From Betaproteobacteria bacterium (GTDB lineage: Bacteria > Pseudomonadota > Gammaproteobacteria > Burkholderiales > Burkholderiaceae_C): 42,900 nucleotides of DNA. Made by a program: the position numbers and the translations under genes. The notes under the pieces are model-generated. The model made no database searches. It worked only from the letters and a program-made list of their open reading frames with translations, and was not told where the DNA came from. The stretch covers positions 1 to 42,900 of the forward strand of contig RFQA01000005.1 of the NCBI GenBank assembly GCA_009925925.1, read 5' to 3'. Positions 1 through 42,900 of this stretch are shown here, one piece after another; the stretch's first letter is position 1, and each line of letters opens with the position of its first letter.

Positions 1-981
1 GCCCAAGCGGCTGGCAATGTCCTCCACGCTGTCGCTGGTGTGCTGCAAGAGCCAGAGCGTGCGGCTTTGTTGGTGGGCGTCCAGCAACTGCTGGAACGAG
101 GTGCCCTCCTGGGCGAGGCGCCGCATCAGGGTGCGCTCGGACACTTCGCATTGGGCCGCAATATCCGGCAGGCGGGGGTAGCTGCCTTCCGGGGTGTGGC
201 CCAGCAAGCTGGCTACGCGCTGCGCCATGCTGCTTTGCACCAGCTCAGCCAAGGCGGCATCGCATTCATGGCAGGCAGCGGCGTGCGCTCGGGCATCCGC
301 GCCCAGCAGCGGCAGGCGCAAGGCGGCGGCCGGCACATGCAAGGCCAACGTGGGCTGCCCGAACTGCAGGGGCAAGGGCAGGGCGCGCTCGTAGTGCGCC
401 ACCCATGCAGGGCGGGGCAGGGGCACATCCAGCCGCAGGCCTGCAGGCAGAGAGCCCACTGCGGCATGCAACACCCGCACCAGGGCCGCGGCCATGGTGT
501 CCAGCACAAAGCTGCGCGCACTGCCCCAGTCCAGCCGGTCAATTACTTGCAGGGTGCCGCCTTCGGGGCGCATCTGGAAGGACCAGCTGAAGCTGTCTTC
601 CCGCACCGGGCCGTAGCGCCCCAACACCATCAGGCAATGTTGCAGGTCCGGCGCAGTGACGGCGGCATAGCCCAGCGGGCCGTGGGCTGACACCGGCGCC
701 TGATCGCCCAGCTCCAGGCCTAGCCAGGGCTTGCCGGTGGCCTGCATGGCGGCTTGCACCAGCCGGATCACCGTATCGCGCGGCAAGCGCTGCTCGGTGG
801 TGAGCAGCTGGTTCCAGTCGAGCGCAGCGGCGGCCAGCACCCGGTCGCTGTCTATCGCGGCTTGCTGCAGCAGCATGCGCAGCAGGCGCGCGTAAATCGG
901 GTGCACCAATGCCTCGGCACCGGCCGCGGGGCGGGCCTGCGGGGCTGGGTGTTTTCCCTTGGTGGCGGGCAAATGGGGCAT
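1..981 (-). CDS. AraC-family transcriptional regulator with arabinose-binding-type N domain (3' end outside window)
   Basis: I read this frame by hand on the minus strand. It runs open from an ATG at 981-979 to the window edge, so the C-terminus is missing. The N-terminal ~200 residues look like the Arabinose_bd sensor domain of AraC regulators (segments LLQQAAIDSDRVLAAAALDW and GPLGYAAVTAPDLQHCLMVL). The C-terminal part has the AraC helix-turn-helix start, with LPDIAAQCEVSERTLMRRLA followed by FQQLLDAHQQSRTLWLL and the second helix pair beginning DSVEDIASRLG. The gene is divergent from the alkane monooxygenase gene with 74 bp between the start codons, so it is probably its activator; this is inference from position. 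GC content and codon use match the neighbours. The plus-strand open frames over it are antisense shadows. Confidence 0.88.
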   Translation of the reverse strand, partial: MPHLPATKGKHPAPQARPAAGAEALVHPIYARLLRMLLQQAAIDSDRVLAAAALDWNQLLTTEQRLPRDTVIRLVQAAMQATGKPWLGLELGDQAPVSAHGPLGYAAVTAPDLQHCLMVLGRYGPVREDSFSWSFQMRPEGGTLQVIDRLDWGSARSFVLDTMAAALVRVLHAAVGSLPAGLRLDVPLPRPAWVAHYERALPLPLQFGQPTLALHVPAAALRLPLLGADARAHAAACHECDAALAELVQSSMAQRVASLLGHTPEGSYPRLPDIAAQCEVSERTLMRRLAQEGTSFQQLLDAHQQSRTLWLLQHTSDSVEDIASRLG

Positions 982-982
982 G

Positions 983-1011
983 TTTGGCAGTTTAAGACGA
1001 CCCTTTGGCGG
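983..1011. promoter_or_regulatory. Candidate AraC-type direct-repeat operator between regulator and alkB
   Basis: Two direct copies of TTTGGC(A/G)G lie at 983-990 and 1004-1011. They are 21 bp apart start to start, about two helical turns, which is the usual geometry for AraC-family half sites. A weaker CTTGGC occurs at 1033-1038. The site lies in the 74-bp divergent intergenic region. Assignment to the adjacent regulator is inference. Confidence 0.35.
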
Positions 1012-1055
1012 CGCTATCGGTGGTAACCCATGCTTGGCGCTTTGACAGTGCAGCC

Positions 1056-2243
1056 ATGACTACTGCCAAGCTCCCCATCCCCCGGTCATCCCCCGCACCC
1101 GTGCAGCCTTATGTGGACCGCAAGCGATTTGCCTGGGTGTTGTCTTTGCTGGTGCCCTTATCGATCGCGACGGGCCCTTTGCTGTGGTTCTGGTACCCGC
1201 ACACGCTCATGCTGTGGCTGCCGGTGTTCTTTTTGTATGGCGTGGCGCCCGCACTCGATTGGATGCTGGGCACCGACATCAGCAACCCGCCGGAATCGGC
1301 AGTGCCCGGGCTGGAGGCGGACCCTTACTACCGCCGCGTGACCTTTGCGCTGGTGCCTTTGCTGTGGGCGGCCTTCATTGGTGCGGCCTGGTTCAGCCAG
1401 GTGGCCGGCATTACCTGGGTGGGGCTGTTGGGGCTCATTATTTCTACCGGCGGTGTGGGCGGCTTTTGCATCAACCTGGGCCATGAAATCGGCCACAAGC
1501 GCGCGCCGCTGGAGCGCTGGCTGGCCAAGCTGATTTTGGCGCCCACGTTTTACGGCCACTTCACCATCGAGCACAACCGCGGCCACCACCGCGATGTGGC
1601 CACCCCGCAAGACCCGGCCTCTTCGCGCATGGGCGAATCGATCTGGCGTTTTGTATGGCGCGAAATGCCCGGTGCCTGGCGCCGCGCATGGGCACTGGAG
1701 CGCGAGCGCACCCGCTTGGACGGACAGGCCTTCTGGTCATGGCACAACGAGATATTGCAACCAGCAGCCATCACCGTCGCACTGTGGTCGGCGCTGTGCG
1801 TGTGGATGGGGCCGCAGGTGCTGGGCTTTTTGGTGCTGGCGTCGCTGTGGTCGAACTTCCAGCTTACATCGGCCAACTACATCGAGCACTATGGGCTGCT
1901 TCGCCAGCAAGATGCCAATGGCCGGTTTGAAACATGTAAGCCGCAGCATTCCTGGAACAGCAACCACGTGTTCTCCAACTGGGCGACCTTCCACTTGCAG
2001 CGCCACTCGGACCACCACGCCCACCCGCTGCGGCGCTACCAGTCGCTGCGGCACTTTGACGAAGCACCGCAACTGCCCAGTGGCTACTTCGGTATGTTCC
2101 CCATCGCCTATGTGCCGCCCTTGTGGTTTGCGGTGATGGACAAGCGCCTGCTTGCGGCGGTGGGGCGTGACCCGGCCCGCATCAACTTTGCACCGGGGCA
2201 ACGGGAGCGATTGGTGGCGAAGTACGGCTTGGTGGAACGGTAA
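1056..2243 (+). CDS. alkB: Alkane 1-monooxygenase (AlkB family, membrane di-iron hydroxylase)
   Basis: The predicted product is a 395-aa integral membrane di-iron enzyme that hydroxylates the terminal carbon of n-alkanes using rubredoxin-delivered electrons in the inner membrane. All three histidine clusters of the AlkB family are present: HEIGHK near residue 143, HNRGHH near 172 and QRHSDHH near 315, plus the NYIEHYGL segment that precedes the last cluster. About six hydrophobic segments fit the usual topology. I chose the ATG at 1056 because the protein then has a normal short cytoplasmic N-terminus; an in-frame ATG at 1005 would add 17 residues unlike the family. No rubredoxin gene is seen nearby, so electron partners must be encoded elsewhere. 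The divergent AraC-type gene is the probable regulator. Substrate chain length cannot be told from sequence. Confidence 0.93.
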   Translation: MTTAKLPIPRSSPAPVQPYVDRKRFAWVLSLLVPLSIATGPLLWFWYPHTLMLWLPVFFLYGVAPALDWMLGTDISNPPESAVPGLEADPYYRRVTFALVPLLWAAFIGAAWFSQVAGITWVGLLGLIISTGGVGGFCINLGHEIGHKRAPLERWLAKLILAPTFYGHFTIEHNRGHHRDVATPQDPASSRMGESIWRFVWREMPGAWRRAWALERERTRLDGQAFWSWHNEILQPAAITVALWSALCVWMGPQVLGFLVLASLWSNFQLTSANYIEHYGLLRQQDANGRFETCKPQHSWNSNHVFSNWATFHLQRHSDHHAHPLRRYQSLRHFDEAPQLPSGYFGMFPIAYVPPLWFAVMDKRLLAAVGRDPARINFAPGQRERLVAKYGLVER

Positions 2244-2251
2244 GCGGTGCC

Positions 2252-2581
2252 TTAGCCACGGGGCAGAAACGGCAAGACCTTGCGTTCAAGCAACTGCACC
2301 AATGCCGGGTCCATGAACTTGTAGTTGTCGGGAATACCGAGGCAGATCACTCGCTTGCCTTTTAGGTGGGGCTTGAACTCCGCCGAGAGCTTGGCTTTGT
2401 GGCTGCGCTCCATGACAAAAATGAGTTCAGCCCAATCGACCAACTCAGACGTCAGCGGGTTTTCAGCCCCACGATTCAAGCCTGCGGATGTGCACTCGAT
2501 GCCCGGATGTTCGGAAAAAACCTGCTCTGCAGTAGGGCTGCGCCAGCGGTTCATGCTGCAGATGAAGAGGACTTTTTGCAA
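2252..2581 (-). CDS. Small predicted protein tyrosine phosphatase (COG4551-like)
   Basis: This 109-aa cytoplasmic protein begins with a phosphatase loop: VLFICSMNRWRSPTAE, where Cys8 and Arg14 form the CX5R signature, followed by SPT as in low-molecular-weight tyrosine phosphatases. It is shorter than classical LMW-PTPs (about 150 aa) and fits the compact COG4551 family. The general-acid Asp of the classical DP motif may be in FMDPALVQ near the C-terminus. The gene is convergent with alkB, with 8 bp between the stop codons. No operon partner is evident, since the next minus-strand gene upstream is a small membrane protein 97 bp away. The function is assigned by family only; the substrate is unknown. 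Confidence 0.8.
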   Translation of the reverse strand: MQKVLFICSMNRWRSPTAEQVFSEHPGIECTSAGLNRGAENPLTSELVDWAELIFVMERSHKAKLSAEFKPHLKGKRVICLGIPDNYKFMDPALVQLLERKVLPFLPRG

Positions 2582-2678
2582 TCGAAATGTGGGGTATTTT
2601 GGCTGGTGGGTCAGCTGGGAGGCAAATACGGCTTTAGGCTGGAAGCGGACTCCTATCGCGCGCCAAAACTGACACTAA

Positions 2679-2957
2679 TCAAACGTCAGAAGCAAGACTT
2701 TCTCGATACTGTTTTGCCCATAAAGAAAACATCATCCACAGAGACGCCGGAACAGTCACAAACGATAGCAATGGGCACAGAAAGAGTCCAATTTCGACCA
2801 TCCCGGTTATATCGATTTCACTTAGAGAACATGAATGCAGCGACTTCATATTCCCTTTGCAATGCAAGTATGGGTAGGCCCATAGGGTGACCTGCCATGC
2901 GGCTAGGGTGAGCGTTCCCGGAAGTGCACTGAGTAAATAGCGAATGGTCAGAGTCAT
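2679..2957 (-). CDS. Small hypothetical membrane protein
   Basis: This open frame gives a 92-aa product from the ATG at 2957. It has two likely transmembrane segments, LLSALPGTLTLAAWQVTLWA (about residues 7-26) and a second around IGLFLCPLLSFVTVPASLWM (about 55-75), with a Cys-containing loop between. A longer frame starts at 3086, but its extra N-terminal 43 residues overlap the vapC remnant and look non-coding, so I prefer the inner start. Codon use is more AT-rich than neighbouring genes, which may mean acquired DNA. I do not recognise a family and cannot exclude that it is not expressed. Confidence 0.4.
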   Translation of the reverse strand: MTLTIRYLLSALPGTLTLAAWQVTLWAYPYLHCKGNMKSLHSCSLSEIDITGMVEIGLFLCPLLSFVTVPASLWMMFSLWAKQYRESLASDV

Positions 2958-3042
2958 GTTGAAGAAATTAATATGAACGGGGAAAACTGGATCGAGCAAA
3001 AATGCCCGCTTTCGCTGCATTACGTACGTCGAGCTTACCCTG

Positions 3043-3266
3043 TCACCCCACCCAGTTCTCCAACCTGAGCCCCTGCACCCGCTCAAACTCCCCGACGTTG
3101 TTGCTCACCAGCGTGCAATCGTCTGCCAGCGCGTGGCAGGTGATCCACAGGGCGTTGGAGCCTACAGGGGTGCCTGCGGCGCGCAGTCGGGTGAACTGCA
3201 TGGCGTAGTGTTAGCACAAGCTGGCGCTGGTGCCGTAGCACACGGGGATGGAGCGGGTGAGGTCTG
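3043..3266 (-). pseudogene. vapC (PIN-domain toxin) remnant
   Basis: Reading the minus strand to the stop at 3043-3045 gives the C-terminal part of a PIN-domain ribonuclease toxin. It contains AAGTPVGSNALWITCHALAD, then DCTLVSNNVGEFERVQGLRL and ENWVG, which correspond to the VapC pattern AGTPIG-ND-LIAAHALA..TLVTNN..EF.RV.GL.VENW. An in-frame TAA lies directly before HYAMQFTRL, and the N-terminal half with the first catalytic Asp is missing. The fragment SIPVCYGTSASLC before the stop still resembles the family. I infer a dead toxin gene left after decay or deletion. Confidence 0.6.
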
Positions 3267-3482
3267 TCAGTCGCTTGAGCACTTCGGGTTTGCGGGTGCT
3301 GCTCCCTGCAATGGCAAGGTGGCTTTCTGGTCAGCCACCAGCAGATCGGCAAAGTCGTCGTCAAACGCTTCCAGCGCTTGCATGAGTGCCGCGCCCCGGT
3401 CTGCCGGAATCGGCTGTTGGATTGACTCGCCATCGGTGTTACTACCCATCTCCATGGGGTTCATGGCTGCATTCATCGGCAT
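3267..3482 (-). pseudogene. Probable vapB-type antitoxin remnant
   Basis: A 71-aa open frame precedes the vapC remnant on the same strand. Its middle part, ADRGAALMQALEAFDDDFAD, followed by LLVADQKATLPLQ, resembles the toxin-binding C-terminal tail of VapB antitoxins. The N-terminal AbrB/SpoVT-like DNA-binding strand region that such proteins need is absent, and the last residues run out of frame into toxin-like sequence. The position upstream of vapC in the same direction supports the call. It could still be a short expressed peptide, but more likely it is a truncated relic. The identification rests on a short similarity. Confidence 0.4.
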
Positions 3483-3491
3483 CTCCGAGTA

Positions 3492-3511
3492 AACTGTGTT
3501 TTTATACAGTT
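3492..3511. promoter_or_regulatory. LexA (SOS) box at the dnaE2 start
   Basis: The sequence CTG-TGTTTTTATA-CAG occupies 3494-3509 and exactly matches the LexA pattern CTG-N10-CAG, with an AT-rich centre. It ends five bases before the dnaE2 ATG at 3515. A possible -10 element (TATACA, 3503-3508) lies inside the box, so LexA would block the polymerase directly. SOS control of dnaE2 is established for the family. Confidence 0.85.
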
Positions 3512-3514
3512 TAA

Positions 3515-6500
3515 ATGCACTCTCCCAAGCCCATCAAGCCCCAGCAGCCAGTAGCCACCCCGGCGCCTGCCTATGCCGAGCTGCATTGCCTCTCCAACTT
3601 CAGCTTCCAGCGCGGTGCCTCGCAGCCGGAGGAGCTGGTGGAGCGGGCGCACCGGCTCGGGTATGCGGCGCTGGCCATTACCGACGAATGTTCGGTGGCC
3701 GGGGTGGTGCGCGCGCATGGCGAGGCGCAGCGCTTGGGGCTGCAGCTGCTGCCGGGGGCGGAGTTTGCTGTGCCTTACCCGGCTGCGCAGGGTAGTGTGG
3801 CGTCGGGGGCCAGCTTCACCGTGGTGGTGTTGCCGCACAACCTGCAGGGCTGGGGTAACCTGTGCGAGTTCATCACCCGCGCGCGCATGGCGGCGCCCAA
3901 GGGCGACTACCGGGTTGCCTGGCTGGGGCAGTCGGACGCTTCCCCCTGGCACACGCTGCGGCATTGCGAGGTGCTGCTGCACCTGCCCCTTGCTATCAAA
4001 AAAGAAGCTGCTTGCGCAATAGCGATGAGCGCTAGAGGCCAATTTGGCACTCATTGCTGGCTGGCAGTCACTGCGGGGTTGGGCGGCATGCAGGCGCTGG
4101 AGCGGGCGCACTGGCAGCAGATTGCGGCGGTGAGCGGGCTGGCCCTTATTGCCACCGGGGAGGTGCGCATGCACACCCGCTCGCGCAAGCCGCTGCACGA
4201 TGTGCTGACCGCTGTGCGCTGCGGCCTGCCGGTGGCGCAGTGCGGCTTTGCGCTGCAGGCCAATGCCGAGCACCACCTGCGCAGCCGCGCTCGGCTCGCG
4301 GCCCTATTCACGCCCGACGAGTTGGCCCACACGCTGGTGGTAGCGGGGCGCTGCAGCTTCACGCTGGATGCGCTGCGCTACCAGTACCCCATGGAGGCCG
4401 TGCTGCCCGGCCACACCCCGGCGCAGACTTTGCGGCAATACACCGAAGCGGGCGCGCTGGAGCGTTACCCGGCGGGTATGCCGCCGAACGTGCGTACGCA
4501 GGTAGAGCATGAGCTGGCCCTGATTGCCGACATGAAGTACGAGATGTATTTCCTCACCGTGCACGACCTGGTGCGATTTGCGCGAGGGCGCGGCATCTTG
4601 TGCCAGGGACGGGGCTCGGCGGCGAACTCGGCGGTCTGCTACTGCCTGGGCGTGACCGAGGTGGACCCCAGCCGCATGAACGTGCTGTTTGAGCGCTTCA
4701 TCTCCAAGGAGCGCGACGAGCCGCCTGATATTGATGTGGACTTTGAACACCAGCGGCGCGAAGAGGTTATCCAGTACATCTACGCCAAATACGGCCGCGA
4801 GCGCGCCGCCATTACCGCTGTGGTGGCTAGCTACCGGCCGCGCAGCGCGCTGCGGGATGTGGGGCGGGCGCTGGAGATTCCTGAGGTGTTGATCACCGCC
4901 ATGGCCAAGGAGCACCCCGGTATGTACAGCCGTGCGGTGTTGGTGGAGCGGCTGCAGGCTGCTATCGAAAAAGTAGCTGGTTGCGCAGATTCTGCGGGCG
5001 CTGGGGGTGGTTTTGATGTTCAATCTCCGGCGGGCAGTGTGGGGGCCGGGAGCCAGAGCGGCAGGGCGCCCAGCTCCGTGTCCCCCGCCCGCGTTGCGGG
5101 CTCCTCCTTGACCTACGCTGAACGCCCTGCCGCTCTGGCTCCCTCGGGGGGCGTTGTTGAGCGCGGTGGTTCTTTGGGGGCTGGCTCACCAGCGTCGGCT
5201 GCTTGCGACCTGTTGGTGGACGGTTCGCCCTTGCCGCCTTTGCGCCGCCTCCAGCTCTGGTTGGACCTCGCCACTCAGCTACAAAGCTTCCCCCGCCACC
5301 TCAGCCAACACGTGGGCGGCTTTGTGCTCACGCAAGGCCCGCTGACCCGGCTGGTGCCAGTGGAAAACGCGTCTATGCCCGAACGCTCGGTCATCCAGTG
5401 GGACAAGGACGACCTGGACGCGGTGGGCCTCTTGAAGGTGGATGTGCTGGCCCTGGGCATGCTCAGTGCCATACGACGTTGCCTGCACCTCATCGGCCAG
5501 TGGCGCGGTGCGCCTATGCGCATGCAAGACGTGCCTGCCGAAGACCCTGCCACCTACGCCATGATCTGCCAAGCCGATACGGTGGGCGTTTTCCAGATTG
5601 AGAGCCGCGCGCAAATGAGCATGCTGCCGCGCCTGAAACCGCAGTGTTTTTACGACCTGGTGGTCGAGGTGGCCATCGTGCGACCGGGGCCGATTCAGGG
5701 CGGCATGGTCCACCCCTACCTCAAGGCGCGCGCCAACCCGCAAGCGGTGACCTACGCGTCTCCTGCCCTGAAAGAAGCCTTGAAGCGCACACTGGGTGTG
5801 CCGATTTTTCAGGAGCAGGTGATGCAGATCGCCATGGCGGCTGCCGACTTCACCGCGGGCGAGGCGGACCAGTTGCGCCGCTCCATGGCCGCCTGGAAGC
5901 GCAAGGGCGGTGTGGGCAAGTTTTATGAGCGGCTGGTGGGCGGCATGCTCAAGAACGGCTACACGCAGGAGTTTGCCGACACGCTGTTCAAGCAGATTGA
6001 GGGCTTTGGCGAATACGGCTTTCCCGAGAGCCATGCAGCCAGCTTTGCGCTGCTGGTGTACGTGAGCTGCTGGCTCAAAAGGCATGAGCCGGCTTGCTTT
6101 CTGGCGGCCATGCTCAACAGCCAGCCGCTGGGCTTTTACGGCCCGGCACAGCTCGTGCAAGACGCCCGCCGCCATGGGGTGGAGGTGCGTGCGGTCGATG
6201 TACTGCACAGCGCATGGGACTGCACGCTAGAGCAGCCGCAAGAGCAACACCCTGCCGTAAATGGATGGGCACTGCAAACCCAACCTGCCATCCGATTGGG
6301 GCTGCGCATGGTGAGTGGCTTGCAGAAAGAAGTGGCCGAGCGCATCTGCGCTGCGCGTGAAAAAGGCCCGTTCACCAGCACCCAAGACCTGGCCCTGCGC
6401 TGCCAGTTAGACGCCGGCGACCTCAAAGCTCTGGCCAGCGCCGATGCCCTCATCAGCCTCAGCGGCCACCGCCGCCAGCAGGTGTGGGACGCCTCCGCGC

Positions 6501-7000
6501 TGCGCCCCGCGCCCGCACTGTTGCGCGGGGTGCCGATTGAGGAAGATGTGTTGGAGCTGCCCCCGGCCGAAGAGGGTGAGGAAGTGACCTTTGACTACGC
6601 GGCCACCGGCCTCACTTTGCGCTCCCACCCCCTGCAGCTATTGCGCTCTCAGCTATCAAAACAGAAGCTACTCACCGCAGCGCAGATGCGCGATTACCCC
6701 AGCGGCCGCCTGGTGCGCGCCTGCGGCATCGTCACCGCGCGCCAGCAACCGGGCACCGCCAAAGGCGTGGTGTTTGTCACGCTGGAGGACGAGACCGGCA
6801 GCGTGAACATCATCGTCTGGAAGGCGGTGAAAGAGCAGTTCCGAGATGCGGTCTACCGCGCCCGGCTGATGGCAGTCTACGGCGTATGGCAGCGTGACGA
6901 GGCCACCGGCGGCCAAGTCCGCCATGTGATTGCCAAGCGGGTGGTGGACATGACGCACCTGCTGGGTGAGTTGGCAACGTCCAGCCGGGACTTTCATTGA
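3515..7000 (+). CDS. dnaE2: Error-prone DNA polymerase DnaE2 (ImuC) with repeat-derived insertions
   Basis: The 1161-aa product is a second C-family DNA polymerase alpha subunit that performs mutagenic translesion synthesis with ImuA and ImuB in the SOS response. An N-terminal PHP domain begins at YAELHCLSNFSF. The palm has the catalytic PDIDVDFEH near residues 404-412. The family hallmark FPRHLSQHVGGF is near 592, and a C-terminal OB fold (KGVVFVTLEDETGSVNIIVW) is near 1090. The protein is longer than the usual ~1030-1080 aa. The excess comes mainly from two in-frame insertions made of interspersed repeat DNA, at about residues 159-178 and 483-565. Both lie in variable surface regions and spare the motifs. 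The ATG at 3515 is the only in-frame start before the conserved region; it has no Shine-Dalgarno sequence and lies next to the LexA box. No imuA or imuB is adjacent; the upstream DNA is a decayed toxin-antitoxin locus. Whether the enlarged protein is active is unknown. Confidence 0.95.
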   Translation: MHSPKPIKPQQPVATPAPAYAELHCLSNFSFQRGASQPEELVERAHRLGYAALAITDECSVAGVVRAHGEAQRLGLQLLPGAEFAVPYPAAQGSVASGASFTVVVLPHNLQGWGNLCEFITRARMAAPKGDYRVAWLGQSDASPWHTLRHCEVLLHLPLAIKKEAACAIAMSARGQFGTHCWLAVTAGLGGMQALERAHWQQIAAVSGLALIATGEVRMHTRSRKPLHDVLTAVRCGLPVAQCGFALQANAEHHLRSRARLAALFTPDELAHTLVVAGRCSFTLDALRYQYPMEAVLPGHTPAQTLRQYTEAGALERYPAGMPPNVRTQVEHELALIADMKYEMYFLTVHDLVRFARGRGILCQGRGSAANSAVCYCLGVTEVDPSRMNVLFERFISKERDEPPDIDVDFEHQRREEVIQYIYAKYGRERAAITAVVASYRPRSALRDVGRALEIPEVLITAMAKEHPGMYSRAVLVERLQAAIEKVAGCADSAGAGGGFDVQSPAGSVGAGSQSGRAPSSVSPARVAGSSLTYAERPAALAPSGGVVERGGSLGAGSPASAACDLLVDGSPLPPLRRLQLWLDLATQLQSFPRHLSQHVGGFVLTQGPLTRLVPVENASMPERSVIQWDKDDLDAVGLLKVDVLALGMLSAIRRCLHLIGQWRGAPMRMQDVPAEDPATYAMICQADTVGVFQIESRAQMSMLPRLKPQCFYDLVVEVAIVRPGPIQGGMVHPYLKARANPQAVTYASPALKEALKRTLGVPIFQEQVMQIAMAAADFTAGEADQLRRSMAAWKRKGGVGKFYERLVGGMLKNGYTQEFADTLFKQIEGFGEYGFPESHAASFALLVYVSCWLKRHEPACFLAAMLNSQPLGFYGPAQLVQDARRHGVEVRAVDVLHSAWDCTLEQPQEQHPAVNGWALQTQPAIRLGLRMVSGLQKEVAERICAAREKGPFTSTQDLALRCQLDAGDLKALASADALISLSGHRRQQVWDASALRPAPALLRGVPIEEDVLELPPAEEGEEVTFDYAATGLTLRSHPLQLLRSQLSKQKLLTAAQMRDYPSGRLVRACGIVTARQQPGTAKGVVFVTLEDETGSVNIIVWKAVKEQFRDAVYRARLMAVYGVWQRDEATGGQVRHVIAKRVVDMTHLLGELATSSRDFH
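3989..4046 (+). repeat. Interspersed repeat copy A, inside dnaE2
   Basis: The copy starts TTGCTATCAAAAAAGAAGCT, then GCTTGCGCAATAGC and GAGCGCTAGAGGCCAATTTG. It is translated in frame as LAIKKEAACAIAMSARGQF within the PHP-domain part of DnaE2, where other DnaE2 proteins have no matching segment (from memory of the family). It is the same element as the copies at 4961, 23601 (reverse), 28438, 33213, 33981 and 41477. Confidence 0.75.
4961..5022 (+). repeat. Interspersed repeat copy B, inside dnaE2
   Basis: This copy starts GCTATCGAAAAAGTAGCTGG, then TTGCGCAGATTCTGCGGGCG and CTGGGGGTGGTTTTGATG. It is read in frame as AIEKVAGCADSAGAGGGFDV and lies immediately before the hairpin element at 5048-5143. 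Together they form an insertion in DnaE2 between AIEKV and the conserved FPRHLSQHVGGF region. Confidence 0.75.
5048..5143. repeat. Hairpin element with 21-bp perfect arms, inside dnaE2
   Basis: The arms at 5048-5068 and 5123-5143 are perfect inverted complements of 21 bp; the left arm begins GGGAGCCAGAGCGG. The 54-bp loop holds a second small hairpin, GCCCGC-GTT-GCGGGC at 5087-5101. The DNA is translated in frame as low-complexity Ser/Ala/Gly-rich sequence. I infer a small mobile or REP-like intergenic element that entered a coding sequence. Confidence 0.75.
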
Positions 7001-7162
7001 TTGAGCCCCGGCCACATTCAGTTCATTGCGTGGTTTAGTCATTCGGATGCAATGTGCCAAAGCGCACAGAGCCCGAGTCAGGCGACTTTTAACCTGCGTT
7101 CGGGTCATGTACGAATTGCCTTGTGCGTGGCCCTATCAGGTTCATCCACTCAAGGAGTTTTT

Positions 7163-7840
7163 ATGATTTTGAATATCAAACGAAGCGCAATCGCTCTTTC
7201 CCTATTAGGCGCATTCGGGATAGCTCAAGCCACCGCATTGGTAGCTAATTCACCTACTGCAAATGTGGATTACTCAGCTACATTCTTCGGCGGTACTCTG
7301 GTCGCTTCTGCGGTCACGGCGGTCAGCAATGCCGCTTACAACGGATTCGCACGCACAGCTGTATACGACACAGGCACAGGCCTGGATTTTTACTATCAGT
7401 TCAGTAACAGCATTACTTCCAAAAATGGAATTGAGCGATTCACCGGTTATGACTTCAGCAGCTTGGGCACCGCCGCCGTCAACGTGTATCAAACCGACGC
7501 GACATTCGGAATTTTTACCTCTGGCACTGAGCGCTCAGACTATGCAGATCGGACCAATTTAGGCGTGATGGCCTTTAGTTTTGTGCCTAACGGAAACTCG
7601 AAGATTAATCCTGGCACGACCAGTTTGACCCAGATTATCCGTACCTACGCCCGCTCATTCAAAGCAGGAAACTTCGGTCTCCTGGACGGTATCGGTGACA
7701 ACGCACAAGGCTACGCTCCCGCCGCAGCTGTGCCTGAACCGGAAACCTACGCCATGTTGTTGGCTGGTTTAGGTCTGATGGGCGCGATTGCACGCCGCCG
7801 TAACAAGGGTCAGAAGGGTAGCGAAACCGCGACGTCCTGA
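7163..7840 (+). CDS. PEP-CTERM sorting-domain secreted protein
   Basis: This 225-aa exported protein has an N-terminal signal peptide (ALSLLGAFGIAQATA, cleavage probably near residue 22) and a C-terminal PEP-CTERM signal. The latter is VPEPETYAMLLAGLGLMG followed by the basic tail ARRRNKG, the substrate pattern of exosortase EpsH. The central ~160 residues are of mixed polarity, rich in Thr/Ser/Asn, and have no recognised domain. The ATG at 7163 is chosen because AAGGAG lies 6 bp upstream and the signal peptide starts there; an upstream in-frame ATG at 7001 would put 54 unrelated residues before it. No exosortase or exopolysaccharide genes are in the window. A role in biofilm or cell surface is inferred from the sorting class only. 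Confidence 0.85.
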   Translation: MILNIKRSAIALSLLGAFGIAQATALVANSPTANVDYSATFFGGTLVASAVTAVSNAAYNGFARTAVYDTGTGLDFYYQFSNSITSKNGIERFTGYDFSSLGTAAVNVYQTDATFGIFTSGTERSDYADRTNLGVMAFSFVPNGNSKINPGTTSLTQIIRTYARSFKAGNFGLLDGIGDNAQGYAPAAAVPEPETYAMLLAGLGLMGAIARRRNKGQKGSETATS

Positions 7841-7904
7841 GCTTTTGATGCACTTCGGGTCGGTTGCTTCTCCACGAGGCTGCCGATCTGATTTGCATAA
7901 GGCC

Positions 7905-8489
7905 CTAGAACTTGCGCCTGAAGCCGAAGCTCAAGAAATCCTCACCATTGGCGCCATAGTTGTTCAACAGGTCGTATATGGCGCAGCGATGGTGCAAGCG
8001 CACAAAGAACTCACTGTCTTTGGATTGAGGGCGCGAAAACGCGGCTTCTACAAATAAGTAGTTCAACGTACGGCTCCCTCTTCCATCCGGCCCGGCTTCC
8101 ATGGGGCCGACTTGACTGGTGTGCGAGAGTCCCAAGGGCGCAAGACGGATGTCCGTACGTAGCGTATCGCGCCATGGAAGGCCGCTCCAACGCAGGGCGG
8201 GTGCCACTGCAATTTCAGTCAGGGTGGCCATGCCGGCTTGCTGCCCCAGCATGCCGTCAAGTTCAATGGCAATCGGCCACTCGCTATGTCTCCACAGCGT
8301 TTTGCTACTCGTCACAGCCAGCATGTAGTGCTCCGCATAGTTCGCACGACCTGCCAGCGCACCGGCGGGCTCCGCATCGTGATATTTGCCCGCATAGACG
8401 CCAATGCTCCAGTCTGATTCATCGGCTTGCACAGCCAATGGCATGAGCACCGCTGAGGCAGCGATGGCGATGGCAAGTAGCGGCTTCAT
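7905..8489 (-). CDS. Outer-membrane beta-barrel protein, PagL/acyloxyacyl hydrolase-like
   Basis: This 194-aa protein has a signal peptide (LLAIAIAASAVLMPLAVQA, cut before DESDWSIG), alternating hydrophobic beta-strand patterns and a C-terminal Phe (FGFRRKF), typical of an outer-membrane barrel. Near the C-terminus FFVRLHHRCAIYDLL and NGEDFLSFGF resemble the active-site strand of lipid A 3-O-deacylase PagL. There the catalytic motif is H-x-S followed by a Glu about 12 residues later; here it reads H-R-C with Glu 14 residues on, so Ser is replaced by Cys. It could be an inactive or Cys-dependent relative, or an unrelated small barrel. The ATG at 8489 is preferred over 8513 because the signal peptide begins MKPLL. 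It is convergent with the PEP-CTERM gene, and I see no clear terminator between them. Confidence 0.5.
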   Translation of the reverse strand: MKPLLAIAIAASAVLMPLAVQADESDWSIGVYAGKYHDAEPAGALAGRANYAEHYMLAVTSSKTLWRHSEWPIAIELDGMLGQQAGMATLTEIAVAPALRWSGLPWRDTLRTDIRLAPLGLSHTSQVGPMEAGPDGRGSRTLNYLFVEAAFSRPQSKDSEFFVRLHHRCAIYDLLNNYGANGEDFLSFGFRRKF

Positions 8490-8698
8490 GGGCGACACAT
8501 TAGGTAAGGGCATGGCGCTAAATGGGGTGAGCTGAAAGATGGGCGAATGCTAGTGAGATCGCGCCATTTGAGGCAATGTCCATCGGCAAAGTCCCCATGT
8601 GTGCCAAGGCGACAAACCGTTTTTCTTTCGTGTCCGTCTGAACGTTGCCGGTGTAGGATGCCCACAGGGAGTCCTACCCATTCTGCGAGGTCTGTGCG

Positions 8699-9658
8699 AT
8701 GACTGATACCACCCACCTGGAAGCCAAGGTGTTGCTGCTGGAGCACGATGCCCAGCAGTGCAAAGTGCTTACCGATTTTTGCGATTCTGTGGGCCTGATG
8801 CCCTTGTTGCGCACCTCGCACGATGCGCTTACATGCCTAGAGCAGCACAAGGATCTGGCAGGTGTACTGTTGGCCGAAGACCTTCCTTGCGGTAACCGTG
8901 ACGCGCTGCACTTGGCCGAATCCATTCACCGCTTGCGGCCTGAGCTGCCCATCTTTCTCCGTCGTACTGCCAGCGGAGACCTGGATGCGCTGTACCGTGA
9001 ATTTATCCGCTACCCATGGAGCACCGGCGACGTCGAGCAACTGCGCGCCGGCGTGGAGCGGTCGATATTCAGCCTGCGCTACCCCACTGCTCTGGTGGAA
9101 GGTATCGTGGATTTGACGCTGACTTCCATGCGCTCCATGTTCCCGAACGCCAACGTGACGGCCGAGCCACCTTATGTGGTGCACGACCGCATCATCCATG
9201 GCGAAGTGTCCACCATCATTCCGATCGAAAGCACCTGGTGCCGCGGCTACATGATGTTGCAAACCGAAGAAAGTGCACTGCGCCAGGGCATGCTCAAGGG
9301 CTTCAGCTACGAGGGGGTGGGTGGTGAGCTCAACTTTCGCGACCTCAACAACATGCTGGGCGAAACCACCAACCTGATCTGGGGTGCTTTCAAAAACCGC
9401 TACATTGCCCCTGTAGGTACTGCCACGCAGCTGGCCCAGGTGCCGATCGTGATCAACCATGCGCACAAATACATCTCTTTCGGGTCGCCCGATCCGCAGT
9501 TGTGTATCCGCTATTCGCTGTCGGAATCCGGTCGGCGCGGTGGCCAGCCGCTGGTGATCGTGCAGCGGTTTATATTCAACCTCCATTGGTCACCCGAGCA
9601 ATTCGCAGAATATGCAGCGTCAAGCTCCAGCGATGCCGGTGAACTGGATCTGTTTTAA
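8699..9658 (+). CDS. Degenerate receiver domain fused to CheX-like domain
   Basis: This is a 319-aa cytoplasmic protein. Residues ~9-125 have a response-regulator receiver layout, but the key positions are changed. The acidic pair reads LLLEHD, the phosphoacceptor Asp position reads LLAEDLP (Glu), and the conserved Lys region reads IRYPW. Residues ~135-300 resemble CheX/CheC-type phosphatase domains: RDLNNMLGE near 213-221 fits the family pattern ExxN with Asp in place of Glu. The next gene (46 bp on) is a canonical CheY, so this protein may bind or dephosphorylate that regulator. A Ser/Asp-rich tail (ASSSSDAGELDLF) ends the protein. The receiver probably cannot be phosphorylated and may mimic the activated state; this is inference. 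No chemoreceptor or kinase is nearby. Confidence 0.65.
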   Translation: MTDTTHLEAKVLLLEHDAQQCKVLTDFCDSVGLMPLLRTSHDALTCLEQHKDLAGVLLAEDLPCGNRDALHLAESIHRLRPELPIFLRRTASGDLDALYREFIRYPWSTGDVEQLRAGVERSIFSLRYPTALVEGIVDLTLTSMRSMFPNANVTAEPPYVVHDRIIHGEVSTIIPIESTWCRGYMMLQTEESALRQGMLKGFSYEGVGGELNFRDLNNMLGETTNLIWGAFKNRYIAPVGTATQLAQVPIVINHAHKYISFGSPDPQLCIRYSLSESGRRGGQPLVIVQRFIFNLHWSPEQFAEYAASSSSDAGELDLF

Positions 9659-9703
9659 GCAACTCAAAGCGTCAACTTCGGTGCGGATGGGAAGAGGGTA
9701 GAG

Positions 9704-10075
9704 ATGGCGAATGTTCTGGTGGTGGACGATTCCAGCACGATGCGGGAAATCGTTTCCGGCTACTTAAACAAACACGGTTTTGATGTGGCACTTGCCACGG
9801 ATGGTCGCGATGGTTTGGTCCAGCTGAAGGCTGACCCCGGCATCAAGCTTGTGGTCAGTGATATCAACATGCCCAACATGGACGGCTTGGCCATGGCCGA
9901 AAAAATCCGTAATGAGCTTGGCAACAAGTCTGTGCACATCATCATGCTCACTACCGAGGACAACCCGGTCATGCGCGAGCGTGGCCGCACCATTGGCGTG
10001 ACCGGCTGGATCGTCAAGCCCTTCCGCGGTGATGCGGTACTCGGGCCCTTCAAGAAGTTCTGCGGATTGGTCTAG
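9704..10075 (+). CDS. CheY-like single-domain response regulator
   Basis: This 123-aa protein is a stand-alone receiver. The acidic pocket is VVDDSSTMRE, the phosphoacceptor Asp is in VVSDINMPNMDG (near residue 53), the switch Thr is in MLTTED, and the conserved Lys is in VKPF (near 104). There is no output domain, so it acts by binding a partner, as CheY does. It follows the pseudo-receiver/CheX gene by 46 bp in the same direction and probably shares its transcript. CheX-family proteins are known CheY-P phosphatases, so the pair may be a signal and sink module. It ends 11 bp before the convergent iolG stop. Confidence 0.88.
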   Translation: MANVLVVDDSSTMREIVSGYLNKHGFDVALATDGRDGLVQLKADPGIKLVVSDINMPNMDGLAMAEKIRNELGNKSVHIIMLTTEDNPVMRERGRTIGVTGWIVKPFRGDAVLGPFKKFCGLV

Positions 10076-10086
10076 AGGGCTTGCAC

Positions 10087-11106
10087 TTACACCGCTTCTG
10101 GCATGCCGCTTAGGAGTGATTGGGTTATAGCAAGGCCAATTCGAGTCGCCTCCAGCGCGTCCGACAAGGTCAGCGTGAGCTGGGTTTCCCCGCGGCAAGC
10201 TGCAACGAACTCGCCCATTTCCGCAGCAAACGCCGCCTCAAAACGCTCGTAGAAATCCTTGAGCACCGCGTGGCGCACGCCGTGGGCGTCACTCTTCACC
10301 ACGCGGTCGCGCGCGGCGTGTTCGCCCACCAGCAGCTTGCCGGCCGTGCCAATGATTTCGGTGTGGGTCTCGTGCCCGTGGGCCATGGTGCGCGAGGCGT
10401 AAAACACGGCCTTGGCACCGCCTTCAAAGTCCACAATGGCTAGGCCGTTGTCCACGTCACCAAACTCGGCCAGGCCGGGGTGCAGGGCGATGGTGCCGGT
10501 GGCATAGGCACGCAGGGCCTTGGGTCGGCCCAGCATCCAGCGCGCCAGGTCTATGTCGTGCACGCTGCAGTCCATGAAGATGCCGCCCGAGGTGGGCGCA
10601 AAGCGGACAAAGAATCCGTCGGGGTCGTTCTGGTCGCAGGTTTGCGAACGCACGATGAAGGGGCGGCCAATCTCGCCCGCCTCTATGCTGGCCTGCGCCG
10701 CACAGTAGCTCGGATCGAATCGGCGCACAAAGCCCACCATGGCCACCAGCTCCGGGTGTTTGGTGGCTTCTGCCAATACCCGCTCGCAGTCGGGCACATT
10801 CAGGGCCAGTGGCTTTTCCACAAACACGTGCTTGCCGGCCTGCAGCGCGGCAATCGTCTGGTCCGCGTGCAAGGAGGTGGGGGTGACAAGCACCACCGCG
10901 TCTACGTCAGGGCTGGCCAGCAGGTCCTCAAACCGGGCATACACCTGCTCGATGCCCAGCTGTTCGGTGGCGTAGGCGCGTTCTGTGTCGATCGGACTGC
11001 AGGCTGCGGTCAGTACGCAGTTGCGGGTGCTGAACGCCAGGGCTTGTGCGTGGCGTTGGCCCAGACGGCCCAAGCCCACGATGCCAATACGCAAAGGATT
11101 TGTCAT
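10087..11106 (-). CDS. Gfo/Idh/MocA oxidoreductase, inositol 2-dehydrogenase type (first paralogue)
   Basis: A 339-aa NAD(P)-dependent dehydrogenase of the Gfo/Idh/MocA family. The Rossmann motif is IGIVGLGRLGQRHA at the N-terminus. The catalytic-loop motif EKPLALN, containing the family Lys, is near residue 95, and the substrate side is GGIFMDCSVHDIDLARWMLG with the conserved D-x-x-x-H/D pattern. The ATG at 11106 is preferred because the longer frame from 11244 adds residues from inside the upstream gene. It lies 7 bp downstream of a second IolG-like gene, so the two are probably cotranscribed. It is likely an inositol or scyllo-inositol dehydrogenase; which isomer each paralogue uses cannot be told. 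It is part of the minus arm of the inositol locus. Confidence 0.85.
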   Translation of the reverse strand: MTNPLRIGIVGLGRLGQRHAQALAFSTRNCVLTAACSPIDTERAYATEQLGIEQVYARFEDLLASPDVDAVVLVTPTSLHADQTIAALQAGKHVFVEKPLALNVPDCERVLAEATKHPELVAMVGFVRRFDPSYCAAQASIEAGEIGRPFIVRSQTCDQNDPDGFFVRFAPTSGGIFMDCSVHDIDLARWMLGRPKALRAYATGTIALHPGLAEFGDVDNGLAIVDFEGGAKAVFYASRTMAHGHETHTEIIGTAGKLLVGEHAARDRVVKSDAHGVRHAVLKDFYERFEAAFAAEMGEFVAACRGETQLTLTLSDALEATRIGLAITQSLLSGMPEAV

Positions 11107-11113
11107 TTGTGCC

Positions 11114-12109
11114 TCAGAACGAGATGATCTGGTTGGTGGCAGCGCTTTGCGCGGCGGCATCGGCCAGGATTTGTGCATCCACACCGTCCTGCACCGAGGT
11201 GCGGAAGCTGCCACCGTTTTGCAGCTGGGTGAAGAAGTGCTCAATCTCCAGGCGGTAAGCCGCGGCGTAGCGCTGCAGGAAGAAGGCCTCGGGGTTGTCT
11301 TGCGAGGTGCCTTGGGCGGTGGCCTGGGTTACTTCGCTGGGCTTGTGGTTGCCGCATTGCAGCATGCCTTGGGAGCCGATCACTTCAAAGCGCTGGTCGT
11401 AGCCGTAGGCGGCGCGGCGGGTGGTGTTGATCTGGCACAGGCGGCCCTTGACCGTCTTGATAGTCACCGCAGTGCAGTCAAAGTCGCCGGCCTTGCCGAT
11501 GGCGGGGTCGGTCAGGCAGGAGCCAGTGGCGCTCAGCCAAGCGGCCTTGTCGCCATCGCCACACAAGATCCAGCGGAACACGTCGAAGTCGTGAATCAGC
11601 ATGTCGCGGAAGATGCCGCCGGACTGCTGGATGTATTCCACGGGTGGCGCCCCGGGGTCGCGGCTGGTGATGACCAGCATTTCGGGGTTGCCGATGTCGC
11701 CACGGTCCAGGCGGGTCTTGGCTTCATTGAAGGTGGGATCAAAGCGGCGCTGGAAACCGATCATGCAAGCCACACCGGCCTGGGCCACCACAGCCGCGCA
11801 GGCGCGTGCGCGCTCGGCAGACAGGTCCACCGGCTTTTCGCAAAAGATGTGCTTGCCGGCTTGGGCCGCGCGGGTGATCAGGTCGCTGTGCGTGGTGGTC
11901 GGGCTGCCGATGACGACCGCGTCAATCGACGTGTCCGCAAAGATGGCTTCCACGCTGTCAACGCGTGCGCCGTGTTCCTGAGCCAGCGATGCCGCGTTGG
12001 CAGCCATCGGGTCACTCACCGCAGTGAGTTCAATGCCGGGCATGGCGGCGAGGTTGGCGGCGTGGATGCGGCCGATACGGCCGGCACCGAAGAGAGCAAC
12101 TTTTTTCAT
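11114..12109 (-). CDS. iolG: Inositol 2-dehydrogenase (IolG)
   Basis: This 331-aa protein oxidises myo-inositol to 2-keto-myo-inositol with NAD+, the first catabolic step in the cytoplasm. The N-terminal Rossmann motif is VALFGAGRIGRIHA, followed by EKPVDLS with the catalytic-loop Lys near residue 93. The substrate-side motif GGIFRDMLIHDFDVFRWIL contains the Asp and His used by IolG. Length and motifs fit IolG closely. It follows the RpiR-type regulator gene on the same strand but is separated from it by an intrinsic-terminator-like hairpin, and it precedes a second dehydrogenase gene by 7 bp. The two dehydrogenases are clearly different paralogues, not a recent duplication. Confidence 0.88.
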   Translation of the reverse strand: MKKVALFGAGRIGRIHAANLAAMPGIELTAVSDPMAANAASLAQEHGARVDSVEAIFADTSIDAVVIGSPTTTHSDLITRAAQAGKHIFCEKPVDLSAERARACAAVVAQAGVACMIGFQRRFDPTFNEAKTRLDRGDIGNPEMLVITSRDPGAPPVEYIQQSGGIFRDMLIHDFDVFRWILCGDGDKAAWLSATGSCLTDPAIGKAGDFDCTAVTIKTVKGRLCQINTTRRAAYGYDQRFEVIGSQGMLQCGNHKPSEVTQATAQGTSQDNPEAFFLQRYAAAYRLEIEHFFTQLQNGGSFRTSVQDGVDAQILADAAAQSAATNQIISF

Positions 12110-12136
12110 GGTGTGGTCTGGGTGTAAGTGGAAGGG

Positions 12137-12171
12137 AAAAACAAAAACGCGCGCAGCTCAGCTTGCGCGCG
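12137..12171 (-). terminator. Intrinsic terminator-like hairpin between rpiR-type gene and iolG
   Basis: On the minus strand an 8-bp perfect GC stem (CGCGCGCA at 12148-12155 paired with TGCGCGCG at 12164-12171, 8-nt loop) is followed by TTTTTGTTTTT. The stem includes the regulator's stop codon. It could stop or attenuate read-through from the regulator into the two iolG genes. Confidence 0.65.
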
Positions 12172-13033
12172 GACGGGTGGGTTCGTACTGCAGCTCCAGC
12201 CGGTAGGCCAGCGCCATGAACAGGCTTTGCACCACGGCCATGGTGTTGGTCAGCGCGCGGAATCCGAAGACGCTGGTCTCGTTCACCAGGATCGAGGTCT
12301 GCGCAAACCGTGCCATGGGACTCAGGCTGCTGTCTGTGATGCAAATAATCCGCGCGCCGCGCGCATGGGCCTCCGCCACAATGTTTTCAGTCTCAGGTGC
12401 GTAGGGCGCGAACGAAATGGCCACCATCACATCCCCGGGCCGCAGCCCGCGCAATTGGCCATCCTGCATATTGCCCATGGCAGTGATGTGTTGCACCCGC
12501 TTCTCGGTATGTTGCAGTGCATAGGTCAGGTAGGTCGAAATCGCAAACGAACGGCGGGTTGCCATCAACCACACGGTGTCGGCGCGGAACAGCAAATCCA
12601 CAGCGGCTTCAAACGCGGGCTCCTGCAGGCTGCTCTGCAGCTCTTCCATCCCGGCAATGCCGCCGCCAATGACGGCATGCACGATGTCTGCACTGGTCAA
12701 GTCTTTGGCACCGGACTCAATCGCGCTGCGAATGCGTGACTGGTAGTCCCGGCTGGGTGATATCTGGCGCGCCAAGCCGTCCCGAAACAACTTCTGCATT
12801 TCGGTGAATCCGCTGAAGCCGAAATGTTTGGCAAAGCGCACCACCGCGGACGGCTGCACTTCGCAATGCTCCGCCACCTGCTGGATGGACTGAATGCCCA
12901 CCTGCCCGCGGTGTTGCTCCACATAGGTGCCGATTTGTTTGAGTTGACGACTCAGACCTTCAAACTGATGCGCAATCGCTGCAATCAGGGCTTCTTCACT
13001 CTCGGGAGCAGGGGGCGTAGGAAGGGTGTTCAT
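12158..13033 (-). CDS. MurR/RpiR-family transcriptional regulator of inositol catabolism
   Basis: This 291-aa regulator has an N-terminal RpiR helix-turn-helix domain (~residues 10-90, with QQVAEHCEVQPSAVVRFAKH as the recognition region and GFSGFTEMQKLF following). A C-terminal SIS sugar-phosphate-binding domain spans about 125-270 and includes MATRRSFAISTYLTYAL and the GDVMVAISFAPYAPET strand. It is divergent from the ABC transporter and iol genes, across a 204-bp AT-rich intergenic region with palindromic TTAGAAA/TTTCTAA sites. This suits a repressor released by an inositol breakdown intermediate. RpiR-type control of iol genes is known in proteobacteria; the ligand here is inferred. Its stop codon lies inside a terminator-like hairpin. 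Confidence 0.85.
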   Translation of the reverse strand: MNTLPTPPAPESEEALIAAIAHQFEGLSRQLKQIGTYVEQHRGQVGIQSIQQVAEHCEVQPSAVVRFAKHFGFSGFTEMQKLFRDGLARQISPSRDYQSRIRSAIESGAKDLTSADIVHAVIGGGIAGMEELQSSLQEPAFEAAVDLLFRADTVWLMATRRSFAISTYLTYALQHTEKRVQHITAMGNMQDGQLRGLRPGDVMVAISFAPYAPETENIVAEAHARGARIICITDSSLSPMARFAQTSILVNETSVFGFRALTNTMAVVQSLFMALAYRLELQYEPTRPRAS

Positions 13034-13042
13034 AGGGGCTAT

Positions 13043-13126
13043 TTTTAGAACAAATTATCCGTCAATCCTTCTAATTGAAAAGAAAATATGTTCTAGGGTT
13101 TTCACTAATTAGAAATAACTTTCTAA
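13043..13126. promoter_or_regulatory. Candidate operator cluster for the RpiR-type regulator
   Basis: The divergent promoter region contains a palindrome, TTAGAAA-TAAC-TTTCTAA at 13109-13126. Related half sites lie nearby: TTTAGAAC near 13045, CTTCTAAT near 13069 and GTTCTAGG near 13090. The AT-rich stretch stands out from the surrounding GC-rich DNA and serves both the regulator/iolG arm and the transporter arm. Binding by the adjacent regulator is inference. Confidence 0.5.
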
Positions 13127-13237
13127 ATTGAGGCGAAATCGATAAACTTCTTCGCAGATGCCGTAAGTCCCGCGTCTGCTGCATTGCAGTGAAGTTTTGG
13201 CCTTTATCTGTGACATTAAAAAATTGGAGACCGCAAA

Positions 13238-14272
13238 ATGAACCTGAAGTTGTCCCGCAAGACATTTGCAAAAACCGTATTGCTGAGCACATTGCTGGCG
13301 GTGAGTGGCATGGCCGCTGCACAGTCCAAGATCGCATTGATCAGCCACGCACCCGATTCGGATTCCTGGTGGAACACTATCAAGAACTCCGTCAAACACG
13401 CCGGAGAAGACTATGGCGTGCAGGTCGACTACCGCAACCCACCCAATGGTGATCTGGCCGACATGGCCCGCCTGATTGAGCAGGCGGCGGCCCAGGGTTA
13501 TGACGGCGTTATCGTCACCATTGCCGACTACAACGTGCTGCAAAGCGCGATCAAAAAGCTGACGGACAAGAAGATCCCGGTCATTACCATCAACTCCGGC
13601 ACCACAGAGCAAAGTGAAAAGCTGGGCGCCGTGATGCACGTGGGTCAGCCTGAATACGAGGCCGGCAAGGGCGCCGGCATGCGCGCCAAGGCCGACGGCG
13701 TGAAGTCCTTCCTGTGCGTGAACCACTACGCCACCAACCCCGCCTCATTCGAGCGTTGCCGCGGTTTTGCCGAAGCCATCGGTGCTGACTTCAAGAAGAG
13801 CACCATCGATTCGGGTGATGACCCCACCGGAATTGAAGCCAAAGTGTCGGCCTACCTGCGCCAAAACCCCAGCACTGGCGCCGTGCTGACCCTGGGCCCC
13901 ACATCGGCACACCCTACCCTGAAAGCGCTGGAAAAAGCGGGTCTCAAGGGCAAGATGTGGATGGCGACCTTCGACTTGTCTGACGAAATCTCCAAGGGCA
14001 TCAAAGATGGCTCGGTGAAATTCGGCATCGATCAGCAGCCCTATTTGCAAGGCTATGTACCGGTTGCGGTGCTGGCCAGCATGAAGTCCATGAAGAGCAC
14101 GGATCTGGCTGCGGTGTCCGCCGCCGTCAAGGCCAATGCCAAAACCACGGCCCGTTTCAGCGAATACGGTTTGGCTCCTGCCTACGGTCCCCGCCACATC
14201 GGCTCCGGCCCTGGCTTTGTGACCAAAGACAACATCGGCAAGGTCGAGAAGTACGCAGGTCAATTCCGCTAA
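13238..14272 (+). CDS. Sugar ABC transporter periplasmic binding protein (CUT2 family, probably inositol)
   Basis: This 344-aa exported solute-binding protein has a signal peptide at residues 1-28 (TVLLSTLLAVSGMAAAQS, cut after AAA). It has the Peripla_BP_4 two-lobe layout: strand IALISHAPDSDSWWNTIKNS, GYDGVIVTIADYNVLQSAI and IPVITINSGT in lobe 1, and GAVLTLGPTSAHPTLKAL in lobe 2. It is the first gene of the plus-strand operon, followed by a permease and an ATPase, and belongs to the ribose/inositol-type CUT2 class. Myo-inositol as ligand is inferred from the genes downstream. GGAG about 10 bp upstream of the ATG is a plausible ribosome-binding site. It is probably controlled from the divergent promoter with the palindromic sites. 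Confidence 0.88.
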   Translation: MNLKLSRKTFAKTVLLSTLLAVSGMAAAQSKIALISHAPDSDSWWNTIKNSVKHAGEDYGVQVDYRNPPNGDLADMARLIEQAAAQGYDGVIVTIADYNVLQSAIKKLTDKKIPVITINSGTTEQSEKLGAVMHVGQPEYEAGKGAGMRAKADGVKSFLCVNHYATNPASFERCRGFAEAIGADFKKSTIDSGDDPTGIEAKVSAYLRQNPSTGAVLTLGPTSAHPTLKALEKAGLKGKMWMATFDLSDEISKGIKDGSVKFGIDQQPYLQGYVPVAVLASMKSMKSTDLAAVSAAVKANAKTTARFSEYGLAPAYGPRHIGSGPGFVTKDNIGKVEKYAGQFR

Positions 14273-14286
14273 TTGCCTGTCCCCTG

Positions 14287-14316
14287 ACAGAGAGGGCGCC
14301 CTGGCGCCTTCTCTGT
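14287..14316 (+). terminator. Intercistronic hairpin after the binding-protein gene
   Basis: Two 14-nt arms (14287-14300 and 14303-14316) pair along their whole length with one G-U pair and a 2-nt loop. No U-run follows directly, so this is more likely a 3'-end stabilising or partial-termination hairpin than a full terminator. Such hairpins commonly raise the level of binding protein over permease. Confidence 0.55.
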
Positions 14317-14359
14317 GGCTGCCGGTTCTGTTTTGTTTCGTATTTCCTGTGTGATCTTT

Positions 14360-15502
14360 ATGACCCCCAATGCCCCCACCCTCGCGCCCACGGCACCTGT
14401 TGATGACAGGCTCCGCCAGGTCAGCCTGATGCGCAAATTGATGGCCCGCCCCGAATTCGGCGCCCTGGCCGGCACCTTGCTGGTTTTCGTCATGTTTGCA
14501 TTCAGCGCCGGCGGCTCAGGCATGTTCAACCCCGAAGGCATCATCAACTGGAGCACGGTGGCCGCCTACCTGGGCGTACTCGCTGTAGGTGCCGCGCTGC
14601 TGATGATTGCCGGTGAGTTCGATTTGTCGGTGGGCTCCATGATCGGCTTTGCCGGCATGTTGCTGGCCATTCCGGCTTTGTATTGGGGCTGGCCGATATC
14701 TGCCTCGGTGGTGTTTGCCTTCACGGTGGCCATGTGTCTGGGCTGGCTCAACGGATGGCTGGTGGTACGCACTGGTTTGCCCTCGTTCATTGTCACGCTG
14801 GCATTCTTCTTTATCTTGCGGGGTCTGTCACTCGCGGTGTCCGTCATCTTTACCGGCAAAACCATCCTGAGCGGCAATGGTGATCTGGTGTTGCGCGACA
14901 TGATCAATCAAGACCCGGTGATTGCGTTTTTGTTCAACGGCTACACCCTGACCGGTTTATTTGACAGCCTGGCTCAAGCCGGCATTCTGGCGGCACGCGA
15001 CGACGGTACCGCGCTGGCGACCGGCATTCCCAAAGCCGTGGTGTGGTGGATCTGCCTGACCGCAGCAGGTGCATTTTTGTTAGCCCGCACCAAGTGGGGC
15101 AACTGGATTCAGGCGGTGGGCGGCGACGCCAATGCTGCCAAGAACGTAGGCATTCCGGTCGCCAAAGTCAAGGTCGGCTTGTTTGTCCTGATGGCGTTCT
15201 GCTCCACCGTGTTTGCCGTTCTGCAAGTGGCCGACGCCGGCTCAGCGGCGGCCGACCGAGGCCTGCAAAAAGAGTTTGAAGCCATCATCGCCGCCGTGAT
15301 TGGGGGCTGCCTGCTCACGGGTGGCTACGGATCCGTCATTGGTGCTGCATTTGGCGCGCTGATCTTTGGCATGGTGCAAATCGGTATTGGCTACACCAGC
15401 ATCGACAACAACTGGTACCGCGTCTTCCTCGGCCTCATGCTGTTGATTGCCGTGCTGTTCAACAATTACATCCGCTCCCGCTTTGCTGCAGGTCGTCGTT
15501 AA
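14360..15502 (+). CDS. Sugar ABC transporter permease (CUT2 family)
   Basis: The 380-aa inner-membrane permease has about 8-10 hydrophobic segments and the BPD_transp_2 motif region: AALLMIAGEFDLSVGSMIGF near residues 80-100, GLPSFIVTLAFFFILRGLSL, and later GGCLLTGGYGSVIGAAFGAL. These match ribose/inositol-type permeases such as RbsC. I start at the ATG at 14360 because the longer frame from 14315 overlaps the intercistronic hairpin. A long loop between GNGDLVLRD and TKWGNWIQAVGGDANAAKNV is normal for the inositol-associated subgroup. It lies between the binding protein and the ATPase genes, and forms the membrane channel of the presumed inositol importer. Confidence 0.88.
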   Translation: MTPNAPTLAPTAPVDDRLRQVSLMRKLMARPEFGALAGTLLVFVMFAFSAGGSGMFNPEGIINWSTVAAYLGVLAVGAALLMIAGEFDLSVGSMIGFAGMLLAIPALYWGWPISASVVFAFTVAMCLGWLNGWLVVRTGLPSFIVTLAFFFILRGLSLAVSVIFTGKTILSGNGDLVLRDMINQDPVIAFLFNGYTLTGLFDSLAQAGILAARDDGTALATGIPKAVVWWICLTAAGAFLLARTKWGNWIQAVGGDANAAKNVGIPVAKVKVGLFVLMAFCSTVFAVLQVADAGSAAADRGLQKEFEAIIAAVIGGCLLTGGYGSVIGAAFGALIFGMVQIGIGYTSIDNNWYRVFLGLMLLIAVLFNNYIRSRFAAGRR

Positions 15503-15520
15503 ACCCCCGAGCCAATTTTT

Positions 15521-16306
15521 ATGAGCGACTACATCCTTCAACTCGAAGACATCAGCAAATTCTTCGGCCCTGTGATTGCCTTGGGTGGCGTGACCCTGCG
15601 TTTGCGCCGTGGCGAAGTGCATTGCCTGCTGGGCGATAACGGTGCCGGCAAGTCCACCCTGATCAAAACACTGGCCGGCGTGCACAGCCCCGACAAAGGT
15701 GAATACCTGATTGACGGCAAGCCAGTGCGCTTCACCTCACCCCGCCAGGCCTTGGATGCCGGTATCGGCACCGTCTACCAGGATTTGGCCCTGGTGCCGC
15801 TGATGAGCGTGGCCCGCAACTTCTTTATGGGCCGCGAGCCCACCAAACATCTGTTCGGCTTCCTGCCGGTCATGGACCACGCGCTTGCCGCTGAAACTGC
15901 CGGCGCCAAACTGCGCGACATGGGCATTCGCATCCGCGATGCCAACCAGATGGTGGGCACCATGTCTGGTGGAGAAAAGCAATGCCTGGCCATCGCGCGG
16001 GCCATCCATTTCGGTGCCAAGGTGTTGATCCTCGATGAACCCACTGCCGCCCTGGGTGTCAAGCAATCGGCCAATGTGCTCAAGCTCATTGCCACCGCTC
16101 GTGCCCGTGGCATTTCGGTGATCTTTATTACCCACAATGTGAACCACGCTTACCCGATTGCTGACAGTTTCACTTTGCTCAATCGTGGCAAATCGCTTGG
16201 CACCTACCTGAAGAAAGACGTCAGCAAAGACGAGGTGCTGGACATGATGGCTGGTGGGGAGGAAATGCAAAAACTCATGGCCGATCTCGAAGGCGTAACG
16301 ATTTAA
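15521..16306 (+). CDS. Sugar ABC transporter ATP-binding protein
   Basis: This 261-aa single ATPase domain energises the adjacent permease. Walker A is GDNGAGKST near residues 38-46, the Q-loop is in [12 protein letters not shown], the ABC signature is MSGGEKQCL near 148, and Walker B is [12 protein letters not shown] near 169. The H-loop His is in VIFITHN. CUT2 transporters often have a fused double ATPase of about 500 aa; this one is a single domain, as in the FrcA and inositol-associated subset. Spacing to the permease is 18 bp and to iolC 7 bp, so it is part of the same transcript. Confidence 0.9.
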
Positions 16307-16313
16307 AAACACC

Positions 16314-18278
16314 ATGACACATTTGAAATTTCCACAGGGGCGCGACATCGACCTGGCATGCTTGGGCCGGCTGGCGGTGGACTTGTATGCCGAGCAGTTC
16401 GGCAGCGCCCTCGAAGACGCCCGCAGCATGGCCATGTACCTGGGCGGCAGCTCCGCCAACCTGGCCTTTGGCGTAGCCCGCCTGGGTTGCAAAAGCGCCA
16501 TGATTTCCCGCGTGGGCAACGAGCAGATGGGCCGCTTCCTCACTTCTACCTTGCAGGCCAATGGCTGCGATGTAAGCCAGGTGCAGGTCGACCCCCAGCG
16601 CCTCACCGCCCTGGTGCTGCTGGGCATCAAGGACCGCGACACCTTCCCGCTGCTGTTCGTGCGCGAGAACTGCGCCGACATGGCGGTGGACGCGGCGCTG
16701 ATTGACGAATCTTTCATTGCCCGCTGCCGTGCACTGGCCATCACCGGTACCCACCTTTCCACCCCCGGCACCCGCGCCGCCTCCACCCGCGCTCTCGATT
16801 TCGCCCGCAAACATGGTGTGGTGCGCGTGCTGGACATTGACTACCGACCCGTGCTCTGGGGTCTGACCAGCCGCGGCGCCGGCGAAAACCGCTATGTGGC
16901 CGATGCCGCTGTGACCCGGCAATTGCAAGACATGCTGCCGCAGTTCGACCTGCTGGTCGGCACTGAAGAAGAATTCTTTATTGCCGGTGGCGTGCCCAAT
17001 GACCTCATGGCCAGCCTCCGTGCCGTGCGTTCGCACAGCCAGGCCGTGCTGGTGGTCAAGCGGGGCGCTGCAGGTTGCACCGTGATTGAAGGCGCCATTC
17101 CCGCAGCGATTGACGATGCGCCCACCTTCCAGGGAGAGCGGGTCGAAGTGCTCAACGTGTTGGGCGCGGGGGACGCGTTTCTCTCCGGCCTCATGGCCAG
17201 TCTCTTGCAGGGCAAAGACTGGGCGCAAGCCACCCAAACGGCCAATGCCTGCGGCGCTATCGTGGTGTCCCGCCACGCCTGCTCTGCAGCCATGCCCACG
17301 CCACCTGAGCTGGTGCACTGGTTTGGTGGCAGCCGTAACCCCCAGGTTGATGCGGACCAGCAACTCGCCCACCTGCACCGCGTGACCGCGGCGCGCCCGG
17401 TGTGGAACGAGCTGTGCGTCATGGCCTTTGACCACCGCAGCCAGTTTTACGACCTGTGCCGCCAGGCTAGTGCACCCGAGTCCCGCATTCCAGCGCTCAA
17501 GAAACTGCTGGTCACTGCGGCAGAGCGTGTGGAACAGGGCAGCGGCTTGCAAGGCGCCACCGGCGTGCTGGTGGATGGTGGCAGCTACGGTGCCGACGCG
17601 TTGGCCAGTGCCACCGGCCGTGGCTGGTGGGTAGGCCGCCCCGTGGAGCTGCCCGGCTCGCGCCCCCTGCGCTTTGACGGCACCCGCTCCATCGGCACCG
17701 CGCTCACCCATTGGCCTACCCAGCAGGTGGTCAAGTGCCTGGTGCACTACCACCCGGACGACCACTACACCCTGCGCCTGGAGCAAGAGCAAAAGGTGCT
17801 GGAACTGTGGGAGGCCACCCGCGCCAGCGGCAACGAGCTGCTGCTCGAAATCATCCTGCCCAAGGCCTTGGTGGTCGCGGGCGAGGAAGACGCTGCGGTG
17901 CTGCGCGCCGTCAAGCGCTTCTACAACCTGGGCGTCAAGCCCGAGTGGTGGAAGCTGGCGCCCATGCAGGAAGGCGGTTGGGGCGAGTTGAAGGCCCTGA
18001 TCGACGAGCGCGACGCGTACTGCCGTGGGGCTGTGATCCTCGGTTTGAATCAGCCCATTCCCCATTTGGTAGAGAGCTTCAAGCTGGCCACCAACCCGGT
18101 GGTCAAGGGCTTTATGGTGGGCCGTAGCCTCTGGGCCGACGCCTCATTAACATGGCTGTCCGGCCGCATGTCTGACGAAGAATTTGTGACCGAGGTTGCC
18201 GGCAACTTCACCACCCTGGTGAACGCATGGCGAGCACGTCATGGTTCTAGCCACGCTTCTTCAGCTGCAGCAGCCTGA
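16314..18278 (+). CDS. iolC: IolC-DUF2090 fusion: 5-dehydro-2-deoxygluconokinase with aldolase-like C domain
   Basis: The 654-aa protein joins two enzymes. Residues ~1-325 are a PfkB-family sugar kinase (MYLGGSSANLAFGVARLG near the N-terminus and the catalytic/anion-hole motif NVLGAGDAFLSGL near 280-292) that phosphorylates 5-dehydro-2-deoxygluconate. Residues ~345-640 are a DUF2090 domain (VMAFDHRSQFYDL, GVLVDGGSYGADAL, KCLVHYHPDD and LLLEIILP), related to class I aldolases. This part is thought to cleave the phosphorylated product to dihydroxyacetone phosphate and malonate semialdehyde. No separate iolJ is in the cluster, which supports that role. The fusion is known in proteobacteria. It follows the ATPase gene by 7 bp and its 3' end is 22 bp before iolD. 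Confidence 0.9.
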   Translation: MTHLKFPQGRDIDLACLGRLAVDLYAEQFGSALEDARSMAMYLGGSSANLAFGVARLGCKSAMISRVGNEQMGRFLTSTLQANGCDVSQVQVDPQRLTALVLLGIKDRDTFPLLFVRENCADMAVDAALIDESFIARCRALAITGTHLSTPGTRAASTRALDFARKHGVVRVLDIDYRPVLWGLTSRGAGENRYVADAAVTRQLQDMLPQFDLLVGTEEEFFIAGGVPNDLMASLRAVRSHSQAVLVVKRGAAGCTVIEGAIPAAIDDAPTFQGERVEVLNVLGAGDAFLSGLMASLLQGKDWAQATQTANACGAIVVSRHACSAAMPTPPELVHWFGGSRNPQVDADQQLAHLHRVTAARPVWNELCVMAFDHRSQFYDLCRQASAPESRIPALKKLLVTAAERVEQGSGLQGATGVLVDGGSYGADALASATGRGWWVGRPVELPGSRPLRFDGTRSIGTALTHWPTQQVVKCLVHYHPDDHYTLRLEQEQKVLELWEATRASGNELLLEIILPKALVVAGEEDAAVLRAVKRFYNLGVKPEWWKLAPMQEGGWGELKALIDERDAYCRGAVILGLNQPIPHLVESFKLATNPVVKGFMVGRSLWADASLTWLSGRMSDEEFVTEVAGNFTTLVNAWRARHGSSHASSAAAA

Positions 18279-18300
18279 ACCCCGCAGGACGGAGATTTTC

Positions 18301-20172
18301 ATGACAACAACCCAACGACTCACGCTCTCGCAAGCCCTGGTCAAGCATCTCGCCGCCCTCAAGGTGGAAATGCATGACGGCAGCATCCAGCCTTACTGCG
18401 GCGGGGTGTTCACCATCTTCGGCCATGGCAATGTGGCCGGTTTCGGCGAAGCATTGTGGGCCGAGCGCCAGGCCTTGCCCACCTACCGCGCCCATAACGA
18501 GCAGGGCATGGCCCATGCCGCCATCGCCTACAGCAAGGCCCATATGCGCCAGCGCATCATGGCCGTCAGCACCAGCATCGGCCCCGGCGCTACCAACTTG
18601 GTCACCGCCGCCGCCGTGGCGCATGTGAACCGCCTGCCCGTGCTGCTGCTGCCCGGCGACACCTTTGCCTCCCGCGCGCCGGACCCGGTGCTGCAGCAGG
18701 TCGAGAGTTTTCAGCAGGGCGACCTGAGCGCCAACGATTGCTTCCGCCCCGTGACGCGCTTCTTTGACCGCATTACGCGCCCGGAGCAAATCCTTATCGC
18801 CTTGCCGCGCGCTATTCAGATCATGACGGACCCCGCCGCTTGCGGCCCGGTGTGCCTGGCGCTGCCGCAGGACATCCAGACCCATGCGTTTGATTGCCCC
18901 GAGAGCTTTTTGCACCCCGAGCTGATCCAGTTCCGTCGCCCGCCGCCCGATGCGCGCGAACTGCAGAAGGCCGTCGCTTTGTTCAAGACGGCTAAGCAGC
19001 CCCTTATCGTGGCCGGTGGCGGTGTGCTTTACAGCCACGCGGGCGAGGCGCTACGTGCCTTTGCCGAGGCGCATGGTGTGCCCGTGGTCGAATCGCATGG
19101 CGGCAAGAGCAGCTTGGCGTGGGACCACCCCTTGAACCTCGGCGCCATCGGTGTGGACGGTGCGCCCAATGCCAACGTGCTGGCCCGCGAGGCCGATGTG
19201 GTGTTCGCCGTAGGCACCCGCCTGCAAGACTTCACTACCGGCTCGCACGCCCTGTTTGCCAACGCCAAGCTGCTCAGCCTCAACGTGCAAAGCTTTGACG
19301 CCAGCAAGTGGAGTGGCACCGCTCTGGTGGCCGATGCGCTGGTGGGTCTGCAAGCCCTGAGCGCCGCGCTGGGTGCTTGGGCGGCAGACAGCGCATGGAC
19401 TGTGCGCGCCAAGCAACAAGCGGCACTGTGGAACGCGCGGGTCACCGAGCTCACCACCGCCGCACCCCAGCCCGGCGTGCTGCCGTACGACGCCGAAGTC
19501 ATTGGCGCTGTGCGCGACTCGCTCAACGACGCAGGTGGCGACAGCGGTGTGCACGACGTGGCCATTTGCGCCGCCGGCACCTTGCCTGCCGAGCTGCACA
19601 AGCTCTGGCGTGCCAGCCGGCCCGGCAACTACCACATGGAATACGGCTACTCCTGCATGGGCTACGAGATTGCGGGTGGCCTGGGCGTCAAGCTGGCCCG
19701 GCCAGAGCAAGAGGTCATCGTGCTGGTGGGCGATGGCTCCTACATGATGATGAATTCCGAGCTGGCCACCTCCGTCATGCTGGGCAAAAAGATCATTGTC
19801 GTGGTGCTGGACAACCGCGGTTACGGCTGCATCCAGCGCCTGCAAACCGCGTCGGGCAGCCCGGCCTTCAACAACCTGCTGGACGACTGCATAGGCGAAG
19901 GCGGCGAGGCCAGCCGCATCGACTTTGCACTCCACGCCCGCAGCATGGGTGCAGACTCCGTGCATGTGGCCAATGTGGCCGAGCTCAAAGCCGCCATGGT
20001 CAAAGCCCGCGCTGCCACACGCAGCCAGGTACTGGTGATCGACACCACCCACACCCGTACCACCGAGGGCGGCTGCTGGTGGGAGGTGGCGATTCCCGAA
20101 GTGTCCGCGCGCAGCGAGGTGCTGGACGCCCACGCCCGCTATGTCGCCGGCAAGCAAGAACAACGTGTTTGA
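18301..20172 (+). CDS. iolD: 3D-(3,5/4)-trihydroxycyclohexane-1,2-dione hydrolase (IolD)
   Basis: The 623-aa thiamine-diphosphate enzyme opens the inositol-derived ring to give 5-deoxy-glucuronate. It has the acetolactate-synthase-like three-domain layout. The N-terminal PYR domain carries the catalytic Glu region in YRAHNEQGMAHAAIAY. The C-terminal ThDP-binding motif is GDGSYMMMNSEL near residue 477, continuing to LDNRGYGCIQ. I start at the ATG at 18301, which follows an ACGGAG ribosome-binding site; an ATG at 18241 would overlap the end of iolC. The order iolC-iolD-iolE-iolB fits a dedicated inositol operon. All catalytic regions appear intact. Confidence 0.93.
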   Translation: MTTTQRLTLSQALVKHLAALKVEMHDGSIQPYCGGVFTIFGHGNVAGFGEALWAERQALPTYRAHNEQGMAHAAIAYSKAHMRQRIMAVSTSIGPGATNLVTAAAVAHVNRLPVLLLPGDTFASRAPDPVLQQVESFQQGDLSANDCFRPVTRFFDRITRPEQILIALPRAIQIMTDPAACGPVCLALPQDIQTHAFDCPESFLHPELIQFRRPPPDARELQKAVALFKTAKQPLIVAGGGVLYSHAGEALRAFAEAHGVPVVESHGGKSSLAWDHPLNLGAIGVDGAPNANVLAREADVVFAVGTRLQDFTTGSHALFANAKLLSLNVQSFDASKWSGTALVADALVGLQALSAALGAWAADSAWTVRAKQQAALWNARVTELTTAAPQPGVLPYDAEVIGAVRDSLNDAGGDSGVHDVAICAAGTLPAELHKLWRASRPGNYHMEYGYSCMGYEIAGGLGVKLARPEQEVIVLVGDGSYMMMNSELATSVMLGKKIIVVVLDNRGYGCIQRLQTASGSPAFNNLLDDCIGEGGEASRIDFALHARSMGADSVHVANVAELKAAMVKARAATRSQVLVIDTTHTRTTEGGCWWEVAIPEVSARSEVLDAHARYVAGKQEQRV

Positions 20173-20199
20173 TTTTTAGATTCAGAAAGAAGCATTGAT

Positions 20200-21126
20200 A
20201 TGACCTGGAACGTCCGCATCGGCATCAACCCCATCTCCTGGTTCAACGACGACATGCCCTCCCTAGGCGGCGAAACTCCGTTAGAAACCGCGCTGCGCGA
20301 AGGCAAGGAAATCGGCTACGTCGGCTTTGAGCTGGGCAACAAATTCCCCAAAGATGGTCCCTCACTGAAAGCCAAGCTCGATGAGTACGGCCTGGCCTGC
20401 GTGTCCGGCTGGTACTCCGGCTTTCTGGCTGAAGTCGAGCCGGGTCAGAGTAACGCTGACGCCGTGGCCGCCGAGATCGAGCGCTGCAAGGCCCACATGA
20501 GCAAGCTGCAATACAACGGCGTGAACGTGGTGGTGTATGGCGAGTGCGCAGGCACCGTGCAAGGCCAGATGGACACCCCCGTCAACAAGCGCCCCCAGTT
20601 CGCCAGTGAAGCCCTCTGGCAAGGCTACGCCGAGCGCCTGAACGCATTCGGCGAGCACCTCATTCAGACCTACGGCATCAAGTTGGCCTACCACCACCAC
20701 ATGGGAGCCTATGTGGAGTCCCCGGCCGACATCGACAAGCTGATGACGCTGACAGACCCCGCCAAGGTCTTCCTGCTGTACGACACCGGCCACGCTTACT
20801 TCGGTGGCGCGACCGACCCGGTGGCCTTGCTCAAAAAGCACGTCAAGCGCGTGGTGCATGTGCACTGCAAAGACGTGCGCACTCCCGTGATTGCCCAGGC
20901 CCGCAACGATGGCTGGAGCTTTTTGCACGGCGTGCTCAACGGCACCTTCACCGTGCCCGGTGACGGCACCATCGACTATGCAGCCGCCCTGCAAGTGCTG
21001 CGCGAAGCCGGATATGAAGGCTGGCTGGTGGTTGAAGCCGAGCAAGACCCGGCCGTCGCCCCCAGCTACCAGTACGCCCAAAAGGGCTACCAGACCCTCA
21101 GCGCTCTGGTGAAAGGTACCCCCTGA
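20200..21126 (+). CDS. iolE: Inosose dehydratase (IolE)
   Basis: The 308-aa TIM-barrel protein dehydrates 2-keto-myo-inositol to the trihydroxycyclohexanedione. It belongs to the xylose-isomerase-like AP-endonuclease 2 superfamily. Recognisable IolE segments are IGINPISWFNDDMPSLGG at the N-terminus, ALREGKEIGYVGFELGNKFP, the metal-site strand LAYHHHMGAYVESP near residue 165, LLYDTGHAYFGGATDP and VHVHCKDVR. The C-terminal metal ligand is in GWLVVEAEQDP. It follows iolD by 27 bp and precedes iolB. A Comamonadaceae-type intergenic repeat begins immediately after its stop codon. Confidence 0.93.
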   Translation: MTWNVRIGINPISWFNDDMPSLGGETPLETALREGKEIGYVGFELGNKFPKDGPSLKAKLDEYGLACVSGWYSGFLAEVEPGQSNADAVAAEIERCKAHMSKLQYNGVNVVVYGECAGTVQGQMDTPVNKRPQFASEALWQGYAERLNAFGEHLIQTYGIKLAYHHHMGAYVESPADIDKLMTLTDPAKVFLLYDTGHAYFGGATDPVALLKKHVKRVVHVHCKDVRTPVIAQARNDGWSFLHGVLNGTFTVPGDGTIDYAAALQVLREAGYEGWLVVEAEQDPAVAPSYQYAQKGYQTLSALVKGTP

Positions 21127-21200
21127 GCCGCTTCGCGTCTTCCCCCAAGGGACGCATCCTGTGGCCCGGCAAAGCCGGTTCCACGGATGCCCTGGTTGTG
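21127..21200 (+). repeat. Intergenic repeat-like element between iolE and iolB
   Basis: The stretch GCCGCTTCGCG, then TTCCCCCAAGGGACGC, then GGCCCGGCAAAGCCGGTTCC (with the hairpin CCGGC-AAA-GCCGG) resembles an intergenic element I recall at gene ends in Comamonadaceae genomes. Only one copy is in this window, so its repeat nature cannot be shown here. It separates iolE from iolB inside the operon. Confidence 0.45.
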
Positions 21201-21225
21201 CAACATCTTTCTTAAGGAGCCTCCT

Positions 21226-22044
21226 ATGGTCAGCCCCCTCTTAGCCAAGGCCGCGCCCTCGGGTCGCGAGATTGTCAACGTCACTCCCGAGCGTGCGGGC
21301 TGGACGCACGTGGGCTTCCGCGCCGTGCGCCTCGAAGCTGGCGCTACAGAAATCGTAGCTACCGGCGCACGTGAGCTGTGCGTGGTGGTGCTCACAGGCT
21401 CTGTGGATGTGACGGTGGACGGCACCACCTACGCCAACCTGGGCACCCGCGACAGCGTGTTTGACGAAAAGTCTCCTGCTGCGGTCTACGTGCCCGCAGG
21501 CAAGACGGTCACGCTGTACGGCGTGCGCAACGCCGAGGTTGGCCTGTGCACCGCACCCACCGACGCCCAAGAGCGCACCGTGCGCGTGATCGACCCCGCC
21601 ACCATGCGCCGCAGTGTGCGTGGCAAGGGCACCAACACCCGCTATGTGTGCGACATCCTGCCGCACGATGACCCCACCGCAGCCCACTTGCTGGTGGTCG
21701 AGGTGATGACCCCCGCCAGCCACAGCAGCAGCTACCCGCCCCACAAACACGACGTGGAGCAGCCGCCGGTCGAGACGCTGCTGGAAGAAACCTACTACCA
21801 CCGCCTCAACCCGCCACAGGGCTTTGCCTTTCAGCGCGTCTACACCGACGACCGCAGCATCGATGAAGCCTGCGCCGTCGAGAACCACGACGTGGTCATG
21901 GTGCCCAAGGGCTATCACCCGGTGGTGGCACCCCACGGCTACGACTCGTATTACCTGAACGTGATGGCGGGCCCCAACCGCTTCTGGGTCTTCAAGAACG
22001 ACCCCGCCCACGAATGGATGCTGGCCCCTGCTGCCGGTACCTGA
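21226..22044 (+). CDS. iolB: 5-deoxy-glucuronate isomerase (IolB)
   Basis: The 272-aa bicupin enzyme converts 5-deoxy-glucuronate to 5-dehydro-2-deoxygluconate, the substrate of IolC. Metal-binding cupin residues are seen in [17 protein letters not shown], with [20 protein letters not shown] next to it and then [19 protein letters not shown]. The length matches the family. The ATG at 21226 is chosen because AAGGAG precedes it by about 7 bp; an upstream in-frame ATG at 21187 lies in the intergenic repeat. It is followed 22 bp later by the semialdehyde dehydrogenase gene. Confidence 0.93.
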
Positions 22045-22066
22045 CCCTTTTAGAGAAACACATTCC

Positions 22067-23581
22067 ATGTCCCCAATTACTGCCATCTCCCACTACATCC
22101 AAGGCCAGGTCACCCTTGGCACCAGCGGCCGTGCCCAGGATGTCTTTAACCCCGCCACCGGCCAGGTCACCGGCTCGGTGGCGCTTGCCAACGGGGCAGA
22201 GGTCAACGCCGCGGTTGCTTCAGCGCAAGCGGCATTCCCGGCTTGGGCAGACACACCGCCCATCCGCCGCGCGCGCATCATGTTCAACTTTCTGCAGTTG
22301 TTGAACGAGCACAAAGACGCCTTGGCCCGCATGATCACTGCCGAGCACGGCAAGGTGTTTACCGATGCGCAGGGCGAGGTGTCCCGGGGTATCGACATCG
22401 TCGAATTCGCTTGCGGCATTCCGCAGTTGCTCAAGGGCGACTTCACGGATCAGGTGTCCACCGGCATCGACAACTGGACCCTGCGCCAGCCGCTGGGCGT
22501 GGTGGCCGGCATCACGCCGTTCAACTTCCCGGTCATGGTGCCGGCATGGATGTTCCCTGTGGCCATTGCTGCGGGCAACACCTTTGTGCTCAAGCCCAGC
22601 CCGATAGACCCGTCCCCCAGCCTATTCATTGCCGATTTGCTGAAAAAAGCCGGCCTGCCCGATGGCGTGTTCAACGTCGTGCAGGGCGACAAAGAAGCGG
22701 TGGACGCACTGCTGGTGCACCCCGATGTGAAGGCCGTGAGCTTTGTGGGCTCCACCCCCATTGCCAACTACATCTACGAGACCGGCGCCCACCACGGCAA
22801 GCGCGTGCAGGCCCTGGGTGGCGCCAAGAACCACATGGTGGTCATGCCCGATGCGGATGTGGACCAGGTGGTGGACGCCCTCATCGGCGCAGGCTACGGC
22901 TCCGCCGGCGAGCGCTGCATGGCCATCAGTGTGGCAGTGCTGGTGGGCGATGTGGCCGACAAGGTCATCCCCAAACTGCTGGAGCGCACCAAAACGCTCA
23001 AGGTGCTTAACGGCACCAACCTCACGGCCGAAATGGGCCCCATCGTCACCCAGGCCGCGCACAAGCGCATCAGCGGCTACATCGACCTCGGTGTGCAAGA
23101 AGGCGCCACGCTGCTGGCCGATGGCCGTGGCTTTGACGGCAAGCAAGCAGGCGTTGGTTGTGGCGATGGTTTCTGGCTGGGTGGCACGCTGTTCGACCAC
23201 GTCACCCCTGAGATGCGCATCTACAAGGAAGAAATCTTCGGCCCCGTGTTGGCCTGCGTGCGCGTGCCCGACTTTGCCAAGGCGCTGCAGCTCATCAACG
23301 ACCACGAGTTCGGCAACGGCGTAGCCTGCTTCACCCGCGACGGCAATGTTGCGCGTGAGTTCAGCCGCCGCGTGCAAGTGGGGATGGTGGGTATCAACGT
23401 GCCGATTCCGGTGCCCATGGCCTGGCACGGCTTTGGGGGCTGGAAGAAGAGCCTGTTCGGCGACATGCACGCCTACGGCGAAGAGGGCGTGCGCTTCTAC
23501 ACCAAGCAAAAGTCCATCATGCAGCGCTGGCCCGAGAGCATCGGCAAGGGCGCTGAGTTTGTGATGCCCACCGCCAAATAA
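22067..23581 (+). CDS. iolA: Methylmalonate/malonate-semialdehyde dehydrogenase (IolA/MmsA)
   Basis: The 504-aa CoA-acylating aldehyde dehydrogenase converts malonate semialdehyde, the last inositol intermediate, to acetyl-CoA. Motifs are [20 protein letters not shown] (cofactor fold), [18 protein letters not shown] with the family Asn, and [16 protein letters not shown] with the catalytic Cys near residue 284. The sequence [13 protein letters not shown] follows near the C-terminus. The substitution of a conserved Glu by the GGAKNH pattern is characteristic of the MMSDH subgroup. It is the last gene of the plus-strand inositol operon and is followed by a reverse-oriented interspersed repeat and a bidirectional terminator. 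A role in valine catabolism is possible as well, but the context favours inositol. Confidence 0.92.
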
Positions 23582-23600
23582 TTGTCAGCCAAGTAGTTTC

Positions 23601-23662
23601 AAGCCAAATCGTGCGCTAGCGCCCATGGAATGTGCGCAAGCAGCTTCTGTTTTGATAGCAAA
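23601..23662 (-). repeat. Interspersed repeat copy C (reverse orientation)
   Basis: Read on the minus strand, it starts TTTGCTATCAAAACAGAAGC, then TGCTTGCGCACATTCCATGG and GCGCTAGCGCACGATTTGG, matching copies A-G. It lies between the stop of iolA and the terminator shared with the GntR gene, oriented as a downstream element of the GntR gene. Confidence 0.75.
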
Positions 23663-23690
23663 AAGGCGACTCCCCGGAGTCGCCTTTTTT
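23659..23690. terminator. Bidirectional intrinsic terminator between iolA and the GntR gene
   Basis: A stem of AAAAGGCGACTCC paired with GGAGTCGCCTTTT, with a 2-nt loop, has an A-run before and a T-run after it, so it can work in both directions. It overlaps the stop codon of the minus-strand GntR gene (23689-23691) and ends the inositol operon. Confidence 0.85.
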
Positions 23691-24366
23691 ATTTGCGCTT
23701 CTTGTCCACGCACGCCGCGCGCAAAAACTGGCCGGCTACAAAGATGTCGCGCTCTACCGCGCGGCGCACGGCGGCGCTGTCGCGCTGGGCGAGGGCTCGC
23801 ACCAGATCGTCGTGGGCGTCGTTGAGCACGGCGCTGGCATCCGGGGTGTCAAACAGGCGGTTGGAGATGGGGCCGGCGCGCAGCCACAAGGTGTCTATCA
23901 GCTGAAACAGCAGGGGTGAGCCGGCAGCCTTGTAGAGCATCACATGGAAGTCATCGTTGATGTCCAGGTAGCGTTTGGCTTCACCCGCTTGCAGGGCGGC
24001 GGCCATGTCGGCGCTCCAGCCTTGCAGGGTGGCGATCTGTGCTGCATCCAGCCGCAGGCAACCCCGCTCGGCGGCTTCGCCTTCCAGCAGCAGGCGCATT
24101 TGCATCAGGTCGTCAAACTCGGGCAGCGAGAGGCGGGGTACGGTCACACCCGCGTTGGGCACATTGATGAGCGCGCCCTCGGCAGCCAGACGCTGCAAGG
24201 CGGCGCGCACCGGCATCTGGCCCACGCCCATGTCGGCCGCCACATTGCGGATCTTGAGCCGTTCGCCGGGCAGAAAGCGCCCCACCGTGATCCACTGCCG
24301 CAGCGTGGTGTACACGCGGTCCTGGTCGGTGCTGGTGCTTGTCTCTGGGGTGGGGACTTCGCTCAT
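23689..24366 (-). CDS. GntR-family (FCD domain) transcriptional regulator
   Basis: This 225-aa regulator has an N-terminal winged helix (~residues 15-75, with GERLKIRNVAADMGVGQMPV followed by RAALQRLAAEGAL) and a C-terminal all-helical FCD ligand domain. The FCD histidine/Asp metal site is visible in LDINDDFHVMLYKAAGSPLL, with later AHDDLVRAL. The ATG at 24366 overlaps the stop of the aminotransferase gene by four bases (ATGA), so the two are translationally coupled. It is the last gene of the glutamine-synthetase-like/aminotransferase operon and probably regulates it; the perfect palindrome at 27158-27171 is the candidate operator. The ligand is unknown, perhaps a diamine or amino acid. Confidence 0.87.
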   Translation of the reverse strand: MSEVPTPETSTSTDQDRVYTTLRQWITVGRFLPGERLKIRNVAADMGVGQMPVRAALQRLAAEGALINVPNAGVTVPRLSLPEFDDLMQMRLLLEGEAAERGCLRLDAAQIATLQGWSADMAAALQAGEAKRYLDINDDFHVMLYKAAGSPLLFQLIDTLWLRAGPISNRLFDTPDASAVLNDAHDDLVRALAQRDSAAVRRAVERDIFVAGQFLRAACVDKKRK

Positions 24367-25742
24367 GGGGCGATAGTGTCCACCACAAACGCCTCCATGT
24401 CGGCCACCAGACGGTCCACATCGTCTGCGGTGGTGTCGGGGCACACCAGCATCATGTTGTGGAAGGGCGTGATCACCAGGCCCCGGTTTAGCAGGTAGAG
24501 GTGAATGTTCTGCTCCAGCGCCGGGTTCAAGAGGCGGTCCGCCTCACTGCCGTTGCGCGGCGGTGTGGGGGTGAACTGGAACTCTGTGCGCGCACCCACT
24601 TGCGTTACACACCAGCCCAGGCGGTGGCGGGCAATCATGGTGCGCAGGCCATCCGCCAAGCGGGTCGCCAGCGTGAACATGTGGGCATAGGCGGCGTCCG
24701 TCATCACCTCAGCGAGGTTGGCGCGCATGGCGGCCATGGTCAGCAAGTTGGCAGTGAGCGTGGTGCCTATGCCGCTGTGGCCGGGCGGTGCATTGCGCTT
24801 GGCGGCTTCGGCGCGGGCAGCTGCGTCGGCGCTAAAGCCATACACCGCGCAGGGCACGCCACCGGCCACCGGCTTGCCCAGCACCAGCAAATCAGGCTGC
24901 AGGCCATGGGCGCGGGTATAGCCGCCGGGCCCGGTGCTGATGGTGTGCGTCTCGTCGATCAGCAGCAGCGTGCCGTAGCGGCGGCACAGGGCCTGCGCAG
25001 CCTCCCAAAAGCCGGGTTCGGGCAACACCATGCCGATGTTGGTCATGGCCGGTTCTGCCAAGAGGCAGGCCACCTGGCCGTCGGCCAGTGCCGCTTCCAG
25101 CGCGGCCAAGTCGTTGAACTCCACGCTGCGCGTGGTGCGGGTGATGTCCACTACTTGGCCCAGCAGGCTGTCGCGGGTGCGGGGCTGGCCGTCCACCAGG
25201 TCTACAAACACATCGTCCACCGTGCCGTGGTAGCAGCCATTGAAGATCAGCGCCTGCGTGCGCCCCGTGAGTGCGCGCGCCCAGCGGATGGCAAAGCGGT
25301 TGGCGTCCGATGCCGACAGCGCAAACTGCCACACCGGCAGCCCGAAGCGACGGGCCAGCTCCTCGGCCACCCAAACGCCGTCTTCGCCGGGCAGCATGGT
25401 GGTAATGCCTTGTGCCCCTTGCGCTGCAATGGCGCGTGCCACCGCGGGCGGGCTGTGGCCGAACATGGCGCCCGTGTCGCCGAGGCAAAAGTCCACATAG
25501 CGGTGGCCATCTGCGTCGGTGAGCCGTGCGCCTTGCGCGTGGGCCAGGTGCAGCGGGAAGGGGGTGGACCAGTCGCTCATCCAGTGTAGGGGCACGCCAA
25601 ACATCAGGTGCTTGGCCGCCCGTTGCGACAGGGCTTTTGAGGTGAGGTTGGCGGCGGCGTAGGCGGCGCGCTCGCGCTCGCGCACGGCGGCCAGGCGTTG
25701 CGGGTCCAGGTGGCGCAAAACGGGTGTGTGGGTCTGTGTCAT
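24363..25742 (-). CDS. Class III aminotransferase (PLP-dependent)
   Basis: The 459-aa protein is a fold-type I aminotransferase of class III (omega/GABA/glutamate-semialdehyde group). Segments include YVDFCLGDTGAMFGHSPPAV, the cofactor loop FNGCYHGTVDDVFVD, the Asp that binds the pyridine nitrogen in LLIDETHTISTGPGGY, and the Schiff-base Lys in LLVLGKPVAGGVPCAVYGF near residue 300. The gene sits between a glutamine-synthetase-like gene (25 bp upstream) and a GntR gene (ATGA overlap), a gene set that resembles putrescine/amine catabolism clusters. The likely role is removal of the amino group from a polyamine or its glutamylated form. The exact substrate cannot be told from sequence. Confidence 0.87.
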   Translation of the reverse strand: MTQTHTPVLRHLDPQRLAAVRERERAAYAAANLTSKALSQRAAKHLMFGVPLHWMSDWSTPFPLHLAHAQGARLTDADGHRYVDFCLGDTGAMFGHSPPAVARAIAAQGAQGITTMLPGEDGVWVAEELARRFGLPVWQFALSASDANRFAIRWARALTGRTQALIFNGCYHGTVDDVFVDLVDGQPRTRDSLLGQVVDITRTTRSVEFNDLAALEAALADGQVACLLAEPAMTNIGMVLPEPGFWEAAQALCRRYGTLLLIDETHTISTGPGGYTRAHGLQPDLLVLGKPVAGGVPCAVYGFSADAAARAEAAKRNAPPGHSGIGTTLTANLLTMAAMRANLAEVMTDAAYAHMFTLATRLADGLRTMIARHRLGWCVTQVGARTEFQFTPTPPRNGSEADRLLNPALEQNIHLYLLNRGLVITPFHNMMLVCPDTTADDVDRLVADMEAFVVDTIAP

Positions 25743-25767
25743 GGCGGTTCTCCGGTGCGTGCGGGGT

Positions 25768-27108
25768 CTAGACCAAGAGCAACAAGTGCTCGCGCTCCCA
25801 AGAGCTGATCACGCGGTTGTAGGTGGCGTATTCCAGCTCTTTCACGGCGCAAAAGGCGTCCACAAAGCCGGCGCCCAACACCTCGCGCATGGGCTCGCAG
25901 CTGCGCATGGAGGCAATCGCGTCTTCCAGGTGGCGGGGCAGCTCGTGGCTCACGTTCCAGGCGCTGTCGGTGGTGGGGGCGCTGGGCGTCAGGCCCTCGG
26001 TCATGCCCAAGTAGCAGCAGGCCAGCGTGGCGGCCATGGCGAGGTAGGGGTTCACGTCCACGCCCGGCACCCGGTTTTCCACCCGGCGGTTGGCGGGGCT
26101 GGACTTGGGGATGCGGATGCCGCAGGTGCGGTTGTCATGGCCCCAGCGCACATTGATGGGCGCCGACATAAAGGGCGAGAGCCGCCGGTACGAATTCACA
26201 TAGGGCGCAAACATGGGCATGAGCTGCGGAATGTAGGCCTGCAGCCCCGCAATGCACTGCCCGAACAGCGGACTGGCCGAGCCATCGGGCAGGCTGAAGA
26301 TGTTGTTGCCCTCGGCATCCAGAATGCTCTGGTGGATGTGCATGGCGCTGCCCGGCTCCTGCTCCATGGGCTTGGCCATGAAGGTGGCAAAAATACCGTG
26401 GCGCAGCGCCGTCTCGCGCACGGTGCGCTTGAACAAAAACACCCGGTCCGCCAGCTCCAGTGCATTGCCATGGCTGAAGTTGATCTCCATCTGGCCGGGG
26501 CCGGCCTCGTGGATCAGCGTCTCCACGCCCAGGTTGTGCTGCTGGCAAAAGCTGGACAGCTCCATGAAGAAGGGGTCAAAGTCATTGACCGCGTCAATCG
26601 AATAACTCTGCCGCCCCGCCTCGGGCTTGCCGGTGCGGCCCAAGGGCGGCTGCAGGGGCTCGTGCGGATTTTGCTGGCGGGCCACCAGATAAAACTCCAT
26701 CTCGGGCGCCACCACCGGCGTCCAGCCACGCTCGTCAAACAGCTTGAGCACCCGGCGCAGCACGCCGCGTGGCGAGATTTGTACCGGGCTGCCGTCCCAC
26801 TCCTGGCAGTCGTGGATCACTACCGCCACCGGCTCGGCCGCCCAGGGCACTACGCGGGCGGTGCTCACATCGGGCAGGCACACCATGTCGGGGTCGGTGT
26901 CGCCCACATAGGGCCCGTTGTCGGGCTGCTGGCCATTCACTGTGTTGAGCAGCACGCTTTTGGGTATGCGCATTTCCCCCGCCGCCAGAAACAGGTCGCG
27001 TGGCAGGATTTTGCCGCGCGCAATGCCCGTCATGTCGGGGATGACGCACTCCACCTCGTGGATGCGGTGCTGGGTCAAAAAAACTTCAATGGCGCTGGGG
27101 GTGGACAT
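25768..27108 (-). CDS. Glutamine synthetase-family protein, probably gamma-glutamylpolyamine synthetase
   Basis: The 446-aa ATP-dependent ligase has the glutamine synthetase fold. Motifs include VVAPEMEFYL (metal ligand Glu), HEAGPGQMEINF, MHIHQSILD and RTCGIRIPKSSPANRRVENR, then GVDVNPYLAMAA. It lacks the adenylylation-loop Tyr motif and has the length of PuuA-like proteins rather than GlnA (about 470 aa). With the downstream aminotransferase and FCD regulator it probably glutamylates putrescine or a related amine for degradation. A palindromic operator candidate lies 50 bp upstream of its start. A general role in ammonium assimilation is unlikely. Which amine is used is inference. Confidence 0.85.
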   Translation of the reverse strand: MSTPSAIEVFLTQHRIHEVECVIPDMTGIARGKILPRDLFLAAGEMRIPKSVLLNTVNGQQPDNGPYVGDTDPDMVCLPDVSTARVVPWAAEPVAVVIHDCQEWDGSPVQISPRGVLRRVLKLFDERGWTPVVAPEMEFYLVARQQNPHEPLQPPLGRTGKPEAGRQSYSIDAVNDFDPFFMELSSFCQQHNLGVETLIHEAGPGQMEINFSHGNALELADRVFLFKRTVRETALRHGIFATFMAKPMEQEPGSAMHIHQSILDAEGNNIFSLPDGSASPLFGQCIAGLQAYIPQLMPMFAPYVNSYRRLSPFMSAPINVRWGHDNRTCGIRIPKSSPANRRVENRVPGVDVNPYLAMAATLACCYLGMTEGLTPSAPTTDSAWNVSHELPRHLEDAIASMRSCEPMREVLGAGFVDAFCAVKELEYATYNRVISSWEREHLLLLV

Positions 27109-27157
27109 GGGAATAGGCGGGAGTGGAGATGGCCAAATTCTAGTGCGCCAAAGTCAA

Positions 27158-27171
27158 TTTGTGATCACAAA
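27158..27171. promoter_or_regulatory. Palindromic operator candidate for the GntR/FCD regulator
   Basis: A perfect 14-bp palindrome, TTTGTGATCACAAA, lies 50 bp upstream of the glutamine-synthetase-like start. A second related half site, CTGTGATCGA, is at 27210-27219. The size and centre fit FCD-type GntR operators (TTGT..ACAA). The gap TGTGA-TCACA is too short for a normal CRP site. Confidence 0.55.
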
Positions 27172-27285
27172 TAGTAGAATCGTCAGAAATTTAGAGTTAA
27201 ATCGATCATCTGTGATCGAAAAATTCAAGAGCTAGCCCGGTTTTTGAACCGGCTAGACTCCCACCCCCGCTTTCGGTTTCGTTCC

Positions 27286-28455
27286 ATGTCCAGCACCAAC
27301 CCCACCCAGAGCGCCTACGACTGGCGCACCATTACCGCGCTCAACATCGCGTCTACCCTGGCCCAGATCGGTCAGTTCGGCATCATCTTTGTCATCGTGC
27401 CGGTGTGGCTGGCTCTGCAGGGCCTGAGTGCTGCGCAGCTGGGCTTTTTTGCGGCTTCGTTGTGGATGGGGCAAATGCCCGGGCTGGGCCTGGCGCCTTG
27501 GCTGTGCCGCCATTGGGGTGCGCGCACTGTGGTGGTGGTGGGGCTGGGCGGCTCGGTGGTGGCGCTGCTGGGTATTGCATGGGTGCCCATGGCGTCTTTG
27601 CCATGGCCTGCGTACTTGGTTTGCGGCCTGCTGGCCGGTTTGGGCATGGGTCTGCGCTGGGTGGGGCTGGAGCCCTGGCTTTACAACATTGCCCCAGCCC
27701 ATGCGCGCGGGCGCCTGGTGGGTTTTCATGAAACGTTAATTGCCGCCGCCCCAGTGGTGGCCCCGGCGATTGCCGCCTGGGTGGGTATGCAGGGCCACAC
27801 CATCTTGTGGGTAGGCGTTGGCTTTACCGTGTCGGCACTGGTGCCACTGGCATTCGCCCGCACACCGCCAGTGGAGGAGGCGCACCATGTCAACAGTTGG
27901 CGTCAGTCCGCTCAGGCGGCGTGGCCGCATCGCATCTTTAAGCAGGGGCTGTTGATCGCGCTGTACGGCGGCATGCTGGAGTCGGCGCTGGCCGGCTTGT
28001 TTGCCGTGTTCGCGGGCGACCGCGGGTTTGAGGCCGAAGGCATCGCCCACTTGCTTACCGCTTTCGGGCTGGGCGGCTTGCTGCTGCAATACCCCGTGGG
28101 CTGGATGGCCGACCACTGGGGCCTGCGCGCTGCCGGCGCACTGGCCGCGCTGGGCACCGCCCTAGCCGCTGCACTGTTGGCTTGCGTGCCTGGTGTGACT
28201 GTGGCGTTTTCCACCATGTTTGTGCTGGGCGGGCTGATCACCGCCTTCCTCACCCTGTCACTCATTGCCGCCACCAAGACCCCTACGCCCGACATGGCCT
28301 GGAACGTCAGCAGCCTATCGATGGCCTATTCGCTCAGCGCCGTCGTCGGCCCGGTGGTGGCCGGCGGCGCCATGACTGCCACCAGCAGCGTGGCGCTGAT
28401 GTGGTTTGCGGCAGTGGTGGGTGTGGTGATGGTGGGGTTGCTATTGAAAAGATAG
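27286..28455 (+). CDS. Major facilitator superfamily transporter (YbfB/CynX-like)
   Basis: The 389-aa inner-membrane protein has 11-12 hydrophobic segments in two halves, with a basic cytoplasmic loop between them (SWRQSAQAAWPHRIFKQ, residues ~204-220). The first-half loop LAPWLCRHWGARTVVVVG corresponds to MFS motif A, and the second-half copy is QYPVGWMADHWGLRAAG. The ATG at 27286 is preferred; an in-frame ATG at 27244 adds 14 polar residues. The last codons (LLLKR) and the TAG stop lie inside interspersed repeat copy D, so the natural C-terminus was probably changed by the repeat. The substrate is unknown; the gene is divergent from the amine operon, so export or uptake of an amine or metabolite is possible but not shown. 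Confidence 0.82.
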   Translation: MSSTNPTQSAYDWRTITALNIASTLAQIGQFGIIFVIVPVWLALQGLSAAQLGFFAASLWMGQMPGLGLAPWLCRHWGARTVVVVGLGGSVVALLGIAWVPMASLPWPAYLVCGLLAGLGMGLRWVGLEPWLYNIAPAHARGRLVGFHETLIAAAPVVAPAIAAWVGMQGHTILWVGVGFTVSALVPLAFARTPPVEEAHHVNSWRQSAQAAWPHRIFKQGLLIALYGGMLESALAGLFAVFAGDRGFEAEGIAHLLTAFGLGGLLLQYPVGWMADHWGLRAAGALAALGTALAAALLACVPGVTVAFSTMFVLGGLITAFLTLSLIAATKTPTPDMAWNVSSLSMAYSLSAVVGPVVAGGAMTATSSVALMWFAAVVGVVMVGLLLKR

Positions 28456-28519
28456 CTGGTGGCGCATGTTCTATGGGCGCTGGAGTCGGATTTGACGCTT
28501 GTTTTTGGCCCAAATCGCA
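28438..28519 (+). repeat. Interspersed repeat copy D, overlapping the end of the MFS gene
   Basis: The copy starts TTGCTATTGAAAAGATAGCT, then GGTGGCGCATGTTCTATGGG and CGCTGGAGTCGGATTTGACG, followed by a tail with GGCCCAAATCGCATCAACC shared with copy F. It supplies the final five codons and the stop of the MFS gene. A further related stretch (GGAGTCAAATC) runs into the 3' end of the convergent PAP2 gene. Confidence 0.75.
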
Positions 28520-29227
28520 TCAACCTGTAGACGTAATGGCGCCGGTACTGGAGTCAAATCTTTTTCCCACCAAACGACATACAAATCTGTAGGCCAGCAG
28601 ACTACTGAGGAGCGTGACCGGATACGCCCAAAGCACGTCACTGAGCCAATGGTCCATGGCGGCCATGCGGCAAAAGCCAATCGCCAAGCCAGACAAGGTG
28701 CCAGAAAGGATCCATAAGCCACTTCGCCGGCGGTCCACAAACATCAAGGTCGCAAGAAAAAAGCCGCAGGCCACATGGCCGCTGACAAAGGAGCAGTTCT
28801 GCTCGCATTCGTCTGCCGGAACACCGGCGCGTGAAAAACTACGCTCCCCTCCGAATGGTTGGACTTGATAGGGCCTGGCCCGTTCCCAGATCGTCTTGAC
28901 GACTCCGTTGACCGCCAAGCCCGGCCCTAGTAGTCCGGCCGCAAGGATGAACGCGGGTATTGCCCCGGCTCGCCAGCCACGGGGATGACGCCAGGCGGTG
29001 TACACCAGTGCAAGCAGCGCCAGCAACAGGCCACAGCGAAATATCAGCGGTACATACCGATTGACAAAGACCACCCAAGTCCAAGTAGCGGGCTGTGAGC
29101 TGTCCGCCGCCTGGAAGAAGTAGTTCGCGACAGCGAGATCCAGCGCAGGCCAGACTGTGGGTACCAGCGCGACCAGCACCGAGGCTACAAGGAGTACCGC
29201 GAAGTAGTCTTTGCGTTGTCTATGCAT
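28520..29227 (-). CDS. PAP2-family membrane phosphatase (lipid A or undecaprenyl-phosphate type)
   Basis: The 235-aa inner-membrane protein has about six hydrophobic segments. PAP2 phosphatase motifs are present: KTIWERARP (motif 1), CSFVSGHVA (motif 2, SGH with the catalytic His) and RMAAMDHWLSDVLWA (motif 3, with the nucleophilic His and the Asp). It overlaps the histidine kinase stop by 8 bp, so the two are coupled. Kinase-linked PAP2 proteins of this type are often lipid A phosphatases or act in envelope stress and polymyxin resistance; that role here is inference. The final residues (DSSTGAITSTG) may be derived from interspersed-repeat DNA. Confidence 0.85.
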   Translation of the reverse strand: MHRQRKDYFAVLLVASVLVALVPTVWPALDLAVANYFFQAADSSQPATWTWVVFVNRYVPLIFRCGLLLALLALVYTAWRHPRGWRAGAIPAFILAAGLLGPGLAVNGVVKTIWERARPYQVQPFGGERSFSRAGVPADECEQNCSFVSGHVACGFFLATLMFVDRRRSGLWILSGTLSGLAIGFCRMAAMDHWLSDVLWAYPVTLLSSLLAYRFVCRLVGKRFDSSTGAITSTG

Positions 29228-30584
29228 TCCCAGCCTCCGCAGACGGGAGTGTGACGATCACTCGCAGGCATTGACGCCGTTCCTCGTCCGCATAGGCGAG
29301 TTCGAGGCTGGCGCTGACGCGTCGTGCAATGGTCTGAACGATCGACAGGCCCAGACCGGAGCCGATGACATCGGTTCCTAGCCCTCTGTAAAAAGGGTCC
29401 AACACACGCTCCCGCTCATCCGGTGCAATGCCGGCGCCCGTGTCCACTACTTCAAGCCGGACTTGTCCTTGAAAACGCCGGACAATGACATCCACCTTCC
29501 CACCCAAAGGGGTGTATTTGACGGCGTTGTCCACCAGGTTGGCCATCAGCGTACGAAGGTCAGCCTCACTTACGCGGACTGAATGGTCGGACTCACCAAC
29601 CATACCGAGGTCGATGTTGCGGGCCTGCGCCAAGGGCATGAGGTCCTCGATCACGCGGCGGGCGACTGCGCGAACAGCGGTCGAACGAGCCACATCCTGC
29701 CGCGCATCCCGCACCCGTGCATAGGTCAGGAGCTGCTCCACTAGCTGGCGCGCGCGCGACAAGCCAGTCATCAAGGTTCGCACACGGGCCTGTGCAGACG
29801 GCGGCATCTCCGTGCTCGCCAACTGTTCGGCCTGCAGGGTGAGCGCCGTCAAGGGCGTGCGGAGTTCATGTGCTGCATCAGCGAGGAAGCGACGTTGCTG
29901 GTCCATCGCGCCCTTTACCCGGTTGAGGAGGTCGTTGATCGCGGTCACGAAGGGGCGGATTTCATCCGGAATACGTTCTTCCGGCAATGGTTGGAGATCT
30001 TCTTGCTTGCGCCCAGCCAAATCAGTGGCAAGAGCCTTGACGGGGCTCAGCATGGTACGTACCAACGCAGTGGAAACCAGAGTCAGAAGGGGCATGAGCA
30101 CCAGCAGGGGCAGCATGGCTCGCATGGCCGCATCGCGGGCAATTTCGTCGCGGACAGTGGTTCGCTGGGCGGCAAGGAGTAGCGTGCCCGATGCCGCCGG
30201 CTTGACCAATACACGCCAACTCTCTTGCGCAAAATCCACTGTCTGAAGCCCGTCAGCCAACGCCCCGCCGAAGTGAATACCCCACACCGTACTGTTGTCG
30301 CGCTCGGGTGCCGCGGGATGCAAGATCTGGATCACGACCTCGGATTCAGCATCGATGATGTCCGCCTCTAGCCCAGCCGGTGCGGGATTGGCTGCCAGGC
30401 CCTGCCGGTGGACCAGGTGGACGACCTGACGCAGCACGTCATCCTGCAACTCCCTGGCCTCCTGCAGGGCCGTGAAATAGGACAGCACACCAGCCACGAC
30501 AGCCATCACCACGATAGCCACTGCCATCCAGACTGAAAGTTTGCGTTGCAAGGAGGCGTTCACAGTTTTTTGCTGACCATCCAT
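29220..30584 (-). CDS. Sensor histidine kinase (QseC/PmrB-like)
   Basis: The 454-aa inner-membrane sensor has a first transmembrane segment at ~17-37 (VWMAVAIVVMAVVAGVLSYF), a periplasmic part of about 120 residues, and a second segment at ~175-195 (MLPLLVLMPLLTLVSTALV). A HAMP domain follows, then the H-box HELRTPLTALTLQAEQL with the phospho-His near residue 241. The ATPase domain has the N-box LVDNAVKYTPLGG, the G1 box DTGAGIAPDER and the G2 box GSGLGLSIVQ. The start at 30584 overlaps the regulator gene by 25 bp. A GTG at 30563 would give a four-base GTGA overlap instead, also with a normal sensor N-terminus. It is cotranscribed with the regulator and the PAP2 phosphatase. The signal is unknown; cations or cationic peptides would fit the QseC/PmrB group. 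Confidence 0.9.
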   Translation of the reverse strand: MDGQQKTVNASLQRKLSVWMAVAIVVMAVVAGVLSYFTALQEARELQDDVLRQVVHLVHRQGLAANPAPAGLEADIIDAESEVVIQILHPAAPERDNSTVWGIHFGGALADGLQTVDFAQESWRVLVKPAASGTLLLAAQRTTVRDEIARDAAMRAMLPLLVLMPLLTLVSTALVRTMLSPVKALATDLAGRKQEDLQPLPEERIPDEIRPFVTAINDLLNRVKGAMDQQRRFLADAAHELRTPLTALTLQAEQLASTEMPPSAQARVRTLMTGLSRARQLVEQLLTYARVRDARQDVARSTAVRAVARRVIEDLMPLAQARNIDLGMVGESDHSVRVSEADLRTLMANLVDNAVKYTPLGGKVDVIVRRFQGQVRLEVVDTGAGIAPDERERVLDPFYRGLGTDVIGSGLGLSIVQTIARRVSASLELAYADEERRQCLRVIVTLPSAEAGNA

Positions 30585-31222
30585 CCCATTCCCCTTACGT
30601 TCTTGATCGAGTCACTGCCCAGCTTTTTACGGATGGCATGGATCAGAAATTCCACGGCGTTACTCTCGACTTCCTGGTTCCAGCCATAGAGGCGATCTTC
30701 CAGCTCAGCACGCGAAAGAATGGCACCCGGGCGGACCATCAGTGCGTGCAACAGGGCGAACTCCTTCGCCGACAAAATCGTCCTGGAGCCCTCCACGATC
30801 ACCTCTTTTGATACTGGATCCAAGGTCATGTGGCCATTGGTAAAGAGCGGGCCTGATGCGCCCCCTTTGCGCCGGATCACTGCCCGCATGCGAGCCAGCA
30901 GTTCGGACATTTCAAAGGGCTTGAGGACATAGTCGTCCGCGCCGTGGTCTAAACCGCTGATGCGGTCCTCCACGGTATCGCGGGCGGTAATGACTAGTAC
31001 CGGCACGGCGTCATCCCGAGCGCGCACACTGCGCAGAATCTCCATCCCGTCCACTTTGGGCAGGCCCAGGTCCAGCAACATGAGGCCATACGTTTGGGTG
31101 GACAGGGCGAGCTGGGCCGCCTGCCCGTCCTGGACCCAGTCCACCGCGTAGGCCGCAGCCCGGAGGGATTGGGCCAGGGACTCGCCAATCATGGGATCGT
31201 CTTCTACAAGCAGCACACGCAT
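30560..31222 (-). CDS. OmpR-family response regulator (QseB/PmrA-like)
   Basis: The 220-aa protein has a receiver domain (LLVEDDPMIG acidic pair, LMLLDLGLP with the phosphoacceptor Asp near residue 51, and LKPFEMSEL with the conserved Lys near 101). A C-terminal winged helix (~residues 130-220) follows, with LSAKEFALLHALMVRPGAIL and VESNAVEFLIHAIRKKL. It is the QseB/PmrA length and type. It is encoded just before its kinase and after a small secreted-protein gene on the same strand. A direct repeat CTTAG-N6-CTTAG upstream of the DUF347 gene matches the 11-bp spacing that such regulators recognise, so it may control this whole block. It has no degenerate residues and should be active. Confidence 0.92.
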   Translation of the reverse strand: MRVLLVEDDPMIGESLAQSLRAAAYAVDWVQDGQAAQLALSTQTYGLMLLDLGLPKVDGMEILRSVRARDDAVPVLVITARDTVEDRISGLDHGADDYVLKPFEMSELLARMRAVIRRKGGASGPLFTNGHMTLDPVSKEVIVEGSRTILSAKEFALLHALMVRPGAILSRAELEDRLYGWNQEVESNAVEFLIHAIRKKLGSDSIKNVRGMGWMVSKKL

Positions 31223-31253
31223 TCTGGTTCCTTGCTGATACTCCGCCCTGAGC

Positions 31254-31679
31254 TTATTTCAAGCCACCCAACTGGTCCATCAGTCCCAGGAGTTCGCCCA
31301 TGGCGGCTTTGCAATCAGCTGCACGGGCGGGCGTGGAACGCAGGGCTTCCAGAGCCCGGTCAATGCTTTTGTCCAAACGGTGCCAATCGGCCGCAGCCCG
31401 GGGCTTGAGCCCGGCTTCCGCGGAGTCCCATGCCAATTCAAGGTCTTTGATGCGCTTTTTTGCAGCTTCCAGTTGGCCCTGATCGACCAGTGATCCCACG
31501 TCGGTCGCAATGGCGCGGAAGGTGGAGAGGTTACCCAGTTTGGAGGGGGCGGCCGCTTGGGTCACAGGCAAGTTACCGGCTGTAGCAGGCAGCAGGGCAG
31601 AGGCTGAAAAGGCTGCGCAGGTCAGAACTACGGAACCGAGCAGATTGGCGAAGGAGTAGGGAAATGTTGTAGGTTTCAT
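31254..31679 (-). CDS. Secreted helical hypothetical protein linked to the two-component system
   Basis: The 141-aa protein has an N-terminal signal-like segment ([18 protein letters not shown], cut around ATA-GNL). It is then entirely helical, with the regular charged pattern of [20 protein letters not shown] and [20 protein letters not shown] single Cys is near residue 125 ([11 protein letters not shown]). I recognise no named domain, but similar short exported proteins sit next to PepSY and histidine-kinase genes in Burkholderiales, from memory. It lies 31 bp upstream of the regulator gene and 48 bp downstream of the DUF347 gene on the same strand, so it is probably an accessory or target of this signalling block. 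A periplasmic location is inferred. Confidence 0.7.
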
Positions 31680-31727
31680 AAGAGTTTCAGTGTGAATGGT
31701 TGATAAAGGAAAGAGGTGTTTGCGGGC

Positions 31728-32504
31728 TCAGGCCAGTGAGCTTTCGCGCGTCATGCGGCCTTGGGCCAGCCCGACCAGCGCGGTGATGACAGAGAGAAAG
31801 ATCACGCTGGTCCACATGGCGCCCAGACCCAGGCCACCGTACTCCGGGGACTGGGTTAACCAATCTCCCATGGCGGCACCCAGCGGGCGGGTCAGGATGT
31901 AGGCAATCCAGAACGTGAGCACAGGTGATGCACCCAGCCGGTAAGCCAGAGCCGCAACTGCAATCAATACTCCGAAGACGATGGTGCCGGTCTGGAAGCC
32001 GAGGGCCAATGCTTCAGTTGCCAAATCACCGGCCGCTGTCCCGAGGGCGAAGGTGCAGAGAATGGCAGTCCAGTAAAAGACCTCGCGGCGGCGGGTATCG
32101 ATGCGGTTGATGGAGAGTGTTCCCTCCGAGCGGTACCAGGCCGCAAATGTGGCTATGAGCAAGATGGAAAAGGCGGCGGTACTGACGTAGAGGCTAACTC
32201 CCAGACCATCGGTGAGTGCATCGGTGATCTGAGTGCCCACGATGCTGACCAACACGACGCTTACCCAGTACAGCGCGAGAAGGCAACGGCGGCTGTTCAA
32301 CTGGGCCGTCAGCGCTGTCACCAGGAGCAGCCCCATCACGGTGCGGGTCAGGGTTTGACCGAAACCGGCATCCACAGCCAAGTAGTCAGCCACAGTTTCG
32401 CCGACCGTGGTCGTCAATACCTTGATGAGCCAGAAGCCCAGGGTAATCGCGGGCACTTTGTTGATAGTCGCCGGATAGGCAGACGCATGAATTGAGTTTT
32501 GCAT
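31728..32504 (-). CDS. DUF347-repeat membrane protein (COG4705)
   Basis: The 258-aa inner-membrane protein contains four related hydrophobic repeats. The first is KVPAITLGFWLIKVLTTTVG with ETVADYL. The second and third are around GTQITDALTDGLGVS and FYWTAILCTFALGTAAGDLA with TEALALGFQ. The fourth is LTFWIAYILTRPLGAAMGDW. The recurring G-x-x-x-(G/D)-x-x-(A/T)-D pattern fits DUF347. Function is unknown; transport has been suggested from its topology. The ATG at 32504 is preferred over 32612 because the longer frame begins in intergenic DNA that includes the CTTAG direct repeat. The gene is in a row with PepSY, kinase and PAP2 genes. Regulation by the linked OmpR-type protein is probable. Confidence 0.8.
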   Translation of the reverse strand: MQNSIHASAYPATINKVPAITLGFWLIKVLTTTVGETVADYLAVDAGFGQTLTRTVMGLLLVTALTAQLNSRRCLLALYWVSVVLVSIVGTQITDALTDGLGVSLYVSTAAFSILLIATFAAWYRSEGTLSINRIDTRRREVFYWTAILCTFALGTAAGDLATEALALGFQTGTIVFGVLIAVAALAYRLGASPVLTFWIAYILTRPLGAAMGDWLTQSPEYGGLGLGAMWTSVIFLSVITALVGLAQGRMTRESSLA

Positions 32505-32559
32505 GGTGTGTAGAAAACAAGGGTGTTTGTTGAGGACCCGTGAACTTTGCTTGCGCGGA

Positions 32560-32575
32560 CTTAGGACACACTTAG
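32560..32575. promoter_or_regulatory. CTTAG-N6-CTTAG direct repeat, candidate OmpR-type binding site
   Basis: Two CTTAG copies at 32560-32564 and 32571-32575 are 11 bp apart start to start. This is the geometry of PmrA/QseB-type boxes (CTTAA-N5/6-CTTAA). The site lies 56 bp upstream of the DUF347 start and between it and the PepSY gene. Use by the linked response regulator is inference. Confidence 0.5.
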
Positions 32576-32639
32576 GGACGTGAGGGCTCAGGTCCGCCCC
32601 CAGCCTTTGCACCTCAGATGGAGCCAGAAGGTGCAGGAC

Positions 32640-32936
32640 TCAGTTCTCTTTGTCGTTTTCGTCGTTGTCGGACTTGTCTTTGGCAGATGCGAGCACCTGT
32701 CCCGTGTCGATTTCAATGTCGTAGGCATTGCCGTCCTTTGCTCTCTCAAACTCGGCGCGGGAGGCTTTGCCGCCCAAATGCTGTTCGGCAGTGCTGATGG
32801 CTTGCGTGATGGACACCTTGGCGGAAGGGCTGGACAACGCGTCTTTGAGGGGCGCCGTAGCGGCCCAAGCAGCCATGGCAGCGCTGGAGAGGGTAACCGC
32901 AATGAGGGCCAATAAACGCATTCGACTGATCTTCAT
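32640..32936 (-). CDS. PepSY-domain periplasmic protein
   Basis: The 98-aa exported protein has a signal peptide (LLALIAVTLSSAAMAAWA) and a single PepSY domain of about 60 residues (VSITQAISTAEQHLGGKASR, then ERAKDGNAYDIEIDTGQVLA). A highly acidic, Asp/Lys/Asn-rich tail (KDKSDNDENDKEN) follows and may bind cations. The ATG at 32936 is chosen because the longer frame from 32990 reads into the displaced xylA fragment. PepSY proteins beside QseBC/PmrAB-like systems are often strongly induced targets. It is the first gene of the minus-strand block. The 135 bp to the next gene contains a weak 7-bp stem (32608-32635) and the CTTAG repeat. Confidence 0.82.
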   Translation of the reverse strand: MKISRMRLLALIAVTLSSAAMAAWAATAPLKDALSSPSAKVSITQAISTAEQHLGGKASRAEFERAKDGNAYDIEIDTGQVLASAKDKSDNDENDKEN

Positions 32937-32981
32937 CGGCTCGCAGCCGCCGTTTACAACCCCCAAAGTAGCAGCACAGAA

Positions 32982-33026
32982 AGCTCTCAATCCGCTTCTG
33001 GTGGCAGGACACGGGTTGCACGTCTA
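32982..33026 (-). pseudogene. Displaced fragment of the xylA 3' end
   Basis: The 42 bp at 32985-33026 match 35601-35642, the 3' end of the intact xylA in this window, with five mismatches (37/42). Translated on the minus strand it gives VDVQPVSCHQKRIES against [15 protein letters not shown] of XylA. The coding potential stops at both sides, so this is a relic. The surrounding intergenic DNA at 32937-33330 holds no other gene I can support; a short open frame on the plus strand (ELLALNIVIARKQRSESQ near 33070-33120) is unrecognised. Confidence 0.65.
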
Positions 33027-33212
33027 CACGCGGGCCCGGAGACTTTCCCCAAGCTGCGGCCCCGCAGATCGAGCTGCTGGCGCTGAACATTGTCATTGCG
33101 CGCAAGCAACGCAGTGAGTCGCAGGCTAAGTGGGGCTTCCCGCTAAGTGATGAAGGCTGCTGCTAAGCGCCAGCATCAACCGCGATTGGTGAAAGGCGCA
33201 GCGCAAAGAGTT

Positions 33213-33272
33213 TTGTTAGCAGCTAGCGTGCGTTTGATAAGCACTAGAGTCGGATTTAATAGTGGTTTGGTG
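33213..33272 (+). repeat. Interspersed repeat copy E
   Basis: This is a degenerate copy: TTGTTAGCAGCTAGCGTGCG, then TTTGATAAGCACTAGAGTCG and GATTTAATAG. It lies between the xylA relic and the start of the cyclic-nucleotide-binding gene. It is more diverged than copies A-D, F and G, with mismatches in the first third. Confidence 0.55.
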
Positions 33273-33330
33273 TTGCTGCCGACATTGATAGCAATCCGAA
33301 TCCTCTTTCACCCTAACTCGACGTTCATTC

Positions 33331-33912
33331 ATGAACCCCACTGTTGCATCATCTAATGCACTATCGACCCGATCGATCACTGAAGTCCCCGAGCTCGCTG
33401 CCAAAGCGGCGGAGTTGTTGCGCCAAACGCGCCCGAACTTTGCGCTGACGATGCAGGATGCCACTTGCATCGTTTCGCTCATGCGTCTGGTGAAGTTTCC
33501 TGCCGGCACGACCCTGTTCACCGCAGGAGATGTCAGCAACACGGGCTACATGCTGCTGTTGCTCGAGGGAGATGTCACTGTAGATACCGGTGGTGTCGGC
33601 GGTACATCTAAAGTCGATATCGCGGCCATCGGCCCGGGGGAACTGATCGGTGAGCTCGCCTTGATCGATGGGGCACCACGCTCAGCGACCTGCACGGCTA
33701 TTTCTCCAGTCATTGCCGCCGGGCTCTCGTCGGGCGGATTGAATCGTTTGATTGAACAGTTTCCCCAAGTCGCAAATAAGCTGGTGATCTACATTGCCCA
33801 AAGCGCCGCCGAGCGGCTGCGTGCCCTGAGCGAGCAGCTGCAAATGTATGACCAAGTCATCGAAAACATGCGGCAAGAAAATGAAAAGCTTCGGCTTTCC
33901 GCGAAGCGCTAA
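33331..33912 (+). CDS. Cyclic nucleotide-binding domain protein without DNA-binding domain
   Basis: The 193-aa protein has a CRP-type cyclic nucleotide-binding (cNMP) beta-roll at residues ~45-150. Visible parts are RLVKFPAGTTLFTAGDVSNT, GYMLLLLEGDVTV and the phosphate-binding cassette GPGELIGELALIDGAPRSAT. The cassette contains the conserved Gly-Glu and the Arg of the family. The C-terminal ~40 residues (AERLRALSEQLQMYDQVIE to ENEKLRL) are a coiled coil, not a helix-turn-helix, so the protein is a sensor or scaffold rather than a regulator. No partner gene is adjacent. Repeat copies flank it on both sides (E upstream, F downstream). Confidence 0.8.
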   Translation: MNPTVASSNALSTRSITEVPELAAKAAELLRQTRPNFALTMQDATCIVSLMRLVKFPAGTTLFTAGDVSNTGYMLLLLEGDVTVDTGGVGGTSKVDIAAIGPGELIGELALIDGAPRSATCTAISPVIAAGLSSGGLNRLIEQFPQVANKLVIYIAQSAAERLRALSEQLQMYDQVIENMRQENEKLRLSAKR

Positions 33913-33980
33913 GAGCGCGTGCAGCTTGCGCACGATAGCGAAGGCTGCCATTCCAGCGACGTTTTTTCGATATCGACGGC

Positions 33981-34063
33981 GCTACTCTTTTTGTAGCTGC
34001 TTGCGCAGAATCCGTGTGTGCTAGAGCCGGATTTGATGCTTTCTTTCGACCCAAAGCGGAAGT
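33981..34063 (+). repeat. Interspersed repeat copy F
   Basis: This is one of the better preserved copies: GCTACTCTTTTTGTAGCTGC, then TTGCGCAGAATCCGTGTGTG and CTAGAGCCGGATTTGATGCT, with the tail TTCTTTCGACCCAAAGCGG shared with copy D. It lies about 70 bp after the cyclic-nucleotide-binding gene, in a 437-bp gap (33913-34349). The gap otherwise holds only the perfect palindrome and no gene I can support. Confidence 0.75.
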
Positions 34064-34226
34064 AGCAGGTTTGACAATCGTTTCCGTACACCGGTCATCC
34101 AGAATTGGCCAATTACTAATTGATTGACTGGCTGTGATGCCGCTATTGCGGCCGGTCGCGGCCGACATGCTGGAGGAAGGCTGGGCTAACGTTAGCTTAG
34201 GGAGAACTCAAATTGCACCCGAGGGC

Positions 34227-34261
34227 AACGGCATAACTTGCGTTATGCAAGTTATGCCGTT
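34227..34261. repeat. Perfect 15-bp inverted repeat, possible recombination or operator site
   Basis: The arms AACGGCATAACTTGC (34227-34241) and GCAAGTTATGCCGTT (34247-34261) are exact complements around GTTAT. The right arm leads into GTTAGAC, and about 30 bp upstream lies GCTAACGTTAGC. The layout resembles a tyrosine-recombinase or integron-type site, but no recombinase gene is present. A strong hairpin or an operator for the downstream genes is also possible. Confidence 0.6.
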
Positions 34262-34349
34262 AGACTTGCATTTCACAAGTTACATGACTGGCCGCCTCAC
34301 GATGTGGTCGAGCAGTAGCCTGCTGAATCCTTTTTCCCCCACCCATACT

Positions 34350-34760
34350 ATGACTACTGATCTTTGGATTTTGTTAGGCCTTGCCTTGTTGACGGAACTG
34401 CTCACCTTGCCGCCCCTCGTGGCGCGCGGTTCGGTGCCAGGCGGCATAAAGTGGATCTTTTACAACCGCGATACGGTGCTCGAAGGTGTCGCGGCATGGG
34501 GTGGAAGGGCTATTCGCGCCCATGACAATCTTGCCGATAATCTGGCGATGTACGCGGCCGTCATCGGAATAGCCCATATCACCGGTGCTACAAATGGGGT
34601 GACAATGGTTGCAGGGATGGTGCTGCTCAGTGCGCGTGTGCTTCATGCAATGGTCTATATTGCTGGCATCCCTTATCTGCGAACCGCGGTATTCGCGGTC
34701 GCACAGTTCTCGATGCTCGTCTATGTGTGGGAAATCATTGCGCATTTCATGGCCCGTTAA
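34350..34760 (+). CDS. MAPEG-family membrane protein
   Basis: The 136-aa inner-membrane protein has four hydrophobic segments, as in the MAPEG family (eicosanoid/glutathione metabolism in eukaryotes, function unclear in bacteria). Matching parts are LLTELLTLPPLVARG near the N-terminus, RDTVLEGVAAWGGRAIRAHD with the loop residues shared by the family, NLADNLAMYAAVIGIAHITG, and LLSARVLHAMVYIAGIPYLR. I start at the ATG at 34350; the open frame continues to 34134 but crosses the palindrome and intergenic DNA. It is followed 114 bp later by an HxlR regulator in the same direction, a pair that suggests response to redox or electrophile stress. Codon use is slightly more AT-rich than the flanks, so it may be acquired DNA. 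Confidence 0.8.
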   Translation: MTTDLWILLGLALLTELLTLPPLVARGSVPGGIKWIFYNRDTVLEGVAAWGGRAIRAHDNLADNLAMYAAVIGIAHITGATNGVTMVAGMVLLSARVLHAMVYIAGIPYLRTAVFAVAQFSMLVYVWEIIAHFMAR

Positions 34761-34874
34761 ATACATGAGCCGCAAAACAGCGGCATTCAACGCGCCTGCA
34801 ATGGAGGGTGACGGCCTCATTGGCGTCGCTTGGATCGCCGTTTCATGCTTCAGACAGTTTCCTGGAGCAAAAGG

Positions 34875-35228
34875 ATGACCAAAGAATTGGACGCAGTAGA
34901 TTGGCGGTCTGTATGTCCGATAAGTTCAGCCTTGGACGTGTTGGGTGACAAGTGGTCCCTGCTGATCATTCGTGACCTGTTGATGCACGGGCCGCGCACG
35001 TATTCGGAACTTCTTGCGGCTCCAGAGCGCATCTCGACCAATATCCTCGCGTCGAGACTGAGCTTGCTGACCTACTTGAAACTGATAGAACGAACGAACC
35101 CTCAGGGGAGCGCGCGAAACAACGCCTATCAAGTCACGGAAAGTGGCGCCTCATTGCGCCCCATCCTTGATGATGTTGCCAAATGGGCGCAAGTCCACCT
35201 CAAGGATTTTCACAGCGACATCGTCTAG
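34875..35228 (+). CDS. HxlR-family transcriptional regulator
   Basis: The 117-aa winged-helix protein has the HxlR pattern: Cys in SVCPISSALDVLGDKWSLLI, then IRDLLMHGPRTYSELLAAPE (recognition region), RISTNILASRLSLLTYLKLI, and the wing with NAYQVTESGASLRPILDD. The conserved Cys (residue ~15) is the redox or aldehyde sensor in several family members. The ATG at 34875 is chosen because it follows GGAG/AAGG closely; an ATG at 34830 would add 15 residues. It probably controls the MAPEG gene upstream and itself. The 349-bp gap after it (35229-35577) holds no gene I can support, only the xyl terminator at its far end. Confidence 0.85.
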   Translation: MTKELDAVDWRSVCPISSALDVLGDKWSLLIIRDLLMHGPRTYSELLAAPERISTNILASRLSLLTYLKLIERTNPQGSARNNAYQVTESGASLRPILDDVAKWAQVHLKDFHSDIV

Positions 35229-35517
35229 ATTGGCCATCAGAAAGTGACTTGGCCAGGCTAGCGGCATTCGGGTTAAGGCCAACTCTTATGGTCCGAAGCA
35301 GAGGACAACCCGACAAGGCTCTGAACGTAGACAACAATGGGCCAAGAATCAACTACCGCTGACTGCTTGGGAGCAGGCAGATCACAAACCGCCACTATCG
35401 CTACCAGCCCATCTCATTCGCTCGCGCGGAATGTCTCTGCCCAGTTATGGTTCGGAACATACCTCTGCAAAGCGGTCATTAAACACAATCCGCAACTGGC
35501 CCAAAGCAGATAAACAA

Positions 35518-35551
35518 AAAGGCCCCGCAGGCATTCACCTGCGGGGCCTTT
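35518..35551 (-). terminator. Intrinsic terminator of the xyl operon
   Basis: A 14-bp perfect stem (35518-35531 with 35538-35551, 6-nt loop) lies 27 bp after the xylA stop. On the minus strand it is followed by TTTTTGTTTA. It ends the xylR-xylB-xylA transcript. Confidence 0.88.
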
Positions 35552-35577
35552 GTCTTTCCGCTTTTCTGCGGCGCAAT

Positions 35578-36894
35578 TCAGATGTAGCTGTTCAGCTGGT
35601 TCTCAATCCGCTCCTGGCGGCCGGAGACGGGTTGCACGTCCACGTTTTGGTCCAGCACGCGTTGGGCCACGGCGTCCAGGCCCAGCTTGCCGGTCAGCAC
35701 GTCCTGGCCGAAGCTGCCTTTCCAGCCGGCGTAGCGGTCTTCGGTCACTTGGGCGAACTTGCCGTCGGTGATCATCTTCTCGGCAATCAGCAGGGCGCGG
35801 GCGGATACGTCCATGCCGCCGATGTGGCCGTGGAAGATGTCTTCGGGGTCGATGCTCTGGCGGCGCACTTTGGCGTCAAAGTTCAGGCCGCCGGTGGTGA
35901 AGCCGCCGCCCTTCAAGATCAGGTACATCGCCAGCGCGGTTTCGGGGATGTTGTTGGGGAACTGGTCGGTGTCCCAGCCGCACTGCATGTCGCCGCGGTT
36001 CATGTCGATGGAGCCAAAAATGCCCAGGTCAATGGCCGTGGCAATTTCATGTTCAAAGCTGTGGCCCGACAGAGTGGCGTGGTTGGCTTCGATGTTGACC
36101 TTGATTTCCTTCTCCAGGCCGTAGCGGCACAGGAAGCCGTAGACGGTGGCGGTGTCAAAGTCGTACTGGTGCTTGGAGGGTTCGCGGGGTTTGGGTTCGA
36201 GCAGGATGGTGCCCTTGAAGCCGATCTTGTGCTTGTACTCCACCACCATGTTCAGGAAGCGGCCCATCTGGTCCAGCTCGTGGCCCATGCGGGTGTTGAG
36301 CAGGGTCTCGTAGCCTTCGCGGCCGCCCCACAGTACGTAGTTTTCGCCGCCCAGTTTCAGGGTGGCGTCCATGGCTTCTTTCACCTGCAGGGCGCCCATG
36401 GCAAAGATTTCGGGGTTGGGGTTGGTGGCCGCGCCCGACATGAAGCGGCGGTGTGAAAAGAGGTTGGCTGTGCCCCACAGCAGCTTCATGCCGGTGGCTT
36501 GCTGCTTGGCGCCCAGAATATCCACTATCTCGCGCAGGTTGTTCACGCTCTCACGCGGGGTGGCGCCTTCGGGGGCCACGTCGCGGTCGTGGAAGCAGTA
36601 GTAGGGCGCGCCCAGCTTGGTAAAAAACTCAAACGCGACTTCGGCCTTGGCCTTGGCGGCGGCCATGGGGTCGGTCATGGAGTGCCAGGGGCGCTGGAAG
36701 GTGTCGCCACCAAACGGGTCCAGCCCGTTCCAGCAGAAGGTGTGCCAGTAGCAGCTGGCAAAGCGCAGGTGCTCTTCCATGCGCTTGCCTAGGACCATAC
36801 GGTCTTTGTCGTACCACTTGAAGGCCAACGGGTTGGTGGATTGCGGGCCTTCATAGGCAACGGGCGCCGCGACGGTGGGGAAGTAATGGCTCAT
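35578..36894 (-). CDS. xylA: Xylose isomerase (XylA)
   Basis: The 438-aa TIM-barrel enzyme converts D-xylose to D-xylulose in the cytoplasm, using two divalent metal ions. Catalytic and metal residues lie in [18 protein letters not shown] (His near residue 100), [37 protein letters not shown] and GSIDMNRGD, then GWDTDQFP. The length fits class II xylose isomerases. It is the last gene of the operon, 81 bp after xylB. The gap holds a 7-bp stem-loop (36948-36966) and a box shared with the xylR promoter, so it may also have its own promoter. A fragment of its 3' end is duplicated at 32985-33026. Confidence 0.96.
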
Positions 36895-36924
36895 GGCGTT
36901 TCCTCGGGGTTGTTTAGTTGTGTG

Positions 36925-36936
36925 GTCGAATTAAAT
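36925..36936. promoter_or_regulatory. Candidate XylR box upstream of xylA
   Basis: GTCGAATTAAAT at 36925-36936 matches GTCGAATTATTT at 39646-39657, upstream of xylR, in 10 of 12 positions. The shared AT-rich motif stands out in GC-rich DNA and sits 31 bp upstream of the xylA start. Binding by XylR is inference. Confidence 0.4.
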
Positions 36937-36975
36937 CATGAAAGGGCGCCCTTGTGGATCAAGGGCTTACCCGTA

Positions 36976-38418
36976 TCAGCGGTACAGGCTGCGGAAGTTG
37001 GCGTAGCGTTCCAGCAGCAGGGGCTGCTCGGCGGCATCGGGGCGGTAGGTGGCGTCCACCTCGGGGCTCAGGCACACATAGTCCTGCGCAGCGCCTGTGG
37101 CCAGCCATCCCAGGCGGGCTGCACCCAGGGCGCCGCCTACGGCTGAGCTGCCGTGGGTGACGATTTCCACATCCAGCGCGGTGGCCAGCTGCTGCGCCCA
37201 GAAGGTGCTGCGCGCGCCGCCGCCCACCAGCGAGAGGCGGTTCACGGTGCTGCCAGCCGCGTTAAGGGCGGCCAGACCGTCTTTGAGGCCGAAGGTCACG
37301 CCTTCAATGACGGCGTAGCCCAGGCGGGCGGCGTCGGTGTCAAAGCTCAGGCCGTGGAAGCTGCCGCGCACGTTGGCGTCGTTGTGCGGGGTGCGCTCGC
37401 CACCCAGGTAAGGCAAAAACAGGGGCGATGCGGCGCGCTGCGCTGCGCTCAGGGCACCGGCCTTTTCGGCCACTACACCGGCGTTGGGCGCGCCCAGCAG
37501 GTCAGTCACCCACTGCAGGCTGCTGGCGGCAGAGAGCATCACGCTCATCTGGTGCCAGCGGCCGGGCACAGCATGGCAAAACGCGTGGGTGGCGCTGGCT
37601 GCATTGGGCTGGTAGCTGGGCGTCACCACAAACAGCACGCCGCTGGTGCCCAGCGACAAGAAGCCTTGGCCGCTGTCCACCGCGCCCATGCCCACGGCGC
37701 TGGCGGCGTTGTCGCCCGCGCCACCTGCCACCACGATGCCGGGGTGCAGGCCCAGCAGGCGGGCTACATCGGTTTTGAGCAGTCCGCCGGGGGCGCTGCC
37801 TTCTACCAAACGGGGCATGTGGCTGCGGTTCAGGCCTGTCAGGTTGAGTAGTGCGTCAGACCAGTCGCGCTGCTGCACGTCCAGCCAGAGGGTGCCGCTG
37901 GCATCTGACATGTCGCAGGCGTATTCGCCGGTGAGCATGAGGCGCACATAGTCCTTGGGAAGTAGCACTTTGGCCACTTGTTGAAAGACCTCAGGCTCGT
38001 GCTTGGCCACCCAGCGTAGCTTGGGCGCGGTAAAGCCGGGCATGGCCAGGCTGCCTGCCAGGTCGGTGAGGCCGGGCAGGGCGTCCATCATCTCGGTGCA
38101 CTCCAGGGCGCAGCGGGTGTCGTTCCACAAAATGGCGGGGCGCAACACGCGGTCTTGCGCGTCCAGCAGCACGGCGCCGTGCATCTGGCCTGACAGGCCG
38201 ATGGCGTGCACCGCAGCGTAGTGGGCAGGGTGGGCCGCTTGCAGCTTGAGCAGGGCGCTTTGGGTGGCTGCCCACCAGTCGGCCGGGTTTTGTTCGCTGT
38301 GGCCGGGGTGCGGGCGCGACACGCTGAGCGATGTGCCGGCCGAGCCGATGATGCGATGGTCATCCGCCAGCAAAAGGGCCTTCACCTCGGAGGTGCCGAT
38401 ATCAATTCCAAGAAACAT
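36976..38418 (-). CDS. xylB: Xylulokinase (XylB)
   Basis: The 480-aa FGGY-family kinase phosphorylates D-xylulose to enter the pentose phosphate pathway. The N-terminal ATP/phosphate motif is FLGIDIGTSEVKALLLAD. The xylulose-site segment is LSGQMHGAVLLDAQDRVLRP with WNDTRCALEC, and the Asp region is GAGDNAASAVGMGAVDSGQG. The C-terminal domain has RLSLVGGGARSTFWAQQLAT and AVGGALGAARLG. The ATG at 38418 is only 2 bp after the xylR stop, so the two are coupled; the longer open frame to 38826 lies inside xylR. The 7-bp stem-loop after its stop could partly end transcription before xylA. Confidence 0.95.
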   Translation of the reverse strand: MFLGIDIGTSEVKALLLADDHRIIGSAGTSLSVSRPHPGHSEQNPADWWAATQSALLKLQAAHPAHYAAVHAIGLSGQMHGAVLLDAQDRVLRPAILWNDTRCALECTEMMDALPGLTDLAGSLAMPGFTAPKLRWVAKHEPEVFQQVAKVLLPKDYVRLMLTGEYACDMSDASGTLWLDVQQRDWSDALLNLTGLNRSHMPRLVEGSAPGGLLKTDVARLLGLHPGIVVAGGAGDNAASAVGMGAVDSGQGFLSLGTSGVLFVVTPSYQPNAASATHAFCHAVPGRWHQMSVMLSAASSLQWVTDLLGAPNAGVVAEKAGALSAAQRAASPLFLPYLGGERTPHNDANVRGSFHGLSFDTDAARLGYAVIEGVTFGLKDGLAALNAAGSTVNRLSLVGGGARSTFWAQQLATALDVEIVTHGSSAVGGALGAARLGWLATGAAQDYVCLSPEVDATYRPDAAEQPLLLERYANFRSLYR

Positions 38419-38420
38419 AG

Positions 38421-39599
38421 TTAGTCCGTTGTTGTCGTTGTGGTGTGAGAAAGGGGTTCGCCGTCGGCCTGGCGCGCTGCGGCCAAAGGGGTGCCGGTGT
38501 GCATGGGCCGCAGCTCGTGGTGCAGCACCAGCGCGGCAGCGCCCACGGCAGATGCCAGCAGGCCGTAACGTGCGGGGCGCACAGTGGGGGCGGCCATGCC
38601 GGCTGCACCGGCATAGCGCTGCAGGGTGTCTTGCGCGGCTTTGACGATGCCGGGGTAGGTGTCGCACGAGGGGCCGCCCACCACCAGGGTGCTGGGGTTG
38701 AAGGTGGTCCACAAGTTTTGCAGCACCACGCCCAGGTAGTGGCCCCCTTGGGTCGGGTCGGGCAGTTTGGCCAAGGTGCGGGCACCGAAGAAGGTTTCGG
38801 CGCAACCCCGGCGCCCGCAGGAGCACAGGGGGCCGTCAATTTGCAAAATGTTGTGGCCGATTTCACCGGCCATGCCTTGCACGCCGGTAAACAGCCGGTC
38901 ATTGAGCACAATGCCGGCGCCCACGCCCACACCGCAGGTCACGAAGATCAGCGAGTCTTTGGCATCGCCATCAGAAAACTCGTATTCGCTTAATGCCGCG
39001 GTGTCAGCCTCGTTTTGCAGGTGCACCTTGAGCTGGGGCAGCTTGGCTTTGGCCAGCGCTTCGGCAATCGGGGGCATGAGGTCCACATTGCGCCAGCCGA
39101 GGTTGGGGGCAAAGCGCAGCATGCCGGTGGCCTCGTCAAATGCGCCGGGCAAGCCCACGCCCACGCCCAGTGCCTCGATGTTGCGCTGCTGCAGTTGCTT
39201 GTAGGTGCGGGCAATCAGGCGGGCGGCTTGGCGGCACACGTCGTCGGGTTTGGTGCCGTTGAGTGCCTCTTCGGCCGCGCACAAGACTTGGCCGTTGAGC
39301 GACACACCCACCACCCGCAGGGCTTCCACTGCCACTTCCACACCGATCAGCCCGCGCGAGCGGGTGTCGATGTGCAGCGGCGTGGAGGGGCGGCCCTGGG
39401 TTTGGGTGGTGGTGACGTCAGTCTCGGTGACCCAGCCTTCGTCAATCAGTTCGCGCACCAGCAGGCTGACGGTGGACTTGGTGAGCCCGCTCTCAAGCGC
39501 CAGCTGGGCACGCGAGAGGCCGGGTTGCGCCCGCAGCTGCCGCAGCAGCACACTGCGGTTGATGCGCTTGACTAGCTGTTGGTCGCCTGTTGTTTTCAT
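38421..39599 (-). CDS. xylR: ROK-family transcriptional repressor of xylose genes (XylR)
   Basis: The 392-aa protein has an N-terminal winged helix (~residues 15-75, SRAQLALESGLTKSTVSLLV followed by RELIDEGWVTE) and a ROK sugar-kinase-like domain. The ROK parts are GLIGVEVAVEALRVVGVSL, GVGVGLPGAFDEATG, IFVTCGVGVGAGIVLNDRLF and the zinc-binding CSCGRRGCAET. It is the first gene of the xyl operon and precedes xylB by 2 bp, so it probably represses its own operon until xylose binds. An upstream in-frame ATG at 39662 would add 21 polar residues; the ATG at 39599 is preferred. A candidate box is at 39646-39657. No xylose transporter gene is in the window. Confidence 0.9.
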   Translation of the reverse strand: MKTTGDQQLVKRINRSVLLRQLRAQPGLSRAQLALESGLTKSTVSLLVRELIDEGWVTETDVTTTQTQGRPSTPLHIDTRSRGLIGVEVAVEALRVVGVSLNGQVLCAAEEALNGTKPDDVCRQAARLIARTYKQLQQRNIEALGVGVGLPGAFDEATGMLRFAPNLGWRNVDLMPPIAEALAKAKLPQLKVHLQNEADTAALSEYEFSDGDAKDSLIFVTCGVGVGAGIVLNDRLFTGVQGMAGEIGHNILQIDGPLCSCGRRGCAETFFGARTLAKLPDPTQGGHYLGVVLQNLWTTFNPSTLVVGGPSCDTYPGIVKAAQDTLQRYAGAAGMAAPTVRPARYGLLASAVGAAALVLHHELRPMHTGTPLAAARQADGEPLSHTTTTTTD

Positions 39600-39645
39600 G
39601 ATCTGGGGAGCCGCTCGCACAGGATGCGAAGGCTTTTGTTGAACC

Positions 39646-39657
39646 GTCGAATTATTT
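39646..39657. promoter_or_regulatory. Candidate XylR box upstream of xylR
   Basis: GTCGAATTATTT at 39646-39657 pairs with the similar box upstream of xylA. It sits 47 bp upstream of the xylR start, inside a loose dyad (CCGT...ACGG, about 39644-39665). Confidence 0.4.
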
Positions 39658-39721
39658 ACCAACGGTGATCATGCCAACAATTAGGGTTTCTGCCGCCAAG
39701 GCGCGGCCTGAGTAAAAAGAA

Positions 39722-40306
39722 TCAGGCTTCGCCGACGCCGATAGGCGCAGGCGCCCGCATCACGATGCGGGTGAACAGCCGGTCGTACACCGGATCGCGC
39801 TGGCCCTTGGTGGCCAGCGGGTCGCGGTTGGCTTCAAACGCAGCGTCCAGCTCGGCCCAATCCTGGTCGGTGAGGGTAGTCTGCGCAATAGGCAGGATGG
39901 TGGTTTCTTCCAGCTGCATATGGGCCAGATAAGCCTGCACGTAGCGGCGCACGGCAGTGTCAAAAGCGGCGCGGCGGCTCTCGCCGATCAGCTCCCAGCC
40001 CAACAGCAAGTGCTGCAGGTCGCGCACGGATGCTTCGCTGTGTGCGTGGTCTTCTTCAAGCTGGACGATGGCTTCCATGGCCTGCGGGGCCAGCCGCGCC
40101 ACGCGCGGGAACAGCAGGTTGGACTCTTTGGGGTGGTGCAGCTTTTCGGGGAACTCGTCAATGTAGAAGAGCATGGCGCGCACCACGTCAAAAAAGCCTT
40201 CGGGCTCATCGCCCGGGCCGCGGTCCAGCATCATGGTGAGTGACTGCAACATGGCGCGCAACGCGGCGTGTTCGTCTTTGATGATTTGAAGGCTGCTTTG
40301 TTTCAT
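39722..40306 (-). CDS. Hemerythrin-like (HHE) cation-binding protein
   Basis: The 194-aa helical protein has the HHE pattern. The first His is in IKDEHAALRAMLQSL near residue 13. The second cluster is FPEKLHHPKESNLLFP near 54-66, then LEEDHAHSEASVRDL near 90, and the last is YLAHMQLEETTILPIA near 130-145. These match the helical di-iron ligands of bacterial hemerythrin-like proteins. GAGGAG lies 7 bp upstream of the ATG at 40306, which decides this start over the longer frame to 40795. The protein is cytoplasmic, with a likely role in oxygen, iron or nitric oxide sensing or storage; function is not shown. The next gene upstream is divergent. Confidence 0.85.
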   Translation of the reverse strand: MKQSSLQIIKDEHAALRAMLQSLTMMLDRGPGDEPEGFFDVVRAMLFYIDEFPEKLHHPKESNLLFPRVARLAPQAMEAIVQLEEDHAHSEASVRDLQHLLLGWELIGESRRAAFDTAVRRYVQAYLAHMQLEETTILPIAQTTLTDQDWAELDAAFEANRDPLATKGQRDPVYDRLFTRIVMRAPAPIGVGEA

Positions 40307-40442
40307 GGGGTGCTCCTCAGGCTGGGCGCGAGCTTCCCATGGCAAGGGCTGTGACAGCTTGATGCAAGTCAACAGGGCGCTGCTTTGCCATAGTGGCTTG
40401 GGTACCATCAGGGGGCACGCTACTCCACGAAACTGCTGTCTT

Positions 40443-42900
40443 ATGAATCCACGCGCTCTTGTTTCTTCACCTTGGTTTCGCCGACTGGTCTGGGGGCTTG
40501 GCGGTTTGCTGGCTTTGTGGGCGCTGGCCTGGGCCGCGGTGCCGCCGCTGGTCAAAAGCCAGGCGCAAAGCCGCCTGAGCGAGCTGCTGGGCCGGCAAGT
40601 GACCATCGGGAGCATTGCGTTTTCGCCCTGGTCGCTGGAGCTCACGGTACGCGAATTTGCGGTGGCCACCGCCGATGGCAAGGGCGTGCAGTTCTCGCTG
40701 GACCGGGTGTATGTGGATGCAGAGGCGCAGTCGCTGTTCCGGCTGGCTCCGGTGATAGATGCAGTCACCGTGGATGCGCCCAAGCTGCAGCTCACCCACC
40801 TGGGCGACGGTCGCTACGACATTGACGACATCATCCAGCGCCTGAACAAGCCCGACGACACCTCTGCCGGACCCGCGCCAAAGTTTGCGGTCTACAACCT
40901 CACCCTGAACCGGGGCAGTGTGGACTACACCGACCGCGCCGGTGGCGCTGAGCGGGTGCACACCCTGCGGGACTTGCAGATCAGCCTGCCGTTTTTGAGC
41001 AGCTTCGATTCCAAGCGCGATGTGCTGGTGTCCCCCCGATTGGCCTTTGTGCTTAATGGCAGCCATTTCGACTCGGAAGCCGAGGGCACGCCTTTCGCGC
41101 AAAGCCGCAAGGGGGATGCCGAGCTCAAGATCAGCCAGTTGGATCTCGCGCCTTACTTGCCCTACCTGCCGGCCAATTTGCCGGTGAAGCCCCAAAGCGC
41201 GGTGGTGGATGCAGATATCAAACTGGGCTTTGTGCAGAGCCCGCAAACAGCAGTGACCTTGTCAGGCTCGGTCACTGTGAGCCGCCTAGCTGTGCAAGAC
41301 ACCAAGGGCAAGCCGCTGTTCTCGGCTGACACCCTGCAGGTGGGCCTGGCCGATGTGCGCCCGCTGGAGCGCAGCGTGAAGCTCTCTGGCATCACCCTGA
41401 ATGCCCCCGTGCTCAACGTGGTGCGCGCCGCGGATGGCAGCCTGAACCTTTTACCGCCTGCGCCGGCAAAACAAAATGCTCCTAATGGCGTAGCTGCTCG
41501 CGCAGATTCCACGGGCGCTAGTGGCCAAAAAGATGCTGAAACACCAGCGCCGATGCCTTGGGCCTTGCAGCTGGATACGCTGGCGCTGAAGGACGCTTCG
41601 GTGGACTGGACAGATCAGGTCACCGCCCCGGCCACGCGCCTGGGGCTGCGGGACTTGCAGGTCACCATCTCCAAACTGCAGTGGCCCATGAAAGAAGCCG
41701 CCACGCTGGACCTGAAGGCGCGTTTGCAAAGCCTGGCCGCGGGCTCCAAAGCACCCGCTACCCAGATCAGCTTGCAAGGCGAAGGCACAGTGGACGCCGG
41801 AAAGGCCGAGGCCAGCGTGTCGGACTTCGGGCTGGGCCTGGTGTCGGGCTATGTGTCGCCCTACCTATTGCCCGGTTTGCGCGGGCAGGCGGACACCCAT
41901 GTGAATATCACCTGGGACGGTCAGCGCCAGACGGCCGTGGTGCAAAAGCTGGCCCTGCGCGATGTGGCTTTGGTCAGCGACAAGCCGGCCGCAGAACCCC
42001 GTGCGAACAGGAGCGTGGATGCGAACGCGAATGCCACCAACAACGGCCCCAGCTCGGCAGACATGCCGCAGTTCAAGCTGCTGGAAGTGATCGATGTGCG
42101 GGTAGACACGATGGCGCGCAGTGCGACGGTGGGCAAGGTGCTGCTGCGGCAACCCAGCACCGGCGTGCGGCGCGATGCGGACGGCCACTGGATGTTTGAA
42201 AGTTGGCTAAAGCCTACTGAGGCATCGGCGGCAACGGTGGGAGATGCTTCTGGTGGCAAGCCAGCCAATGCCGGCGTTAAAGCCAAGGCAGAAGCCGCCA
42301 AGTCGCCCTCGCCCTGGAAGTTGAATGTGGGCGAGTTCAAGCTGGAAGACGGGCATATGGCGTTCGCCGACCGCCTGCCCGCGCGTCCTGTCCGTTTGGA
42401 GTTGCGCGAGCTGCAGGTGCAGGCCAAAAACATCCAGCCGGATGGCAAAAAGCCCATGCCATTGCAATTGGCGGGCAAGCTCAAGGCCGGCCAGGCGTCT
42501 GCCGGCAGCTTGCGCTACACCGGCAATGTGATGTGGGACCCGGTGGTGGCCTCGGGCGAGGTGGAGCTGGTGGATGTACCGGCCCACGCGTTTGCCAGCT
42601 ACGTCGTCGGCGCCTTGAACCTCGACCTGTTGCGGGCCGACGCCAGCTTCAAGGGCCAAGTGCGCTACGCCGCCTTAGCAGCCGGGCCGGAAGTTAGCGT
42701 GAAGGGCGATGCGGCGCTGGATGACTTCAAAGCCAACACCAGCGGCAAAGGTGCAGAGAGTCTGGGTGAGGAGTTGCTGAGCTGGAAGGCGCTGAACGTG
42801 CCCGGCATCGATTTCAGCATGGCACCCGGCACCGCCACCAAAGTGCAAGTGCGAGAGGCCGCGTTGTCCGATTTTTATGCCCGCCTGATCGTAAGCCCGC
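40443..42900 (+). CDS. DUF748/AsmA-like large envelope protein (3' end outside window)
   Basis: At least 819 aa are encoded. An N-terminal membrane anchor (WGLGGLLALWALAWAAVPPL, residues ~18-37) is followed by beta-rich DUF748 repeats typical of AsmA-like proteins, which bridge inner and outer membranes. Recurrent strands include VTIGSIAFSPWSLELTVREF, VYNLTLNRGSVDYTDRAGG and LQLDTLALKDASVDWTDQV. In-frame linkers of low complexity lie at about residues 345-366, 520-545 and 595-620. The first of these is interspersed repeat copy G, translated as NGVAARADSTGASGQKDAE. The role in phospholipid or envelope transport is inferred from family. The ATG at 40443 starts directly before the anchor; it is divergent from the hemerythrin gene by 136 bp. 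Confidence 0.85.
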   Translation, partial: MNPRALVSSPWFRRLVWGLGGLLALWALAWAAVPPLVKSQAQSRLSELLGRQVTIGSIAFSPWSLELTVREFAVATADGKGVQFSLDRVYVDAEAQSLFRLAPVIDAVTVDAPKLQLTHLGDGRYDIDDIIQRLNKPDDTSAGPAPKFAVYNLTLNRGSVDYTDRAGGAERVHTLRDLQISLPFLSSFDSKRDVLVSPRLAFVLNGSHFDSEAEGTPFAQSRKGDAELKISQLDLAPYLPYLPANLPVKPQSAVVDADIKLGFVQSPQTAVTLSGSVTVSRLAVQDTKGKPLFSADTLQVGLADVRPLERSVKLSGITLNAPVLNVVRAADGSLNLLPPAPAKQNAPNGVAARADSTGASGQKDAETPAPMPWALQLDTLALKDASVDWTDQVTAPATRLGLRDLQVTISKLQWPMKEAATLDLKARLQSLAAGSKAPATQISLQGEGTVDAGKAEASVSDFGLGLVSGYVSPYLLPGLRGQADTHVNITWDGQRQTAVVQKLALRDVALVSDKPAAEPRANRSVDANANATNNGPSSADMPQFKLLEVIDVRVDTMARSATVGKVLLRQPSTGVRRDADGHWMFESWLKPTEASAATVGDASGGKPANAGVKAKAEAAKSPSPWKLNVGEFKLEDGHMAFADRLPARPVRLELRELQVQAKNIQPDGKKPMPLQLAGKLKAGQASAGSLRYTGNVMWDPVVASGEVELVDVPAHAFASYVVGALNLDLLRADASFKGQVRYAALAAGPEVSVKGDAALDDFKANTSGKGAESLGEELLSWKALNVPGIDFSMAPGTATKVQVREAALSDFYARLIVSP
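41477..41538 (+). repeat. Interspersed repeat copy G, inside the DUF748 gene
   Basis: The copy includes CTAATGGCGTAGCTGCTCGC, then GCAGATTCCACGGGCGCTAG and TGGCCAAAAAGATGC. It is translated in frame in a low-complexity linker (about residues 345-366), in the same orientation as the gene. It matches copies A, B, D and F in the central GTAGCTGCT-CGCGCAGATTC segment. Confidence 0.7.

Follow-up and report, generated by a model that had tools for sequence, protein, structure and literature searches.

Organization of the dnaE2 Locus and Its Hairpin Element

The window analyzed here, a 42.9-kb contig of an assembly comprising 3.86 Mb in 465 contigs, carries on its plus strand a dnaE2 gene (3515–7000), which encodes an error-prone DNA polymerase III alpha-type protein of 1161 residues and is named on the basis of its Pfam DNA_pol3_alpha, finger, PHP, and OB domains and of its relatives. 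Consistent with the initial annotation of this DNA, the reading frame is open throughout, including across two stretches of dispersed-repeat DNA (copies A and B of "repeat A") and a hairpin, and the named polymerase motifs are intact despite the repeat-derived linker. Of the other ORFs near dnaE2 (window 1–9658), six were scanned, and none had an ImuA/ImuB-like Pfam match.

The hairpin, here termed H, is a 96-nt unstranded palindromic insertion (5048–5143) in the same frame as the polymerase, encoding residues about 512–543. Its left arm (5048–5074, plus strand; perfect over the first 21 nt and at 93% over 27 nt) pairs with a right arm (5117–5143, minus strand), and the perfect 21-bp inverted arms reported earlier at 5048–5068 and 5123–5143 are real. 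The arms enclose a 42-nt asymmetric spacer (5075–5116, minus strand), which is found in either orientation among orthologs. The spacer contains a conserved core, AAGGAGGAG-stem-GGGGGACA (5079–5109, minus strand), and within it an inner hairpin (5087–5101, minus strand) with a 6-bp stem, formed by 5087–5092 with 5096–5101, and a 3-nt loop. The minus strand of H has a calculated folding energy of −81.1 kcal/mol versus a shuffled mean of −61.8 kcal/mol (z −4.7, with 0 of 200 shuffles as low), whereas the plus strand stands out less from its shuffles (z −2.3, 3 of 200).

Analysis of the equivalent linker at 64 dnaE2 loci, 59 of which were readable (four of the 59 being near-certain duplicate genomes), supports the proposal that the hairpin is an in-frame insertion: H is present in 27 linkers (26 by pattern, and L331 by eye) and absent from the other 32. 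The window linker has 134 residues, versus 54–62 in 31 of the 32 H-less linkers and 75 in the remaining one. The gain is therefore ~72–80 residues, rather than the approximately 100 originally suggested; H itself supplies 32 codons of it, and the rest is further linker beyond H. The longest perfect palindrome arm is 6–9 bp in the 32 H-less linkers versus 7–24 bp in the 26 with H, and since none of the former exceeds 9 bp, insertion of the core into a ready-made dnaE2 palindrome is unsupported. A 12-bp inverted repeat does occur at the dnaE2 linker position of L073, a fragment outside the set of 32. In L331, H is partly deleted with the frame kept.

In an AlphaFold2 model of the window DnaE2 (30 sequences, mean pLDDT 77.8), residues 492–565, a long stretch around the insert, are predicted with very low confidence (ten-residue block means 23–48), and the insert sits in a low-confidence linker between conserved motifs. 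The segment corresponding to the first repeat-A copy (residues about 157–181) is, by contrast with that stretch, modeled as a confident helix and strand.

Repeat A Replaces Coding Sequence without Adding Length

Repeat A is a dispersed repeat of about 60 nt. Copy 1 (copy A; 3985–4055, plus strand) scores 68 bits against a repeat-A profile whose seeds included it, and 62 bits against a profile built without it; copy 2 (copy B; 4957–5023, plus strand) scores 37 bits. Both were assigned from the profile and from comparison with relatives, and copy 1 also from the structure model. The earlier proposal that both copies are insertions holds insofar as they match a dispersed repeat, but neither adds measurable length. 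At copy A, dispersed-repeat DNA lies over a native segment of the same length, and DnaE2 segments with and without repeat-A DNA are equal in length there. Copy B begins in native codons, its start encoding the conserved RLQ(A/S)AIEKV, and four H-less relatives in which repeat A scores 15–25 bits at this site (L310, L327, L349, and L353) retain linkers of 54–62 residues. A third repeat-A remnant seen by eye at about 6651 was not recovered by the profile.

The same length-neutral replacement of coding sequence by repeat-A DNA is apparent at window 3985–4055, at dnaE2 site 1 of relatives (L301–L330), and in putA (L375–L380), where the copies have the same length as the A-less putA of G053. Repeat A comes and goes among relatives, L306 lacking it within an A-bearing clade. 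Ectopic gene conversion may be one way in which such replacement arises.

These observations bear on the idea, put forward in the initial annotation, that several intergenic repeats were inserted together and produced a polymerase with changed properties. Repeat-A DNA does adjoin H in dnaE2, and repeat A lies within 70 bp of 12 of 102 tabulated H rows, versus 273 of 4550 random positions in the same loci. However, copies A and B add no measurable length, and the insert lies in the low-confidence linker between conserved motifs; we regard this idea as improbable. At six loci (L002, L018, L216, L240, L252, and L267) H abuts partial-profile repeat-A copies, as if H had entered repeat A.

H Is a Dispersed Element of One Bacterial Family

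The H core occurs 31 times in the window's own genome, bearing out the expectation that the hairpin would recur elsewhere in its host, and among 72 genomes of the genus it is present in 56, with up to 80 copies per genome. A sample of the family, whose named relatives belong to the Burkholderiales (Rhodoferax, for example), showed H in 146 of 399 genomes and in 72 of 141 genera, in some as a single match. No core was found in 48 genomes of other families of the same order, and outside the family but within the class, one of 271 genomes (G529) has H, in the form of four H-like cores that make up two inverted pairs and have long inner stems. The core pattern read backward gave no match in the genus/order or family samples and one match in each of two out-of-family genomes. 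An outer stem forms on folding in eight of nine H copies taken from other genera, the copy in L368 being the exception. The stems vary between copies, and the unpaired motifs hardly vary.

The window's assembly is fragmented, as an assembly artifact might require, but the same element is present in many independent genomes, including single-contig assemblies, G007 among them. This already refutes an origin of H as an artifact or chance palindrome, to which we assign a negligible probability.

Pattern searches of viral contigs gave 38 H matches, yet 36 of these have an inner stem of 0–1 bp and the matches are therefore probably due to chance. A search of plasmids with one H copy as query gave no match. 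Rfam contains no family reaching its gathering score in window 3900–5300 or at five further loci, the sub-threshold matches being mostly to microRNA hairpin families. H is not named in the titles and abstract openings of the matches listed from the open-licence literature, and the names Burkholderia, Rhodoferax, and Polaromonas were not found by text search of PMC3733652, PMC12306157, and PMC2817692.

The gene settings of H were assigned with a home-made gene finder in four genomes, giving 102 rows that represent 101 distinct copies (a copy at a locus end appears in two rows, and a few copies with an identical counterpart in another genome were treated as one). Among the 102 rows, 22 lie within genes, 2 at gene edges, and 45 in codirectional, 15 in convergent, and 7 in divergent gaps, with 11 undecided, the doubled row among them. 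Thus 22 of the 101 distinct copies are genic, mutual orthologs included, and H is mainly extragenic; 10 distinct copies at locus ends are undecided, some of which (L011 and L269, for example) lie in mpl by alignment. The genic sites include those in dnaE2, mutL, hrpA (twice), putA, mpl, a histidine kinase gene, and an araC-type gene, and at these H is in frame and the gene open. Pfam matches at H-bearing genes are to MutL, aldehyde dehydrogenase (PutA), Mur ligase (Mpl), HrpA, HisKA kinase, AraC-type, and periplasmic binding proteins. When HrpA is aligned with its solved E. coli counterpart, the two H copies correspond to two alignment gaps (query 321–376 and 819–900). The PutA copy falls in a gap (301–338) relative to a solved homolog, and that of Mpl in a loop which is also long in a solved homolog. 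The predominance of intergenic copies, the dispersal of H in the host genome, and its position in a very-low-confidence stretch of DnaE2 support the earlier view of an intergenic-type repeat turned protein linker.

In hrpA (L248, L252) the two in-frame copies are about 1.5 kb apart. At L015, L233, and L259, a possible start codon, ATGATGTT, follows closely on the end of H, and the purine stretch separating the two resembles a ribosome site (by eye).

The Arms Covary at and between Sites

Although the arm sequences of H vary among sites, the two arms of a copy remain complementary. Among 21 distinct dnaE2 orthologs, oriented by the core, 98.0% of arm cells are paired, versus 89.5% when partners are shuffled, and there are 55 double-change cells versus 15.4 shuffled. 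The corresponding values for 21 copies from the window's own genome (21 of its 25 copies with a 31-nt core, the four with another arm offset being left out) are 97.6% versus 74.5%, and 132 double changes versus 34.6. In both sets 0 of 500 shuffles reach the observed number of double changes, although relatedness can inflate a covariation excess measured by shuffling. Slid-partner controls gave only 31–44% pairing. At the standard offset, and with G-U counted as a pair, 16 or more of the 22 arm positions are paired in 88 of 92 distinct copies with a 31-nt core.

Across 27 pairs of genic copies, mean divergence is 0.185 in the arms, 0.024 in the core, and 0.116 in the flanks; intergenic averages were left out of this comparison as they include mispaired partners of inverted pairs. 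For the eight genic sites in the four genomes, the arms change faster than the flanks at five; at mutL the two rates are approximately equal, and at putA and dnaE2 the arms are the slower. The conservation of the cores relative to the flanks (2.4% versus 11.6% divergence in genic pairs) implies that something may recognize them. Within the window's clade (eight genomes), the arms and middle of H differ by 2–4%, versus 8–10% for the polymerase and 20–31% for the neighboring linker, which is more constraint than a neutral insert predicts.

Covariation of this kind would also fit a structured RNA, and H might be a terminator, small RNA, or mRNA-stability hairpin whose arms covary through selection on the RNA fold. 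In addition to the strength of the covariation, the better preservation of the core than of its flanks and of the dnaE2 copy than of the polymerase in the window's clade would fit such a role. However, orthologous sites carry the spacer in both orientations, so that their transcripts would have opposite loop sequences. Moreover, copies occur within coding genes and in gaps of all three kinds (convergent, codirectional, and divergent), and no Rfam family reaches threshold in the regions searched. A structured RNA is accordingly an alternative that we consider rather unlikely.

Spacer Inversion Is Possibly Filtered by the Reading Frame

Over 54 dnaE2 rows, the 42-nt middle is in the plus orientation in 13 and in the minus orientation in 12, and 29 are without H. 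On the dnaE2 tree, orientation requires at least 7 changes, presence/absence at least 14, and all three states together at least 17, counts that do not separate gains from losses. One relative (G066) has arms nearly those of the window (9% different) with the opposite middle. According to the initial annotation, an insertion would be refuted if related proteins had the same segments with conserved amino acids. Relatives do have the hairpin segment (27 of the 59 readable linkers), but its arms covary and its middles are flipped, and its amino acids are not conserved.

For a wider view, 172 copies with enough flank were considered, of which 98 lacking a second core within 460 bp fell into 19 single-copy orthologous groups. 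Spacer orientation is mixed in six of the 19. The histidine kinase site is unmixed with its two members, but mixed in a wider set (three versus four genomes). The cleanest flips, with similar arms, are those in dnaE2, in the kinase, between L003 and both L225 and L253, and between L018 and L267. At the other flipped sites the arms differ too, strongly so at several intergenic ones, where re-insertion may therefore have occurred.

The spacer length, 42 nt, is divisible by three, and phase is therefore kept when the spacer flips. In dnaE2 the flip exchanges the peptide AGQGGARxAGGGHG for SVSPARxAGSSLT, while copies in phase 1 read QVKEEPAxRAGDTE. Flipped in silico, all 11 phase-1 rows tested (mutL, both hrpA sites, putA, mpl, and the araC-type gene) meet a TGA, whereas the phase-0 copies (dnaE2 and kinase, four rows) are open in both orientations. 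Exceptions exist: the phase-1 gene-edge copy L020 is open when flipped, as are 8 of 75 copies in phase 1. Mixed groups number 0 of 6 in phase 1, 2 of 2 in phase 0, and 5 of 11 in intergenic DNA, such that, within genes, mixed orientation was seen exclusively at sites that stay free of stops when flipped. The difference (0 of 6 versus 7 of 13) has a hypergeometric probability of about 0.03, calculated by hand on a small sample. The pattern fits a blind flip at the DNA level that is filtered by the reading frame, within the limits of that sample.

Relationship to REP Elements and RAYT Transposases

In REP, BIME, and REPIN elements a GGAG tag stands beside a short hairpin, and RAYT genes are flanked by their own REPs. 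H resembles these elements in its many short palindromic copies and in their frequent arrangement as inverted pairs, about 110–200 bp apart; in sequence, a GGAG adjoins its inner hairpin. It differs from REP-type elements with a RAYT in its long outer arms of private sequence, in the absence of H at the Y1_Tnp loci fetched, and in that about one fifth of its copies are genic in the four genomes examined.

Were a RAYT (Y1 transposase) responsible for moving H, the copies in dnaE2 could be repeated, independent hot-spot insertions, which would explain both orientations. The inverted pairs, the GGAG, the at least 14 presence/absence changes on the dnaE2 tree, and the recurrence of similar arms at a few sites other than dnaE2 are compatible with this. 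Against it, an H-like core with an inner stem of at least 4 bp was found at 0 of 31 Y1_Tnp loci fetched from a larger list (control, 0 of 68 loci); looser matching with no stem required gave 11 of 31 and 45 of 68 for the longer control loci, and is uninformative. The number of H copies per genome shows no significant correlation with the number of Y1_Tnp matches (Spearman 0.20, p 0.09), and 4 of 32 genomes with at least 10 H copies have no Y1_Tnp match, while 14 of 16 H-less genomes have one (several of these assemblies being incomplete). The dnaE2 arms are mutually closer (0.25) than those of own-genome copies (0.53), and the near-window arms of G066 enclose an opposite middle, both of which speak against repeated insertion. 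RAYT mobilization is thus unsupported by locus proximity and by copy-number correlation, and we consider it unlikely, if somewhat less so than a structured RNA.

A Y1_Tnp match occurs in 68 of 75 genomes of the genus, mostly as a single frame of about 240 residues, as if domesticated (C7, L062 in the window's own genome). MITEs have terminal inverted repeats in common with an autonomous transposon and produce a target-site duplication. The arms of H differ between copies, its insertion ends are too diverged for a duplication to be read, and the search for an autonomous relative covered Y1_Tnp, with the outcome given above.

A Probable Homogenized, Inverting Palindrome

We favor, as the probable explanation, a palindrome of one bacterial family, similar to REPs and to Rickettsia palindromic elements (RPEs), in which template switching homogenizes the arms and inverts the spacer. 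H would have been mobile and probably entered the dnaE2 linker in an ancestor of several lineages of the genus. A single old insertion is suggested by the arms of the dnaE2 copies, which resemble one another about twice as closely as those of own-genome copies do. The tolerance of H in dnaE2 would follow from the disorder of the linker and from a reading phase in which neither orientation of the spacer contains a stop. Following insertion, replication-linked template switching between the arms may act on H: switching within the arms would copy one arm onto the other, such that arms differ by site and species but stay complementary, and switching across the spacer would invert the 42-nt middle.

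In yeast genes, template switching at inverted repeats is described as homogenizing the arms and inverting the spacer (PMC8604942), and template switching has been proposed to create and maintain RNA hairpins (PMC8794818). H displays both features, with concerted arms and with inverted spacers at orthologous sites, and like the yeast repeats it does so also in coding DNA and with reversals. The yeast sites, as described in PMC8604942, are scattered repeats with short spacers and inversions amounting to 2–5 bp substitutions, whereas H is a dispersed bacterial element with a 42-nt spacer in which several sites have changed in parallel.

A more active variant would be a mobile palindrome recognized by its shape, with an inversion activity of its own: a protein or the replication machinery would recognize the conserved unpaired motifs, rewrite the arms, and flip the spacer frequently enough for DnaE2 and a sensor kinase to be switched reversibly between two linker peptides. 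We regard this as a distinctly speculative proposal with little likelihood of being correct.

The homogenized palindrome that we favor appears, by analogy, to work like an RPE and looks like a REP array, although the link to a RAYT is not borne out. RPEs, as described in PMC10969869, are protein-coding palindromes of ~150 bp, inserted in frame in unrelated genes. H is likewise a short dispersed palindrome that is in frame in unrelated genes with their domains kept, but it belongs to another host family, and the likeness drawn here is one of description. H has site-private covarying arms and two spacer orientations giving two peptides. Mitochondrial protein genes of Nematomorpha also contain long inverted repeats (PMC6649704); there the arms encode conserved protein, whereas H is an added linker in dnaE2 and, in hrpA and putA, contributes residues where the alignments have gaps.

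H offers a natural, repeated record of arm homogenization and spacer inversion in bacteria, with dozens of sites in some genomes and in many species, and at its coding sites the reading frame tells which flips are allowed. The combination of many sites with this constraint makes the origin of covariation without RNA selection testable. It is also a warning that covariation alone can mislead searches for structured RNAs. With regard to proteins, H is a repeat that supplies extra residues to those of replication, repair, and RNA unwinding (DnaE2, MutL, and the RNA helicase HrpA).

Slippage between short direct repeats may remove the element. L323 (G039), which is without H, is the supported sister of the H-bearing L320 (G070) and is nested among H carriers. 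The two differ by 84 nt, in frame, and the L323 junction fits, by eye, a deletion between CTGCCG repeats such as those in the relative L347. In the putA of G034 (L374), most of the H core is gone and arm sequence is left.
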